The translations under genes and the position numbers were made by a program. A stretch of 64,000 nt of DNA from Bretschneidera sinensis. Its lineage: Eukaryota; Streptophyta; Magnoliopsida; Brassicales; Akaniaceae. Every line of letters begins with the position of its first letter. Positions within the stretch are counted from its first letter, which is position 1. Of this stretch, positions 1 to 64,000 are shown piece by piece. The stretch spans positions 57,860,501 to 57,924,500 of the forward strand of contig CM043697.1 in the NCBI GenBank assembly GCA_023935145.1. Direction: 5' to 3'. The notes below the pieces were generated by a model that saw only the letters and a program-made list of their open reading frames with translations, made no database searches and had not been told where the DNA came from.

Positions 1-860
1 CAAGAAGTGCAGAAACTGTCAGCAGTACTCTCCAGTGTCGTACCGGCCTGCTAATCTCCTCACCTCAATCACTAGTCCACTTCTCTTCGCTATGTGGGGG
101 ATGGACATCCTGGGCCCGTTCACCACAGCAGCTGGGCAAAAGAAACACCTCATTATAGCCATTGATTATTTCACTAAGTGGGTCGAGGCGAAACCACTGG
201 CCAGCATTACGGATCACCAAACTAGAAACTTCGTTTAGAAGTCGATTATATGTCGGTTCAGGATTCCTTGGGTGTTGGTCACCGATAAAGGAAAGTAATT
301 TGATAGCTCCCGATTCAAAACATTCTGTGAAGATCTCCAAATCGAGCATCAATTCTCATCTATTGGATACCCGCAGGCCAATGACCAAGCCGAAGTCACC
401 AACAGGACCCTCCTCCAAGCTATCAAGAGAAGACTAGATAAAGAAGATAAACACTGGGCTGACCAACTCCCCAATGTTCTTTGGGCCTACTAGACAACCG
501 TACGTACGCCAATAGGAGAAACCCTGTTCTTCATGACGTACGATTCGGAAGTTGTCATCCTAGTCGAAATCGAAATTCCATCAATGCACGTACAGTTTTT
601 TGAACCAAGTAACAATGAGGAAGCCTTAAGGATGAACGCGAACTTGGTTGATGAAGTGCGGGACAAAGCCCAGTCCGTCTAGACCAATAGAGGACAGCCC
701 GGTACTACAACTCCCGAGTTCCGAACCGAAGCTTCAAACTCCATGACCTCATCCTCCGAAAGAGTGAAGTGTCTCGTCCTCACCACACAGGAAAGCTCGT
801 TTCAAATTGAGAAGGTCCGTACCGAATCCGAAGAATTTGCCAGGTAAACCCATCCCACAC
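1..860 (+). pseudogene. Ty3/gypsy integrase fragment (decayed)
   Basis: Translation shows the core of a Ty3/gypsy integrase, the enzyme that inserts retrotransposon cDNA into host DNA. The first catalytic aspartate sits in a WGMDILGPF block, followed by a DYFTKWVEAKPL block. The second aspartate lies in VTDKGK at about 280. The region with the third acidic residue (QANDQAEVTNRTLLQAIKRR) is at about 380-435. A stop after NFV at 236-238 and several later stops and frame changes break the frame, so no active enzyme can be made. Upstream pol lies outside the window. It shares strand with the polypurine tract and 3' LTR at 5508-6108, so I read it as part of that element. The family call is secure; the exact 3' limit is not. 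Confidence 0.85.
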
Positions 861-1039
861 ACTTGGAATGCGGAGAACCTCCGTAAATTTTATCAGTGAT
901 ATGAAATGTAAAGTAAAGATCAATAAAGTTTGAAATTTATAGAAACATTCCAAAATCTCATTTAAGTTAAAGATGGAGGTACAAAATTAGACGCTCTCAG
1001 CTTTGGATACACAAAAAAAAAAAAAAAAAAAAATCTATT
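861..1039. other. spacer between integrase and antisense ORF
   Basis: A-rich non-coding sequence with an A homopolymer at 1013-1033. No gene is visible. It separates the sense pol remnant from the 3' end of the antisense coding region. Confidence 0.6.
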
Positions 1040-3074
1040 CTACAGGAGTAAGGCCTCGTGGACCTCGTCCTCACTCCTCACCACCTCCTGAGCCTCACCC
1101 CCAACAGTCTCCTGAGCCTCGCCCTCCGCAACACCAACTATGGCGGTATCCTCTGCATCTTCTCCTGCAGCAGCGGCACCCGAGTCCCTAGAAAAGGCAC
1201 CCAAATCAAGCCCGAAAAAGTCAACCCCCGGGTAAAATGACTCAGCCTTCCTCCTGGCCTCATTGAAGCCTATCAGATACTGAGCCCCGGCCTCGTCCAC
1301 TAAGGCCTCCTTGGCCGTGGCCTCAACTTTCTCCCTTTCAACAGCCTTGGCAAGCACCTCCTCCATCTCAGCCCTCAGCAGCCCATTCTCCTTCCTCAAA
1401 GCCTCTTCAGCCCGGTAGCAATGGCCCTTCTCCATTACCGCTGTATCTTTGGCCCTTTCTGCCGCCTCTAAGGAAGAAGACAAGGCTCGGGCCAGGTTCT
1501 GAGTCTCTTTCAGCTTGTGCTCGGCTTTTGCCAAGCACTTCACCATGTCAGCACCTCGTCGAGCAAGGATCCTGCCAAGGACTCCACCCTAGAATAAAGG
1601 AATTGTCAAGAGCAGTTGAAATAAAAAACGAACAAATCAAAGAACCAAGATGAAAGAAAGAAACCATACCTGGGAGAGAGCGGTCTTCACGGCCGAGCAA
1701 AGCTCCTCGAAAGGCTTCACCGAGATCTCCACAAAATCACCGGGGGGGATTCCCATGATGAGGTGTTCGCGAGCAACCTTTCGGTGCTCGAACACGGAAT
1801 CATCCACCCTCAGTGCCTACCGGGGCATGAAGATGGAAGCTGCTCCAAGCCCCTCCCTGGATGAAGACGGTCCCGGTGGAAGGATGAGAGTGGTAGGATC
1901 GGCCCTCTCCTCAAAAACTGGAGGCCTCGAAGGGCTCTCCGCAGCAATAGGCACCGGGGACAAGGCCCGGGCCTTCTTTTTCTGCTCCTGTGTAGAGCTA
2001 CTGGCCTCCGAAGCCCTCTTCTTCTCTCGAGCCATACATCTGGCCCTCTCCCTAGCTTTGGCTGCTAACTCCATCTCTGCATAAAAAAACGGGTGTTAAT
2101 AACTCGGATTAAAAAATCAAAATTACTGAAAGCTAAAAAAGACTGAGGGCTACCATGCTCAAGGTTTGGCGGAAGGTTAGGAGGGCAGAGGCCGCGCCTG
2201 TGGAGCTCTTTGTTTTCTCCAAGAACCTCGATATCCAAAGGCGCGGCCAGTATGGCATTCAACGTCTCCTACTTTTGGCGCAGGAGGTGCGACCTTTTGC
2301 ACTTGCCAAAAAGCTCCAAGCTCCAAGAAAGGGGGATGTCGAAGCTCTCGGTGCTCTTCCACCTCTTTATGGAAGAAAGCTTATTCCTTAAAACCTTCTT
2401 TCGCCTCTACGAACTCACGATGACCCACCCTGAATGACCAAGGCGGGCAAGTTGGAAGTGAGCTTTGAACAAATTCATGTTCATCACCCCTCCCACCTCC
2501 TGGCACACGGCAATAAATGCTAAGATCAACCGGATGGAGTTAGGCACCAGTTGACTCAGCGCGATACCAAAGTATCTAAGCACCAAGCAGAGGAATGGAT
2601 GGAGAGAAAACCTAAGCCCGACATTCAGCTAGTGTTCGTAAACACAGAGCTCGTAAGGCACCTAGCTAGGAAGAGCATCGCAAGCCCTCTCCCCTTCTTC
2701 TGGTGCCCTCAAATGGTACTCTATGGGGATCCTATACCCAATCCTTATCCCCACAAGTTCAGACTCCTCTACCACACTTAAAATGAAGTTCGCTTCGAAC
2801 GTCCATTCCTCCCTCTCAGTATCCAAGGCATCATCCCTAATGAACAACGACGCCCGGACATTCTCCTCCCTAGATGACTCTCCATCCTCACTCTCCTCTT
2901 CCTCCCCTTTCCAATGTAAGGCACAAGGGCTAGAGTCCCATCGCGAGGGGTAGCCTCCAAGGAGGAGACTTTCTCGCTGGAGGAAACTTTCATTGCCTCT
3001 TCCAGCTCCCTCGAAAGATCCTCGTTTACATCACACTCGGACATTTTACTCACCAAGAGAACTTTTTGGGTCAC
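1040..3074 (-). pseudogene. antisense accessory ORF of gypsy element, 'putative gypsy type transposon' (Transposase_28-like)
   Basis: Read on the minus strand, the most 5' open segment starts at 3074, with an internal ATG at 3044 (MSECDVNEDLSRELEEA). Frame changes at about 2850 lead into a segment with IRIGYRIPIEYHLRAPEEGE at about 2740-2680. Further frames continue through about 2180, and a charged coiled-coil tail (KCLAKAEHKLKETQNLARAL, then AQYLIGFNEARRKAE) ends at 1040. An N-terminal acidic leader, a globular middle and a C-terminal coiled coil are typical of the plant family Pfam calls 'Putative gypsy type transposon' (PF04195), whose function is unknown. It lies opposite to integrase and to the LTR, so it is an antisense ORF inside the retroelement. 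Several stops and frameshifts make it a pseudogene, and some breaks may be introns. Family assignment is from pattern recognition, not a search. Confidence 0.6.
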
Positions 3075-3480
3075 CTCCTAAGAAAACCGAGCACTCTTGA
3101 AGTGTTTCTCTTACTATGTGCTCTCAAGATCTCTCAAAATACAAGTAAGAATTATAGTAAGGAAGGACCCTCTTATTTAGGGCTGTGGCAGTAGAAACGA
3201 GGAGCATTAACTGGGCTCGTCAAACGAGAGGACGCGCCCTTCGCTGTCACCCAGATGCCGTTTACATACCCTGAGGTGCCAGCTGTCACACCCTTTTCTA
3301 CACCCAACATGACGCTATTTAATGACAGCCGCCATAATTTACTGCACCTATAAAAGAAGAACCTCTAGGCTTAAAACAAAGAAGAGCTCATAAGGCCCAA
3401 GGTAAAAGGAAGGGCCTATAAGGCCCAACATAGAAAGAAAGCTCATAAGCACAAAATGAAAGCAAAACCGTAAGCGTAGT
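3075..3480. other. intergenic stretch between antisense ORF and hairpin array
   Basis: No coding sequence is recognised. It contains the minus-strand TATA-like box at 3172-3179 and a plus-strand TATA-like CTATAAAAG at about 3350. It probably acts as leader or promoter for the antisense gene. Confidence 0.4.
3172..3179 (-). promoter_or_regulatory. TATA-like box for the antisense ORF
   Basis: On the minus strand TAAATAAG lies about 100-130 bp upstream of the two candidate start codons (3074, 3044). The hairpin array begins a further 300 bp upstream. This is inferred from sequence only. Confidence 0.35.
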
Positions 3481-4645
3481 TTCTCTAAGTGTTAATGGCT
3501 CGCCCAAGTTATTCTCCAGGTCCGAGTGTTTGAGCTTATTGTCAAACGCTCGACCAAAATTCTCTAGGTCCGAGCGTTTGAGCTGCTCGTCAAACACTCG
3601 GCCAAGTTTCTCTAAGACTGAGCGTTTGAGCTGCTTGTCAAAAGCTCGCCCAGATTTCTCCAAGTCCGAGCGTTTGAGCCTACTGTCAAACACTCGGCCA
3701 AAATTCTCCAGGTCTAAATGTTTGAGCTGCTCGTCAAACACTAGGCCAAGTTTCTCCAAGACCGAGCGTTTGAGCTGCTTATCAAACGCTCGGCCAGATT
3801 TCTCCAAGTCCGAGCGTTTGAGCTTACTGTCAAACATTCGACCAAAATTCTCCAGGTCCGAGCGTTTGAGCTGCTGGTCAAACGCTCGGCCAAGTTTCTC
3901 CAAGACCGAGCGTTTGAGCTTATTGTCAAACGCTCGGCCAAAATTCTCCAAGTTCCGAACGTTTGAGCTGCTCGTCAAACGCTCGACCAAGTTTCTCCAA
4001 GTCCGAGGGTTTGAGTTGCTTATCAAACGCTCGGCCAAATTTCTCCAAGTCCGAGCGTTTGAACTGCTTGTCAAATGCTCGGCCAAAATTCTCCAGGTCC
4101 GAGCATTTGAGCTTATTGTCAAACGCTCGGCCAAAATTCTCTAGGTCCGAGTGTTTGAGCTTATTGTCAAACATTCAGCCAAAACTTTCTAGGGCCGAGC
4201 GTTTGAGCTGTTTGTCAAACGCTCGACCAAGTTTCTCTAGGTCCGAGCGTTTGAGCTGCTTGTCAAACGCTCAGCCAAGTTTCTCCAAGTCCGAGCGTTT
4301 TAGCTGCTTGTCAAATGTTCGGCCAAAATTCTCCAGGTCCGAGTGTTTGAGCTGATTGCCAAATGCTCGTCCAAATTTCTCAAAGTCCGAGTTTTTGAGC
4401 TGCGAGCGTTTGAGCTTATTGTCAAACGTTCGGCCAAAATTCTCCAGGTCCGAGCATTTGAGCTTCTCGTCAAACACTCGACCAAGTTTCTCCAAGATCG
4501 AGCGTTTGAGCTGCTTGTCAAACGCTCAGCCAAAATTTCACCAAGTCCGAGCGCCTGAGCCGTTCCTCATACGCTCAGCTAAGATTTCTCCAGGACCGAG
4601 CATTCAAACTTCTCTTCAAACACTCGGCCAAGGTCTCGCCCAAAA
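3481..4645. repeat. 48-bp tandem array, each unit a 12-bp-arm inverted repeat (about 23 units)
   Basis: The motif CGAGCGTTTGAG recurs at 3523, 3571, 3619, 3667, 3715, 3763, 3811, 3859, 3907, 3956, 4004, 4052, 4100, 4148, 4196, 4244, 4292, 4340, 4388, 4451, 4499, 4548 and 4597, an almost perfect 48-bp period. One extra partial copy at 4403 is offset by 15 bp. In the best units CCGAGCGTTTGA is followed by an 8-base loop and then TCAAACGCTCGG, its exact reverse complement. Each unit can therefore fold into a 12-bp hairpin, separated by 16 bases of spacer (CCAAATTTCTCCAAGT-like). Because 48 is divisible by three, several frames stay open across the array by chance. It sits directly upstream of the antisense ORF. 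Confidence 0.95.
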
Positions 4646-4816
4646 TCAAGCCCTCGTTTTATGGAAAGCGAAATATAAGAACAGGAAGATTATGCAAAGC
4701 AAAAATTGAAAGAAGAATATTTTATTAATTTATCAAAGGATTACAACTAACGACCTCGAAGTACAAACAAAAGAGGACCCTAACGGCCTCGTAGTACAAA
4801 GAAAAAACCTACTACC

Positions 4817-5126
4817 CTAATACAAGTCAATCAAGGAAGGGGCTGCCTCTGCCTCCTCGTCTTGAGACTTGTCCTGGGGCACTCTCCTGTGGCGGGCTAC
4901 TCTCATCCTGAGCCTGGATGCTCTTCTCCTAGGATGGACACCCTTAGGCCTTGATGTTCTTCTTGCCCTCCAGGCTGCCCCTTCCCGAGGCAGGCCTATC
5001 CTCAGACTCCAGCAGAGCAAGGCCAGAGGAGCTTACCTCCGAATATCCAGCCTCGACCCTCCTCTTGGCTTCCATAAATCCCTCAAGAAACTGCTGACTC
5101 CCCTCCCTCTCCAAGACCACTACCAT
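4817..5126 (-). pseudogene. second antisense accessory fragment (C-terminal coiled-coil part)
   Basis: The minus-strand frame beginning MVVVLEREGSQQFLEGFMEA at 5126 matches the pattern of the tail of the first antisense ORF: QQFLEGFMEAKRRVEAGYSE here against QYLIGFNEARRKAESFYPGV there. A frameshifted continuation runs to 4817. It is therefore a second, shorter copy of the same accessory family on the far side of the hairpin array. Whether it is a duplicated end or a deletion relic of another element cannot be decided here. Confidence 0.5.
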
Positions 5127-5507
5127 CCGAGCACTGGGATTTTAGTTCTAGGCTCTTAAACTCACTTTGATTTGGATTTGCTAACAGAAACCCCCTTTTT
5201 ATAAGAAGGGAAAACACGTTCAACAAGGGCATTTAATATGAACACAGAAAAAGAGGAGACCTTTAAAATTCCAAGGCCACTCATATGCTTCTCCAGGCAA
5301 CCTTTTGCTTCTCGAGGATGACAAACTCGTTCCCAAGGTCAGCCATTTAAGGCGAGTTTGACTCACGTGTCCCAAAGTCGGACACCCAATGCTCCAAGAC
5401 CGAGCGCTCAGACCGCAGGATGCATCCTCAGCTCCGCTCACGCCCGGCTCGATCCTTCATTAAAAGACCATGCCCCACAATACTTCCTTAAGCACATAAA
5501 TGTACTC
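5127..5507. other. internal non-coding region before the polypurine tract
   Basis: No coding sequence is recognised. A degenerate copy of the array motif (GACCGAGCGCTCAGACC) appears at about 5398-5414, suggesting the hairpin array once extended further or seeded here. Confidence 0.4.
5196..5203 (-). promoter_or_regulatory. minus-strand TATA box
   Basis: TATAAAAA on the minus strand, in a CTTATAAAAAGGGGG context, lies about 70 bp upstream of the ATG at 5126. Positional evidence only. Confidence 0.35.
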
Positions 5508-5521
5508 AGGAAGTGGGGGGG
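5508..5521 (+). other. polypurine tract of gypsy element
   Basis: AGGAAGTGGGGGGG ends two bases before the 5' TG of the LTR. This is the expected plus-strand primer position for reverse transcription. Confidence 0.8.
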
Positions 5522-5523
5522 CC

Positions 5524-6108
5524 TGTGATGTGGCCCAAAATCCTCCGACCCAGTAAACTCTCTGCCCCAGTAAACTTTCCGGCCCAGTAAACTCTCTGCC
5601 CCAGTAAACACTCCGGCCCAGTAAACTTTCCGGCCCAATGAAGAACGGCCCAGCAAACTCTCCGGCCCAATGAAGAATGGCCCGACAAACCTACACCTGG
5701 GCCCCCTCTACGCACGCAACCCTGCAGCCACTCTACGCCACCCTACAACATGCCGCCCTACATCTGCAGTCTTACGGCGTGCCGCCCTGCAGCCACCCTG
5801 CAACATGCCGTCCCCTGAGCCTATAATCAATGCATTCCCACGGGTGGATGGCTATAAATAAGCTGAGGTATGGAATTTATATTCATTCAGACTTATTTAC
5901 TTACACTTGATTTACTTAAGCCCTCGGCCTCTCCCTTAAGACCTCGTGCTAACTTAAGCTTCGGAGTGCCCTCGAAGGTCTCCCCCTCCCCTCCTTCCGA
6001 GAGCCTTTAGTTCATCCCTGTTACTTGTGCAGCACCCAGGCCACCTCAGCACCCAGGCCACGTCAACACCCCGGCCACATCAGCAGCAGCAAATTTTTGG
6101 CATCAACA
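5524..6108 (+). mobile_element. Ty3/gypsy 3' LTR, 585 bp
   Basis: The LTR starts TGTGATGTGG right after the polypurine tract and ends TTGGCATCAACA, the typical 3' end of plant gypsy LTRs. The termini TGTGATG and CATCAACA form a short imperfect inverted repeat. A TATA box (TATAAATA) lies at 5853-5860. Three blocks of short tandem modules are present: CCCAGTAAACTCTC-like units at 5547-5690, CTGCAGCC/CATGCCGCCC-like units at 5724-5810, and AGCACCCAGGCCAC-like units at 6030-6085. No primer binding site follows, so this is a 3' LTR. Its 5' partner is outside the window. Confidence 0.85.
5853..5860 (+). promoter_or_regulatory. TATA box in gypsy LTR
   Basis: TATAAATA in a GGCTATAAATAAGC context is positioned 330 bp into the LTR. 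It is the likely U3/R promoter of this family. Confidence 0.65.
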
Positions 6109-8284
6109 TTCTTGAATGATTGATTTTATTTATTTTGATTTCAGGTCATGGTAATTGCAAATTCCCTTCAAGGTAATTGCTTATAAGCTAGTTACAGAGT
6201 GCAATTTTGGTTTCTGTTTATTTATTGTACTTTTTAATTGTTCACTTGTTGTGAATCAGATTTGTCTTGTTAAAGTTGCATCTCTATCATGTTGATTGAT
6301 AGATTTCTCCTGAGGAAGAATGAAACCCATCTTCAAACTTAAATTTTAGTTTCTTGCAACTTTAGAGGAGTTGTTTTGCTTTTAAACAAGAAAAAGAATC
6401 TGCAATTCTTTCAATTTGAACTCTTTTCCTAGTTATGTGGAGGGTGCCCTTGGAAGTTTTATTCCGTTGTTTATTTTGTTTGAATGGGCTGCTTTCTTTG
6501 GAAATGAACCTCATTCAATAGTAAATACCCTTTTTTCCTCGATCATGTTTCTTATGAAATCATTGAAGAGATCCTAATAATATATGATATATGTGGATTT
6601 CGTGATGCAGCAAGAAAGTGAACAACACCACTAGGAATGGGGCCAGATAGTGCAGATTTGAGTGGCTGCAATCGCATTTTTAAAGCATGGTTTTGGCCTT
6701 TGATCATCATCATCGGTTATTTGTTCATAATTACACGGATGGTTTAGCACAGCACAGATCAAATTTTGATTTTTTCATTGTAAGAAGTTAGTAGTGAAAT
6801 TGTTGAAACAGAAAGGAAAGGCTTTCCTTTGAGAGAACACATTTAAACAAATTGTCCTCCTCGATTGTTATATCTATGTGTTCTTGTGTATGCAGTCCAA
6901 CTGAAGTTGTTAGTGAGAGTTCTGGGCAGTAACCCATTTGAGTTAATGTGAGGACGATGGCTTGACAAAGGTATGCTTTGCGTGGCCTGCACTCTGTTTC
7001 TCTGACTCCATAACATGAATCTCTAGAAATGTTTTAAATTCCTTAACCGACATTAATGAAATATTGGTTTTGTTTGTCGGGAGCCATTATAAGCAAGTTT
7101 AAATAACTTAGGACGATGTAATTTATATTCCGAATATGGATCTCCCGCAGTTGAATTTCAGTCGATGGGACAAAACTGTCCAGTCCAAAACATTGTCATG
7201 GTGAATAGGAGCAAATCTGATTTAACAAATAAAAAGGAGGTGTATTAAAAAATAAGTTAAAACTTTTTGGGCAAACAGCTTGAATGATGTATGTTCCATA
7301 GTTATTATGATTAGGTTCAAAATTAAAGTTGTTGAGGTAATGAATCACTAGTTTATTGATTCAATTGGTGAGAGTTAATGGTCGAACTGTTCATTTATAA
7401 AAATTATCACAATTATAAAAATATTAATTATATTATATCAAGTAAATTATAAGCTTTTAAAATTATTCATTGAGCATTAACTCAAGCTTAATAAATGAAG
7501 CTAAAAATCAAGTTTTAAACATTATTAATTAGCAAATAATCAGTTGCTTATTGATTCAATCGGTGAGTTAATAGTCTCTCACCGTTCATTTATAAAACTT
7601 ATCACAATTAAAATTATTCATTGAGTATTAACTCAAGCTTAATAAAAGTAGCTAAAAATCAAGTCTTAAGCATTATTAATTAGCAAATAATCTTTTATAA
7701 AAGTTAAAAATAAAAGCAAGAGTGTTTATATAAAAAAATATTAAAGTGGGGATTGCGATCAAAATGTTTTATATAGGAATATAATAAGTTTTCTCCTAAT
7801 ATAAAGACATTAATAAAAGTATATATGATATATATTTTATATATAAGTCAAGGATGAATACTAAAACGTGGACATTAATTTCATTAAGGAATAGTTAGCT
7901 TGGTTGTTGCGTGCTAAATTACTTTCTTTTTTATGCATACGCATTGGTAGTCCTTTCATCCCTTACTCGTCATGCTGGTTCTTCGGTAAAGGTCTTGATT
8001 AATAATACGAACGTCAAAGGTCCAATCCGCTATGTTTGAAACAGTGAAAGAAGGAGACTAGATGATAGAATTGTAGAAAAATCTTAAAGACAATCCTGTT
8101 TATGTCTAGAAGCTGTGCACTTAAAAATATTTTTTTATTATTGGTGAAATAATGTATTATAAAGTGTCTAAAGGAGTTTTAGCCAAATGTGTAGGCTTGA
8201 AAGTGGGCTGAAATAAAATGAATGAAATTCATAAAGCTAGACGTGGATTAGATGGTCCTAGATTATATAGAAAAGTGCATCATT
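6109..8284. other. non-coding region, no gene recognised
   Basis: Moderately AT-rich sequence. Short acceptor- and donor-like motifs occur at about 6144-6175 (TTTCAG, then a 28-base segment, then GTAATT) but no reading frame supports an exon. A diverged tandem duplication lies at 7353-7692. Otherwise I see nothing defined. Confidence 0.5.
7353..7692. repeat. diverged tandem duplication (about 190 and 145 bp)
   Basis: The block starting TTATTGATTCAATTGGTGAG at about 7353 recurs at 7548. Both copies contain CACCGTTCATTTATAAAA-like, TTATTCATTGAGYATTAACT and AGCAAATAATC stretches in the same order. The second copy is shorter because of internal deletions. Confidence 0.75.
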
Positions 8285-9430
8285 TTGTCATTTATTGGTC
8301 AACAATGAAAAAAAAAAGCCGAAGAAATAGAGTGTAATTGTCCAGGACGTGCACAAGTACCAGATGTGGTAGAATCAACTTTCCTGGTGGTTGTAGGATA
8401 TTGGCGCGAGCCTTATGAAGACTTATTGAGATATGATATCAATCCTACTTGCCCTAAGGACAAAATCTTATTGAAAAGAAAAATCAAAAGATACACGATG
8501 ATAGATGATGTTGTATATAGGAAAAGTTTCTTTGGAAAAATACTAAAATGTGTTGGAGAACATGATCAAGAAGCGTTGTTACATGAGCTTCATGCTGAAG
8601 TCTATGGTGGCCATAATAGAGGAGCAAAACTCTATGAAAAGTTGTTAAAAGTTGGTTATTACTGGCCATAAATGCTTAAAGATATGAAAGAGCTCGTACA
8701 AAAATGCAAGTGTGTCACCAGCATGAGAAAGTGCTACACAGAGCCCTTATAGACCTATATATTTTAAGCGTTCTATGGCCTTTCCATACATGGGCTATGG
8801 ATATAATTGAACTAATTTTACCACTTGCTCAGGGACGTGTTTGGATTTTGGCTGTCACAAAACACTTTACCAAATAGGATGAGGCTATATAACTCAAAAA
8901 AGCTATTGGTGAAGCAATGTTGATTTTTATCAAGGAGAATGTTGTTTGCTACTTTGGCATTCCTAAGTGCATTCTATCTGAAAATTGTACGACACAATTG
9001 TTAGGAAGTTTTTGATAACTTATCAAATTACTCACCTCAAATCCATAATGTATTACCCTCAAAGGAATGGCCAAGCAAAGGAAAAAAAAACACTCTTCAA
9101 AATTTTAAGCAGTGTTATACACGATCAACCCAATGCATGGCATGACACTCTCCCATAAGCACAATGGGCTTACAGGATAACTAAGCATTGCACCACAAAT
9201 GCTTCTCTTTATTCACTAGTTTATGAGGCATAATTTGTAATACCAACAAAAATTATAGAGCATTCCACTTCGATTAGAGCAGCATCACAATTAGAAGACA
9301 ACATTAAATAGTTTGCAAAATTAGATGTCTAGGAAGAAAAAAAGAGATTAGTCCATAGTCATTTTCAATGCATATAAAGAAAGGGTGAAAAAATCTGTCC
9401 TAGAAAAATATTCTAACACATTGGCAAAAG
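8285..9430 (+). pseudogene. second Ty3/gypsy integrase fragment (decayed)
   Basis: An open stretch at 8366-8671 encodes the HHCC zinc-binding domain of a gypsy integrase: LLHELHAEVYGGHNRGAKLY, then GYYWP, a stop, then LVQKCKCVTS. Downstream, broken frames show the core: the first catalytic aspartate in HTWAMDIIEL at about 8785, and the ECFGIPK-type block (VCYFGIPKCILSE) at about 8950. A following NGQAE/NAWHDTLP-type block is at about 9065-9150. Many stops interrupt it. Its divergence from the first gypsy copy suggests another family. Sequence downstream is antisense plant-mobile-domain coding, a layout known for some plant gypsy elements. Confidence 0.8.
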
Positions 9431-9449
9431 GAGAATTAAGAATGGAAAT

Positions 9450-12400
9450 GCTCACATAAAACTTGTCTTTTCCTTCATCATATTACGTTGATCATGGAAG
9501 AAGGCTCTGAGTGAAGGAATCTCAATTGCAGAATCTCTCATTATCACTGTTGAAACCTCTAATGGAGTAAAAGTCGAATTCAAGGGAGCCATAACCAATG
9601 GAATGTGTGGTGCCTCAAGCTCAGATGTAGCAAGGGCACCACTACCTTCTGCAACAAATAAACCCACATGGTCTAAACATCATCATAAGATGGTGTATAC
9701 GACTGATCAGCTTCATTACCATCAAAATCCCTTGCCTCTGCATTAGGGATCTCATCCTCATGTCTTGGCATAGAAAGAAGCTGCTTAAAAGAGCTACCTT
9801 CCACATTATTGTCATCCAACAAAACTTGGCATGTTATATTAGCAGCAATTTCAATTGGGTCTTACAACGATACAATCTTTGGAATTGTAGTTGATACAAT
9901 CACAAATATCACTTCCATAACAATTGACTCTGGTGAAGATAACGGCATGGTAGGATCATTAGTTGTCTTTGAAATTCCTTGCGACCTTGACGCACCATTT
10001 GTTGTCTTTGAAATTGCTTGCAACCCTAACAAAAGAGTTGCACCTTCTTTTAGATGCTCAAGAAGTACTTGCTGAGATCCCTAAGCGTATCAATAGCAGA
10101 TAATTAATTTTAGCATAAAGCTTTGCCGCTTTTAAAGTATATCTACATTGTCTCCTCTGATTACCTAATTCCTCCTTTCTAATCCATTTGGAGATTTGCT
10201 TTTTCTTTAATGGTTAGTGTGCCTTTTTATTCTTAGGGGCAACGGAAAGTGGCTACTTTTTGGAGCTTGGAGGTGGTTCATGTCTTTCATGACAGTCTAT
10301 TATCCTCACTTGCTGCAAGTCCTTAGCATCAAAACTCGTCCCTAGCCATGACATCCAAAATATGTCTTCTTATATCTACCAAGGAAATAACAAGAAGATG
10401 AGTCAATAAAAGAGAAAAGAAAGCAGAACTACATAAAAAAAAAACCTTTTTCTGAGGAAATAAAACCAGTTACCCCGACCCAACGTAAGTCAAGCATAAA
10501 TCAACTTGTATTTCTCGAGCAATTCTGAGACATAGGTGTCAAATATCACCATATTCTCTGAAAGAGATGCAAAATGCTTAATAGATAGCCTCCGAATGCG
10601 CTATTCTTGCTTCCATGTGCTGAATTCAAGAGGACCATGTTTTTTTTGCATGCCTTTCCAGATGGCGCTAAAAAAGAGAGAAAGAGAGAAAAAAGAGATA
10701 AAAGGAAATAAGTAAATGAATCAAAGAAAAAAGAAAAAAAAAGTCTAAAAGCATTCACCTTAATGTGACCTCATTGAATTTCTGCCCTCAAGCCCTCCAA
10801 ATTTAAAGGGCGGGTAGGTGACAACTTTGAGTAGAAAGATCAATTATAGGAGAAAGAGCGGCATCCTAAATTAAAAATCATAATCAATAGGAATTGCGGA
10901 AAGAAATAATATTTTTTTAACAACCCATAGAGGTGTCAAATACATGCTCAATGCTGAAGCTAATGCCATTTAATCCATTTCAGATGGTGTTTCTTTATAT
11001 TTAATAAGGCTGCTATTTTTAGGGCATACTCCCACTTAACCCTCGAATTGAGGGACATTTTGAGTGCTAGCAACAGCAACAAGAGGATCTGCGGTCTCAG
11101 TAGCAATAGCAACAAGAGCAAGATGATCCACAGTCTCACTCGTAGGAGCAATAGTAGGAACGATAAGAGGATCTATAGTCCTAAAAGTACTCACAATCTG
11201 CTGTGTCTACGTAGGAGAAATTTGCATCATTTGTTTCAGAATCTTCAACGGATACGTATTTCCATTTATTTCTGAGGGGCAATCTTTTTTGGCTGAAGAA
11301 TGAATGGAGTTGTCTTTCTCTTTTTAGGCTGATATGAAAAGAAAGTTTTCGTCCCACTTTCGAAAGTCTACGCACTTTTTGTAACTTTCTCAGAACCGCC
11401 AGTTTGAGCAAAAGCAATCATTGACACTGTTAGGAGGCAATAACCCTTAAGCGAGGATTTTTCAAAAGAACTTGACTCAGAAAGGCATTGGCCTCTGACA
11501 TCAAAGGCTAGATAGATTGTAGCTCTTCCTAATTGCCCAAAGTCTTGTTGAAATTACCCAAGATTTGAGCCATAAGTTTAATTTGTTGAGCAAAATATAG
11601 AAAAGAATGCGTATAAGGGTTTCCACCTAAAAAAATCAAATTAAATCAGAATTAAAGAAAGACTTGAAAGTAACTTATGAATTCTCTCTTTATTGAAGAT
11701 AAGCCCTTGCTATAACATATAAGCGACCATGAACCTATCGATTGTAATAGTATTTTGATTGGAAAATTTTCGAAAAAATTGGTGAAAAGAGCTTTAGTGC
11801 TTTCCCAATCATCGGAAATAGAATCATAACGAGATGTTTTACCAATTTTCAATGAATTTGCGAAACATTTGCAAGAATAGGCAAGGAATAAGGATTTGGG
11901 TGTTTAGGGCAAGAGGTTCACGTTTTCTTAGAATACTTAAGCAAATAAGAGAAGTGAAGTTGCTGAGAAGATGAATTGGTTTTTAAATAAACCGCTTGTG
12001 ATGTTTGAAGAAAGTCACGATGGTTTAAAATAGGTGTATTTGACTCACTCACACAAAGGGTCAGATCCCCATAAAATACGCGGCAGAGCGTCAATTGACA
12101 AGTGTCAAGATCGAGCGCTTAGAACTGCACCAAAAGTTATAGCTCATAGCTAAAGTGCAACTTAAATCACTTAAACTGCACAGGAGCATAAATGCCACAT
12201 TTCGACTATGACTTAACCCCAACTTAAGCCTCCGCCACAAGACAATTGATGCTAACACTTGGCCCAACAATCACCCATTCAGCAATTGCACCATTGGGAA
12301 TCGAACCTGTGACATTGGCTCTGATACCAATTGTCAAGATCGAGCGCTTACCACTGCACCAAAAACTATAGCTCATTGCCAAAGTGTAACTCAAATTACT

Positions 12401-13960
12401 TAAACCGCACAGCAGCACAATCGTCATGTTTCGATTGTGACTTGGCCCCAACTTGGGCCTCCACCACGGGAAAATTGATGCCAACAGTTGGCCCAACAAT
12501 CAAAGAGGTATTTTTAGAAGAAAAAAAAAGATTTAAATTGAAGAAGAATATAATTCAAAAATTACCCATACTCTTTGGTAATTTTACTCATCCTATTAAA
12601 AATAGAGATTTTAAAAGTGGGCATGTGTTTAAAAGATCAAGGGATTGTTGATAAGAAGATAAATATATCGAAGACAGAGGATTACAAATTATGTTGGCAA
12701 TGGATTGATCGAATCCATTTTAACAAAGAACCCTATTAAGGTAAACGAATAATGAGATAACAATATTATCATAATCAGATTCAGTAAATTCTACTAATGT
12801 AGGGAAAATTTGAAATGAAATGTCCAAAAGCCAATACAAAAGATGTTCATTCAACTGAGGGATTGCGCACAAAAATTGGGTTTATGATTTTCCAAAGTAA
12901 GATTCAAAGTATGAATTAAAAAGAAAGAGCTCCACTAGAATTGACTTTCATAATCAAAGAAATTAAGAATAAGAATACTTGATTTCTCCAGGGCAAACTA
13001 GGAGCAAATTAAAGAAGATCATTGGAAAAATTCTTACGTTTTGGAGTGCAACTGAGATAGTGAGTCCACAAGAAGCATTGTAATACGACTAAGTCAGAAA
13101 AATTTATTATTGAAAAGCGCCCAAAAGATTTCTCCAAATCCTCATGAAATTGGTCTAAACGGTAATATAAAAAATCCAAATAGCAAGGAGTTAAACTCAA
13201 GCATACCTTGCTTGCAATCTTCACATCAAGTTTGATAACGTGATGATGCATACATTAAGGTGGATTGCCTGGGAAAACAAACATGTCTAACCAGAGAGCA
13301 ATAAAGACAATTAGTTCATAAGCACCCTTAAAGCTTGGACCATGAACCTAAGTGTGAAAATCTCTGAAGAAATACTCCATTCGGCGAGTATGATAAAAGC
13401 ATATGGTAGAGCCAGTACCTTCAACATCTGATAAATCTTCCCCAATAAGAGAGTAAAAATATGCTTATTTAATTTGAGAAGGAAAAAAATTACTAATTCA
13501 AAATATCCTCTAAGCCCATGATTGGTAAATTCAATGAATGGGTGATGTGCTCTAATAAAATGGTAAATTCTCCAAAAGATGCAACAAATGTATGAGTTAG
13601 ACGGTTCTAGTGCAACATAAAAAACCGAATATCTGCTTTATCCATTGATACTCTCCAGTGTTGAGTAACGCAGATTGCATTGTAAACGCTAGCTGATTTG
13701 AGTATTTGTACATATATCTTATTATTAAAGATATGATCACACTATTAACGCCATAAATGGTGTGCATTGTTGCACATCCCAAAATAGAAATTGGAAAAAG
13801 GAATCTTATGAGCAAGAATGTGAATGATGGGATTGATCAAAAGGGGCAACGAATTATCTAAGTTGTGTTTCTCAGAAGAAAATAGATTTATAGCAAGAAT
13901 CTTAATAAATTTCAATATGAAATGAATATTGAAAGGAGTGAAATTCAACAAAAAGCTTCG
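9450..13960 (-). pseudogene. antisense plant mobile domain (PMD) ORF remnant of gypsy element 2
   Basis: The clearest part lies on the minus strand at about 13440-13030. It reads GAYELIVFIALWLDMFVFPG, then HHHVIKLDVKIASKVCLSL, then LDFLYYRLDQFHEDLEKSFG and LVVLQCFLWTHY. This is the pattern of the plant mobile domain (PF10536), found in MAIN/MAIL proteins and in accessory genes of plant transposons. Stops and frame changes occur throughout. A TRIM element interrupts it at 12103-12498. Minus-strand patches at about 12060-11650 and 9667-9452 may be the C-terminal remainder, but I cannot assign them. The cellular role of transposon PMD proteins is not established. Confidence 0.6.
12103..12498 (-). 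mobile_element. TRIM element with two 167-bp terminal repeats
   Basis: Direct repeats at 12103-12269 and 12332-12498 are both 167 bp. On the minus strand each starts TGTTGGGCCAAC and ends CGATCTTGACA, giving TG...CA ends. Directly after the upstream minus-strand repeat comes TTGGTATCAGAGCC (12317-12331), the initiator-Met-tRNA primer binding site. The internal region is only 62 bp and ends in a purine-rich GAATGGGTGA. No protein is encoded, so mobilisation would need enzymes from another retrotransposon. No clean 5-bp target duplication remains. It sits inside the plant-mobile-domain remnant. Confidence 0.85.
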
Positions 13961-13999
13961 AAGAGAGTTTTGGCAAAGGTTTACTCGAAATGAAAGGTG

Positions 14000-14780
14000 T
14001 TTTGATGTTTTTAGAATCGTTAATACAACTTAGAAGATGATCAGAAAGTTGAACAACCATTTTTAAAAGATAAAGAAAGTTGGATCAATGGAAAATAAAT
14101 GGATAGTCACCAAGTAAGAAGTTTGGAACAGAATAATGATTTCAAATTATTTTGAAAATTTTGGAAGAATCGAATATGCCCTTGTCATTGGTTATAACCA
14201 TGCATACATGTGCAAGCGGAAAAAAAATAGATACAAAAAAAAGTACATCGCCACATAAATGAATTTTATTGGGTAACGTCTTCAGGAATGACACTTTATT
14301 TAGAGCGCAAAAGGTAGCAGATCATTTCTGTTCAAACCACTTAAAACAATTAAATTACTCTGATGTGACGTAATGACGTGTCATCGATGAGCTTAGTACA
14401 ACAAGTTGTTGAAACAAATTTTCCCATCTATAAACGTTCATTTTCATTTGCCTATGAATAGACTCCTTCAGATCCTTTGAAAAAATCAAGAAAATTCAGA
14501 GAGATACAATTCGCATAACACAAGAAGCAAATACATTTTCTCATTCGCCAAACACCATTTGAATGTCAAATTCTTCTTTCATTACCTTTATTTTTTGTAT
14601 ACATGACCAATAATTCTTGTAATCTCTGATAAGTAATAAAATTCCTCAATTGTATCCATAGACATAGGCCTCATAAGCTCTTTATTATTTCTTTAGAAAT
14701 CCGTTGTTTTCTGTATTTGAAATTCATTTCTTTGTGGATTTATTTCCAATCGATAAGCAAATCAAATTCACCATAAACAA
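14000..14780. other. LTR-like promoter region of gypsy element 2 (tentative)
   Basis: The stretch has a TATA-like CTATAAACG at about 14430 and a run of leader-like sequence. AATAAA follows at about 14637, and the sequence reads CACCATAAACA before 14785. This resembles the 3' LTR expected after the antisense region, but I cannot define the boundaries or find the matching 5' copy. Confidence 0.3.
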
Positions 14781-15974
14781 TGTATAGAGGGAGAGAGAGA
14801 AATAAAGTAAAACGTGAAACTAAGAGATGTTTATTAAGAGTAATTTTGTCAATTTCATAAATTTTCTTTGAACTTAACAAAATTAACTAGTGTAATATCA
14901 TTGGCCCTAAATTAAACTAAAGCACGGTTTGAAAAAAAATTCATATATATTTTTCTCAAAGTCCTTATAATTTTAAAAACAAATTGAGTCGAGTCGAGTC
15001 AAGTCAGACTTTGAACATGATCACCTTTATTATGGCTCTATTATAGGACTCTACACGAGGTTCGCTTCCGTTATTTTTCCTTTTATCAAAGGACATGTCC
15101 TTTTCTTTTAATCACAAAGACACATTGACATTTGAAAAATCAACGGTTGAGATCTACACAAACAGGAGAGTAATTTAATAAATGAATAAAATTATTGATT
15201 TAATATTTTCACCTTCGGAGTTTTTTATCAATATCGAAAAAACCAAAAGTAAAAAAGCAACCCTATATGTCGTTGGAAAGCTCTCAACAAGAGTTATCAA
15301 ATGAGACCCATAAGTACCATCTTCCGTCTAGTCGACCGCCCTCACGCATGTGAAGGATGAGTTATGTGAACAATAACTGTCCGATTTTGTTCTTTTTAAT
15401 TTTAATTTTAGAAAATATAATTTTTCAAAAATATCCTCACTTTGATGACATGATAAATGGGTGATTTGGTTCAAAATCTACAATCTCGATTTAATCAATT
15501 TTCATTTCTAACAATTTTTTAATTACGATTTTGATAAATATTGATTGAATTAATTTATTTTTTTAATTTTTCCACACTAATTTTTTATTACAAATATTTA
15601 TACAAATCAACATTTACAACTTACATGAATCTTTTATCTATTATCTATTATTAGTGTACAACTTTGATCATTGTTCTTTGTATTTTTATTTGATCAACAC
15701 TGAATTTTTTAATTATAATTTCATAATAATTATATTTTATTATTATATATGGATAAATCTCTTTATTTTTTGTTTTTGATTGATGATGTGTGAAGAGAAA
15801 AATATATGTTTGGATATGAAGTTTAGTTTAAATGATTTAGTGTATGTGATTAAATCTTAGCTTTTAATTTTTAATATATTGCTTTCATATTAAAAGAAAA
15901 AAAAATATTAGGATCCTTTCTAACAACTTGAAGAAAATTTTCTCTAAATATATTATTGAATGAATATCATAATA
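14781..15974. other. AT-rich intergenic DNA, nothing recognised
   Basis: Very AT-rich sequence, with a short GAGTCGAGTCGAGTCAAGTC run at about 14986-15005. No open frames, RNA genes or element ends could be supported. Confidence 0.5.
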
Positions 15975-16241
15975 TTATAATTAGGGGTGAGCATGGGTCA
16001 GTTTGGGTCGGGTTATCCTAAAATTTTAACCTAGCCCATTCATATCGGGTTGGAAAAATCTCAACCCACCCCAACCCATGAACCTATCCAACCTCAACTC
16101 AACCCAACCCACTCTAATCGGTTTGGGTCACCGGGTTGATATATTTTTTTTACTAAATAATTGAACCTTGCATATTACATAAAAAAAATATTCTATTAAA
16201 TCCAAAACTAAATCCATTCATATTACAAGTAAAATATGTGT

Positions 16242-16612
16242 GCAGCACAAAGAATATTTGATAACATGGAAAAGATAACAATTGACTCATGGATTACAAT
16301 GGTTGTAGGCTATGCTAAATTTGGTTTTTTGGATACTGCTAAGAAGTTTTTTGATGACATGCAAAAAAAGATGTTGTGCCATGGAATGACATAATTGGAG
16401 GCTACGTTGAAGCCAAACTTAGTAAGGATGTTTCGTCATTGTTTCATGAAATGCAAACGAGTAATATAGAGCCTGATGAAGTGACCATGGTCAATTGCTT
16501 ATCTGCATGCTCACAACCTGAAGCCATTGATGTTAGAATATAGATTCATCGTTATATTGAAAAACACAATCTTCATCTGAATGTTGCGCTAGAAACTACT
16601 TTAGTTGACATG
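16242..16612 (+). pseudogene. captured pentatricopeptide repeat (PPR) gene fragment
   Basis: Translation reads AQRIFDNMEKITIDSWITMV, then GYAKFGFLDTAKKFFDDMQ, then VVPWNDIIGGYVEAKLSKD, then LFHEMQTSNIEPDEVTMVNC, LSACS, and finally HRYIEKHNLHLNVALETTLV. These are successive PPR motifs of the PLS type found in plant organellar RNA-binding proteins. A one-base deletion in an A run at about 16365 shifts the frame, and a TAG stop lies at about 16542. It has no start codon, targeting peptide or C-terminal domain, and lies wholly inside a hAT-type element. It is therefore a transduplicated fragment rather than a gene. Confidence 0.8.
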
Positions 16613-16615
16613 AAT

Positions 16616-16936
16616 TTAACTTATTTTATAAGATTGTTCAATTACGAAGGAAATCTGGATTTCTGGACAGTTGCTAATAATATATTTTAGTAACTCGGCA
16701 TTTGTTGGCCGTGCTAGTGCTTTCTCACTAATCAATCTAATTTTAGGACTATGCTTTAATGTACTTGGAAGCGACATGGGGCTCTTAAAAAGGTCACAGA
16801 GAGGCAAATTAAATGGTTCAATAATATTTACATGAAAGGCTTCTAGCAAGTTGGTATTACTAAGTCTTATCATACATTCAACATTTCTTCCATCAACATT
16901 ATGATACATCTTTTTGGAATATAAGTTTATCTGCAT
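16616..16936 (-). other. unassigned open frame inside the hAT-type element
   Basis: A 106-codon minus-strand frame with no recognisable domain (contains ARPTNAELLKYIISNCPEIQ). It abuts the captured PPR fragment. It could be a second captured piece or chance. Confidence 0.2.
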
Positions 16937-17745
16937 ACATTGATCCTGACTGGAATCTTGTAGATTAGAGTGTTAATTTCTATGTTTATTTTATAGTTAC
17001 AACAGTACAAGAAATCAAAATTTTGTTAGCATAAGTTAATTGTGCACAATTTATTGTGATTAAAGTTATGCTTAAGAATAATTATGAAAACTATTTCATA
17101 ACTCGAAATTAGTATTTGTTACTAGTGTAAATATTTGAAACTAAAATATGGGTAATTGGAAAATATGAGATTTGTTTGGACATTGGAGTATCTGCTACAT
17201 ATAATTTTACACACTAGTAGTAATTAGAATGAACATTTTATGATTACATATTTTACAATTATACTATAATTATTTATACATTATTTTATATTCAATAAAT
17301 ATAAAATATATAATTATATATGATTGGGTTATCGGTTTAGGTTAGATTGAAAATTTTGAACCCATGATCCAACTCAACCCACCGGGTTCAAAATATTTTT
17401 AACCTAACTCAATCCAATATTTAAAAAAATATAATTCAATCTAGCTTATTATATCAGTTTAAATTAAATTTACAGATCAATCGAGTTCTATGTTCATCCC
17501 ACTTATAATGACGGAACATTTATCATAATGGGTATGTGAGAAAAATTTTCAAAAGAAAAAACACGATAAAAAAGTGAAGGATGGAAGCCGAATACGTAGT
17601 ACGCTGGTTCTTCGATCAAACCTTTTGGTGACGTGGTCGGCGCAAATGGGTAGAACCTTGGAAGTTGAAACAGAAGGAGAATTAAGACGATGGCCAACAT
17701 TATTTTTGAAGCTGTAAAGAGAAAAACCCACTATGCAAAATCACC

Positions 17746-20025
17746 ATGACCACCTCTCAGACTCCCACTCCCACTCCCACTCCCACTCCCACTCAGCCTG
17801 AAGAACAAGACCCAACATCTCTTCCCCAAAACCGTGACATGAATCACATGACCCAACAACAAGATCAAGATCAAGAACCCCAACAACAAAACCCAGCATT
17901 CCCTAATAAAATCCTAACACTAGAAACACCAGATCCTCAAAGCACACAAGAAGTAGGCCAAACAGACCCACAAGACCAATCACACCTCTCTACTGAAGAA
18001 GCCCAAAACGAACTAGACCCAGAAAACGTCACCCCCTTCTCTATGCCATTTACCGACCAACACGTCTCTATCACCACCACCAGCGTCTTTCTCCGTGGCG
18101 GTGGAGCGAAACGCAAGAAGGCAAAACTGAAACAACAGGAGAAAAAATTTCAGAAGAAGCTCAAGGTACTTGTCGAAACCCTAAACCCCATTCCCTTTGT
18201 ACCTATCAAAACCCTAGACTTTTCACGCCACGAGAAGCTCCTGAAGCGACTTGGGTTGTGGGATTTCGTCCATTTGGAGTTCGATCGAAGCGTTCGCAGT
18301 GATCTCATCGCGCAATTGATCGCCACATACGACCCAATGAGACGGTGTAGCTACGTGAATGGAGCTAGGATAAATGTGAACCGGGCTGATTTGGCCAGAG
18401 CATTGAAGTTGCCTGTGAAGAAGGATCGGGTTAGCGTATCGGATAATTCCCAGGAAGTACAAGAATCTGAGGAATCGATAGGGTTCATTGAAGAATTTGT
18501 GTTCATCTGGGTTTTATTGCATGAAGATACGTGGATAATGCCTAAGGAGGTGTTGATTTGGACGAAAGCTATAAAGGAAGGGCACTTTGACAAGGTGGAT
18601 TGGGCCGGGTTGTTTTGGTTCATGTTAGAGAAGGAGCTAATGGCGGCGCCGCTGTTGAGTAATTGTTATTATGCATCGCACTTGCAGTGTTTGATAAAAT
18701 TGCAGAAAGATGAGTTGCTGCGGGAGGATCCAGGAATGGAAGATGATGTGAAGGAGGCTAAGGAGGAGGAGGACGATGGTAGTGGGGATGTGAAGATGGT
18801 TGGTGTGGTTGATGATTTTCGAGGTGGAACAGAGTTGGAGGAGCATAATATTGAGTTGAGTCTTGGGCAAGAAAACGTAGCGAAAGAGGATGGTGAAGAG
18901 GAGCGTGTTGGCGACGAGGATGTTATGGACATCGAGGAAGACAAAGAAGAAGAACACGGGAGATGGATTTTTGATGGAAAGACAATTGCGGATGACCATT
19001 TTCTGCGGCCGTGTAATCTTGGTGATGTTGGGGGTGTGGAGTGTGAGGAGGAAAAGAAACAAGAGGGAGAAGAAGGGGAGGAAGAAGGGCGTGATGAAGA
19101 AGAAGATGAGGAAGAGCAGGAAGATCAGGAAGGAAGGTTTCCTCTTTCACTAAATGGTGTTACTTTAGAGGGGATTACTTCGGAAAATCTTGCCGCTGCC
19201 ATAGAAGCGGCACAAAATCCTTTTAGTTCTGGCGTGCAAATCCGTGGTAATTTTACTTCTAGGGCCGACATTCATAACATTCCTGGTTGTTCATCCCTCT
19301 TTGGTAATGGTAACAAGAGGGAGATTGATCACGAGATTGATATCTCTCACCACTCTCTTAATGCTGGCAATAAGAGGTTGAGGACTGATGCGGCATGGGA
19401 TGATAAGTCTTCGGATTTTGATACATGTATGGAGCAAGTGCAGAATTGGATTGGGAAAGCTAGGATATTGTATGCAGCTAAAGAACAGGCTTGTGGGGAT
19501 GCAAGTGTCAACCAACAGATATTGCTTAATGAGTTGCAAGAAAGTAATAGTATGATAGAACAATTGCGCAAGTCCAAGTGTGAGGAGCAACAGAAGAGAA
19601 ATATGGAAGTTTATAGGCTTGAGCGTGAACTGCATATGATGGCAAATCTCATAGAGGGATATAGAAATGCTTTGAAGGAAACACAGAAGGCATTTGCAGA
19701 ATATAGAGAGCGTTGTCCGCTGCCTGATGAACCCCTGTACAAGGATGTTAAAGGGTCTGGGGGTTTAGTTCTGAGCACTATGGAATTGGAAAAGAAACGC
19801 TTGAAGCACGAAGAAGAGGAGAGGATGAACCGAATATCAATACAACAAAAGATTAAGGACTTTGAAATAGGATGGCTTCGTAAATTTGAAGCACATAAAG
19901 ATGGGATTCATTTGCTTGGTCATAAGTTGCATGATGTTGAAAAGGAAGTGAAGACTCTGAAGGAACTGTTTGCTGAACGAGAGATATCTGATACGCCCGA
20001 ATGTGCTGCTCCAAGTGAAGGATGA
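17746..20025 (+). CDS. uncharacterised acidic coiled-coil protein, 759 aa, single exon
   Basis: One uninterrupted frame from ATG at 17746 to TGA at 20023. Residues 1-100 are low complexity and Q/P-rich, opening with a Thr-Pro run encoded by a CTCCCA hexamer repeat. A basic cluster (AKRKKAKLKQQEKKFQKKLK, about 121-140) could be a nuclear localisation signal. Residues 145-330 look globular. Residues 330-480 are strongly acidic, with long Glu/Asp runs. Residues 590-745 are heptad-like coiled coil (LERELHMMANLIEGYRNALK). I do not recognise a named family, and a nuclear scaffold or chromatin role is only inference. The globular part shares patterns (NGARINVNRADLARALKLP; VLIWTKAIKEGHF) with the accessory protein of the Sirevirus at 40358-41614 (SGVEFEVNTDLLMSILRIP; VLIWCLKSGHHF), so domestication is possible. 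The intact long frame and non-repeat context support a real gene. Confidence 0.85.
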   Translation: MTTSQTPTPTPTPTPTQPEEQDPTSLPQNRDMNHMTQQQDQDQEPQQQNPAFPNKILTLETPDPQSTQEVGQTDPQDQSHLSTEEAQNELDPENVTPFSMPFTDQHVSITTTSVFLRGGGAKRKKAKLKQQEKKFQKKLKVLVETLNPIPFVPIKTLDFSRHEKLLKRLGLWDFVHLEFDRSVRSDLIAQLIATYDPMRRCSYVNGARINVNRADLARALKLPVKKDRVSVSDNSQEVQESEESIGFIEEFVFIWVLLHEDTWIMPKEVLIWTKAIKEGHFDKVDWAGLFWFMLEKELMAAPLLSNCYYASHLQCLIKLQKDELLREDPGMEDDVKEAKEEEDDGSGDVKMVGVVDDFRGGTELEEHNIELSLGQENVAKEDGEEERVGDEDVMDIEEDKEEEHGRWIFDGKTIADDHFLRPCNLGDVGGVECEEEKKQEGEEGEEEGRDEEEDEEEQEDQEGRFPLSLNGVTLEGITSENLAAAIEAAQNPFSSGVQIRGNFTSRADIHNIPGCSSLFGNGNKREIDHEIDISHHSLNAGNKRLRTDAAWDDKSSDFDTCMEQVQNWIGKARILYAAKEQACGDASVNQQILLNELQESNSMIEQLRKSKCEEQQKRNMEVYRLERELHMMANLIEGYRNALKETQKAFAEYRERCPLPDEPLYKDVKGSGGLVLSTMELEKKRLKHEEEERMNRISIQQKIKDFEIGWLRKFEAHKDGIHLLGHKLHDVEKEVKTLKELFAEREISDTPECAAPSEG

Positions 20026-20039
20026 ACTGATTACACGAG

Positions 20040-20045
20040 GTATGT
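20040..20045 (+). promoter_or_regulatory. possible 3'-UTR splice donor
   Basis: CGAG followed by GTATGT lies 15 bases after the stop codon of the 17746 gene, a good donor consensus. It could start a 3'-UTR intron running towards the acceptor at 24901. Inference only. Confidence 0.3.
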
Positions 20046-22219
20046 GCTTTAGTTTTGTTGAAATGTCGGTAAAAGACTACATTTGTTTGCAGGTTAAACG
20101 AAGTGTGTGTTTTGCAGCTTATCTTCTTAAAATGGTGTAATTTACATAATCTAATTGAATGGATGTGGATGTCTTTAAACAGCGACAGGCTTTGTTTTCT
20201 AGATTTTATATTTTTTGGTCACTGCTAATGATGAGCTCACCTTTCTGCATTATATATGGAGCACTGTTTGCTTCCGCCCAAACTCTTCTGCATGTATGCT
20301 CTTTACCTTTAACATTTGGGTTATAGTATGCAATTTCACCAGTGGCTGATTGGTCAAACTATGTGGGTAATATTATGGTGAGTAGAAAGGTGGAACAGAT
20401 TACAACTAAATTTTAAATCCACTTAATTTTTTTATGTCCAGCCAGACAAAGCCTGATTTTTGGGTTGGGGTATTCGAAAATGTTTGTGCGTTTGTAAACA
20501 CAGTTGAGCTATATCTTGTGCTAAATTATTGGCTATAATATGAACTGTGGATCAGTTTATTGGAGCCAGTGCAGTAGGGCTGAATTAAAATGAAACATGC
20601 TAGAATAGAATTGAGAGAAAATCAATCCTTATTCGTAATCGGCTAGAAAATTAATATTAAGTATCTTGAATGATACCTTTTTTTACTGTTCATTGTCTGG
20701 CGTAAAGATGCTAATTTTCGTCTGTCATGACCTGGGGTCTGGGCAGGGTGTGTTTGGGCGTCTGGGCTATCCTAACCTTAGTATATTTATTATATCTTTT
20801 TTAATGTAGGTTCTTATTACATTTATACTATAAATATACATGAAAGAGGTGTGGTTTCTTTTTTATATATCTAGTGTTATATTGGTTGAGATGGTTTTTC
20901 TTTTTAAAAATTTGAGAACTTTTTGATGGGTTCTTCTAGGCTGAAAAACTAGTTGAGCAGGGTGGAGATGGTGGGGATGGGGAGTCATATCACCTTGTAG
21001 GGTGAAGAGGTGGAGCTGAAAAGACAAGGTTTTATATCATCGAGTGAAAAAAAAAAAAAAATCTCTTGGATTTGATTAGTGAATCAAAATCTTTAACCGG
21101 TGTATGGACGGGGTATTTAGCAAGTGGGGAAGTCTATGGTTTAGGTTGACTCACTTCAAGATATCCATGGTTGATTAACTTGAGAGTTGAGACATCAGCT
21201 AGAATAATACGGATGTCCAAGTGCATTGATCTATGATGCTAATATCTCATGTTAGATTGGACTCTTGTATACTAGCCAAATTATCGTTTGATTAGGATCT
21301 TTGTTGCGCCTTGATATAGATAATCATTTTGCTCATAAGTTTGCTTTCTGGTGAAGTTGTGACTAGAAAGTTTTCTAGCTATGCTTAATATTGGCTAGCA
21401 TGCCTCAGATAAACAAGCAAAAAATTTAGTCCCATAACATCTTACTGTTTTGATTCTCTCATCTTAGCTCCCCCATCCTTTTTTCCCTTCTATATGATTA
21501 TAATGACTTGTCAGTTACTTATCAAAAAAAAAAAAAAGAATAATGACTTTTTAGTTGTCAGAATTATTGTCTTTTTAATACATGCTAGCCATTTGTTTGC
21601 TTGTTATAACTTACAAGATAGTAATAATTTTTGGTTGGTCTTAATGTCATGCACCCCTTCAAGAACTTCTATATTACTATGACGATACGAGTCGATGAAT
21701 ATCTTTAAAGGGCTAATGCAGAACTGTTTTTGCCTTTTCTTGCTACTGCCCCCGTTTGGTATGCCTTTTGATATTGGCTTTTATGGATTTGAGGCAAAAA
21801 CCAACTACTTTTTGCAAAAGGGTTGTTTGCCTCAAGAAATCCATTTTCGGACTTGAATCTTTTGAGGGGCTAAAATCAAAAGTTCAGCCCCCCTTACTTT
21901 TCTTCCCAGAAGTCAGTCTCTCTCTCTTCCCCTCTTGCTCTTTTCCTATTCTCTCTCTTTCTCTCACCTCCTCTCTCGCCTTTCCGCGCTGAAGGGAAAA
22001 GAAGCTAGGGATGGTAAATACCAGCCTGCTGCCCCACCGCGGCGACCGCTCATATCGTGCTCTGCAGTTGAATCGCAGCACCGTGGTGCAGTTTGCAATG
22101 CCTCAATGTGAGAAATAGAAGAGCGTATGAGAGGAACAGGTGAGGGTGGTAGGGTTTGGGGGTGACAGTTTGGGAAAAGTGAAAGATTAGAAAAAAGAAA
22201 AAACCCTATAAGTTAGGGA
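20046..22219. other. 3' flank of the 17746 gene, no further gene recognised
   Basis: AT-rich sequence with A runs at about 21048-21061 and a pyrimidine-rich CTCTCT stretch at 21920-21975. It contains the short retroposed tail at 21500-21549. No supported coding sequence. Confidence 0.5.
21500..21549 (+). repeat. 30-bp retroposed tail with 10-bp target duplication
   Basis: ATAATGACTT occurs at 21500-21509 and again at 21540-21549. Between them lie 30 bases reading GTCAGTTACTTATC and then a run of 14 A and GA. Perfect flanking duplications and a poly-A end are hallmarks of LINE-driven insertion. ACTTATC before poly-A resembles the 3' end of plant SINE-type sequences. Confidence 0.55.
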
Positions 22220-22227
22220 GTATATAC

Positions 22228-23677
22228 CAGTGTTTTAAAAAGAGAATTTGGGGCGCGCCCAGAGGCGTTTTCAGGCTAAAACGCCCCAGGGCGTGAATCC
22301 TGGGGCGCAAGTATCTCTGGGCGCACGTTTTTCGGGTCTGGGCGTTCGCCTAGACCCGAGGCGTACGCTTTTTACGCCCCGGGCGTCTGGGCGTGCGCCC
22401 AATGCATTCCAAAAATCAGACTGTTTTGCTATCGAGAAAAAGCATAGAAACAAAGAAAAGTAAATAGAAAACTATTCGACTGAAGCTTCAAAACTTGATA
22501 CCGAAATAATCCTCCACTGAAAGGCAACTTTCATTTATTCTCTGTAAACAAAACTTTCAATTTCTGAATAGGTTGAATTTTCTCAAATCAAAAAGTTTCC
22601 CAATTTTCTCAGCAACCAAACGGAAGATAAAACCACATTTAAAAAAAAAAAAATCAGAACGGGCAATTAGAAGTCAGAACAGACCGGATTCGTGTTGCAA
22701 AATTCAATAGCCTTGATTTCTCCAGACTCGACTCCAATTTCCTCTTCGTAACCTCACCGAGTCCCTCCTCTTCGAAAATCTCCCATTTCTCCACATCATC
22801 ATCGACTCTACTACTATCACCAACAGGAAGCAAAGGGAAAGGAAGAAAATGAGCGATATCGTCATCGCCTTGCTTGATTTCCTCTTCGTGCTTCTTGCTG
22901 TAGTGGCAGCGATGGTGGTGTTTGTGGTGCTTTGTGCTTGTGGCGATGGGTTAGGGTTAGCACTTTTGCACTTTTTGCGATTTTCTTGTTCTAGACTTCT
23001 AGATGGTTCTCTGTTTCTTTTTTCTTTGTGCTTATCGTGGATTTTTAAGAGGACTAGTGGTGTCACCGAGCTAACATATTAGGTAACGTGGATTGTAGGA
23101 CTAGAGCTAGGATAATTTGGGCTACAGATATTAGCCTATTAGGTAACGGACTAGAGCCAGGAGCCCAGGATAATTTGGGTTACAGATATTGGGTAACTTT
23201 TAGTTAACATATTAAGCTGTAGACAGGTGAGATTTAGCTTTGCTTAATTTGGGCCAGCATGGACCACAGTAACGTCGCACTAACGAAAGAGCGCATGTTC
23301 TCGCCCAACGCATTTTTTTTAAAATTAATTAATTAATAAAGTATTAAACTTCAATAAAAATTAATTAATTAATTAAAATTATTTTATTATTCTAATTAAT
23401 TAATATTATTTTATTAAAAATTTCATCAAATTGTTTGATATTTATGTAAAAATATTTTAATAAATATTCATTTATAGGTCTTAAGTTAGTAAAGTTTATT
23501 GATAATTAATTTATTTATATTATTTAAATTTTTTTAATATTTTTACATTTAATTAATATTATTTTATTCAAAACGCCAAAACGTTTCAAAAGGCTTACGC
23601 CGCAACGCCTCGAGGCTTACGCCTCGCCTCATTAAGGCAAAACGCCTCGCCCAACGTCCTCGCCTCTGAAAACACTG
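22228..23677. mobile_element. hAT-family non-autonomous element, 1450 bp
   Basis: It begins CAGTGTTTTAAAAAG and ends TGAAAACACTG, giving a terminal inverted repeat with core CAGTGTTTT. The flanks carry GTATATAC (22220-22227 and 23678-23685), a perfect 8-bp target duplication. Subterminal DNA is rich in GGCGTTTT/AACGCC and GCGCCC motifs at both ends (22250-22400 and 23570-23660), while the middle (23320-23560) is extremely AT-rich. No transposase is visible. A 77-codon hydrophobic frame at 22849-23082 is not recognised and may be chance. Confidence 0.85.
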
Positions 23678-23685
23678 GTATATAC

Positions 23686-24365
23686 CACACTTGCCCTTCC
23701 TTCAATGCAGGGAAAAGATTTTGCCCCGCAACTGACTCGCCACCAACTAAAAAAATCTGCTCTGACATGGGTGGGCGTTCCAGGGCACGGCTAGACGGGT
23801 GGGTTTTGCCATCCCTATTCCCTAATAGTAGCTTCGCGCCCTGGGCACAGCAGGTGCACGCTTGCTGCCAGCCAAAGAGATCCGAATGGATCCTCTTAAT
23901 ATCCAACAAGATCTGAAGAGATTCGTTTGAGTAATCCCTTTTTTTCTTTATTTTAATTTTCTTTTGTTTTTTACTTTTTAAGTTAATTAATAGATTTAAA
24001 AGTTTTTAAGTTAATTATTTTGAGTTAACTTTAATTATGGATAATAATATAATATTTTTCATATTTTGAGTTAAGTTGAACTATGGATAATAATATAATA
24101 GTAATATAAATTAATTTCAAATATGTTTTATCATAAAATAATTACTATGTTACGGTTAAATATAATAAATTGAGAATAATATAAACCTTTAACCATTCAT
24201 TGAACCATCTTGAACCCTTCTTTGAACCAATTGTAAATATATTACTAATTGTGAATTAATAAAGGTTTTTTAAAGTTATAATTATATTTTAAAATTAAGT
24301 CACAAACTATATTATATTGCTTACATTTGGCTATTTGTTCGAGTGTGAAGAGTCCAAACTATAGT
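23686..24365. other. intergenic DNA, no gene recognised
   Basis: A short GC-richer part to about 23930 is followed by strongly AT-rich sequence. Nothing is supported. Confidence 0.5.
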
Positions 24366-24795
24366 TACCAGGAATTTGGTACACCTTGGTTCGCGGTACG
24401 GGTACGGGATCGTGGTGCGTTACTCACCCGTACCCGGTACGTTGGGGGTAGACTTTAAATGGTTTTTATTATGTATAAGTACATGTATAAAATTTGGATA
24501 TTAGATATATTTATAAGTAAAATTTAAATAGAAGTGTGTGCATAATAATAATTTAGAAAATATTAGAGTTTTGACAAAATAGTAAGGTAGAAAACATAAA
24601 TTTAAAATAAAGTTGCATTCTCTTATTGCTTTTTTTTGTGTCTAGGAAATTTTTTTTTTTTTTTTTCATTTTTTTAGCTAAAAGTCTTTAGAAAAATTTG
24701 GATCGCCAATTTTAGGGATCCGGTGCGCGAATGCACCACGAATCTAAACGTAAGATTTGGATCGTGGTTCCAAAGGAGGAATAGGGATTCCGGTA
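24366..24795. mobile_element. small hAT-like MITE (tentative), 430 bp
   Basis: The left end TACCAGGAAT and the right end, read inward as TACCGGAAT, form an inverted repeat with one indel. The flanks ACTATAGT and AGTATGGT match at six of eight positions. Subterminal CGTGGTGC and its reverse complement GCACCACG lie in mirrored positions. No coding capacity. Confidence 0.5.
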
Positions 24796-24901
24796 AGTAT
24801 GGTCCAATCAACATGAACTATAATGGTGGTTAAGCATGTGATCTTGTGACGTGTGTGCATGAATGTTTTAGAAGCTTCAATCGATTCCTCTTTTATTGCA
24901 G

Positions 24902-24963
24902 GTTAACATTAGTATTCAGCTTTATGTCGTGCACTGCTGCAGTCTTATTCTTAATTGCCCTGC
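24902..24963 (+). other. candidate internal exon, 62 bp
   Basis: TTTTATTGCAG precedes it and GTAAGTT follows, both good splice consensus sequences. One frame is open and hydrophobic (LTLVFSFMSCTAAVLFLIAL), like a membrane segment. It could equally be a 3'-UTR exon of the 17746 gene. The phase does not join directly to the next candidate exon. Confidence 0.35.
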
Positions 24964-26053
24964 GTAAGTTATGATATCTACGAGTTGGATCTATCCAAGT
25001 GGATTTGTTGGTCTGCAAGAATCAATTATGTAATTTCAGCACTAAGCATGGTGATCGGGTGGAGCCTTGCAAGTAAAGTTTAACACGGTAATTGTAATCT
25101 ACGGGATTTCTTTTAAACTTGAAGTAGATGTCTTGTAAGCAACTAAGCTAAACTATTCTGGTAGTTTTACCAAGTAGCTAGTAAGGATTATAACGCCTTT
25201 CCCAGTAGTTTCATATTTGTTGTGTTCAGAGGTTGGAAGATGATAACTTCATCAAATACTTGAATTACTTTTGTTTATATTTTCTTTTCCTTTCATTCTG
25301 CTCAGTGATAAGCGTGTGGTTGAGTTGTACATATCGCAGGGCTATCTACTGCCTTACTGAGCCATAGACCTCTGGAACAATGTTTGGGTTTTTGAAGACA
25401 AGGAAGAAGGGCTTGGTACACAGTTACTTTTTCTTAATTTTGTTTTGCCTTTTTGTCACTGAAGAGAAATTTTGTCATGTAAGTGACATTTTTGATCGAT
25501 TGTTTAGCATTTCCTTGGTAAGTGTTTCATAATTATGCTCCTCCAAAATTGTAGGGGATTCTGGGTTGAAGCTCAGACTATAGGGGTTCATCACCTCCAG
25601 CGTTATAAAAAATACCGCTTTACATATTTAGTGGGTTAGACAATTCATCGATAAGTCTGTGCATTACTACTTTTGTCATTTTAGCACCATTAATTAAAAG
25701 AACCAAGTGTTAAATCAAATACTTCAAAGATTTTTTAATTGTCTTGGACAGTATATGAGATATACATAATACAAGAGTTTATTTCACTTTTAAATAAATT
25801 ATAAAATTAAAATTAAAAGAATCACTTTTAAATGAATTAGAGTGTCAAAAGCTACTCCTTTCACTTGTAATTTATGTGTGTGCAAGCGCACGCCAATATT
25901 GCATCACTTGTATTGTGTGTGAATAATAGAATATTAGCGATTGTTATGCTCATTAGTTACAGCCACATCTCTCTTAATATTTTTTTTTTCCATGAAAAAA
26001 GTTTCTAGGAGAGATTTTTGTATAAGCGTCAGTTTATTATAACACTCATGTAG
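24964..26053. other. intron-like or intergenic DNA
   Basis: Further acceptor-like sites occur (for example before GGCTATCTACTG at about 25341), but the frames close quickly. No additional exon can be supported. Confidence 0.35.
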
Positions 26054-26198
26054 GCCTTCACAGGGGTCATCAATGTTTATAATGGATTTGTTGTCTGGCT
26101 TATCGAGCGAAATCACAACCCAGAATTCAGACGCAGTATATGGAACCAAATTGGAACAATGCTTTCACTAGCCTTCACCACGCTTTTCTCGCTACAAG
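26054..26198 (+). other. candidate exon of a membrane-protein gene (orphan)
   Basis: The segment is bounded by a TAG acceptor and a GTAATC donor and is fully open in phase 0 for 48 codons: AFTGVINVYNGFVVWLIERN, then HNPEFRRSIWNQIGT, then MLSLAFTTLFSLQ. Alternating hydrophobic stretches and a charged loop look like two transmembrane segments. I do not recognise the family. A gypsy deletion derivative begins 64 bp downstream, in what would be the next intron. No start or stop exon was found, so this may be a gene relic. Confidence 0.4.
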
Positions 26199-26261
26199 GT
26201 AATCTTTTCTTTCCGTAATCTGAAAAATAATGAGGCGTATGGGTGTTCTTTATTTAGATAT

Positions 26262-27782
26262 TGTTGACACTTGATTTTGCCGGTTGTTCATACCTTAATG
26301 AAGTGGTACGTTTTGTTTGAGTATGAGATTGACCATGTTCTGTGCATCGGCCTCATTCCTCATATCAGCTTCATTTTTGATATCAACTTCATCTCTTGTA
26401 TCAGTCTCATATGAGGGATTTGTATGCTTGAGCTCAAGTTAATATAGTTAAAGGGTTGGACACATGACGGCAAAAGATGAAGCAGTTATTAGTTAGTTAC
26501 TTAACAGTTTTCTTTGTTTGAATTCAAATGTATTTAATGATAGGAAAATTATATTTTTGTTCTTATAAATATTGTACATTTTTCATTAATGAAGGATAAA
26601 TAGACAATTCAACAACAATTTACTCTTTCTATCTAGAATAACAGTAATGTAACTAGGAGTAATAGTAACATGACAATCAAATCTCCGTTCTTGATACTTT
26701 GTATTAGTACGTGTGGACCCGAAAAGGACATCCTGAATACTGTGAATCATTTTCATTCGACTTATCACCAAGTTAGAAATACTGAATATGATGAATCTTT
26801 CTCACAATCATCTAATCGATTTGGGCACATAACAACATTCAATTCTATCTTGGTACACTTACGCAATTTGCTAAAATTTCTAAATCAACAATTTGGCACG
26901 CTTAGTGGGATATTAGGTAATTTGATTGCAAATGGTTCGCCAAGAGGGTGAATATACCCCTCCACCAACTGGAAACAATATTGATATCTCTGATCCACAG
27001 TATGAACGTCATGTATTGGTAGATTTAGGGATTCAAGTTTAGGTCCCTACGGCATTACCAATTAATGTGGAGACAATTTCTCCAACCAGATAATCACCAC
27101 AAGTATATACTATGGACAATTTCATGGGATAATTTCTCTCAAGTTTGGTACCGTCGATTGTAAGTTGGTTCCAGAGTGGGAGCGATTCTAATATAATAAT
27201 TGAAACTTTCACAACTGTAGATATTTTGATCTTAAATAACCAAAACAATATTGCTAATAGGGTGTTGCCACAACACATGAATAAACCAAACATGACACAA
27301 CTAGTGCAGAATGTAAATATTCTTGTTGCTATGATACCGTAGACTCTTACTGCTAACGTGATTTGTGGACCACCACAAGGAGTTCCTCCTGCTAATCAAC
27401 CTCGATACCAAGTTGACCAGCCACGGGTATACCTACCTAATAATGTGGGACAAAATGTTCAGCCTATCATGATCGAACCACAACTATAGATATTTTCATT
27501 AATGAAGGATACATAGACAATTCAATAACAATTTACTCTTCTATCCAGGGATAGAAGTAACATAACAATCAAATCCCCGTTGCTAGTACTTTGTATTAAG
27601 ACGTGTGGACCCAAGAAAAAGAAATTGAATACAGTGAATCATTCACATTTGACTTACCATTGAGTTAAAAACAATCAATACGATGAATCTTTTTCACAAT
27701 CGCCTAATCGATTTGGGTGCATAATAACATTCAATTCTATCTTGACTGGCTCGCGTAACTTACCAAAATTTTTGCGTCAATG
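26262..27782 (+). mobile_element. Ty3/gypsy deletion derivative
   Basis: A full LTR-like block starts TGTTGACACTTG at 26262 and ends AATCAACA at 26890. A gypsy-type primer-site region (TTTGGCACGCTTAGTGGGAT) follows at once. Part of gag comes next. The last 290 bp of the LTR then recur at 27494-27782 (TTTCATTAATGAAGGAT to TTGCGTCAA). The 5' part of the second LTR and all of pol are missing, so the element is a deletion derivative. The two LTR segments differ at many positions, so it is old. Confidence 0.7.
26934..27489 (+). pseudogene. gypsy gag N-terminal fragment
   Basis: Begins MVRQEGEYTPPPTGNNIDI about 40 bases after the primer site and continues through a Q/P/N-rich region (ICGPPQGVPPANQPRYQVDQ). 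Several in-frame stops occur. It ends where LTR sequence resumes. No capsid or zinc-knuckle domain remains. Confidence 0.6.
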
Positions 27783-28569
27783 TATAGCAAGGCATTTCCA
27801 TTATAATTGACAATAGATTATTGATTCTCATAGAGATTATATATAATCGTGCCGCTTCTTTTTAGCAAGATATGAGTAAATTGGAGAGGTTTGGTAATGT
27901 ATTTAATTAAGCAAAAATCCATTTTTTAAAAAAATCTTTTCGACAAAATTGATCTGAAGAGATTTAAAAAAATAAATTTAAACTGGATTAAGTCCAACAC
28001 TAAGTGTAGCCTAAGAAGTAAGTCAAATTAGATGTGTTTATGATGACTAAAATGACAGAAAGTGTTAGATCTGTTTGACAAAAGCTATGGATCTCTAAAA
28101 TCATTCGCTACATGTACAAATGCTTCTGTCCAATAAGAGGGTAGATACTAAATTAGAATCATGTTCTTATGGCTAAAATTAAGACTAGCTATCTTAGAAT
28201 GCTTAAATTTAAGGATCAATTCCATGAAAGAAGTGAGCAAGATACAAGGATTCAGCAAGCAAATGTTACTATGATCTTTGCTCTCCTGGTTCTAACTTCA
28301 CCTTTGAGATTTTTTTTGTCATCCCTTTTAGTCACTTTATTGGTTCACGGACAGAATTATAATATAATAAAATTAGGTGGGATTAAAGTGAGATAACAAA
28401 TATAAAAACTTAAATATCTTCATCATTTTTTATTATAAATCCTTTTATTATATATATTATAAAACCAAGACAGTTGTTTTTTCTTTGTTGTTCTCTTTCT
28501 TCCTCCTCTATTATGACACAGGGAGAGTTTTTTTTTGTTTGTTTTTTTTTGGTTGGATTTTTTTTAAAA
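27783..28569. other. intergenic DNA, no gene recognised
   Basis: AT-rich, ending in T-rich runs at 28470-28565. Nothing is supported. Confidence 0.5.
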
Positions 28570-29110
28570 AAACTACAGAGATAAGGAAGGAGGAAGATGA
28601 GGGGTGGCCGCGGTATGGGAAAGGAGGAGGAGGAAAAAAAAGGAGGAGGATGAGGGGGGGAGGAGAGATCTGAGGAAGAGGAAGGAAGAGGAGGGGAAGG
28701 AGGAGAGATATGGGGAAGCGAAGGAGAGAGCAGATGAAGGAGGAGAAGGAGAAGTAGAGAGGAAAGGTGTGAGGGTCAGGCCGTGCGATCCGGGGAATCG
28801 GAGGAGAGATGAGAGGAAGGAGAAAGAGGAGTGGGATGGAGAAGAGAGTAGGAGGATGAGGATGAGGATGAGGAGGATGGAGAAGAGAGGCACGGTGGCC
28901 GGAGGAGGAGGTGTAAATGCCAGGTGAGGATGAGAGATGGCATGGGGAGGACGGGAGGTGGCTGTTGCAGGGAAGAAGAAAGGATGGGAAAGAAGAAAAA
29001 AGGGGAGGAGGAGGAAGGAGGAGCGAGGAGGGAGGAGGAGATGAGGAAGAAGATTATCTGCCATGGAAGTGAAGAAGAAGAAGAGAGAAAGAGAGAAGAT
29101 GTCGTTTGTG
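28570..29110 (+). repeat. polypurine (GGA/GAA) low-complexity tract, about 540 bp
   Basis: The plus strand is almost entirely purine (GGAGGAGGA, GAAGAAGAA, GGATGAGGATGAGG). Long frames on both strands are Glu/Arg/Lys-rich or Pro/Ser/Leu-rich consequences of composition, with no domain. The strand asymmetry is the only defined property. Confidence 0.85.
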
Positions 29111-30368
29111 CAAGATAGGTTTTGAGGAAAAAATTAAGCCCAAAGCCATGAGATTGAATCTGTCTAGGGGGTGCGGGATTAATTTCAATAGGATTGGGAT
29201 TAATTTAGTCTCATATTAATCTCAAACAAACAATTAATCATTCTAACTAAACATGAGACTGATTGCTCATATGAAATTAACTTAATCTTACCTCATATTA
29301 GTAGCATGTACCAAACCGCCCATCTGAGTTCAAATTTTCTCTCTTACTACAGTGAATTCAAAAAGTAGAATGGCTAGTTATTAGTTAAGTTTCACAACGG
29401 AATGCCTATTTTGAGTGTTTCTTTATCTTTCTTGATTTTTTTTTAATATTTCCTTTTCCTGTAAATAAGTGACACCCCTCACACATAAAGACACTCGTTA
29501 TATTTTTATTTTGTTTTTCTGTCAAAATTGCTTACCTAAACTAATTGTTTTTTTTTTTTAACTAATTCAAAAGATTCTTTGTGATTCAGGATGCAATTAT
29601 GGTGGTTTCAGTTATTGTCAAATAATACTTTTTTTTAAAAAAATCAAAATGATACCATTATATCAATTAAAATTTATTGTTAAATTGTTTCATTACTATC
29701 AAATAGTATCTCAAATTACTAGCAAATGGTCTTAAAAAATCGCGTAGGGTTCTTTATATCAACAACACCATAAACTCAATCAAGTTAACACCTTCAAGAA
29801 AAAAAAAAGTGTTTAACGTGTAAAACATAATATTAACCACCTTCACTTTGGAACATACTTACTATGCATCCATAGGACAGTCGTGTTTCCTCCAAAAACT
29901 CATGTCACATCGGCATGGCTTGTGTGCATGTTTATATGAGATTTATTAACATTTAAATTTTCTCACGTATGTTTTTCTGAAATGTTCTACTTATAAAAAA
30001 TGGAAAAAATAATTATTTTTATTTCATCTAGAAAAATGTCTTTAGAAATAATTATATTCAAACATCACCCAAAAAAAGTCAAATACTATTTTAACCAAAA
30101 ATATGTTGTCAATCTTCATTCCTCTTTTAAATGCGATGATCTTCATTCCTCTTTCCCTTTCTTTGCGTATATATTTTTTTTAACAAGATCTAAAAAATAT
30201 CCTTCAAATTTTCTTAAAACATTTCATCTACATCCCATAACACATATAAATTAAAATTTTTAATAAATCAAATTAAATAATGACATAACATCGCATGTTT
30301 TTTTTTTTTTTGATTCAAGAAGTAACTCATTCTTGTGGTAGAGAAATGATAATTCTCATGATTTCAGC
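29111..30368. other. AT-rich flank of the nested stack
   Basis: No gene. The last 170 bp (30200-30368) resemble 54520-54690, so the two sides of the stack carry related copies of one repeat. Confidence 0.55.
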
Positions 30369-30947
30369 TAGATGTGGCAATTCGGGTTGACGAGTCGTGT
30401 CGAAGTTAAATGTAACACTAAATGGGTTGACACGAACACGACATAATTATTAATCGTGTCAAGAAAACCTAACACGAACACGACATGTTTATTAAACGGG
30501 TAACACGACATGACAAGCTTAACCCGTTTAATAAATGGGTCGTGTTAGACCCGACACGACAACACGACATGCCTAATTTTTCATAATCCAAATTTCAACA
30601 TGACACGATAACACGACATGATTAACCTGCCATGACCTGTTTATTACATAAGCAAATATAAGTTATCATCCAATCATTCATAATTCAAATTTCAACATAT
30701 TCATGATCCAAATACACATAAAAAGTTTAATTAATAGCATAAACATTATGTTATCAACTATCATCCATATTGGTTCAACCGTAAGCAAAAAAAAAAAAAA
30801 AAAAAAAAAAGGGAGAAACAATAACACCATAAGTCATAAGCCATCCAATTACAAGTACACAATATTACAACATTAGCTAACCAAATTAGCAGCAGAACCC
30901 TCAGATGGAGGTGCAAATGATTCATTCTCATTCATATTCATATCCAT

Positions 30948-31329
30948 TACATCAGTAGTAAGCTCTTCCATCGCTTTTGGAGCCATTTCTCAGATGGCAT
31001 TTCATATTACCTCTTCCAAAGTTACCATCAGCAATGTATGTCATTCCACACCTCTTGCACTTGTATATCTTTTTCTTATCATCTCCAAGAGGAAGCATGT
31101 CAAAAAACTTTCAGACTGGTGAGGTAAGTTTTCTTTTACGCTTTTCCACTATTTTCTTAGATTCCATAGCAGCAATTATTTCCTCTAACTCAACTGCATC
31201 ATCACATTCTTCATTAAGCACATACATACTATCGCAAGCCTCAACAATAATGTCATCTTTATCCCCCATCGATGTACATGTAAAGCAACACATTAGAGAT
31301 TTAAAAAACAAACACATATAGTCAAACAT
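30948..31329 (-). pseudogene. hAT transposase N-terminus with BED zinc finger (broken)
   Basis: The minus-strand frame runs from 31329 through an acidic leader to KRKRKLTSPV, then hits TGA where BED domains have tryptophan. It continues KFFDMLPLGDDKKKIYKCKR, then CGMTYIADGNFGRGNMKCHL, and stops after GRAYY. The C-x2-C and terminal cysteine/histidine pattern is that of BED-type DNA-binding fingers of hAT transposases. No RNase-H-like catalytic domain or dimerisation region follows before the terminal repeat, so this copy is non-autonomous. Confidence 0.75.
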
Positions 31330-31874
31330 AAGAAATAATTAAACCATAAAGTCAATAACAAATTGCACCATATTAAAATTAAAACAATCACAAAGTGAGT
31401 CCCATTCACCATAGTCTACCCATCTAACAATTAAAAGTCTTACAAATAAATTGTTCAAGAAACAAACTTATCTGTACTGGTTTCTGTCATAAATCCATTA
31501 AGCAATAACTTTCATTTGATTACAAAAGACGAAAAAAGGAAAACCAAAATCAAGACCTCCAAGAGAGGTAGAGAAAGTAATAAAATCAAGCGATTAGATA
31601 AAATCAAGAGAGGTAAGAATGTAAACTTGAGGATGAAAAACCTTAGTTCTTAACATAGAAGTGAAAAAGCAATGAATAACTTTCATTTTAAATGCTTTCT
31701 TTCTCAATATGTAACTTTTCCTGTTATAGAATTACTAGAATTACAGAAGCAAAATGGTTTCCTCTCACCATAGAATATAAAAAAAAAAGAAAATTATGAA
31801 ACAAACTCAAAAGTTAAACCAAGAAAGTGATACCCATTGTAAGCAAGTAGTAGCCAACTATCCTCAATTTCAAG

Positions 31875-33073
31875 TGTTGATCCTCACCTACATTTTAATG
31901 ATGACAAAACACAACTCTTATTATACTAACAGTGCTATCTAAGTGTATTAAGCGATAAAAGCATACAGCTAGAAATCAAGGTGCAAGAACTCAACCTGAA
32001 TCAAACTCCAAGTCAAGACAAAAGCTCTAGTATAGGTTTAAGGTATTTAAACAAGTTGTAAATCTCACTTGCTCAGGTAAAAAGCTTGTCTTATGGCTCA
32101 TTTTGAAAAAGTATTTTAACAGAACTTTTCAATCAAATGTTTTTAAGTTAAAAATATTTCAAAACATGAAAACTGGGTTAATAAGCAACCCAGTCGTCTG
32201 GGTACTTATACCAGAAGACTAGTATATAGGACAGTATGTCCCCAGTCAACTAGGTGCTTCATACTAGTCGATTGGTATATTAGACAGACTGCCCCAGTTG
32301 AATGGTAAGAACCACCCAGTCCACTAGTACCTTCAATAGCCTTAAAAATATGATTTTAACTTAACCCAGTTGACTGGTACTAAGACCCAGTCGATTGGTA
32401 GTTCAAAAATTATGACCGTTGAAATGCGAGATTTCAGTACAAATTGCATTAAAACGTACCAGATTAGTACAAAGCGGCCATATTACATCAAGGCTATATA
32501 AACTCACTCTATTGAGCATTTTAAAACAAGAGATTACATATTCAATCAAGTTTTTACTCATTGATACACAAAATCTTTGAAATATTTAATGTTGAGTCAT
32601 TCTTCAAGCTTTACCTTGAAAGAGGGATATTATTCAGTTGTATAGACTTTCATTGTTGTCTCTCTACCATTTACTTTACAATATTTATTGTAAAGGGATT
32701 AGCTTCCGAAAGGAAGAGATTAGCTTTCGAGAGGAAGGAATTTTGCTTCCGAGAGGAACGGATTTGCTTTCAAGAGGAAGGGATTGATTGTAAGGTTTGT
32801 GCAACTTCTGTGAAGTTGCACAACTAAGTTTCTTAGTGGATTATTTCAATGAGGTTCCTTAAAAAGAGTGGATGTAGGGTCGGAACGAATCTGATATTGC
32901 CGAACTACTATAAACTGAGTTTTCATATTCTATTCCTTAAACTCTTTTGTTTACAACACATTATTTGTTTACATGCTTGTGGGTTTATCTGTTTTTTATA
33001 AACTTGTGTTTAATTAGCAAAAGTTTTTAAAAACCCAATTCACCCCCTTCTTGGATTGAAACCTCAATCTACA
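31875..33073 (+). mobile_element. 5' LTR of element A
   Basis: Starts TGTTGATCCTCACC and ends CTCAATCTACA. Eroded CCAGTCGACTGG-type palindromes lie at about 32189-32400, and TATATAAA lies at 32496-32503. The primer site follows two bases after the end. Confidence 0.9.
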
Positions 33074-33075
33074 AT

Positions 33076-33088
33076 TTGTATCAGAGCC
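33076..33088 (+). other. primer binding site of element A
   Basis: TTGTATCAGAGCC pairs with the 3' end of initiator Met-tRNA, with one mismatch relative to the B copy (TGGTATCAGAGCC). Confidence 0.8.
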
Positions 33089-33128
33089 TTGTTCTCAATT
33101 TTAGACTTAATATCCTTGAGTTGATCCG

Positions 33129-36100
33129 ATGGCAGCAAATAGCTATTCTGAAGGATACTCCTACATTAGGCCTCCTTTGTTCAATGACTCCAACTATAAC
33201 TATTGGAAAAACATGATGAAAATATTTGTCGAATGACAAGATTATAATCTATGGAGAGTCATTGAAGGAGGACCTAGAATTCCATCAAAGGAAATAACTA
33301 TTGGAGAAATCAATCATACAATGCCTAAACTCAAAACTGAGTACAATGATGAGGATTGTAGAATGATGTCTCTCAATAGTAGAGCCACATGTATTTTACA
33401 TTGTGTTTTAGATATATCTGAATACAATAAAATCTCTGCATGTGTTTCAGCTAAGGATGTATGGGATAAATTGCAAGTTACATATGAAGGAACTAGTGAG
33501 GTTAAAAAATCAAAAATCTATATGCTAGTGTCTGAATATGAATCTTTTAGAATGTTTCCTAACAAAACAATTTCTCAAATGCACTCAAGTTTCACAACTA
33601 TTGTTAATGGTTTGAAGCTTCTTGGTAGGAACATTGAGGTGTTTGAATTAACAAGAAAAATCTTAAGATCTTTGCCACCTACTTAGAAAGCAAAGAAGAC
33701 GGCCATCACGGAGGCTAAAGATCCCGAAAAACTTGATGCTAAGACACTTTTTGAATCATTATTGACATATGAGATGGAAGAAATGAATCCCTTTGTCAAT
33801 GATGATGAGAAGAAGAAAAAAGTTATTTCTCTCAAAGCCTCTACATGCAACAAAAAAGAGGAATCAAAAGAAGTGGAGAGCAGCGAAGAACATGGTGAGA
33901 TGGCTTTAATCACCAAACGATTTCATAGGTTCTTGAAGAAAAGCAAGAAACCTTACACAAAGGATCCCACTTCAAAAAGGGAACCACTTAGCACTATGGA
34001 TGCAAGAAGCCTGGTCATATTAAGGCCGATTGTATGGTACAGGAGCTTCAAGAAGAAAGCTATGATAGCAACCACTTGAAGTGATGAAAAAAAAGAAGAG
34101 TCATCGGATATGAGGAAATTGCCAACCTATGTCTTATGGCAATCGATGATGAAAATAAGGAATTATCTTCTCCCTCTTCAAAAAATAACATTGTTAGTAG
34201 TAGTGAAGAGTTGATAGAAGTCATAAATGAAACACATGAAAAATTGAAGAAATTCGATTCTAGGAACTTTACTCTTAAGAAAGAGGTGTCATCTCTCTCT
34301 AAAGAGATGATAAGTCTAAGAGAAGAAAAAGATAAACTATCTTCATTGCTTTATGATTCTTCTCAAGATTTCCTCAAAAATGAAAATAAAAACTTAAAGA
34401 ATAAGATATTAGAATTGAATGGTACAATATCTAGATAAGCTTGGAAAAGAAAAACTTGATGAAGTGCTTTCTTGCCAAAGATTAAGTGGAGGAAAATCAG
34501 GATTAGGATATTCTCCATTAGACAAGCAAAAATCAAAAGAGAGCTTATTCATGAAAGTATCATGTGTGAATGAAGCCTCTACTTCAAAGATCACTAGCAA
34601 GGTGAAAAACACACCCTCAATGAATGCTAGCAAGTTTAGAAATGCTAATTCTAATGCATATACAAGAATGAAACATCCTAGAAATACTCATACTTATATG
34701 TATGCTCCTTCAAGAAATGCGTATACATATCCTAGGAATAACCATCATATACATCTTAGAAATAATATGTATACTCAAGACTTGCACACTGCACATGTAT
34801 ATCCTAGGAATTATCATCATGGTTATCCTAGAAATAATATGCATGTGCATAATAATGCAAGTATGTTTCCTAGAAATCATCATCATACATTTTCTGGAAA
34901 TAACATGCGTATTCATATTCCTCACAATCGAAACATGTATCCTAGGAACTTATATCCTAAGCATTATAGGCATACACAACTGAATCATCCTAGAAATTTC
35001 AATAACTATCATCCTAGGATTGTGCATCATCAACATGTCTATAGAACACCATATGCTGTTAAAAAAATATGGATCCCAAAAAGAACCGTATTTTCATGGA
35101 CTAACCCCAAAGGACCCAAAAAATTTTGGGTATGCCATTATGTATCATTGTGTGATGTAGATATGTCTCCATAGCAAGGAAAAAGGTAACTGTTGGTACC
35201 TTGATAGTGGATGCTCAAAGCACATGACCGGTGATAAAAGTGTATTCAAAGAGCTAACTCTAAGAGATGGTGGACTTGTCACCATTGGAGATAACACAAA
35301 AATAAAGATCATCAGGCATGGAAAAGTTGGTAATGATTTCTCAACTATAGATAATGTATTGCTAGTACAAGGCCATAAGCCAAATTTACTAAGCATTAGT
35401 CAACTATGTGACAAAGGCAACAAAGTCATATTTGAAACCTCTCATTGTCTAGTTATAGACATCAAGAGTAACAAGATCAAGTTTGTTGGCCATAGACATG
35501 AAAATGTCTATATAGTTAATTTAAAATCATTGCATTCCGAAAATGAAAAATGTTTTCCAGCAATTAGTGAAAACCCATGGTTATGACATAGAAGGCTTGG
35601 TCATGTGAACACGAATTTGCTTTAAATCATTTCTAGAAAAGAATTAGTCATTGGACTTCCCAAAATCAATTTTGAAAAAGATAAAGTATGTGATGCTTGT
35701 CAAATGGAAAAACAAGCTAGGATTTCTTTTAAATTAAAGAATGTAGTCTCAACTACTAGACCATTGAAACTTTTGCATATGGATTTATTTGGTCCAATAA
35801 GTACCATTAGTCTAGGTGGTCATCAATATGCTCTTGTTATTGTTGATGACTATTCAAGATATACCTTTGTTATTTTTATTGCTTATAAGGATGTAGCTTA
35901 CAAAGGATTTGAAAACTTTTGCAAAAAGGTTCAAAATGAAAAAAGAATTTGTATTTCAAGCATTAGAAGTGATCATGGAAAAGAATTTGAAAACCAAAGT
36001 TTTTCAAAATTTTGTGAAGAAAATGGAATTAATCACAACTTTTCAGCTTCTAGAACTCCTCAACAAAATGGAGTTATTGAGAGGAAAAATAGAGCTCTAG

Positions 36101-38271
36101 AAGAATTTGCAAGAACAATACTTTGTGAAAATAGTTTACCAAAATACTTTTGGGCTGAAGCAGTAAACACTTCTTGCTATATCTTGAATAGAATTTTAAT
36201 TAGGTCTATGCTTGACAAAACTCTGTATGAATTATGGAAAGGTAGAAACCCTAATATCTCCTATTTTCGTATATTTTGTTATAAATGCTTCATCCTAAAT
36301 AACAATAAAACTAACTAGGGTAAATTTGACTCTAAGACCGATGAAGAGATATTTTTAGGATATTCAACATCTAGCAAGGCTTATAGAGTCTTCAACAAGA
36401 GAACTCTAGTGGTAGAAGAATCTGTACATGTAACTCTTGATGAGTCTAATCCAATTAGTAGTAAAGAAGTTTCTTTCAATGATGATGCAGATTTTATTCC
36501 AAGAACGGAAACACCTACTCTCATTGTTGAACCAAAGGAGAGTCCACCTCAAACAAATGAAGAGATGAAAACTCTCAAATTGGACCAACCATCTACAAGC
36601 AGACAAAAGTATAGTCTTCCCAAAGATTGGAGGTATGTAAATTATCACCTGATTGATCAAGTGATTGATGATCCTTCACAAGGGGTAAGAAGTCATTCCT
36701 TTATTAGAAATATTTGTAATTATGTAGCTTATTTATCTCAAATAGAACCTATGACATTTATTGAAGTTGAAAAGGATAATGATTGGAGAATTGCCATACA
36801 AGAAGAAATAAATCAATTTGAAAGAAACAATGTTTGGAATCTAGTTCCTAGACCTAAGAATCATACAATAATAGGAACTAAATGGCTATTTAGAAATAAG
36901 ATGAATGAAAATGGAATAGTAACTAGGAACAAGGCTAGACTAGTTGCTAAGGGATATAATCAAGAAGAAGGAATAGACTTTGATGAGACCTATGCTCCCG
37001 TAGCAAGATTAGAAGCTATTCGAATGTTATTAGCCTTTGCATGCTTTAATAAATTTAAGTTATTTCAAATGGATGTAGTGCCTTCTTAAATGGCTTTATA
37101 GAGGAAGAAGTTTATGTTGAGCAACCTCTTGGATTTGAAAATCCTAGTATTACAAATCATGTCTACAAGCTCTCTAAGGGTCTATATGGGTTAAAGCAAG
37201 CTCCAAGAGCATGGTATGAAAGACTAAGTAAATTTTTTATTAAAAATAATTTTATAAGAGGTAAAGTAGACACGACCCTCTTCACAAAAACTCACATAAA
37301 TGACACTCTATTAGTCCAAATATATGTTGATGATATTATATTTGGTGCTACTAATGAATCTATGTGTCAAGAGTTTGCCAAGTACATGTAAGGTGAATTT
37401 GAAATGAGCATGATGGGAGAACTTACCCACTTCCTTGGACTTCAAATCAAACAATTGAAAGGAGATATCTTCATCAATCAATCAAAATACACAAAGGACC
37501 TACTAAAGAGGTTCGGGATGGAAAGCTCAAAGCCACTTGGTACACCTATGAGCACATCTACAAAACTTGATCTTGATGAAGGAGGTAAGTGTGTAGATAC
37601 TAAATACTATAGAAGCATGATAGGAGCTTTACTTTATTTGACTGCAAGTAGACTTGATATTATGTTCAGTGTATACATGTTTGCTAGATTTCAGGCTAAT
37701 CATAAGGAATCACATGTAGTTGCAGTAAAAAAGATCCTTAGTATCTACAAGGAACTCAAACCCTAGGATTATGGTACTCTAGATATTCATCTTTTGAGCT
37801 TGTAGGATATTCAGATGCTGATTTTACTGGATGTAGGTTAGATAGAAAAAGCACAAGTGGAACATGCTAATTCTTAGGTGAAATGTTAACCTCTTGGTTT
37901 TCTAAGAAATAAAACTCTGTTGCATTGCCGAGGCAGAATATGTAGCAGCTGGAAGTTGTTGTGCCAAAGTATTATGGATGAAACAACAACTAGAAGACTA
38001 TAGTATGAACTTTAAAAGTATCCTAATACATTGTGATAATTCTAGTGCTATCAACCTAACCAAGAACCCTATTCAGCACTCTAGAACTAAACACATAGAA
38101 ATTAGACATAATTTCTTAAGAGACCATGCTAAAAAATGTGATATAAGACTAAAATTCATATCTTCAGAAGATCAAATAACTGACATTCTTACAAAACCTT
38201 TAAGTGAAGCAAGTTTTTGCAAAATAAAACTGTCAATGGGATTGTTAGATTATGATAAACTGTATGTTTGA
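33129..38271 (+). pseudogene. gag-pol of element A (broken)
   Basis: Starts MAANSYSEGYSY at 33129. The first stop (TGA, where B has glycine in FVEGQDYN) is at 33234, and a TAG lies at about 33683. The zinc knuckle is frameshifted at about 33990. The protease motif ([11 protein letters not shown]), integrase ([10 protein letters not shown]), reverse transcriptase ([11 protein letters not shown]) and RNase H ([16 protein letters not shown]) all remain recognisable through to LDYDKLYV at 38271. Stops at about 35586, 36317, 37087, 37390 and 37766 and others prevent expression. It is the same family as B. A TAG at about 35157 aligns with the gag-pol TAG of B. Confidence 0.9.
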
Positions 38272-38410
38272 TTGTTTTATCATTCATCATTTTGCATATT
38301 TGACATCTAGTGAAAGAGTATTAAACCTTATTTAATTACTCCCTCACTCAAGATGGCATAGATAAACAAATTTCATGCTAAGACTCAAGACTAAAAATTT
38401 TCTTAAGGGT

Positions 38411-38534
38411 CCAGTCGACTGGTAAGTCTCTGCCCATTCTTCCAGTTGACTGGTAAGGCTATACCAGTCTTCTGGTAATCAAAAAACTTGTTGGAGCTAT
38501 TTTTTGAAAATCTATTAACTACTCAGTCGATTGG
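38411..38534. repeat. eroded palindrome array, left part (element A)
   Basis: CCAGTCGACTGG-like sites start at 38411, 38442, 38464 and 38523. They continue after insert B at 48804. They form the left half of the array in front of A's extra ORF. Confidence 0.75.
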
Positions 38535-39121
38535 TATGAACTATCCTGTAGCTCGAGGTTTCAACCCAAGAGGGGGGGTGAATTGGGTTTTTAAAAACTT
38601 TTGCGGAATTTATACAAGTTTATAAAAACTGATAAGCAACAAATAATTGATACAAGTATAAAGCTGTAAATAAAGAGTTTAAGGAAAGAGGATGCAAACA
38701 CAGTTATAGTGGTTCGGCAATATCGGATTCGTTCCGACCCTACGTCCACTCTCTTCAAGGAACTCCTTGAAGTAATCCACTAAGAAAACTTAGTCGCACA
38801 ACTTAGCCGGGTGTTGCACAAACCGTACACAAGCAATTTACAGGAATTGCTTAAACCGAAAAAATCCCCTTCCTTTCGGAAGTTTCCCCTTCCTCTCGGA
38901 AGTAATCCCTTTACAAAGATGGTGTAAAGTAAAAGATAGAGAGACAACAAATGAAAGCTTATTACAATAGAAATGTCTCTCTTTCAAAGTAAAGCTTGAA
39001 GAAATGGCTCAATAAGATTATTTCAAAGCTTTTTGTGTTTCAAGAGTATAAAAACTTGATTATATGAGATCAACTCTTTTTGAATATGTGCTGCTTGTTA
39101 TTGAATGCTTTGCTGAGTGGG

Positions 39122-39129
39122 TTTATATA
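39122..39129 (-). promoter_or_regulatory. TATA box of element B LTR
   Basis: GCTATATAAACCC on the minus strand, about 95 bp downstream of the palindrome array. The same box is present in the other LTR (48122-48129) and in A's LTRs (32496-32503, 51735-51742). Confidence 0.75.
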
Positions 39130-39224
39130 GCAATCAATTAATATGGCCGTTTTGGACTTTAATTTGAAAAAGATTTACTTTAAAACGTTCAGATTTGGAG
39201 TCCAACGGTCATATTTTTGAACTA

Positions 39225-39489
39225 CCAGTCGACTGGGTCGAGATACCAGTCGACTGGGTTCACTTGAAAAATATACGTTTTCAGACCTTCTGGGTATCCA
39301 GTCGACTGGTATATATCATCCAGTCGACTGGGGACTTTCTGTCCATTTTGCCAGTCGACTGGGTTGATTCATCCAGTCGACTGGGAAATTACTGGTCAAA
39401 GTACCAGTCGACTGGGTTAATTCATCCAGTCGACTGGGTACCTTCTGACCCATATACCAGTCGACTGGTATATGTACCCAGTCGACTGG
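39225..39489. repeat. ten CCAGTCGACTGG palindromes, helically phased (3' LTR of B)
   Basis: Perfect 12-bp palindromes start at 39225, 39246, 39298, 39320, 39351, 39373, 39404, 39426, 39457 and 39478. Spacings are 21, 52, 22, 31, 22, 31, 22, 31 and 21 bp. The spacers between them differ while the palindromes do not. The identical array is at 48225-48489 in the other LTR. Confidence 0.97.
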
Positions 39490-39800
39490 GTTGTCTTCCA
39501 ACCCAGTTTTTTTCTTCTGTTTTTCATTTAAAAACATTTTAAAATTAATGGTTTTAGAAAAACCATTTGTGTTTGAGCCATTAAACAAGCTAATACAATG
39601 TATGAGTGAGACTTACATTGGTTCTAAACCTTAAGACCTATACTAGATCTTCAGTCTTCACTTGATACTTGATTTGGTTCGAGTTTTTGCATTTTGTTCC
39701 TTGGTTGAATGTGTTTGATCCTTAATACAACTTAGTTTAAACATGTTAGTTAAATAACAGTTGTGTTTTGCCATCATTAAAATACGGGCGAGGGTCAACA

Positions 39801-39815
39801 ATCTCCCCCTTTTTG
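39801..39815 (-). other. polypurine tract of element B
   Basis: AAAAAGGGGGAGAT on the minus strand abuts the TG of the 3' LTR. Confidence 0.85.
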
Positions 39816-40357
39816 ATGATGACAAAACTAATAATGTAAAAACAGTTTTAAAAACTAAGTGTTAAGATTTTACAAAAATTTGGACAGAGTCTCCTCTGTT
39901 TTTCGAGAAAAACCACCCTGTAAACAAGCAAACACAGTTTATATTTCTTTCAACCAATCCAGAATTAAACTCAACCAATCAATAAACATTTTTACATAGA
40001 TATGGAGCAATGCTCCCCCTAAATCTATGCATTGGTTGCGTTTTTACTTAGATTTTCTCGTTACTTAGATTTTCTCGTTTTTCTCATTTTTCTCCCCCGT
40101 TTTGACAACAGCAACCAAAGGGGGCAGAACAATTAACAAATAAGCTATGAGACAAACAGATATTTAAAAACAGTTCTAACATATCACAAATAGCTTAAAT
40201 AAATGCAAGAAATATGGCTTATAGTATTACATCATCATAGAAAAAGTCAATACAAGTAGAGTCTTATAGAGCCATAACTAAGAAAAACAAACATGAGATG
40301 TCCGTGCTAAGTGACAAATACTGGAAAAGTGCTAAGAACTGATTAAATGAATGAGAC

Positions 40358-41614
40358 TCATGGTGCGGGAGAGTCCGAGCTGTCACGAAGAAGTTCCCTA
40401 ATCTCAGCTAGGGAACCCTCGGTGTGCTCTCGATGTAACTCGAAGTCATCCCGTAGGTGGTCTATGGAGGAGCTCAGCCTCTGATAATCGGACTGCATGG
40501 ACTGAAAACCAGACTCCATCGTCATCTGAAGACTCGCGATAGCTCGTAGGATGTCACCATATCCAGTCTGACCAGTACTCGAGTTACCAATGGGAGGTGC
40601 TCGGGTATCTGTCTCCATCTCAGCAGCCGTATCAGCATCCTCACCACTGTCACTCGCATCCTCTCGAATCCTTAGGCGCTTTCCAGCCTTAGGATAGAGA
40701 AACCCTTCACGAACAGTACATCCCATCTTCTTTAGAGATGAGATGTTGATGATATCCGTCAATCCGATATCCTGAGCCTCGGAGGCAGGCAAAGGTACCC
40801 GGAAGTGCTGGAGGATGAGTGTAATGAGCATCCCATAAGGAAGACACCCGGAGTCGTTTGCTTCACCGTTTATCATGTTGGCGAGCAGCAGAGGATATAT
40901 ATTGAAGTGGTGCCCAGATTTTAGGCACCAAATCAATACCGTATCTATTTTAGATAGATACCCTCGACTCCCGAGTCTCGGGTGGATGGTCCAACTGACA
41001 ATCAATTGAAACATTTTTGAGTCGAGGGGCAAGTCACTACATGTGTGAAATGTAGTGGGTCTGTACACATAGTTAGGGTCGCCCCTGACTATCCGACAGG
41101 CCTCCTCAACTTCAAAGTTGTCTGGCCATCCATCCAGACTCCATTGAACCCCCCTTATAGGGATTCTCAGAATGCTCATCAAGAGGTCAGTGTTGACCTC
41201 AAACTCCACACCGCTAACTCTGGTTCTGAATCTCAGAGCCAGAGGACTGGGTTTCACCAAGTTCGCATAGAACTGGTGAATCAGTCGCGGGTAATATTTT
41301 TCATGAATACTGACCAGTGGGGTCAGATTTATTGCCTCAAAGGCTGGTAGAATATCGAAATTACCATGACGAATGGAGTCGAAATCAACGACTCTACCCG
41401 TCATGATTTTCTTGTGACGGATTATAGAGTTATACCTCTTATGAGCAGCTGGGCTGAAAAACAGAGCCTGCTCCAACTCTGTTCTGGACTCCTTGCTGGA
41501 TGACCCTGCTACTCCCTTCCCTTTTGATTCCGAAGCCGAAGGTTTTGAAGACCTAGGCTTTTTGGGCGCATTAGGTCCACTTGTTGTGAGTTTTATACGG
41601 ATTTTGTCACTCAT
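40358..41614 (-). CDS. extra ORF downstream of pol in element B, 418 aa (putative plant transposon protein)
   Basis: One open frame on the same strand as gag-pol, with start MSDKIRIKLTTSGPNAPKK. Residues 1-50 are basic and Ser/Lys-rich. Residues 55-310 look globular (RHGNFDILPAFEAINLTPLV, then HQFYANLVKPSPLALRFRTR, then GVEFEVNTDLLMSILRIP, WSLDGW, VLIWCLKSGHHFNIY). This resembles the plant-only family annotated 'putative plant transposon protein' (PF20167), of unknown function. Residues 315-350 are acidic and 355-405 form a coiled coil (LRDDFELHREHTEGSLAEI). There is no signal peptide or membrane segment, so it is not a typical envelope. It has its own TATA box and palindrome array upstream. 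Element A carries a broken copy. The Pfam name is from pattern memory. Confidence 0.8.
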   Translation of the reverse strand: MSDKIRIKLTTSGPNAPKKPRSSKPSASESKGKGVAGSSSKESRTELEQALFFSPAAHKRYNSIIRHKKIMTGRVVDFDSIRHGNFDILPAFEAINLTPLVSIHEKYYPRLIHQFYANLVKPSPLALRFRTRVSGVEFEVNTDLLMSILRIPIRGVQWSLDGWPDNFEVEEACRIVRGDPNYVYRPTTFHTCSDLPLDSKMFQLIVSWTIHPRLGSRGYLSKIDTVLIWCLKSGHHFNIYPLLLANMINGEANDSGCLPYGMLITLILQHFRVPLPASEAQDIGLTDIINISSLKKMGCTVREGFLYPKAGKRLRIREDASDSGEDADTAAEMETDTRAPPIGNSSTGQTGYGDILRAIASLQMTMESGFQSMQSDYQRLSSSIDHLRDDFELHREHTEGSLAEIRELLRDSSDSPAP

Positions 41615-41824
41615 TTTCGAGAAATTTGAAGTTTTTGGAAAAAGGAAATTTGGTAAAAATGAGAGATTGTAACCGTAGAAAGTTAAAAATCTCTTTAGGA
41701 ATGAGTAGATCGGTGTGTTTAGAAGGGATTTGGATGATTTTTAGATCAAAAAGATGAATTTTTCTAGAGAGAGAAAGCTTGGGCTCTTTGAAAATGGCGT
41801 AAAGAGGGCGAAAATGAACAGTCC

Positions 41825-41832
41825 CTTTTATA
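41825..41832 (-). promoter_or_regulatory. TATA box of the extra-ORF promoter
   Basis: CGCGATTCTATAAAAGGGAC on the minus strand lies about 210 bp upstream of the ORF start and 12 bp downstream of the palindrome array. The corresponding site in A (TCGCGATTCTATGTATAG, about 48932-48950 on +) has decayed. Confidence 0.65.
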
Positions 41833-41843
41833 GAATCGCGATA

Positions 41844-42173
41844 CCAGTCGACTGGGTAAACTTACCAGTCGACTGGGCCCTTTTGTAAAGATGAACAGTT
41901 TCTCTTACCAGTCGACTGGGTAAACGTACCAGTCGACTGGATCAACTGACAGTGAGATACCAGTCTACTGGGCTATCGTTACCAGTCGACTGGGGGTTCA
42001 AAAAAAATTTGGCTCCAAGTATGATTTGATTTTATAGACGACTGGAGAAGACTTACCAGTCGTCTGGAGTTTTTGGCAGAGAGTTACCAGTCGACTGGGT
42101 CAAAATTACCAGTCGACTGGAAAAACAGGCAGAGACTTACCAGTCGACTGGAGAACATTTACCAGTCGACTGG
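41844..42173. repeat. CCAGTCGACTGG palindrome array in front of the extra ORF
   Basis: Sites start at 41844, 41865, 41908, 41929, 41960 (one mismatch), 41982, 42034 (half site), 42056 (one mismatch), 42087, 42109, 42140 and 42162. Spacings are 21, 43, 21, 31, 22, 52, 22, 31, 22, 31 and 22 bp. This is the same motif and spacing rule as in the LTR, between the pol stop codon (42314) and the TATA box. Confidence 0.95.
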
Positions 42174-42313
42174 ATCCTGAGTAAAATTTCCAGTCCTGAA
42201 TTTTTAGCACGATTTTGTTTATTTATGACATTTTTGAGTGAAGGGAATAATTAAACATGGATTAATACTCTATCACTCAATGTCAAACATGCAAATGATG
42301 AAATGAGATGCAA

Positions 42314-45300
42314 TCAAACATTCAATTTATCAAAATCAAGCAATCCCATCAACTTTCTTATTTTGCAAAAACTAGCTTCACTTAAGGGTTTTGTAAGAAT
42401 ATCAGCTATTTGATCTTCTGAAGGTATAAATTCTAATCTTATATCACCTTTTTGAGCATGGTCTCTTAAGAAATGATGTCTAATCTCTATATGCTTGGTT
42501 CTAGAGTGCTGAATAGGATTTTTGGTTAGGTTGATGGCACTAGTATTATCACAAAATATAGGAATATTTTTGAGACTCATGCCATAGTCTTCTAGTTGTT
42601 GTTTCATCCATAATACCTGGGCACAACAACTGCCAGCTGCTACATATTCCGCCTCAGCGGTTGATAGTGCAACTGAATTCTGTTTCTTGGAGAACCAAGA
42701 AGTTAACATAGCACCTAAGAATTGGCATGTTCCACTTGTGCTTTTTCTATCTAACCTACATCCAGCAAAATCAGCATCCGAATATCCTACTAGCTCAAAA
42801 GATGATTCTCTAGAATACCATAATCCTATGGTCTGGGTCCCTTGTAGATATCTAAGGATTCTTTTTACTGCAACTACATGTGATTCCTTAGGATTAGATT
42901 GAAATCTAGCGCACATGCATACACTGAACATTATATCAGGTCTACTTGCAGTCAAGTACAGTAAAGCACCTATCATGCTTCTATAATATTTAGAATCTAC
43001 AGTTTTACCTCCTTCATCAAGATCAAGTTTGGTGGTTGTGCTCATAGGCGTTCCAATTGGCTTTGAGCTTTCCATCCCGAACCTCTTTAGTAGATCTTTG
43101 ATGTACTTTTGTTGATTGATGAAGATACCTCCTTTTAGTTGCTTGATTTGCAGTCCAAGGAAGTAGGTAAGTTCTCCCATCATGCTCATTTCAAATTCAC
43201 CTTGCATGCACTTTGCAAACTCTTGACACATAGATTCATTAGTAGCACCAAATATAATATCATCAACATATATTTGAACTATCAAAGTGTCATTTTTGTG
43301 AGTTTTTGTGAAGAGAGTTGTATCTATTTTTCCTCTTACAAAATCATTATCAATCAAAAATTTGCTTAGTCTTTCGTACCATGCCCTTGGAGCTTGCTTC
43401 AGCCCATATAAAGCCTTAGAAAGCTTGTAGACATGATTTGGAAGACTAGGATTTTCAAAACCAAGAGGTTGTTCAACATAAACCTCTTCTTCTATAAAGC
43501 CATTTAAAAAGGCACTTTTCACATCCATTTGAAATAGCTTGAATTTATTAAAGCATGCAAAGGCTAATAACATTCGAATAGCTTCTAATCTAGCTACGGG
43601 AGCATAGGTTTCATCAAAATCTATTCCTTCCTCTTGATTATATCCCTTAGCAACTAGCCTAGCCTTATTTCTAGTTACTATACCATTTTCATCCATTTTA
43701 TTTCTATATACCCATTTAGTTCCAATAATTGAATGATCTTTAGGTCTTGGAACTAGTTCCCAAACATTGTTTCTCTCAAATTGATTTATCTCTTCCTGCA
43801 TTGCAATTATCCAATCATTATCTTTTTCAGCTTCTATAAATGTCTTAGGTTCTACTTGAGACAAATAAGCTACAAAATTGCAAATATTTCTAATGGAAGA
43901 ACGAGTTCTTACCCCTTGTGAAGGATCACCAATTACTTGATCAATTGGATGATGATTTACATACCTCCAATCCTTGGGTAGATTTTCCTCTTGTTGACTT
44001 GAGGATGGTTGGTCCAAATTTGGAGTTGCCATCCCTTCATTTGTTTGAGAAGAACTCACTTTTGGGTCAACAATGGGAGTAGAAGTTTCCATTCTTGGAA
44101 TAAAATCTGCATCATCTTTAAAGGAAACTTCTCCACTACTCATTGGGTTAGATTCATCAATAGTTACATGCACAGATTCTTCTACTACTAGAGTTCTCTT
44201 ATTGAAAACTCTATAAGCCTTACTAGTAGTAGAATATCCTAAAAATATCCCTTCATCGGTCTTGGAATCAAATTTACCCAAGTTAGTTTTATTGTTATTT
44301 AAGATGAAGCACTTACTACCAAAGGCACGAAAATAGGAAATATTGGGCTTTCTCCCTTTCCATAGTTCATAAGGAGTTTTATCAAGCAGGGGCCTTATCA
44401 AAATTCTATTTAAAATATAGCAAGAAGTATTCACGGCTTCAGCCCAAAAATATTTTGGTAAATTATTTTCACAAAGCATTGTTCTTGAAAATTCTTCTAG
44501 AACTCTATTTTTCCTCTCAACAACTCCATTTTGTTGAGGAGTTCTAGGAGCTGAAAAGTTGTGATTAATTCCATTTTCATCACAAAATTTTGAAAAGCTT
44601 TGATTTTCAAATTCTTTGCCATGATCACTTCTTATGCTTGAAATACAAATTCCTTTTTCATTTTGTACCTTTTTGCAAAACTTTTCAAATCCTTTGAAAG
44701 CTTCATCCTTATAAGCAATAAAAATAACAAAGGTATATCTTGAATAGTCATCAACAATAACAAGAGCATATTGATGGCCACCTAGACTAATGGTACTAAT
44801 TGGACCAAATAAGTCCATATGCAAAAGTTCCAAAGGTCTAGTAGTTGAGACAACATTTTTTGCTTTGAAAGATATCCTTGATTGTTTTCCCATTTGACAA
44901 GCATTGCAAATTTTATTTTTCTCAAAATTGATTTTAGGAAGACCAATAACTAAATCTTTTCTTGAAACAATTTTTAGCAAGTTCATATTTACATGACCAA
45001 GCCTTCTATGCCATAGCCATTGATTTTCACTAAAAGCAGGAAAACATTTTTCATTATTGGAATGTAAGGATTTCAAATCAACTATATAGACATTTTCATG
45101 TCTATGGCCAATGAATTTGATCTTGTTGCTCTTGATATCTATAACTAGACAATGAGAGGTCTCAAATGTGACTTTATATCCTTTGTCACATAATTGACTA
45201 ATGCTAAGTAAATTTGGCTTTAAGCCTTGTACTAGCAATACATTATCTAAAGTTGAGAAATCATTACCGACTTTTCCATGCCCGATGATCTTTATTTTAG

Positions 45301-47491
45301 TATTGTCTCCAATGGTCACAAGTCCACCATCTCTTAGAGTTAGCTCCTTGAATACGCTTTTATCACCGGTCATATGCTTCGAGCAACCGCTATCAAGGTA
45401 CCAACAGTTACCTTTCTCCTTGGTATGAAGGCAAATCTACATCACACAAGGATATACGATAGCATTTTTAGGTACCCAAAATTTCTTGGGTCCTTTGGGG
45501 TTAGTTCTTGAAAATACGGTTCCTTTTGGGACCCATACTTTCTTAACAATATATGGTGCTCTATGAACATGTTGATGATGCACATACCTAGCATTGTAGT
45601 CATAGTAATTTCTAGGAAATTTTACATGTGCATTCCTATAATCCTTAGGATGATAGTTCCTAGGATACATGATTCTACGGTAAGGGGTATGAAAATGCAT
45701 GTCATTTCCAGAAAATGAACGATGATGCATTCTAGGATACATGCTAGCATATGTATGCAAGTTATTTCTAGAATAGCCATGATGGTGATTCCTAGGATGA
45801 GCAGAATGCATTCTTTGATTATACACATTGTTCCTAGAATGAGCATGATGATTATTTCTAGGATGTGTATGAGCATTTCTAGAATGAGCATACAAATAAG
45901 CATGAGTATTTTTAGGATGCTTCAATTTAGTATGATCATTTAAGTTTCTAGAGTTCCTCGGATTTATTAAGGGAGTGCTTTTAACAAGGTTAGGAGCTTT
46001 CGAAGTAGAAGCTCCATCTACACAAGAGGCTTTCATGAATAAGCTCTCTTTTGTTTTTTGTTTTCCCAATGGAGAATATCCTACACCAGATTTTCCTCCA
46101 CTTAATCTTTGGGAAGAAAGCACTTCATCAAGTTTTTCTTTACCAAGCATAAGTCTAGATACAGTGCTGTTTAATTCAGAAATTTTATTTTTCAAATTCT
46201 CATTTTCATCTTTAAGAAAATCTTGAGACGAATTATACAGTAAAGATGATAATTTTTCTTTTTCTTCTCTAAGAACTATCATTTCCTTAGAAAGAGATGA
46301 TACTTCTTTCTTAAGAACAGAATTTCTAGAATCAAATTTCTTTAATTCTTCATGCATTTCATTTATGACTTCTAGTAATTCTTCACTACTAGTAACAATA
46401 TTATTTTTTGAAGAGGGAGAAGATGTTACCTCACTTTCATCATCGATTGCCATTAAACAGAGGTTGGCAATCTCTTCGTATCCAATTTCTTTGTCTGATG
46501 ACTCATCTTCTTCGTCATCGCTCCAGGTAGTTGCTACCATAGCTTTCTTCTTGAAGCCCTTGTATGGTTTGCTTGAAACTGGACAGTCAGCTTTTATATG
46601 TCCTGGCTTCTTGCAGCCATAGCACATAAGTGGTTCCCTTTTTGAGGTGGGATCCTTTGAGTAAGGTTTCTTGCTTTTCTTCAAGAACCTATGGAATCGT
46701 CTGGTGATTAAAGCCATTTCACCATCCTCTTCACTGCTCTATGCTTCTTGTTCTAATTCCTTTTCTTTGTTGCTCGTAGAAGCTTTGAGAGCAATTTGCT
46801 TCTTCTTCTTCTCATCATCATTGACGATGGGAGTCATTTCTTCCATCTCGTATGTCAATAATGACCCAAGCAGCGTCTCAACATCAAGCTTGTCAAGATT
46901 TTTGGCCTCTTGAATGGCTGTCCTCTTTGGTTTCCATTCTGGAGGTAGAGATCTTAAGATTTTTCTGGTTAGTTCAACTTCCTCAATATTCTTGCCAAGC
47001 AATTTTAAACTATTTATAATAGTAGTAAATCGTGAGTGCATTTCAGAAATGGTTTCATTAGGAGACATCTTAAAAGATTCATATTCAGAAATTAGCATGT
47101 AAATTTTAGACTTTTTTACTTCACTTGTTCCTTCATATGTGACTTGCAATTTGTCCCATATTTCTTTAGCAGAAACGCATGCAGATATTTTGTTATATTC
47201 AGAAATATCTAAAGCACAATGTAGCATGCTTGTTGCTCTGCTATTGAGAGACATTGTTCTACAATCCTCGTCAGTAAACTCAGTTTTGAGTTTAGGCATT
47301 GTATGAAGAGTCTCTCCAATAACTATTTCTTTTGAGGGAATTTTAGGTCCCTCTTCTATAATTCTCCATAGATTGTAATCTTGTCCTTCGACGAAGATTT
47401 TCATTCTATTTTTCCAGTAGTTATAATTTGATCTATTGAACAATGGAGGTCTAGTATAAGAGTGTCCCTCAGAGTAGCTATTTGCTGCCAT
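42314..47491 (-). pseudogene. gag-pol of element B (one frame, two TAG codons)
   Basis: A single reading frame from ATG at 47491 to the stop at 42314, interrupted only by TAG at 46739-46741 and TAG at 45437-45439. Gag includes the zinc knuckle CYGCKKPGHIKADC and a coiled coil. After the second TAG comes the protease motif ([14 protein letters not shown]). Integrase follows, with an HHCC finger (HRRLGHVN... [11 protein letters not shown]) and core ([26 protein letters not shown]). Reverse transcriptase follows ([30 protein letters not shown]). RNase H follows ([28 protein letters not shown]). All signature residues are present. The first TAG replaces a glutamate codon found in A (GAG) and is probably a mutation. 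The second is also present in A, at the gag-pol junction. Confidence 0.9.
45437..45439 (-). other. in-frame TAG at the gag-pol boundary, shared by A and B
   Basis: In B the codons run TGT GTG ATG TAG ATT TGC, 17 codons before [10 protein letters not shown]. In A the aligned stretch (about 35146-35165) is TGTGTGATGTAGATATG. A stop at the same site in two diverged copies could be ancestral and used for readthrough, or arise twice by deamination of CAG. Confidence 0.6.
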
Positions 47492-47531
47492 TGGATCAAC
47501 TCTAGGAATTTAAGCCTTATAAAGAGAACTA

Positions 47532-47544
47532 GGCTCTGATACCA
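47532..47544 (-). other. primer binding site of element B
   Basis: TGGTATCAGAGCC on the minus strand, two bases after the 5' LTR, complementary to the 3' end of initiator Met-tRNA. Confidence 0.9.
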
Positions 47545-47546
47545 AT

Positions 47547-48800
47547 TGTAGCTCGAGGTTTCAACCCAAGAGGGGGGGTGAATTGGGTTTTTAAAAACTT
47601 TTGCGGAATTTATACAAGTTTATAAAAACTGATAAGCAACAAATAATTGATACAAGTATAAAGCTGTAAATAAAGAGTTTAAGGAAAGAGGATGCAAACA
47701 CAGTTATAGTGGTTCGGCAATATCGGATTCGTTCCGACCCTACGTCCACTCTCTTCAAGGAACTCCTTGAAGTAATCCACTAAGAAAACTTAGTCGCACA
47801 ACTTAGCCGGGTGTTGCACAAACCGTACACAAGCAATTTATAGGAATTGCTTAAACCGAAAAAATCCCCTTCCTTTCGGAAGTTTCCCCTTCCTCTCGGA
47901 AGTAATCCCTTTACAAAGATGGTGTAAAGTAAAAGATAGAGAGACAACAAATGAAAGCTTATTACAATAGAAATGTCTCTCTTTCAAAGTAAAGCTTGAA
48001 GAAATGGCTCAATAAGATTATTTCAAAGCTTTTTGTGTTTCAAGAGTATAAAAACTTGATTATATGAGATCAACTCTTTTTGAATATGTGCTGCTTGTTA
48101 TTGAATGCTTTGCTGAGTGGGTTTATATAGCAATCAATTAATATGGCCGTTTTGGACTTTAATTTGAAAAAGATTTACTTTAAAACGTTCAGATTTGGAG
48201 TCCAACGGTCATATTTTTGAACTACCAGTCGACTGGGTCGAGATACCAGTCGACTGGGTTCACTTGAAAAATATACGTTTTCAGACCTTCTGGGTATCCA
48301 GTCGACTGGTATATATCATCCAGTCGACTGGGGACTTTCTGTCCATTTTGCCAGTCGACTGGGTTGATTCATCCAGTCGACTGGGAAATTACTGGTCAAA
48401 GTACCAGTCGACTGGGTTAATTCATCCAGTCGACTGGGTACCTTCTGACCCATATACCAGTCGACTGGTATATGTACCCAGTCGACTGGGTTGTCTTCCA
48501 ACCCAGTTTTTTTCTTCTGTTTTTCATTTAAAAACATTTTAAAATTAATGGTTTTAGAAAAACCATTTGTGTTTGAGCCATTAAACAAGCTAATACAATG
48601 TATGAGTGAGACTTACATTGGTTCTAAACCTTAAGACCTATACTAGATCTTCAGTCTTCACTTGATACTTGATTTGGTTCGAGTTTTTGCATTTTGTTCC
48701 TTGGTTGAATGTGTTTGATCCTTAATACAACTTAGTTTAAACATGTTAGTTAAATAACAGTTGTGTTTTGCCATCATTAAAATACGGGCGAGGGTCAACA
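47547..48800 (-). mobile_element. 5' LTR of element B
   Basis: 1254 bp, exactly 9000 bp from the 3' copy and differing by one base (47841). It contains the ten-palindrome array at 48225-48489 and the TATA box at 48122-48129. Confidence 0.95.
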
Positions 48801-48803
48801 TAT

Positions 48804-48931
48804 CCAGTCGATTGGTATCCTTCTGCTAGTTTAGCCAGTCGACTGGTATCTCTACCCAGTCGACTGGTATGCGAAACTTTTCAATAATGCAAAGAACTCA
48901 GTCGACTGGTACCTTAACCCCAGTCAATTAG
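48804..48931. repeat. eroded palindrome array, right part (element A)
   Basis: Sites start at 48804, 48835, 48856, 48898 and 48920, with spacings 31, 21, 42 and 22 bp. Several carry CG-to-TG/CA changes (CCAGTCGATTGG, CCAGTCAATTAG). It continues the left part at 38411-38534. Confidence 0.85.
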
Positions 48932-49164
48932 TATCGCGATTCTATGTATAGACTTTTCATTTTTTTTTTAAATTTTTACGCCATTTTTAGAACCCTAAGC
49001 TTTCTCTCTCTACAAAATCTCGTCATTTTGATTAAAAAAACCTTCAAAACACTACCTAAACACCTCGATCTACTCATTCAAACCATTAATTTCAACTTTC
49101 TACGATTGAAATCCCATTTTCTTACCAAAAACCCTTTTTTAACCCAAAAAGCCATTTTTCAAAC

Positions 49165-50438
49165 ATGTCCGACTGAATCCGCATAAAAACCATCGTTAGG
49201 GGACCACATGCGCCTACTAGGCCAAGATCCACCAAATCCACGGCTCTGGATTCCCAAGGGAAGGGTGTGGCGAGCTCATCAAGCAAAAATCCCATAACAG
49301 AGCTTGACGACTCTCTGTTCTCCAGCCGGGGGGCGAAAGACAGGTATACATCCGTTATCTGCCATAAGAAAATCATGACGGGTAGATTCATCAACATCGA
49401 ATCTATTTGTCATGGTAATTTTGATATATTACATGCCTTCAATACCATTAACTTGACCCCACTGGTCAAGATACATGAAAAATTTTACCCGAAACTGATT
49501 CACCAGTTCTATGCGAACTTGATGAAACCCAGTCCACTGGCTCTGAGGTTCAGAACCAATGTTATGGGTGTGGAGTTCAAGGTCAACACTGACCTCTTGA
49601 TGAGTATCCTGAGGATCCCTGTGGGAGGGATCCAATGGAGTCTAAACAGATGACTAGACAATTTCGATTATGAGGAGGCATGTCAGATAGTTAGGGGTGA
49701 CCCTAATAATGTGTTTCGACCCACTACATTTCACACATGTAGTGACATTCCCCTTGACTCGAAATTGTTCAACCTCATTGTGAGTTAAACTATCCACCCG
49801 AGACTCGAGAGTTTGGGCTATCTATCTAAGATAGATATCGTATTGATTTGGTTCTTTAAAACTAGGCACCACTTCAATATCTACCCCCTGCTGCTCGCCA
49901 ACTTGATAAATGGCGAAGTGAGTGCTCTGAATGTCTTCCCTACGTGATGCTCATGACACTCATCATCCAGCACTTTTGAGTGCTTCTCCTCGCCTCTAAG
50001 GCTCAAGACATTGGCCTCAAGGACATCATCAATATCTCATCGCTAAAGAAGATGGGATGCACAGTCCGAGACGGATTCGTTTACTCCAAGGCCGGGAAGC
50101 ACATTCGAATAGGAGAGAACGAGAGCAGTGATGATGAGGACGAGGGTCTAAATGCTGATGCTGATGCTGCTTCTGTTATGAATACGGATGACCGAGCAAC
50201 TCCTATGGGTGAGTCGAGTGCTAGTCAAGCTAGATATGGTGATCTCCTTCAGGCTATCACGAGCCTCCAGCTGACCATATAGTCTGACTTCCAGAGTTTA
50301 AGCTCCATAGTTGACGCCATGCATCACGACCTCCGCTCTCTCCGGGATGACTTTGAATTGCACCGTGAGCATACCGAGGGCTCTTTGACTGAGCTTCGGG
50401 ATCTTGCTCGTGGCAGCTCTGACTCTCCTGCTCTTTGA
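49165..50438 (+). pseudogene. extra ORF of element A (broken homologue of 40358-41614)
   Basis: The ATG at 49165 is followed at once by a stop (MSD then TGA). The frame resumes with SSSSKNPITELDDSLFSSRG and NTINLTPLVKIHEKFYPKL, and further stops lie at about 49652 and 49786. A frame change near 49945 leads to AQDIGLKDIINISSLKKMGC, the coiled-coil tail, and the terminal TGA at 50436. It is clearly homologous along its whole length to the intact ORF in B, and in the same position and orientation relative to pol. Confidence 0.9.
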
Positions 50439-51098
50439 GTCATTTTTCTATCTTCCTTTTGATGTACATATGGATGTAGTTTTTCATTGTTTTTAGCACG
50501 GACATATTTTCATATTTTACTGTATTTTATACTTTTGTTTAGGCTCTACGAAGCCTGTACTGTATAGACTGATGATATATATGACTATGGTTTTTGCTTA
50601 GACTTGGTTAATATACTTGTTTTACACTTTCACAATATGGTTACATGCTTTATATCTCTTTATATTCGGATAAATGCTTTAAACTGCTTCTGTATGTACG
50701 AAAACTTCTGGTTCCTCTCGGGAAGGCTTTTAGACTCTGAATGATGCCAAATTTTCGCACAAAAGTTTGTTTACGCATGTTATTCATGACCATGGTATCT
50801 ATATACCTTATTTTTTGGTTCACTGCCCCTTTTTCTGCTGTTGTCAAAACCGGGGAGAAATATAGAAAATCTGTAAACTCAAACTAGTGCATAGATTTAG
50901 GGGGAGCATTGCTCCAAAGATCTTGGTATATGATTATATATGTTCAGTTGAATGGTTGGTTGGATGGCATATAAACTATTCTTTTATCTTTTTATAGGTT
51001 AGTTTTATTCAAAAAACAGAGGAAACTATGCCCGAATTTTTCAAAAAATCCAACACTTCGTTTTTAAAACTGTTTTCTCTCATTAGTTTTGTCATCAT
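50439..51098. other. non-coding region of element A before the polypurine tract
   Basis: AT-rich leader to the 3' LTR. The corresponding B region is 39816-40357. No gene. Confidence 0.7.
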
Positions 51099-51112
51099 AA
51101 AAAATGGGAGAT

Positions 51113-52288
51113 TGTTGACCCTCACCTATATTTTAATGATAACAAAACACAACTCTTATTATACTAACAGTGCTATCTAAGTGTATTAAGCGATAAAAGC
51201 ATACAGCCAGAAATCAAGGTGCATGAACTCAATCTGAATCAAACTCCAAGTCAAGATAGAAGCTCTAGTATAGGTTTAAGGTATTTAAACAAGTTGTAAA
51301 TCTCACTTGTTTAAGTAAAAAGCTTGTCTTATGGCTCCTTTTGAAAAAGTATTTTAACAGAACTTTTCAATCAAATGTTTTTAAGTTAAAAACATTTCAA
51401 AACATGAAAACTGGGTTGATAAGTAACCCAGTCGACTGGGTACTTATACCAGAAGACTGGTATATAGGACAGTGTGTCCCTAGTCGACTGGGTACTTCAT
51501 ACTAGTCGATTGGTATATTGGACAGACTGTCCCCAGTCGATTGGTAATAACCACCTAGTCGACTGGTACCTTCAATAGTCTTAAAATGAGATTTTTAACT
51601 TGACCCAGTCGACTGGTACTAAGATCCAGTCGACTGGTAGTTCAAAAAATATGACCGTTGAGATGCGAGATTTCAACACAAATTGCACCAAAACGTACCA
51701 GATTAGTAAAAAGTGGCCATATTACATCAAGGCTATATAAACCCACTCTATTGAGCATTTTAAAACAGGAGATTACATATTCAATCAAGTTTTTACTCAT
51801 TGATACACAAAAGCTTTGAAATATTTATTGTTGAGCCATTCTTCAAGCTTTACCTTGAAAGAGAGATATTATTTAGTTGTATAAGCTTTCATTGTTGTCT
51901 CTCTACCATTTACTTTACAACATTTATTGTAAAGGGATTAGCTTCCAAAAGGAAAAGATTAGCTTCCGAGAGGAAGAGATTTGCTTCCAAGAGGAAAGGA
52001 TTGATTGTAAGGTTTTGCAACACCCGTGAAGTTAAACGACTAAGTTTCTTAGTGGATTACTTCAAGGAGGTTCCTTGAAGAGAGTGGACGTAGGGTCGGA
52101 ACGAATCCGATATTGCCAAACCACTATAAACTGAGTTTGCATCCTCTGTTCCTTAAACTCTTTTGTTTGCAGCACATTATTTGTTTACATGCTTGTGGGT
52201 TTATCTGTTTTTTATAAACTTGTGTTTAATTAGCAAAAGTTTTTAAAAACCCAATTCACCCTCTCTTGGATTGAAACCTCAGTCTATG
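51113..52288 (+). mobile_element. 3' LTR of element A
   Basis: Starts TGTTGACCCTCACC after the polypurine tract. Palindrome sites start at 51428, 51449, 51480, 51502, 51533, 51555, 51605 and 51626 (spacings 21, 31, 22, 31, 22, 50, 21). TATATAAA lies at 51735-51742. The last two bases are TG rather than CA, probably mutated. Confidence 0.88.
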
Positions 52289-52293
52289 CCAAG

Positions 52294-54319
52294 GAAATTT
52301 AAAAGAATAATTAAGAGCGCATAATTCCTGATGATGAGAGAAACTCGTGTTTTTAGACTATATGAACTTATAAGATTAATTCCTACAACTAAACCATTGC
52401 CCAAAAGGAGATGATATTTTGGACCAAACTGTCAGTTCTTATAACCTTTTTTGATAAGTTAGGTTTTAGAACTTTGAAAATTTACTCCAAGCTTCAAAGA
52501 ACCTAAAAAAAATGGAGAAAAGAGTCAGGAAATAGACAAAATAGACAGATGAAAAAGCAAAACTAAAAACAACACAAAATTGCAGCAAAAATTAATTTTT
52601 TTTATAAATAAAATTTATTAAGAAGACCAAATCCATTCTTAGTGATGTACATAAGAAGTATGCAAGAAAAACACTCAAGGCTACAAGAGAAGAAAGAGAA
52701 GCTAGAGAGAATATAATAGAAAAACAGAAATAGATCAAATAGAACACCAGAAATGTAAAGAATTAGAAACTCCAGTAAACACCAAACAAACCAAACTCCT
52801 CCATCTAAGAATCTCTAACCCATAAATGAACATTCAGAATAAGAATATCATAACTTTTTACTAATTTCGGATCTAAGTTAGATCCACATACTAGCCCGTA
52901 GATTCTAGTTAATGAAAGATTATGTTAAAATTTGAAGATAAAAAATTATAAAAAAAGGAAGAAGAATGATGAAAACCATAATCCATCAAAAATGAAACGT
53001 AACTAATTGAAATAATTCAAATTTGGTTTCAATCCCCACAGACGGCGCTAATTTGTTGAATTTTTACTTAAACAAAAAAAGGACTTAAAAATGAGACATA
53101 ATCAATACAAAATGAACTTGAACAAACCATATAAAGGAATTTCTATGCAAGTGGTAAGATGGTTACAAACCAAAATCAATCATCTCAAATGAAAAAATAG
53201 TTATTATAAAATAATATTACAACTAATTAAAAATTTAAAACGATGTAATTTACCTGTTAAAGACTATGGCATTTGTATATGACAAAATTGAAAAAGGATT
53301 TACCTTGCTTGTTGCTGAGATATATGATGCTTGTATAGAGATTCGGTCATTTTGCTAAACAGTGGGTTACTTTTGTCTTTTCCAAAACCACTGTTCTCAA
53401 AAATAGAAACAAAAATCTTGAGAGAAGACTTCAAAAAAAAATCTTGAAAGAGAAAAAATATCTGAGAAATGGATAATTATAAAACCCGCTGCTCAAACAT
53501 GCAAATTACTGTTATTCAACACACTTGCATTTTGCTCACTAATAATTATTGCAGAACAACAACATTTCCCAGAAGATTAGGACGTGTTTGGTCTCGTTCT
53601 ATCTCTTATCCCAGAAAAATCCACATGCCTCAACTACAATCAAGTAACATTCTCGAAAATTTGGAGAAAAAATGGTTTAGATCCCAAATAAAGTTCCTAA
53701 TACCAAAAAGAGAGCTAAGAAAACATAATCAAAATCAAGACAAACTCATATATGAAAATGTGAGTTCTTTAAGTCTATAAAGGAATTAACAAAGCAAATT
53801 AGATTCAAGAAAATGTTTACATTAATAAGTTTCTAGTAAAAATCATTAGCATGCTCATTCAAACAGCAAACTAGCCTTTAGAACAGAGAAGAAAGAAGAG
53901 ATCGACGACTGGACCGGTGTGGCGGCGTGGTCGGCGACTTGAGATTGAGAGAGAAATGGAGAGGCGAGAGAGGCGGCACCCGACAGTGCAGTGTTTGTGT
54001 TTTGGCCTGGGTTTGTAAAATTAGTATCTAGGGTTTATTTATATTATACTAAGTTTTTTTTTTATATAAATTTAATAGATAAATTTTTTAAATGGGTCAT
54101 AAACAGTTCGTGAGTCATAATCGTGTCAACACAACCCATCAAACCCGTGAATTTAATCGTGTCATAATCATGTCATTTTTGGTTGGCAGATCAACCCACG
54201 ACACGACACGATTATTCCGTGTCATAATTGTGTCAACACGATTACGACACGAACTTGATTATACTCAACACTAACATGCTTTATTTCGTGTTGTGTCGTG
54301 TCCAAAATTATCACCCCTA
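52294..54319 (-). other. right-hand part of the hosting hAT element
   Basis: Mostly AT-rich without a supported protein. At 53880-54010 a GC-richer minus-strand block resembles a first (leader) exon of a transposase gene. The last 230 bp are the GTGTCGTG-rich subterminal region. Confidence 0.5.
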
Positions 54320-54327
54320 ATTTGAGC

Positions 54328-55800
54328 TAATGTTCTTAAAAGGTGAGATGCATTGTCATTTGTTAAAAACATGAAAGTACTTATAATTTATCCAAAAATA
54401 AAATTCAAAATCTGACCATTGATGATTCGGTAAATTATAATTACACCCCTCAAATTTGGTTGTAATTAAATTTACATCCAAACTTTTCAAAACATGTCGT
54501 TTCCCTTCAGATTTCATATAAAATTACAGCTGCATCCTATAATACATACAAACATTAAGAAATTTAACAAAATCATATTAAATGTGATATTGCATCACGT
54601 GTCTTTTTGATTTAATTAAAAAAAATTAACTTATATGTGAGATTCCAATGCATTGGAAGAAATAACAATTATCATGATTTCAGTTAATATTCATAAATTG
54701 TGAGATATTATTGTTCATTTTTTAAAACTTGAAATGTAATTGTATTTATAAGTGATGTTATAATTTATGACCAAGCTCAGATTTAAGAAAAGTTTTTTAA
54801 TTTATACTTAAAGTATTATCCAAATCACATCTAAAGAAAAACAAAACAAAACAAAAATTTCATCATTTACGGTTTATATATATATATATATATATATAAT
54901 TTTATTTTCTTAGTTTATAGAATAATTTAACAAAAGGTTAGTATTCTTTTCGGTAATTTCAAAAAAAAAAAAATCCAATTATATACGGAAAAAATTATAC
55001 CAATTACTTTCCATGATTCTCCCTGTGACAAAATACAAATTATTTCAACCAAGAAAAATACTGAGAAAGCACAACAATTTGACATCAAACACTTCCCTGA
55101 CAATCCCTTCCTTTCAGACATCCCAACACAAATCCACTATCCTTTGCCTTCAAAGAGAACTTATAAAAAGAATAAATAAATAAAAGAAAAACCTCCACTA
55201 AAATAATCAACAGCACTCCTCATATTTTGTTAAAGCAAGACAAACTTAAATTGCTCTTTTAACTTGTGTGGAACCACAGGCGCATGTGTTTTCCCCTGCA
55301 ACCCAATCATGTAATCTTTAGTGGTCCCCTTAACTGGAGTAGTAAACACATCACGTGAAGGCACAGGTTAGCATCCACTGGAGACCACCACAAGCCTTTT
55401 TCCACCAAAGGATGTGACTCATTTTCTCACTCCTACATAGCAGATCGATCAAGGAGCACTAAATTAACTCTAATTTAGTGGAGTATTACATAAGAAATAA
55501 AAAAATTTCTGAGGTTTTACAATTTGGTTTACTCTCTCTTCAGATTTTTTTTTGCCCTTTCAAGAAAAGACAAACCAAGACACATTGTAAATTTCATCAC
55601 AAATAAAAAAGAATGTGATTGGATTCTGATAGGGAAGATGGTCATTTTGGTGGGTACTTGGTATACTTTTCATTGGCTCAAATAATGTCTTAATTTGGTC
55701 ATTTTTTAGACAAAGAGATTTTATCAATATTGGCTTGACTTGACCATATGTACTAGAAGAGTAGAAGGGAAGGTCAGGGAGTCTTAATTTCAAAGAGGAT
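54328..55800. other. intergenic DNA and 3' flank of the bZIP gene
   Basis: AT-rich. It contains a second copy of the repeat into which the hAT inserted (54520-54770) and a TA dinucleotide run at 54874-54899. No gene is seen. 55450-55800 probably includes the bZIP 3' UTR. Confidence 0.55.
54874..54899. repeat. (TA)n microsatellite
   Basis: Uninterrupted TA dinucleotide repeat, about 13 units. Confidence 0.95.
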
Positions 55801-58220
55801 TCAAACATTGAGAAGCTTCTCTTTCTCTGTGGATGCCTGAAGTCCACCAGTTGGTGATGGGGGTGCTGGTGATGAGTTGGCATTTTCCATCTTCTTGAGG
55901 TTTTGTTGGTGATACACTTGCCTTAGTCTCTCTATCTCTCTCTTCAATGCTTCTTGATGAGCTGCAATTTTTTTAACCACTATCCAAATTTAATAAACTC
56001 TAATTTATACATATATAATTAATTGAATTACAATTTACAAATCAGAGGCTTAGTTGCTTTGTCTCAAAGAGAAGAAAAAAAAGTCACATTTAGTGGTATT
56101 TTGAATCATCTTTAATAGGAAAATTGTTAGATTTAATGGTAATCACATTTGAGGATAATACTTTAAACGTAATAATTTACCATAAGTGTGATTATTTTAT
56201 TAATAGATGTGACCAAAATAAATATGACACATTTTAAATTTATTTAGTTTTAAGGCAAGGTACTTAAGAAAAGCTTATAACATACACATATTTACACATT
56301 CAATTGTGTCGGGTTGATAAAATGAAAGGAGGATATAATGTTTTTTATCATTACAGAGTGATTAGTGAACACCATGAAAGAGAACAATATGTATCATCCA
56401 GTGATAATAAAATAAAATTATCCTATTCACCAAACACACCCTCGAGCTATCTCACAGTATATTACTATCATCTCCCTCTTCGTCTTCTTCAAATACCACT
56501 CTAATCTATGTATTAATTGCAATTTGAAGCTAGTGAATTTAACTCCTATGCTGAATTTATTTTAATTAGTTATAACCTCACCTCTCTTCCCTTCTTAAGT
56601 TATGATTAAAATTACTTATATCAGGAAGAAACACCTAACATTTCCCTACCAAATACTCCAATTTAAGAAACTTTATTAGATATGGTTCTTGCTCCTGCTG
56701 GTTGTTGGATCTCTTTTGAGAATGGTCATTTAAGAAGAAATTTATGGTTCATCCACGCAAGCAATATTGTCAGTGGATTACAAAAGTAAAATTTTCAAAA
56801 AAAAAAAGCAAGTTTTGCTTCTGTGACGATAATTTGTAGGGTTCCTTAAATCGGTTTACTTAATTTTTTTAAAAAAAAATAAAAAATCATTTTAAATAAA
56901 CTGATTTACTTAAGTCCCAACCAAGTGCCAAAATGAAATTAACTGCCATTTTTATTTCAATTTCAAAGCATCTTAAACAGTAATAGTACTTACCATCTTT
57001 AAATATCTTATCTTGGGCCAAAGCAGCGATTCTTTGCTTGAGAGCACTGTTGTCAACATTTAGAAGCAAGCGTTGATGATCTAGAAACGCAACCCTTGGT
57101 GACAACACCGAAACTTCAGCCTTCATTTAACAACTCAAAACACTAAAATTAACCAAAAAAGAAATTATATGTTCACTTTAATTAAATAAAATTTAACTAT
57201 TTATGAAACTACATACTTGTAATGAAGTAACGCTACGTTCAAGTTCTGATATGTATTGAAGCTTTCTCACCCGTGATCTTTGTGCTGATTGTCGGTTTGC
57301 TAAGATTCTAATTTAAATACAAAGACACATAATTATCAATCTGATATTAAGTTTAGTTCAATAATTATATTTTAGTTCAATTGAAAATAATGATTCGGTT
57401 TTGATTCTGATGTACTCTTTAACATATATCAACTCAATATCTTAAAACGTTTATCAATATTAATTAATGGATTTGAATTTAAATGATAATGTGATCATGC
57501 CTAAAATAGAAAGTATAATGGGGAGGATAATTAATAATTTCAAAATTGTGACAAAATAACAATTAGTCAGTCAATGTGCCACATAAGACATGAAGTGGCT
57601 AGCAAAAAAAATGTGCGTACATATGATTACCTCTTTACCCTTTTAGGATCAATAATCCGATCGTCGGAGGTGTTGGTGTTTGCATTAGGGCGTCCTTGTG
57701 CCTCGTTTTCGCATTGGCTTTGCACCTCTTCTGATTCATTCTTTATCTGCTGTTGCTTATTCTGATCAGATGGCGTTTCCTTCTCGTCATTGATGCTGTT
57801 GTGATCAGACGGCGTGGAAGGGTTAGAGGAGGATACCGTGGGGGCCACTGCATTGGGGATATGATCATCGTTGAACATGGACAAGAATTGTTCATCATCA
57901 AATTTATCAAAATCATGATTGTTTCCGGACTCTTGTGGTGGTGGTGGCGCATTGGAGCCAGCGCGGCATTCCTGGGGCATTGGCGCCTTGAGGAAAGTAA
58001 TGGAGTCGCTGACAGACCGCCTGTGAGTCCCACGTCTCGCGGTCGAGAAGTCGAGGAATTCGTCCACCCAAGAAGGATTCTGGGAGGAGACTGTGATGTT
58101 GGGGGTGGTGGTGGTAACATCAACATTTGGTGGAAATGTACCCATTGAAGGTATCTTTTGGTGAGGGAAGTCAGGCCAATTTGGTGTCATATTGGGGATT
58201 TTGGGAGGCAGTTGTGCCAT
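55801..58220 (-). CDS. bZIP61-like: bZIP transcription factor, bZIP34/bZIP61-like, four exons, 322 aa
   Basis: Exons on the minus strand: 58220-57631, 57307-57217, 57120-56994 and 55961-55801. All introns are GT-AG, and the coding length is 969 bases including the stop. The N-terminus MAQLPPKIPNMTPNWPDF and the block RRGTHRRSVSDSITFLKAP are typical of Arabidopsis group-E bZIP34/bZIP61. The basic region spans exons 1-2 (DPKRVKR, then ILANRQSAQRSRVRKLQYIS) with the invariant N-x7-R. The leucine zipper follows (ELERSVTSLQAEVSVLSPRV, FLDHQRLLLNVDNSALKQRI) and extends into exon 4 (HQEALKREIERLRQVYHQQ). Length matches the family. It should bind ACGT-core DNA in the nucleus, as homo- or heterodimer. 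Arabidopsis relatives act in pollen and vascular development; the role here is inferred. Start chosen as the first ATG matching the family N-terminus. Confidence 0.95.
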
Positions 58221-58630
58221 ATGAGACTTGTAAATCCCAATGACACAAATCTTAAGCTAAAGAAGAGAGACAGAACAACATACCAACCAACAAAACCCAA
58301 TAACCCAAAGATAAACAATATTCTTTAGCAAAGCTTCTTAGATAGAGAAACCAATACCAGCAACCCAAATGACAAATCTCCAACAAAGCTTTCTTAAATA
58401 TAAATATGTACTGCTCCAAGACACTTGGGAATGTTAAAAAGAGAGAGGGAAGACGATGCAAGAAAACCAAACCAAATGATTCTCTTCAACAAAGCTTCTT
58501 ATATAATACTGAGAGAACACTAGGGAATGTCAAAAGAAAAGAAGAACCTCTCCTCATTACCAAAAAGCCTTTCTCTTCCCTTATCAAAAATCCCATTAAA
58601 TCTCTCTCTCTCTCTCTCTCTCAATGTTCA
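58221..58630 (-). promoter_or_regulatory. bZIP promoter/5' leader with repeated modules
   Basis: The module CAACAAAGCTTCTTA followed by an A/T-rich TATA-like string occurs three times, at about 58326, 58381 and 58487. The last two are also followed by ACACTTGGGAATG and ACACTAGGGAATG. On the minus strand TATATAAG at 58498-58505 is a plausible TATA box about 280 bp before the ATG. A CT run lies at about 58600-58622. Confidence 0.5.
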
Positions 58631-60231
58631 GTGGGGTCACATGGGGAGAGAGATTGGACAGCTATTGTACAGCTGGGGAGGGGTTGGGTCTCAACGGTAT
58701 TACAGGAAAGTCGCCAGTAGTTTAATATCTAAGCGGAATCAGCCAGCACGTGCCCTTGTGACCTTCTCTTTAGTGGGATGCCTATTATAGTCTCATTATT
58801 GACAATCCCAACGGAACATTCCTCTGTATCCCCCTTCACATACTCTCCACTTTGCCTGACCTATCATTAACCGTCAATCGATAAGTCAGTCTGGTCTATC
58901 CGTCAATCAAAAAATAACCCAAATCACTACCGTTGGATGCATATATACTTAGATCTCGGTTGTAGTTTCCTAAGAACCCATTAGAAGAAAATATATGACT
59001 GTGCATTCTGTTAATTTGATAAAATTCAGTTTTTTTCCACTTAAAAAAGAAAGAAGAGTTAAGGTACTGAGGTGAGAGTTAAAAAAATTTCCTTTTATAC
59101 TTGGGTTTTAAAATTACGAATACAATTAATTTTTTTTAAAAATAGATATAATATACAATATTTCAATTAATTTGATGAGATTATGCATCCAATTAATTCG
59201 ATCGGTTTAGTTAAGAAATTTAATTTTTTGATTTTTTTTTAAACTATAAAACCCATAACTGAATCAATCAAAATGATTAGTTCGATTAATGATGGAACCG
59301 ATAAAAATTTTCTTTTGATTCAATCATATTTTGCTTAATGAATTTTTCTTTAATGTAGTGTTGTTTTTTATTTAAAAAATAATGAGATTTTTTATTTAAG
59401 AAAGAAGGAATAGCGAGGAGTTATGGGATTTGGAGCATGAGCTGTGAAAGGAAGAAAGGGAGGGGTTTGTGAGGATCATGCCATGCCATGCCATGTGCAT
59501 AGTTTGTATGCTCTATCTAAACTTTCTTTGCTTTGTCCCCAAATCATTCCCACATGTAGGGCATGTGTCCTCTTTCTCTCTTGAGGTAGCTACCCCTTTG
59601 TTTCTTGGCACCTTCAAATCACCATCAAACTGGAATTTATGTTTTTGTTTTTTTTAAAATTAATTCTAGTGTGTATGGGAGCCACTAATCATGATTGAGA
59701 GTAGTGTTTAGAATATTTTAACACTGCGGCTAGTGCCTGCCAATGAAAGCATCTTGATGGAAGTATGAAATCGGTTTGCCATCGCTTTCCTCACTATCAT
59801 TGTTTTTTCGCTTTTATTTTTTAGGTTTATTTTTATTTTTAATCCCAAAATTTGAGGAGTCTTTGCATTTTAATTCACATAATTTTAATTGTAACACATT
59901 AATACATAAAATTAATATTAAAGTTGTAATTGTATCAAATCAAATTATTCTTTCAATTAAACTATCTGGGTTATCAAAAAACGTTTTAAAAGAATATTAA
60001 TTAATTTAAAAATATAAAATAAAAATAAAAATAAACTTAGATTAACATTTTAATACTAACAATACCGAAACAAAAATTTTGAGAACGAAATTCTTAAATC
60101 CTACCAGAAAAAAATGGCACGGGAGATATCCTTAATTGAAAATTTTTTAGATCGTACGGAAAATTCTTAATCATAGGGGAAAAAAAAAAATGATCTAAAC
60201 AGATTTCGTATGCTCAGCGCTATCATCACGT
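58631..60231. other. intergenic DNA, no gene recognised
   Basis: AT-rich with a short CATGC repeat at about 59480. Nothing else is supported. Confidence 0.55.
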
Positions 60232-60700
60232 GTGGCAGCACCACCAGTCGCCGCTTTCACGCGTTATCATCTCCGTCGGAGGAAGAACCCAACACTAGAA
60301 CCAGAAAAAACTCCTAAAGTAAAAAAAAAAAAAAATCACTCTTTTTCTCTCCATAGCCCAGTCACCATAGCCCCTCTCAGAATTCTCTCTTTCTCTCTCT
60401 CTCTCTCCCCCCCCCCTCCATTACAGGCCTCCCATTTCTTCTCAAACTCTCCACGGTCCCATCCTCTCTCCACCCAGAAAACTCCACCCTCTCTCCATGA
60501 TCTCAGCTTCCCATATCCAATCGGGATTTAACGCTACTATCGTCATGAGTATGAGCGAGTTAATTTACATACATCCACTGCAAGAAACCCAGATCACCAC
60601 AGTTCCATTGTCGTCGTACTTCACCAAGAGCCACCCCAACGGCACCATCCTTGCTTCGTCAAATTACCTTTTTGAACCAACCCTGGTTGATCACAGGTAA
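60232..60700 (+). other. possible leader or first-exon region (weak)
   Basis: Two overlapping short frames (60232-60531 and 60497-60700) flank A, CT and C runs. The second ends near CACAG followed by GTAATAG, a possible donor. Neither resembles a known protein. It may be the 5' end of a transcript or only low-complexity sequence. Confidence 0.2.
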
Positions 60701-62650
60701 TAGCCTAGAACCCATTTTCTATTTAACATTCTTTTGGTGTGTCTAATTTGGAGAAAAATCTAGACAATTTGAAGGAACATGTAATCAGATTTGGGGAAGG
60801 GGAAGACTAATTGTGGATTTAATATACCCACTTTCCTAAACTCAAGCACAAGACAGTGTTGTCATGTTGTTGTTGGATTAATCATTTGGGTTGGGAGCGA
60901 GAGACTGATTTCGCTGAAACGAACCTGGGAAATCAGAGAATTGAGATTGGGGAAAGAGAAAGAGAGAGATGGGTGAGAAGAAATTTTTTGGTTAATTATG
61001 TTTTTTAATTCCTTTTTTCTGAATTTTTTTTTAGTTTTATGTTTAGATTTTCATTTTAAATATTTTGGCCGATTAAATGTGATCAACCTGTTACTTCCGT
61101 TATGTTTTTGGACGAAATAGTTTAATTTGAAACAATTGCTAAGTTAATACTAATTTTATGTATTAATGCGACATCTTTTCAAGTAAGATTTTTTATAATC
61201 AAGTTACAAAATAAACGTATTCTTTGTATCCATCGTAATTCAAACTTAAATTTTAAATATATTTTACATTAATGATGATTAAAACCATAAATATCAGCGT
61301 TCAACATTTTCCATGGCTAAAATCATTCAACCATGTCTATCTCATGTGATTAGATTAAAATCATTCAATCACCTTTTTCAAATGATTACCTCCATGTGGA
61401 GCATAGCACATGGCTATGCACATGATAATGGTTAGAAATATCATTGCTATAAGAAAATCGATCCTAATGCCACTAAGCTTATATCTTATAGGTAGGGACA
61501 CAGAAATTTTTTGAAATGCTTCACATGACAGCGATGTCGCAAAGAACTGTCTTTTTTATTTTATATTAAATTTTTTTTCCTTGATAATGATAGCGCAAGC
61601 CAACTGCTTTCCTTCGCTATTAACAGCACATACAAAATTTCTTAGTATGATAACGAGATTGCTCCCATCTTAAATAAGTTCAAAATCTAATGCTCATCAA
61701 TTAAGTAACAGTTAACAGTTTGCTAATCCAATGTCTGAATCACTCATTTCCGTGTCGGGGCTCTTTTTCTCCCTATGTTCATCAATTTGGCGTGAACGTC
61801 GGCCTGAGAGTTAGCAATAACAATTTCTAGCTTGACCTGTCAAAGTGTCAAACCAACCCAAACTGCTATCTTCATTCTTTTTAATCCTATTAAGAATAGT
61901 AAAATAATTTCACACAAAATTTACATATTTGGAAGATAAGAATTTTACATTTATAAGAAATAACGAAAGAGGTTATAATAATAAAATTTTCACTTTTACA
62001 AACAATAATGAAAAAAATTTCATTATAACCTGAATAAAGTACAAAAGCTTTCGAAAGACAGAACTCTCAAACTCTAATCTCAATATACTCAAGCTCGCTT
62101 ACTACATATCCCCTCACACTCAATACTAGCTAGTTGAACATGTTCTGCTATGCTTCAAAGAAGTTTTTTTGATAGTCGATTGAGCCTAAAAATTCAAGGC
62201 ATAATTAACAGAAGTGATAACTCGAATTGAAACCAAGACGTTACTCTTATTTGGAGAGAGATACATTTGTTGAGAAAATTTATGCTATGATTAGTTTTAT
62301 AGAATTGGATTTGGAATTGAGGTGAAGTTATATTTTTTCTAACATAAAAGTGGTTGAAAAATACCATAATTTTATTTTTATTCTAATTTCAAGTCTCGAT
62401 TTCATACTATAAAACACAACGTCAATGTAATTGCTATCTCCAATTTTGTGTACATATAAAGATTGAATCCTACAAAACCTCTCATCCATCCACTGGCTTT
62501 ATAAAACAAAAACTGTTTTGTTTGTCAGTATTTTTTGGGTTACCTCCGTTGCCACACCACAACAATAAAACACCAAAGACTTGCCCTATTGAAATTTTGT
62601 GAATGCAAAAGACGTGAACAAAACAATGACAAACCACACTTTCAGTACCT
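60701..62650. other. intergenic DNA, no gene recognised
   Basis: AT-rich. No open frames or element ends could be supported. Confidence 0.5.
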
Positions 62651-62658
62651 TAAATAAA
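62651..62658 (+). promoter_or_regulatory. TATA-like box of the cysteine protease gene
   Basis: TAAATAAA lies about 80 bp upstream of the ATG at 62736, a suitable distance for a short plant leader. Confidence 0.45.
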
Positions 62659-62735
62659 AGGATTACCACATTCAAATCTTCATTTGTAACCATTTTTCAG
62701 AATTCTCCATCTCCATCCCAATTTAGCAAATAAAG

Positions 62736-63911
62736 ATGCCAACAATGTCCAGGAATGTTATCTTGACTATTCTAGTAATTTGGGTTATGTGGATACCGTC
62801 ACAAGCATGGCCTGGAAACGATACCGTTTCTTCAAATGATCCAATACCCATGAGGAACAGATATGAAAAGTGGCTGGCAAAACACGACCGAGAATACAAG
62901 AGTAAAGATGAATGGTTATTGCGTTTTGGGATTTACCAATCCAATGTTCTGTTCATCGACTTCATCAACTCTCAAAACTTTCCATTCAAACTGACCGATA
63001 ATAAATTCGCAGACATGACAAATGAAGAGTTTAAATCTACATACCTGGGTTTTCGATCTTTGAGGCTTCCAGAGGAAAGGCAGAACGTCACAGATGACCA
63101 ATTTAAGGAGGATTTGCCAACCAGTGTTGATTGGAGAAACAAAGGTTGTGTAACTCCAATCAAGGATCAAGGCCAATGTGGTATGAAATTATCAGATACA
63201 ATATAATTGGTTGAAACAAAATATTTTTTTTTTGGTAATATAACTTTTAAATTGTATACGTCTTGAAGCCAAGGATTGCAAGTGAACAAGATTTCATGAT
63301 ATCTACCTTTTGATACAGGAAGTTGTTGGGCATTCTCTGCAGTGGCTTCTGTGGAAGGCATCAACAAAATCAAAACAGGAAAACTGGTATCTCTGTCAGA
63401 ACAAGAGCTCATAAATTGTGATACTAACTCTGACAACCAAGGCTGCAATGGTGGGTTCATGGAGAAAGCATTTGAATTTATAAAAAAGAGTGGTGGAATT
63501 ACCACTGAAAAAAATTATCCTTACAAGGGAAAGGATGGCACCTGTGACAATGCCAAAGCCAAAAATCATGCAGTGACAATAAGTGGATATGGAAAGATAC
63601 CCATGAATAATGAGAAAAACTTACAAGCTGCAGTTGCTCGTCAACCCGTATCTGTTGCAATTGATGCTGGTGGATATGCTTTTCAACTTTATTCACAAGG
63701 TGTCTTCACTGGCTTTTGTGGATATAAGCTCAACCATGGAGTGACGGCAGTTGGGTACGGAGAAAGTGCTGGCAAAAAGTATTGGATCGTGAAGAATTCA
63801 TGGGGCACTGGCTGGGGTGAAAACGGCTATGTAAGGATGCAACGTGATTCAAATGATAAGAGAGGTATCTGTGGCATTGCCATGCAGGCCAGCTACCCTG
63901 TTAAGGCTTAA
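62736..63911 (+). CDS. papain-like cysteine protease (C1A), two exons, 345 aa
   Basis: Exon 1 is 62736-63180 and exon 2 is 63319-63911. The GT-AG intron splits the glycine codon of the active-site block (QGQC, then GSCWAFS). A hydrophobic signal peptide ([17 protein letters not shown]) targets it to the secretory pathway. The propeptide has an ERFNIN-type motif ([20 protein letters not shown]) and an NKFAD motif. The mature enzyme probably starts near [13 protein letters not shown]. The catalytic residues are visible: Gln and Cys in the active-site block, His in [11 protein letters not shown] and Asn in [14 protein letters not shown]. There is no KDEL tail or granulin domain, so it is close in type to SAG12-like proteases. 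Likely substrates are vacuolar or extracellular proteins. All key residues are intact. Confidence 0.96.
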
Positions 63912-64000
63912 ACAGCTTCACTGGATTGCATGTCAAAAGAAGATACAATTGTGGGATTCAATTGATAAGATTTGAGATTTATATGAAGCATATTAGGGAA
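63912..64000 (+). other. 3' UTR start of the cysteine protease gene
   Basis: Non-coding sequence after the TAA stop. The window ends before a clear polyadenylation site. Confidence 0.5.

Follow-up and report, generated by a model that had tools for sequence, protein, structure and literature searches.

The genome of Bretschneidera sinensis harbours, within the 64,000-nt stretch of contig CM043697.1 that was analysed here (the window), an LTR retrotransposon with an additional open reading frame downstream of pol. The question raised by this locus is how the accessory ORF (aORF) can be transcribed, and whether its expression is tied to that of the genomic RNA. The original prediction gave the aORF an LTR-like promoter of its own, controlled by the same factor as the LTR.

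A young Sirevirus nested within an older relative

The features of the locus are listed in Table 1. The young element, at 48800-38547 on the minus strand, is a Ty1/copia retrotransposon (Pseudoviridae) of the Sirevirus type. Pfam searches showed the order of domains of a Ty1/copia pol, with gag_pre-integrs, rve and RVT_2 in sequence and the aORF after pol, and the only Pfam trace in the ORF between gag and pol was a zinc knuckle (19.6 bits, with a cut-off of 20.8). Bousios et al. (2010; PMC2829016) describe two signatures of Sireviruses, ATTGG/TATCAGAGC at the primer binding site junction and AGGGGGAG with AT/TG as the polypurine tract. The junction is present as CA/ATTGG/TATCAGAGC, reading ...CTACA ATTGG TATCAGAGC with ATTGG from 47546, and the polypurine tract is followed by AT and TG. 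A second exact octamer is located at 40013-40020, giving two exact copies in the young element versus three to five per linker in the table of PMC2829016.

The host element lies on the plus strand, and its LTRs are about 70% identical to the young LTRs. The insertion site of the young element lies within one of the boxes before the aORF of this older relative, where the duplicated TATCC (38542-38546 and 48801-48805) overlaps the box. With substitution rates of 1.3e-8 or 7e-9 per site and year, LTR divergence dates the young insertion to approximately 0.03-0.06 million years and the old one to 3.8-7 million years. Regarding other features, no tRNA genes were found in the window and no RNA family reached the gathering score in 30000-54000. 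Positions 3512-4403 hold an array of a 48-bp unit (18.6 copies) in which CCGAGCGTTTGA and TCAAACGCTCGG half-sites form inverted repeats; one strand of it has no stop over 231 codons, and the opposite strand none over 250.

Table 1. Position of the features of the young element and of its older host in the window.
Feature	Position	Strand	Evidence or remark
Young element
5' LTR, 1254 bp	47547..48800	-	1 difference from 3' LTR
Primer binding site region ATTGGTATCAGAGC	47533..47546	-	Sirevirus signature
gag	46739..47494	-	Pfam Retrotran_gag_2, E 7.3e-31
pol ORF (integrase, RT)	42314..45436	-	Pfam RVT_2 E 9.8e-78, rve, gag_pre-integrs
Distal half of internal array (42162, 42140, 42109, 42087, 42056, 42034)	42034..42173	-	Also in the aORF-less L006 and L007
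Second TATA-like string TATAAAA, merged with degenerate 12th box	42030..42036	-	
Proximal half of internal array (41982, 41960, 41929, 41908, 41865, 41844)	41844..41993	-	
Conserved block TATCGCGATTC, then TATAAAAGG (TATA box of the putative internal promoter)	41824..41843	-	11 bp from last box in 9 of 9 arrays, TATAAA in 8 of 9
Accessory-gene leader, including pyrimidine tract CTTTCTCTCTCTA	41615..41823	-	ATG-free
Accessory ORF, 418 aa, Pfam Transposase_32 (PF20167), long C-terminal helix	40358..41614	-	E 3.6e-15
Terminal polypurine tract AGGGGGAG, then AT/TG	39803..39810	-	Sirevirus signature
3' LTR, 1254 bp	38547..39800	-	1 difference from 5' LTR; TSD TATCC both sides
10 exact boxes, 3' LTR array	39225..39489	-	5' LTR equivalent at 48225-48489
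LTR TATA box TATATAAA	39122..39129	-	5' LTR copy at 48122-48129
Older element
5' LTR, own array of 8 sites at 32190-32398	31875..33073	+	90.8% identical to own 3' LTR
Internal array, left part, split by young insertion	38411..38546	+	
Internal array, right part; TSD overlaps a box	48801..48931	+	
Accessory ORF, broken	49165..50434	+	70.7% and 62.7% aa identity, two pieces
3' LTR	51113..52280	+	90.8% identical to own 5' LTR

The box array, the TATA box and the leader

The box is the 12-bp palindrome CCAGTCGACTGG, and twelve sites are found at 41844-42173, before the aORF. Nine of them are exact (41844, 41865, 41908, 41929, 41982, 42087, 42109, 42140 and 42162), those at 41960 and 42056 have one mismatch and the one at 42034 has three, with spacings of 21, 43, 21, 31, 22, 52, 22, 31, 22, 31 and 22 bp in ascending order. 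All twelve sites and eleven spacings agree exactly with those first claimed. In the whole window, boxes with up to three mismatches were counted 66 times versus 9.39 on average (sd 2.93) over 100 dinucleotide shuffles, and exact boxes 35 times versus 0.0008 expected from base composition, which rules out a chance origin. The box is also the commonest palindromic 10-mer (36 copies; the next has 5) and 12-mer (35 copies; the next has 4) of the window, and no other repeated palindrome has more than two copies in its first 31 kb.

A TATA box had been placed 12 bp downstream of the array, followed by a leader of roughly 200 bp and the ATG. The TATA box TATAAAAGG is present at 41832-41824, but it begins 11 bp past the last box; the ATG is at 41614, 218 nt from the TATA box, so that 41617, given as the limit of the region, sits just before the ORF. 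Transcription would start at about 41800 (-). From 42157 to 41615 there are no ATG triplets in 543 nt, as in a fraction of 0.021 of 1000 shuffles, which is weak evidence because the old copy carries ATGs in its array region (three in the right part and one in the left); the leader alone is no evidence by itself, since 0.78 of 2000 shuffles are also ATG-free. Furthermore, the degenerate twelfth site (42034-42045) overlaps the TATA-like string CCAGTCGTCTATAAAATC. The same TATAAAA appears in the copies L005, L006 and L009, and TATAAGA in L008; it was not seen in L007, L029, L034, L043, L044 or the old copy.

Conservation among copies of the family

Paired exact boxes 20-22 bp apart occur at 14,776 places in the 1.21-Gb genome, and a reversed control pattern at none. 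The copies sampled were four pieces from this genome-wide doublet search and 40 fetched by place. Among them, seven further putative internal promoters were found, three with an aORF 96-99% identical to the young one (L005, L008 and L009) and four at 67-74% (L029, L034, L043 and L044), which together with the young and old copies make nine internal arrays. The place of the TATA box, located through GATT[CT]TAT with up to three mismatches allowed in the last box, is 11 bp past this box in all nine. TATAAA is intact in eight, including copies whose aORF identity is down to about 67%, and the old copy has TATGTATAG instead. The block between the last box and the TATA box is GGTATCRYGATTY in seven of the nine, GGTGTC in L005 and AGTATC in the old copy.

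Comparison of the young and old elements showed that boxes are more conserved than the spacers between them. Internal boxes are identical at 33/36 and 44/48 positions, versus 23/33 and 32/48 in the spacers; against the old 3' LTR the values are 89/96 and 60/114, and against the old 5' LTR 82/96 and 59/113. Overall, the boxes of the diverged copies are 85-93% identical and the spacers 52-70%, a count that covers the 7 of 12 young internal boxes and 8 of 10 LTR boxes with an aligned old partner, the distal internal alignment having been ended where it became unreliable. The two LTRs of the old element record the decay since insertion, with 84/96 positions identical in boxes and 101/113 in spacers; hence, boxes are not harder to mutate, because both old LTRs lost boxes and spacers alike. 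The boxes were instead maintained for as long as the family was alive.

The LTR arrays

In the LTRs, the distance from the last box to CTATATAAA is 93-95 bp in 11 of the 14 loci scanned, and the LTR TATA pattern had no match in L010, L011 and L025. The sequence GCTATATAAAC at the LTR TATA box is identical in the young LTR and both old LTRs. As in the RM boxes of Sireviruses, which are palindromic, have at least eight copies and precede both the LTR TATA box and the env-like gene, there are 10 boxes per LTR and 12 internal ones; the CGG-CCG core of those boxes is not found, the box here being CCAGTCGACTGG.

The similarity between LTR and internal spacers is not above that of shuffles (77 and 106 of 300 were as good, in the two orientations), so that a recent origin of the internal array by copying from the LTR was rejected for either orientation. 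It is therefore likely that one factor acts at both places, as originally proposed, since the boxes are identical and the spacers have no homology above shuffles.

Spacing and helical phase

When periods of 5-30 bp were scanned, the young arrays, LTR as well as internal, fitted best at 10.55-10.6 bp, which is near one helical turn of DNA, and the old arrays at 10.35-10.45 bp, not at 10.55. At 10.5 bp, none of 20,000 random placements was phased as well as the young LTR or the young internal array, 10 of 20,000 were as good as the old 5' LTR and 156 of 20,000 as the old internal array. Nevertheless, TRF detected 53-bp tandem units in both arrays, from which many boxes come, so the phasing of repeated units is not independent and a test on the interval classes only is fairer: 321 of 200,000 random four-class sets were as close to whole turns.

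The LTRs of 13 relatives provided 89 intervals of 21 (25), 22 (23), 31 (27), 50 (1), 51 (4), 52 (7), 53 (1) and 74 bp (1), of which only the classes other than 20-22 bp are unbiased because most loci were found through 20-22-bp doublets. One LTR was taken per element, leaving out partner LTRs, the overlapping L002-L004 and the broken L010. The nine internal arrays gave 72 intervals: 21/22 (38), 31 (18), 42/43 (7), 52/53 (2) and 60-63 bp (7). The gap between half-arrays varies, being 52 bp in the young copy, 60-63 in seven other copies and 59 in the old one. The off-phase intervals are one of 30 bp in the 5' LTR of the old element, those of 50 bp in L013 and in each LTR of the old element, and the 59 bp of its internal array. 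Most box spacings are near whole helical turns.

CpG retention

The ratio of observed to expected CpG was computed with the boxes masked. In the young element it is 53/77.6 in the leader and aORF and 16/21.0 in the LTR past the array, versus 44/165.0 in gag, pol and the U3 and linker ahead of the arrays (p = 5e-6 and 8e-4, respectively). The old copy presents the same split (50/73.0 versus 26/137.9), and its LTRs have 10/19.3 and 11/18.2 past the array versus 1/7.1 and 1/7.4 ahead of it. Within each array the shift falls on the side near the TATA box, and the far side is still CpG-poor; the tail past the aORF has a middle value (6/14.0), and one of the LTR windows is as low as 0.38. Both promoter domains were spared much of the CpG depletion seen in the rest of the element. 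Codon usage may account for part of the CpG of the aORF, but not for that of the leader or the LTR. The GC3 of the aORF is 0.50 versus 0.25-0.32 in gag and pol (pol 0.25), suggesting that its origin or the selection on it may differ. In sunflower SIRE elements, CG methylation is reduced over the centre and peaks at the boundaries (PMC12844716); this pattern is not what a reading based on CpG retention predicts and counts against it.

Copies without the accessory gene

Two copies, L006 and L007, match the young element in C-terminal pol (96.6% and 93.5% identity) and continue with a distal half-array of six sites each (up to three mismatches). From GGAGCCA onward they share a sequence that is not the accessory gene: the best tblastn match of the aORF to them had an E of 1.2, and both pieces extend into the 3' LTR. 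Their LTR-bearing stretches carry five or six box sites; in one pair they are 99.7% identical over 1251 columns, with a further piece at 98.5% over 480, and in the other pair 97.1% identical over 1714 columns. The linker pieces of this subfamily, from 1459 in L006 and 1221 in L007, are 93-96% identical and have the same start point between the half-arrays.

The accessory protein

Compared with the old copy, the aORF shows a dN/dS of 0.227 over 412 codons, indicating purifying selection; the values for gag, pol and the ORF between them are 0.114, 0.141 and 0.534. It is open in L008, in L009 and across the 371 codons covered of L005. In L029, L034, L043 and L044 the codon aligned with its ATG is ATA or ATT, the ORF has stops, and no in-frame ATG was found upstream of the aligned start codon before a stop. 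A box-like string lies in both accessory ORFs, at 41239-41250 (two mismatches) and 49529-49540 (one mismatch), over KPSPLA codons; extra boxes at the gene start have been reported for Osr10 and HOPIE (PMC2829016).

Residues 1-100 of the protein are basic (pI 10.3) and 276-418 acidic (pI 4.6). There is no transmembrane segment (top 19-residue Kyte-Doolittle mean of 1.19), and a retroviral-type envelope was rejected on this ground. AlphaFold models reached a mean pLDDT of 38.7 (alone) and 36.1 (six-row alignment), and a helix of about 60 residues (approximately 349-413) is the only part modelled with some confidence; coiled coils have been described for Sirevirus env-like proteins (PMC3414828). 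Neither the sequence search nor these low-pLDDT models showed a DNA-binding fold, and the search for solved relatives by sequence returned only two weak ribosomal matches (E 0.22 and 0.31). In viral contigs no aORF or pol relatives were confirmed and no box doublets were found, and in species genomes no aORF relatives were confirmed.

A probable internal promoter, a probable shared factor and the alternatives

Taken together, the box and spacing classes shared with the LTR, the fixed distance to the TATA box, a CpG-retaining domain and conservation across copies uphold the idea of a promoter proper to the accessory gene, and one that is likely built like that of the LTR. Quite probably, the stretch 42173-41615 (-) functions as an internal RNA polymerase II promoter, where a dimeric and likely host-encoded factor would co-activate the genomic RNA and the accessory mRNA. 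It would be modelled on the U3 promoter of the element and consist of two helix-phased clusters of palindromic operators, a TATA box at an invariant distance of 11 bp and a leader devoid of ATG. The dimer, most likely supplied by the host, could occupy boxes on one face of the helix, perhaps cooperatively, in the LTR and in the internal array, so that the genomic RNA and the short accessory mRNA would be turned on together. A host factor is favoured because arrays persist in L006 and L007 and in four published Sireviruses that carry the LTR motif and have no env-like gene.

It had also been suggested that the accessory protein itself binds the palindromes, and the protein as the shared factor is possible but not favoured. 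By binding the LTR and internal boxes, it could strip silencing marks or activate transcription, in the manner of the VANC proteins of VANDAL elements. This is rather unlikely, even though a single short motif is arrayed in non-coding regions beside an accessory gene in both cases (PMC5735166, PMC10398659), the protein has a basic N-terminus, an acidic C-terminal part, a predicted helix able to dimerise and no transmembrane segment, and the CpG-retaining domains begin inside both arrays. VANDALs are DNA transposons, the VANC21 site YAGTATTAY is not palindromic, and binding by the encoded protein has been demonstrated there, whereas it is a hypothesis here. Moreover, a DNA-binding fold was not found in the poorly modelled protein, the aORF-less copies keep their distal and LTR arrays, although action in trans could explain them, and the four gene-less Sireviruses of PMC2829016, listed there for having the motif, carry it in the LTR. 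The box motif is also the same in the most diverged relatives covered, those with an aORF at 67-74% identity (L029, L034, L043 and L044), unlike the diverging target motifs of VANC proteins (PMC5735166). A more specific version, also unlikely, is that dimers of the PF20167 protein, joined by the C-terminal helix, occupy the phased palindromes and keep both promoters unmethylated, CpG retention being an indirect trace of this; the protein would then activate its gene together with the genomic RNA, and act in trans on copies that have no aORF.

The accessory protein could instead be translated from spliced LTR RNA, with no promoter role for the array. There is an acceptor-like CTTTCTCTCTCTAG at 41764 and TTTTTCCAG within the array at 42117, and splicing of env-like genes has been reported or predicted in other plant elements (PMC2829016, PMC7264820). 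Nevertheless, TAG past the pyrimidine tract is present in only four of the nine copies (young, L005, L008 and L044), versus eight with TATAAA, and splicing leaves the phased boxes and the 11-bp rule unexplained; this alternative is unlikely.

It is very unlikely that the palindromes act as RNA, their boxes pairing into long hairpins of the genomic RNA that would serve packaging or give rise to small RNAs. Palindromic structures of Sirevirus LTRs have been linked to siRNA in maize, and the array folds at -144.9 kcal/mol versus a mean of -85.5 in 100 shuffles (z -11.15). However, good folding is expected of any array of palindromes, spacing by whole turns would have no purpose in RNA, and the LTR array is upstream of the TATA box and so would lie outside the 5' end of the genomic RNA. 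Finally, functionless by-products of tandem duplication, to which the 53-bp units of both arrays could point, are hardly credible given that boxes are kept while spacers diverge, a difference absent in the decay after insertion, and that the TATA box stays at a constant distance.

Relation to known systems

An internal array before an env-like gene is not new in kind, having been reported earlier for Sireviruses. In PMC2829016, palindromic repeats were described in 13 Sireviruses; they precede the env-like gene in the nine of nine elements with both and are not found in the linker of the four of four without the gene, a split that by our own arithmetic would arise by chance once in 715, and six further elements with an env-like gene are without repeats. 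According to PMC2829016, an internal promoter was proposed in 2002; the authors of PMC2829016 discuss it and could not conclusively identify it. Like the boxes studied here, the RM boxes are palindromic, present in many copies, clustered before the LTR TATA box and the env-like gene, and associated with CpG islands, and the RM of Vitis, CGGTCGACCG, differs by a single symmetric change from the inner 10 bp of the present box. On the other hand, all RM boxes except that of Tnd-1 have the CGG-CCG core, which is absent from CCAGTCGACTGG. Their CpG islands are bounded by boxes and end near the last one, whereas the retention observed here continues through the leader and the ORF. Helical phasing and a fixed distance to an internal TATA box were found here; in the available text of PMC2829016 the latter does not appear, and the word "helical" occurs only in the title of a reference.

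Other plant elements share some of these features. Gene23 of Grande (Gómez-Orte et al. 2013, as cited in PMC7264820) is also a 3' internal accessory gene with its own promoter, and its product is a nuclear protein; however, it is antisense, belongs to a maize LTR element of another lineage, and no shared LTR operator appears in the available text of PMC7264820. The TRP28 of Retand is likewise encoded between pol and the 3' LTR and is thought able to bind DNA, and about half of the Retand elements have tandem repeat arrays, but this is an antisense ORF (Pfam PF04195) of a Ty3/gypsy element (PMC11963269). The sunflower Athila aORF is 3', sense and related to PF20167 (partial similarity), although Athila is a Ty3/gypsy element and not a Sirevirus; nuclear localisation was predicted there (PMC11728184).

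What the present analysis adds to the knowledge of these elements is a box lacking the CGG-CCG core, a constant distance to the TATA box, helical phasing, a control for decay, CpG retention beyond the boxes and copies devoid of the aORF. With a defined TATA box, the 11-bp rule and a phased operator, the putative internal promoter becomes testable. Each exact box contains GTCGAC, the SalI site, so the CpG methylation of the boxes could be read by a simple digest. Moreover, the 12-bp box could be used as bait to look for the putative shared factor.
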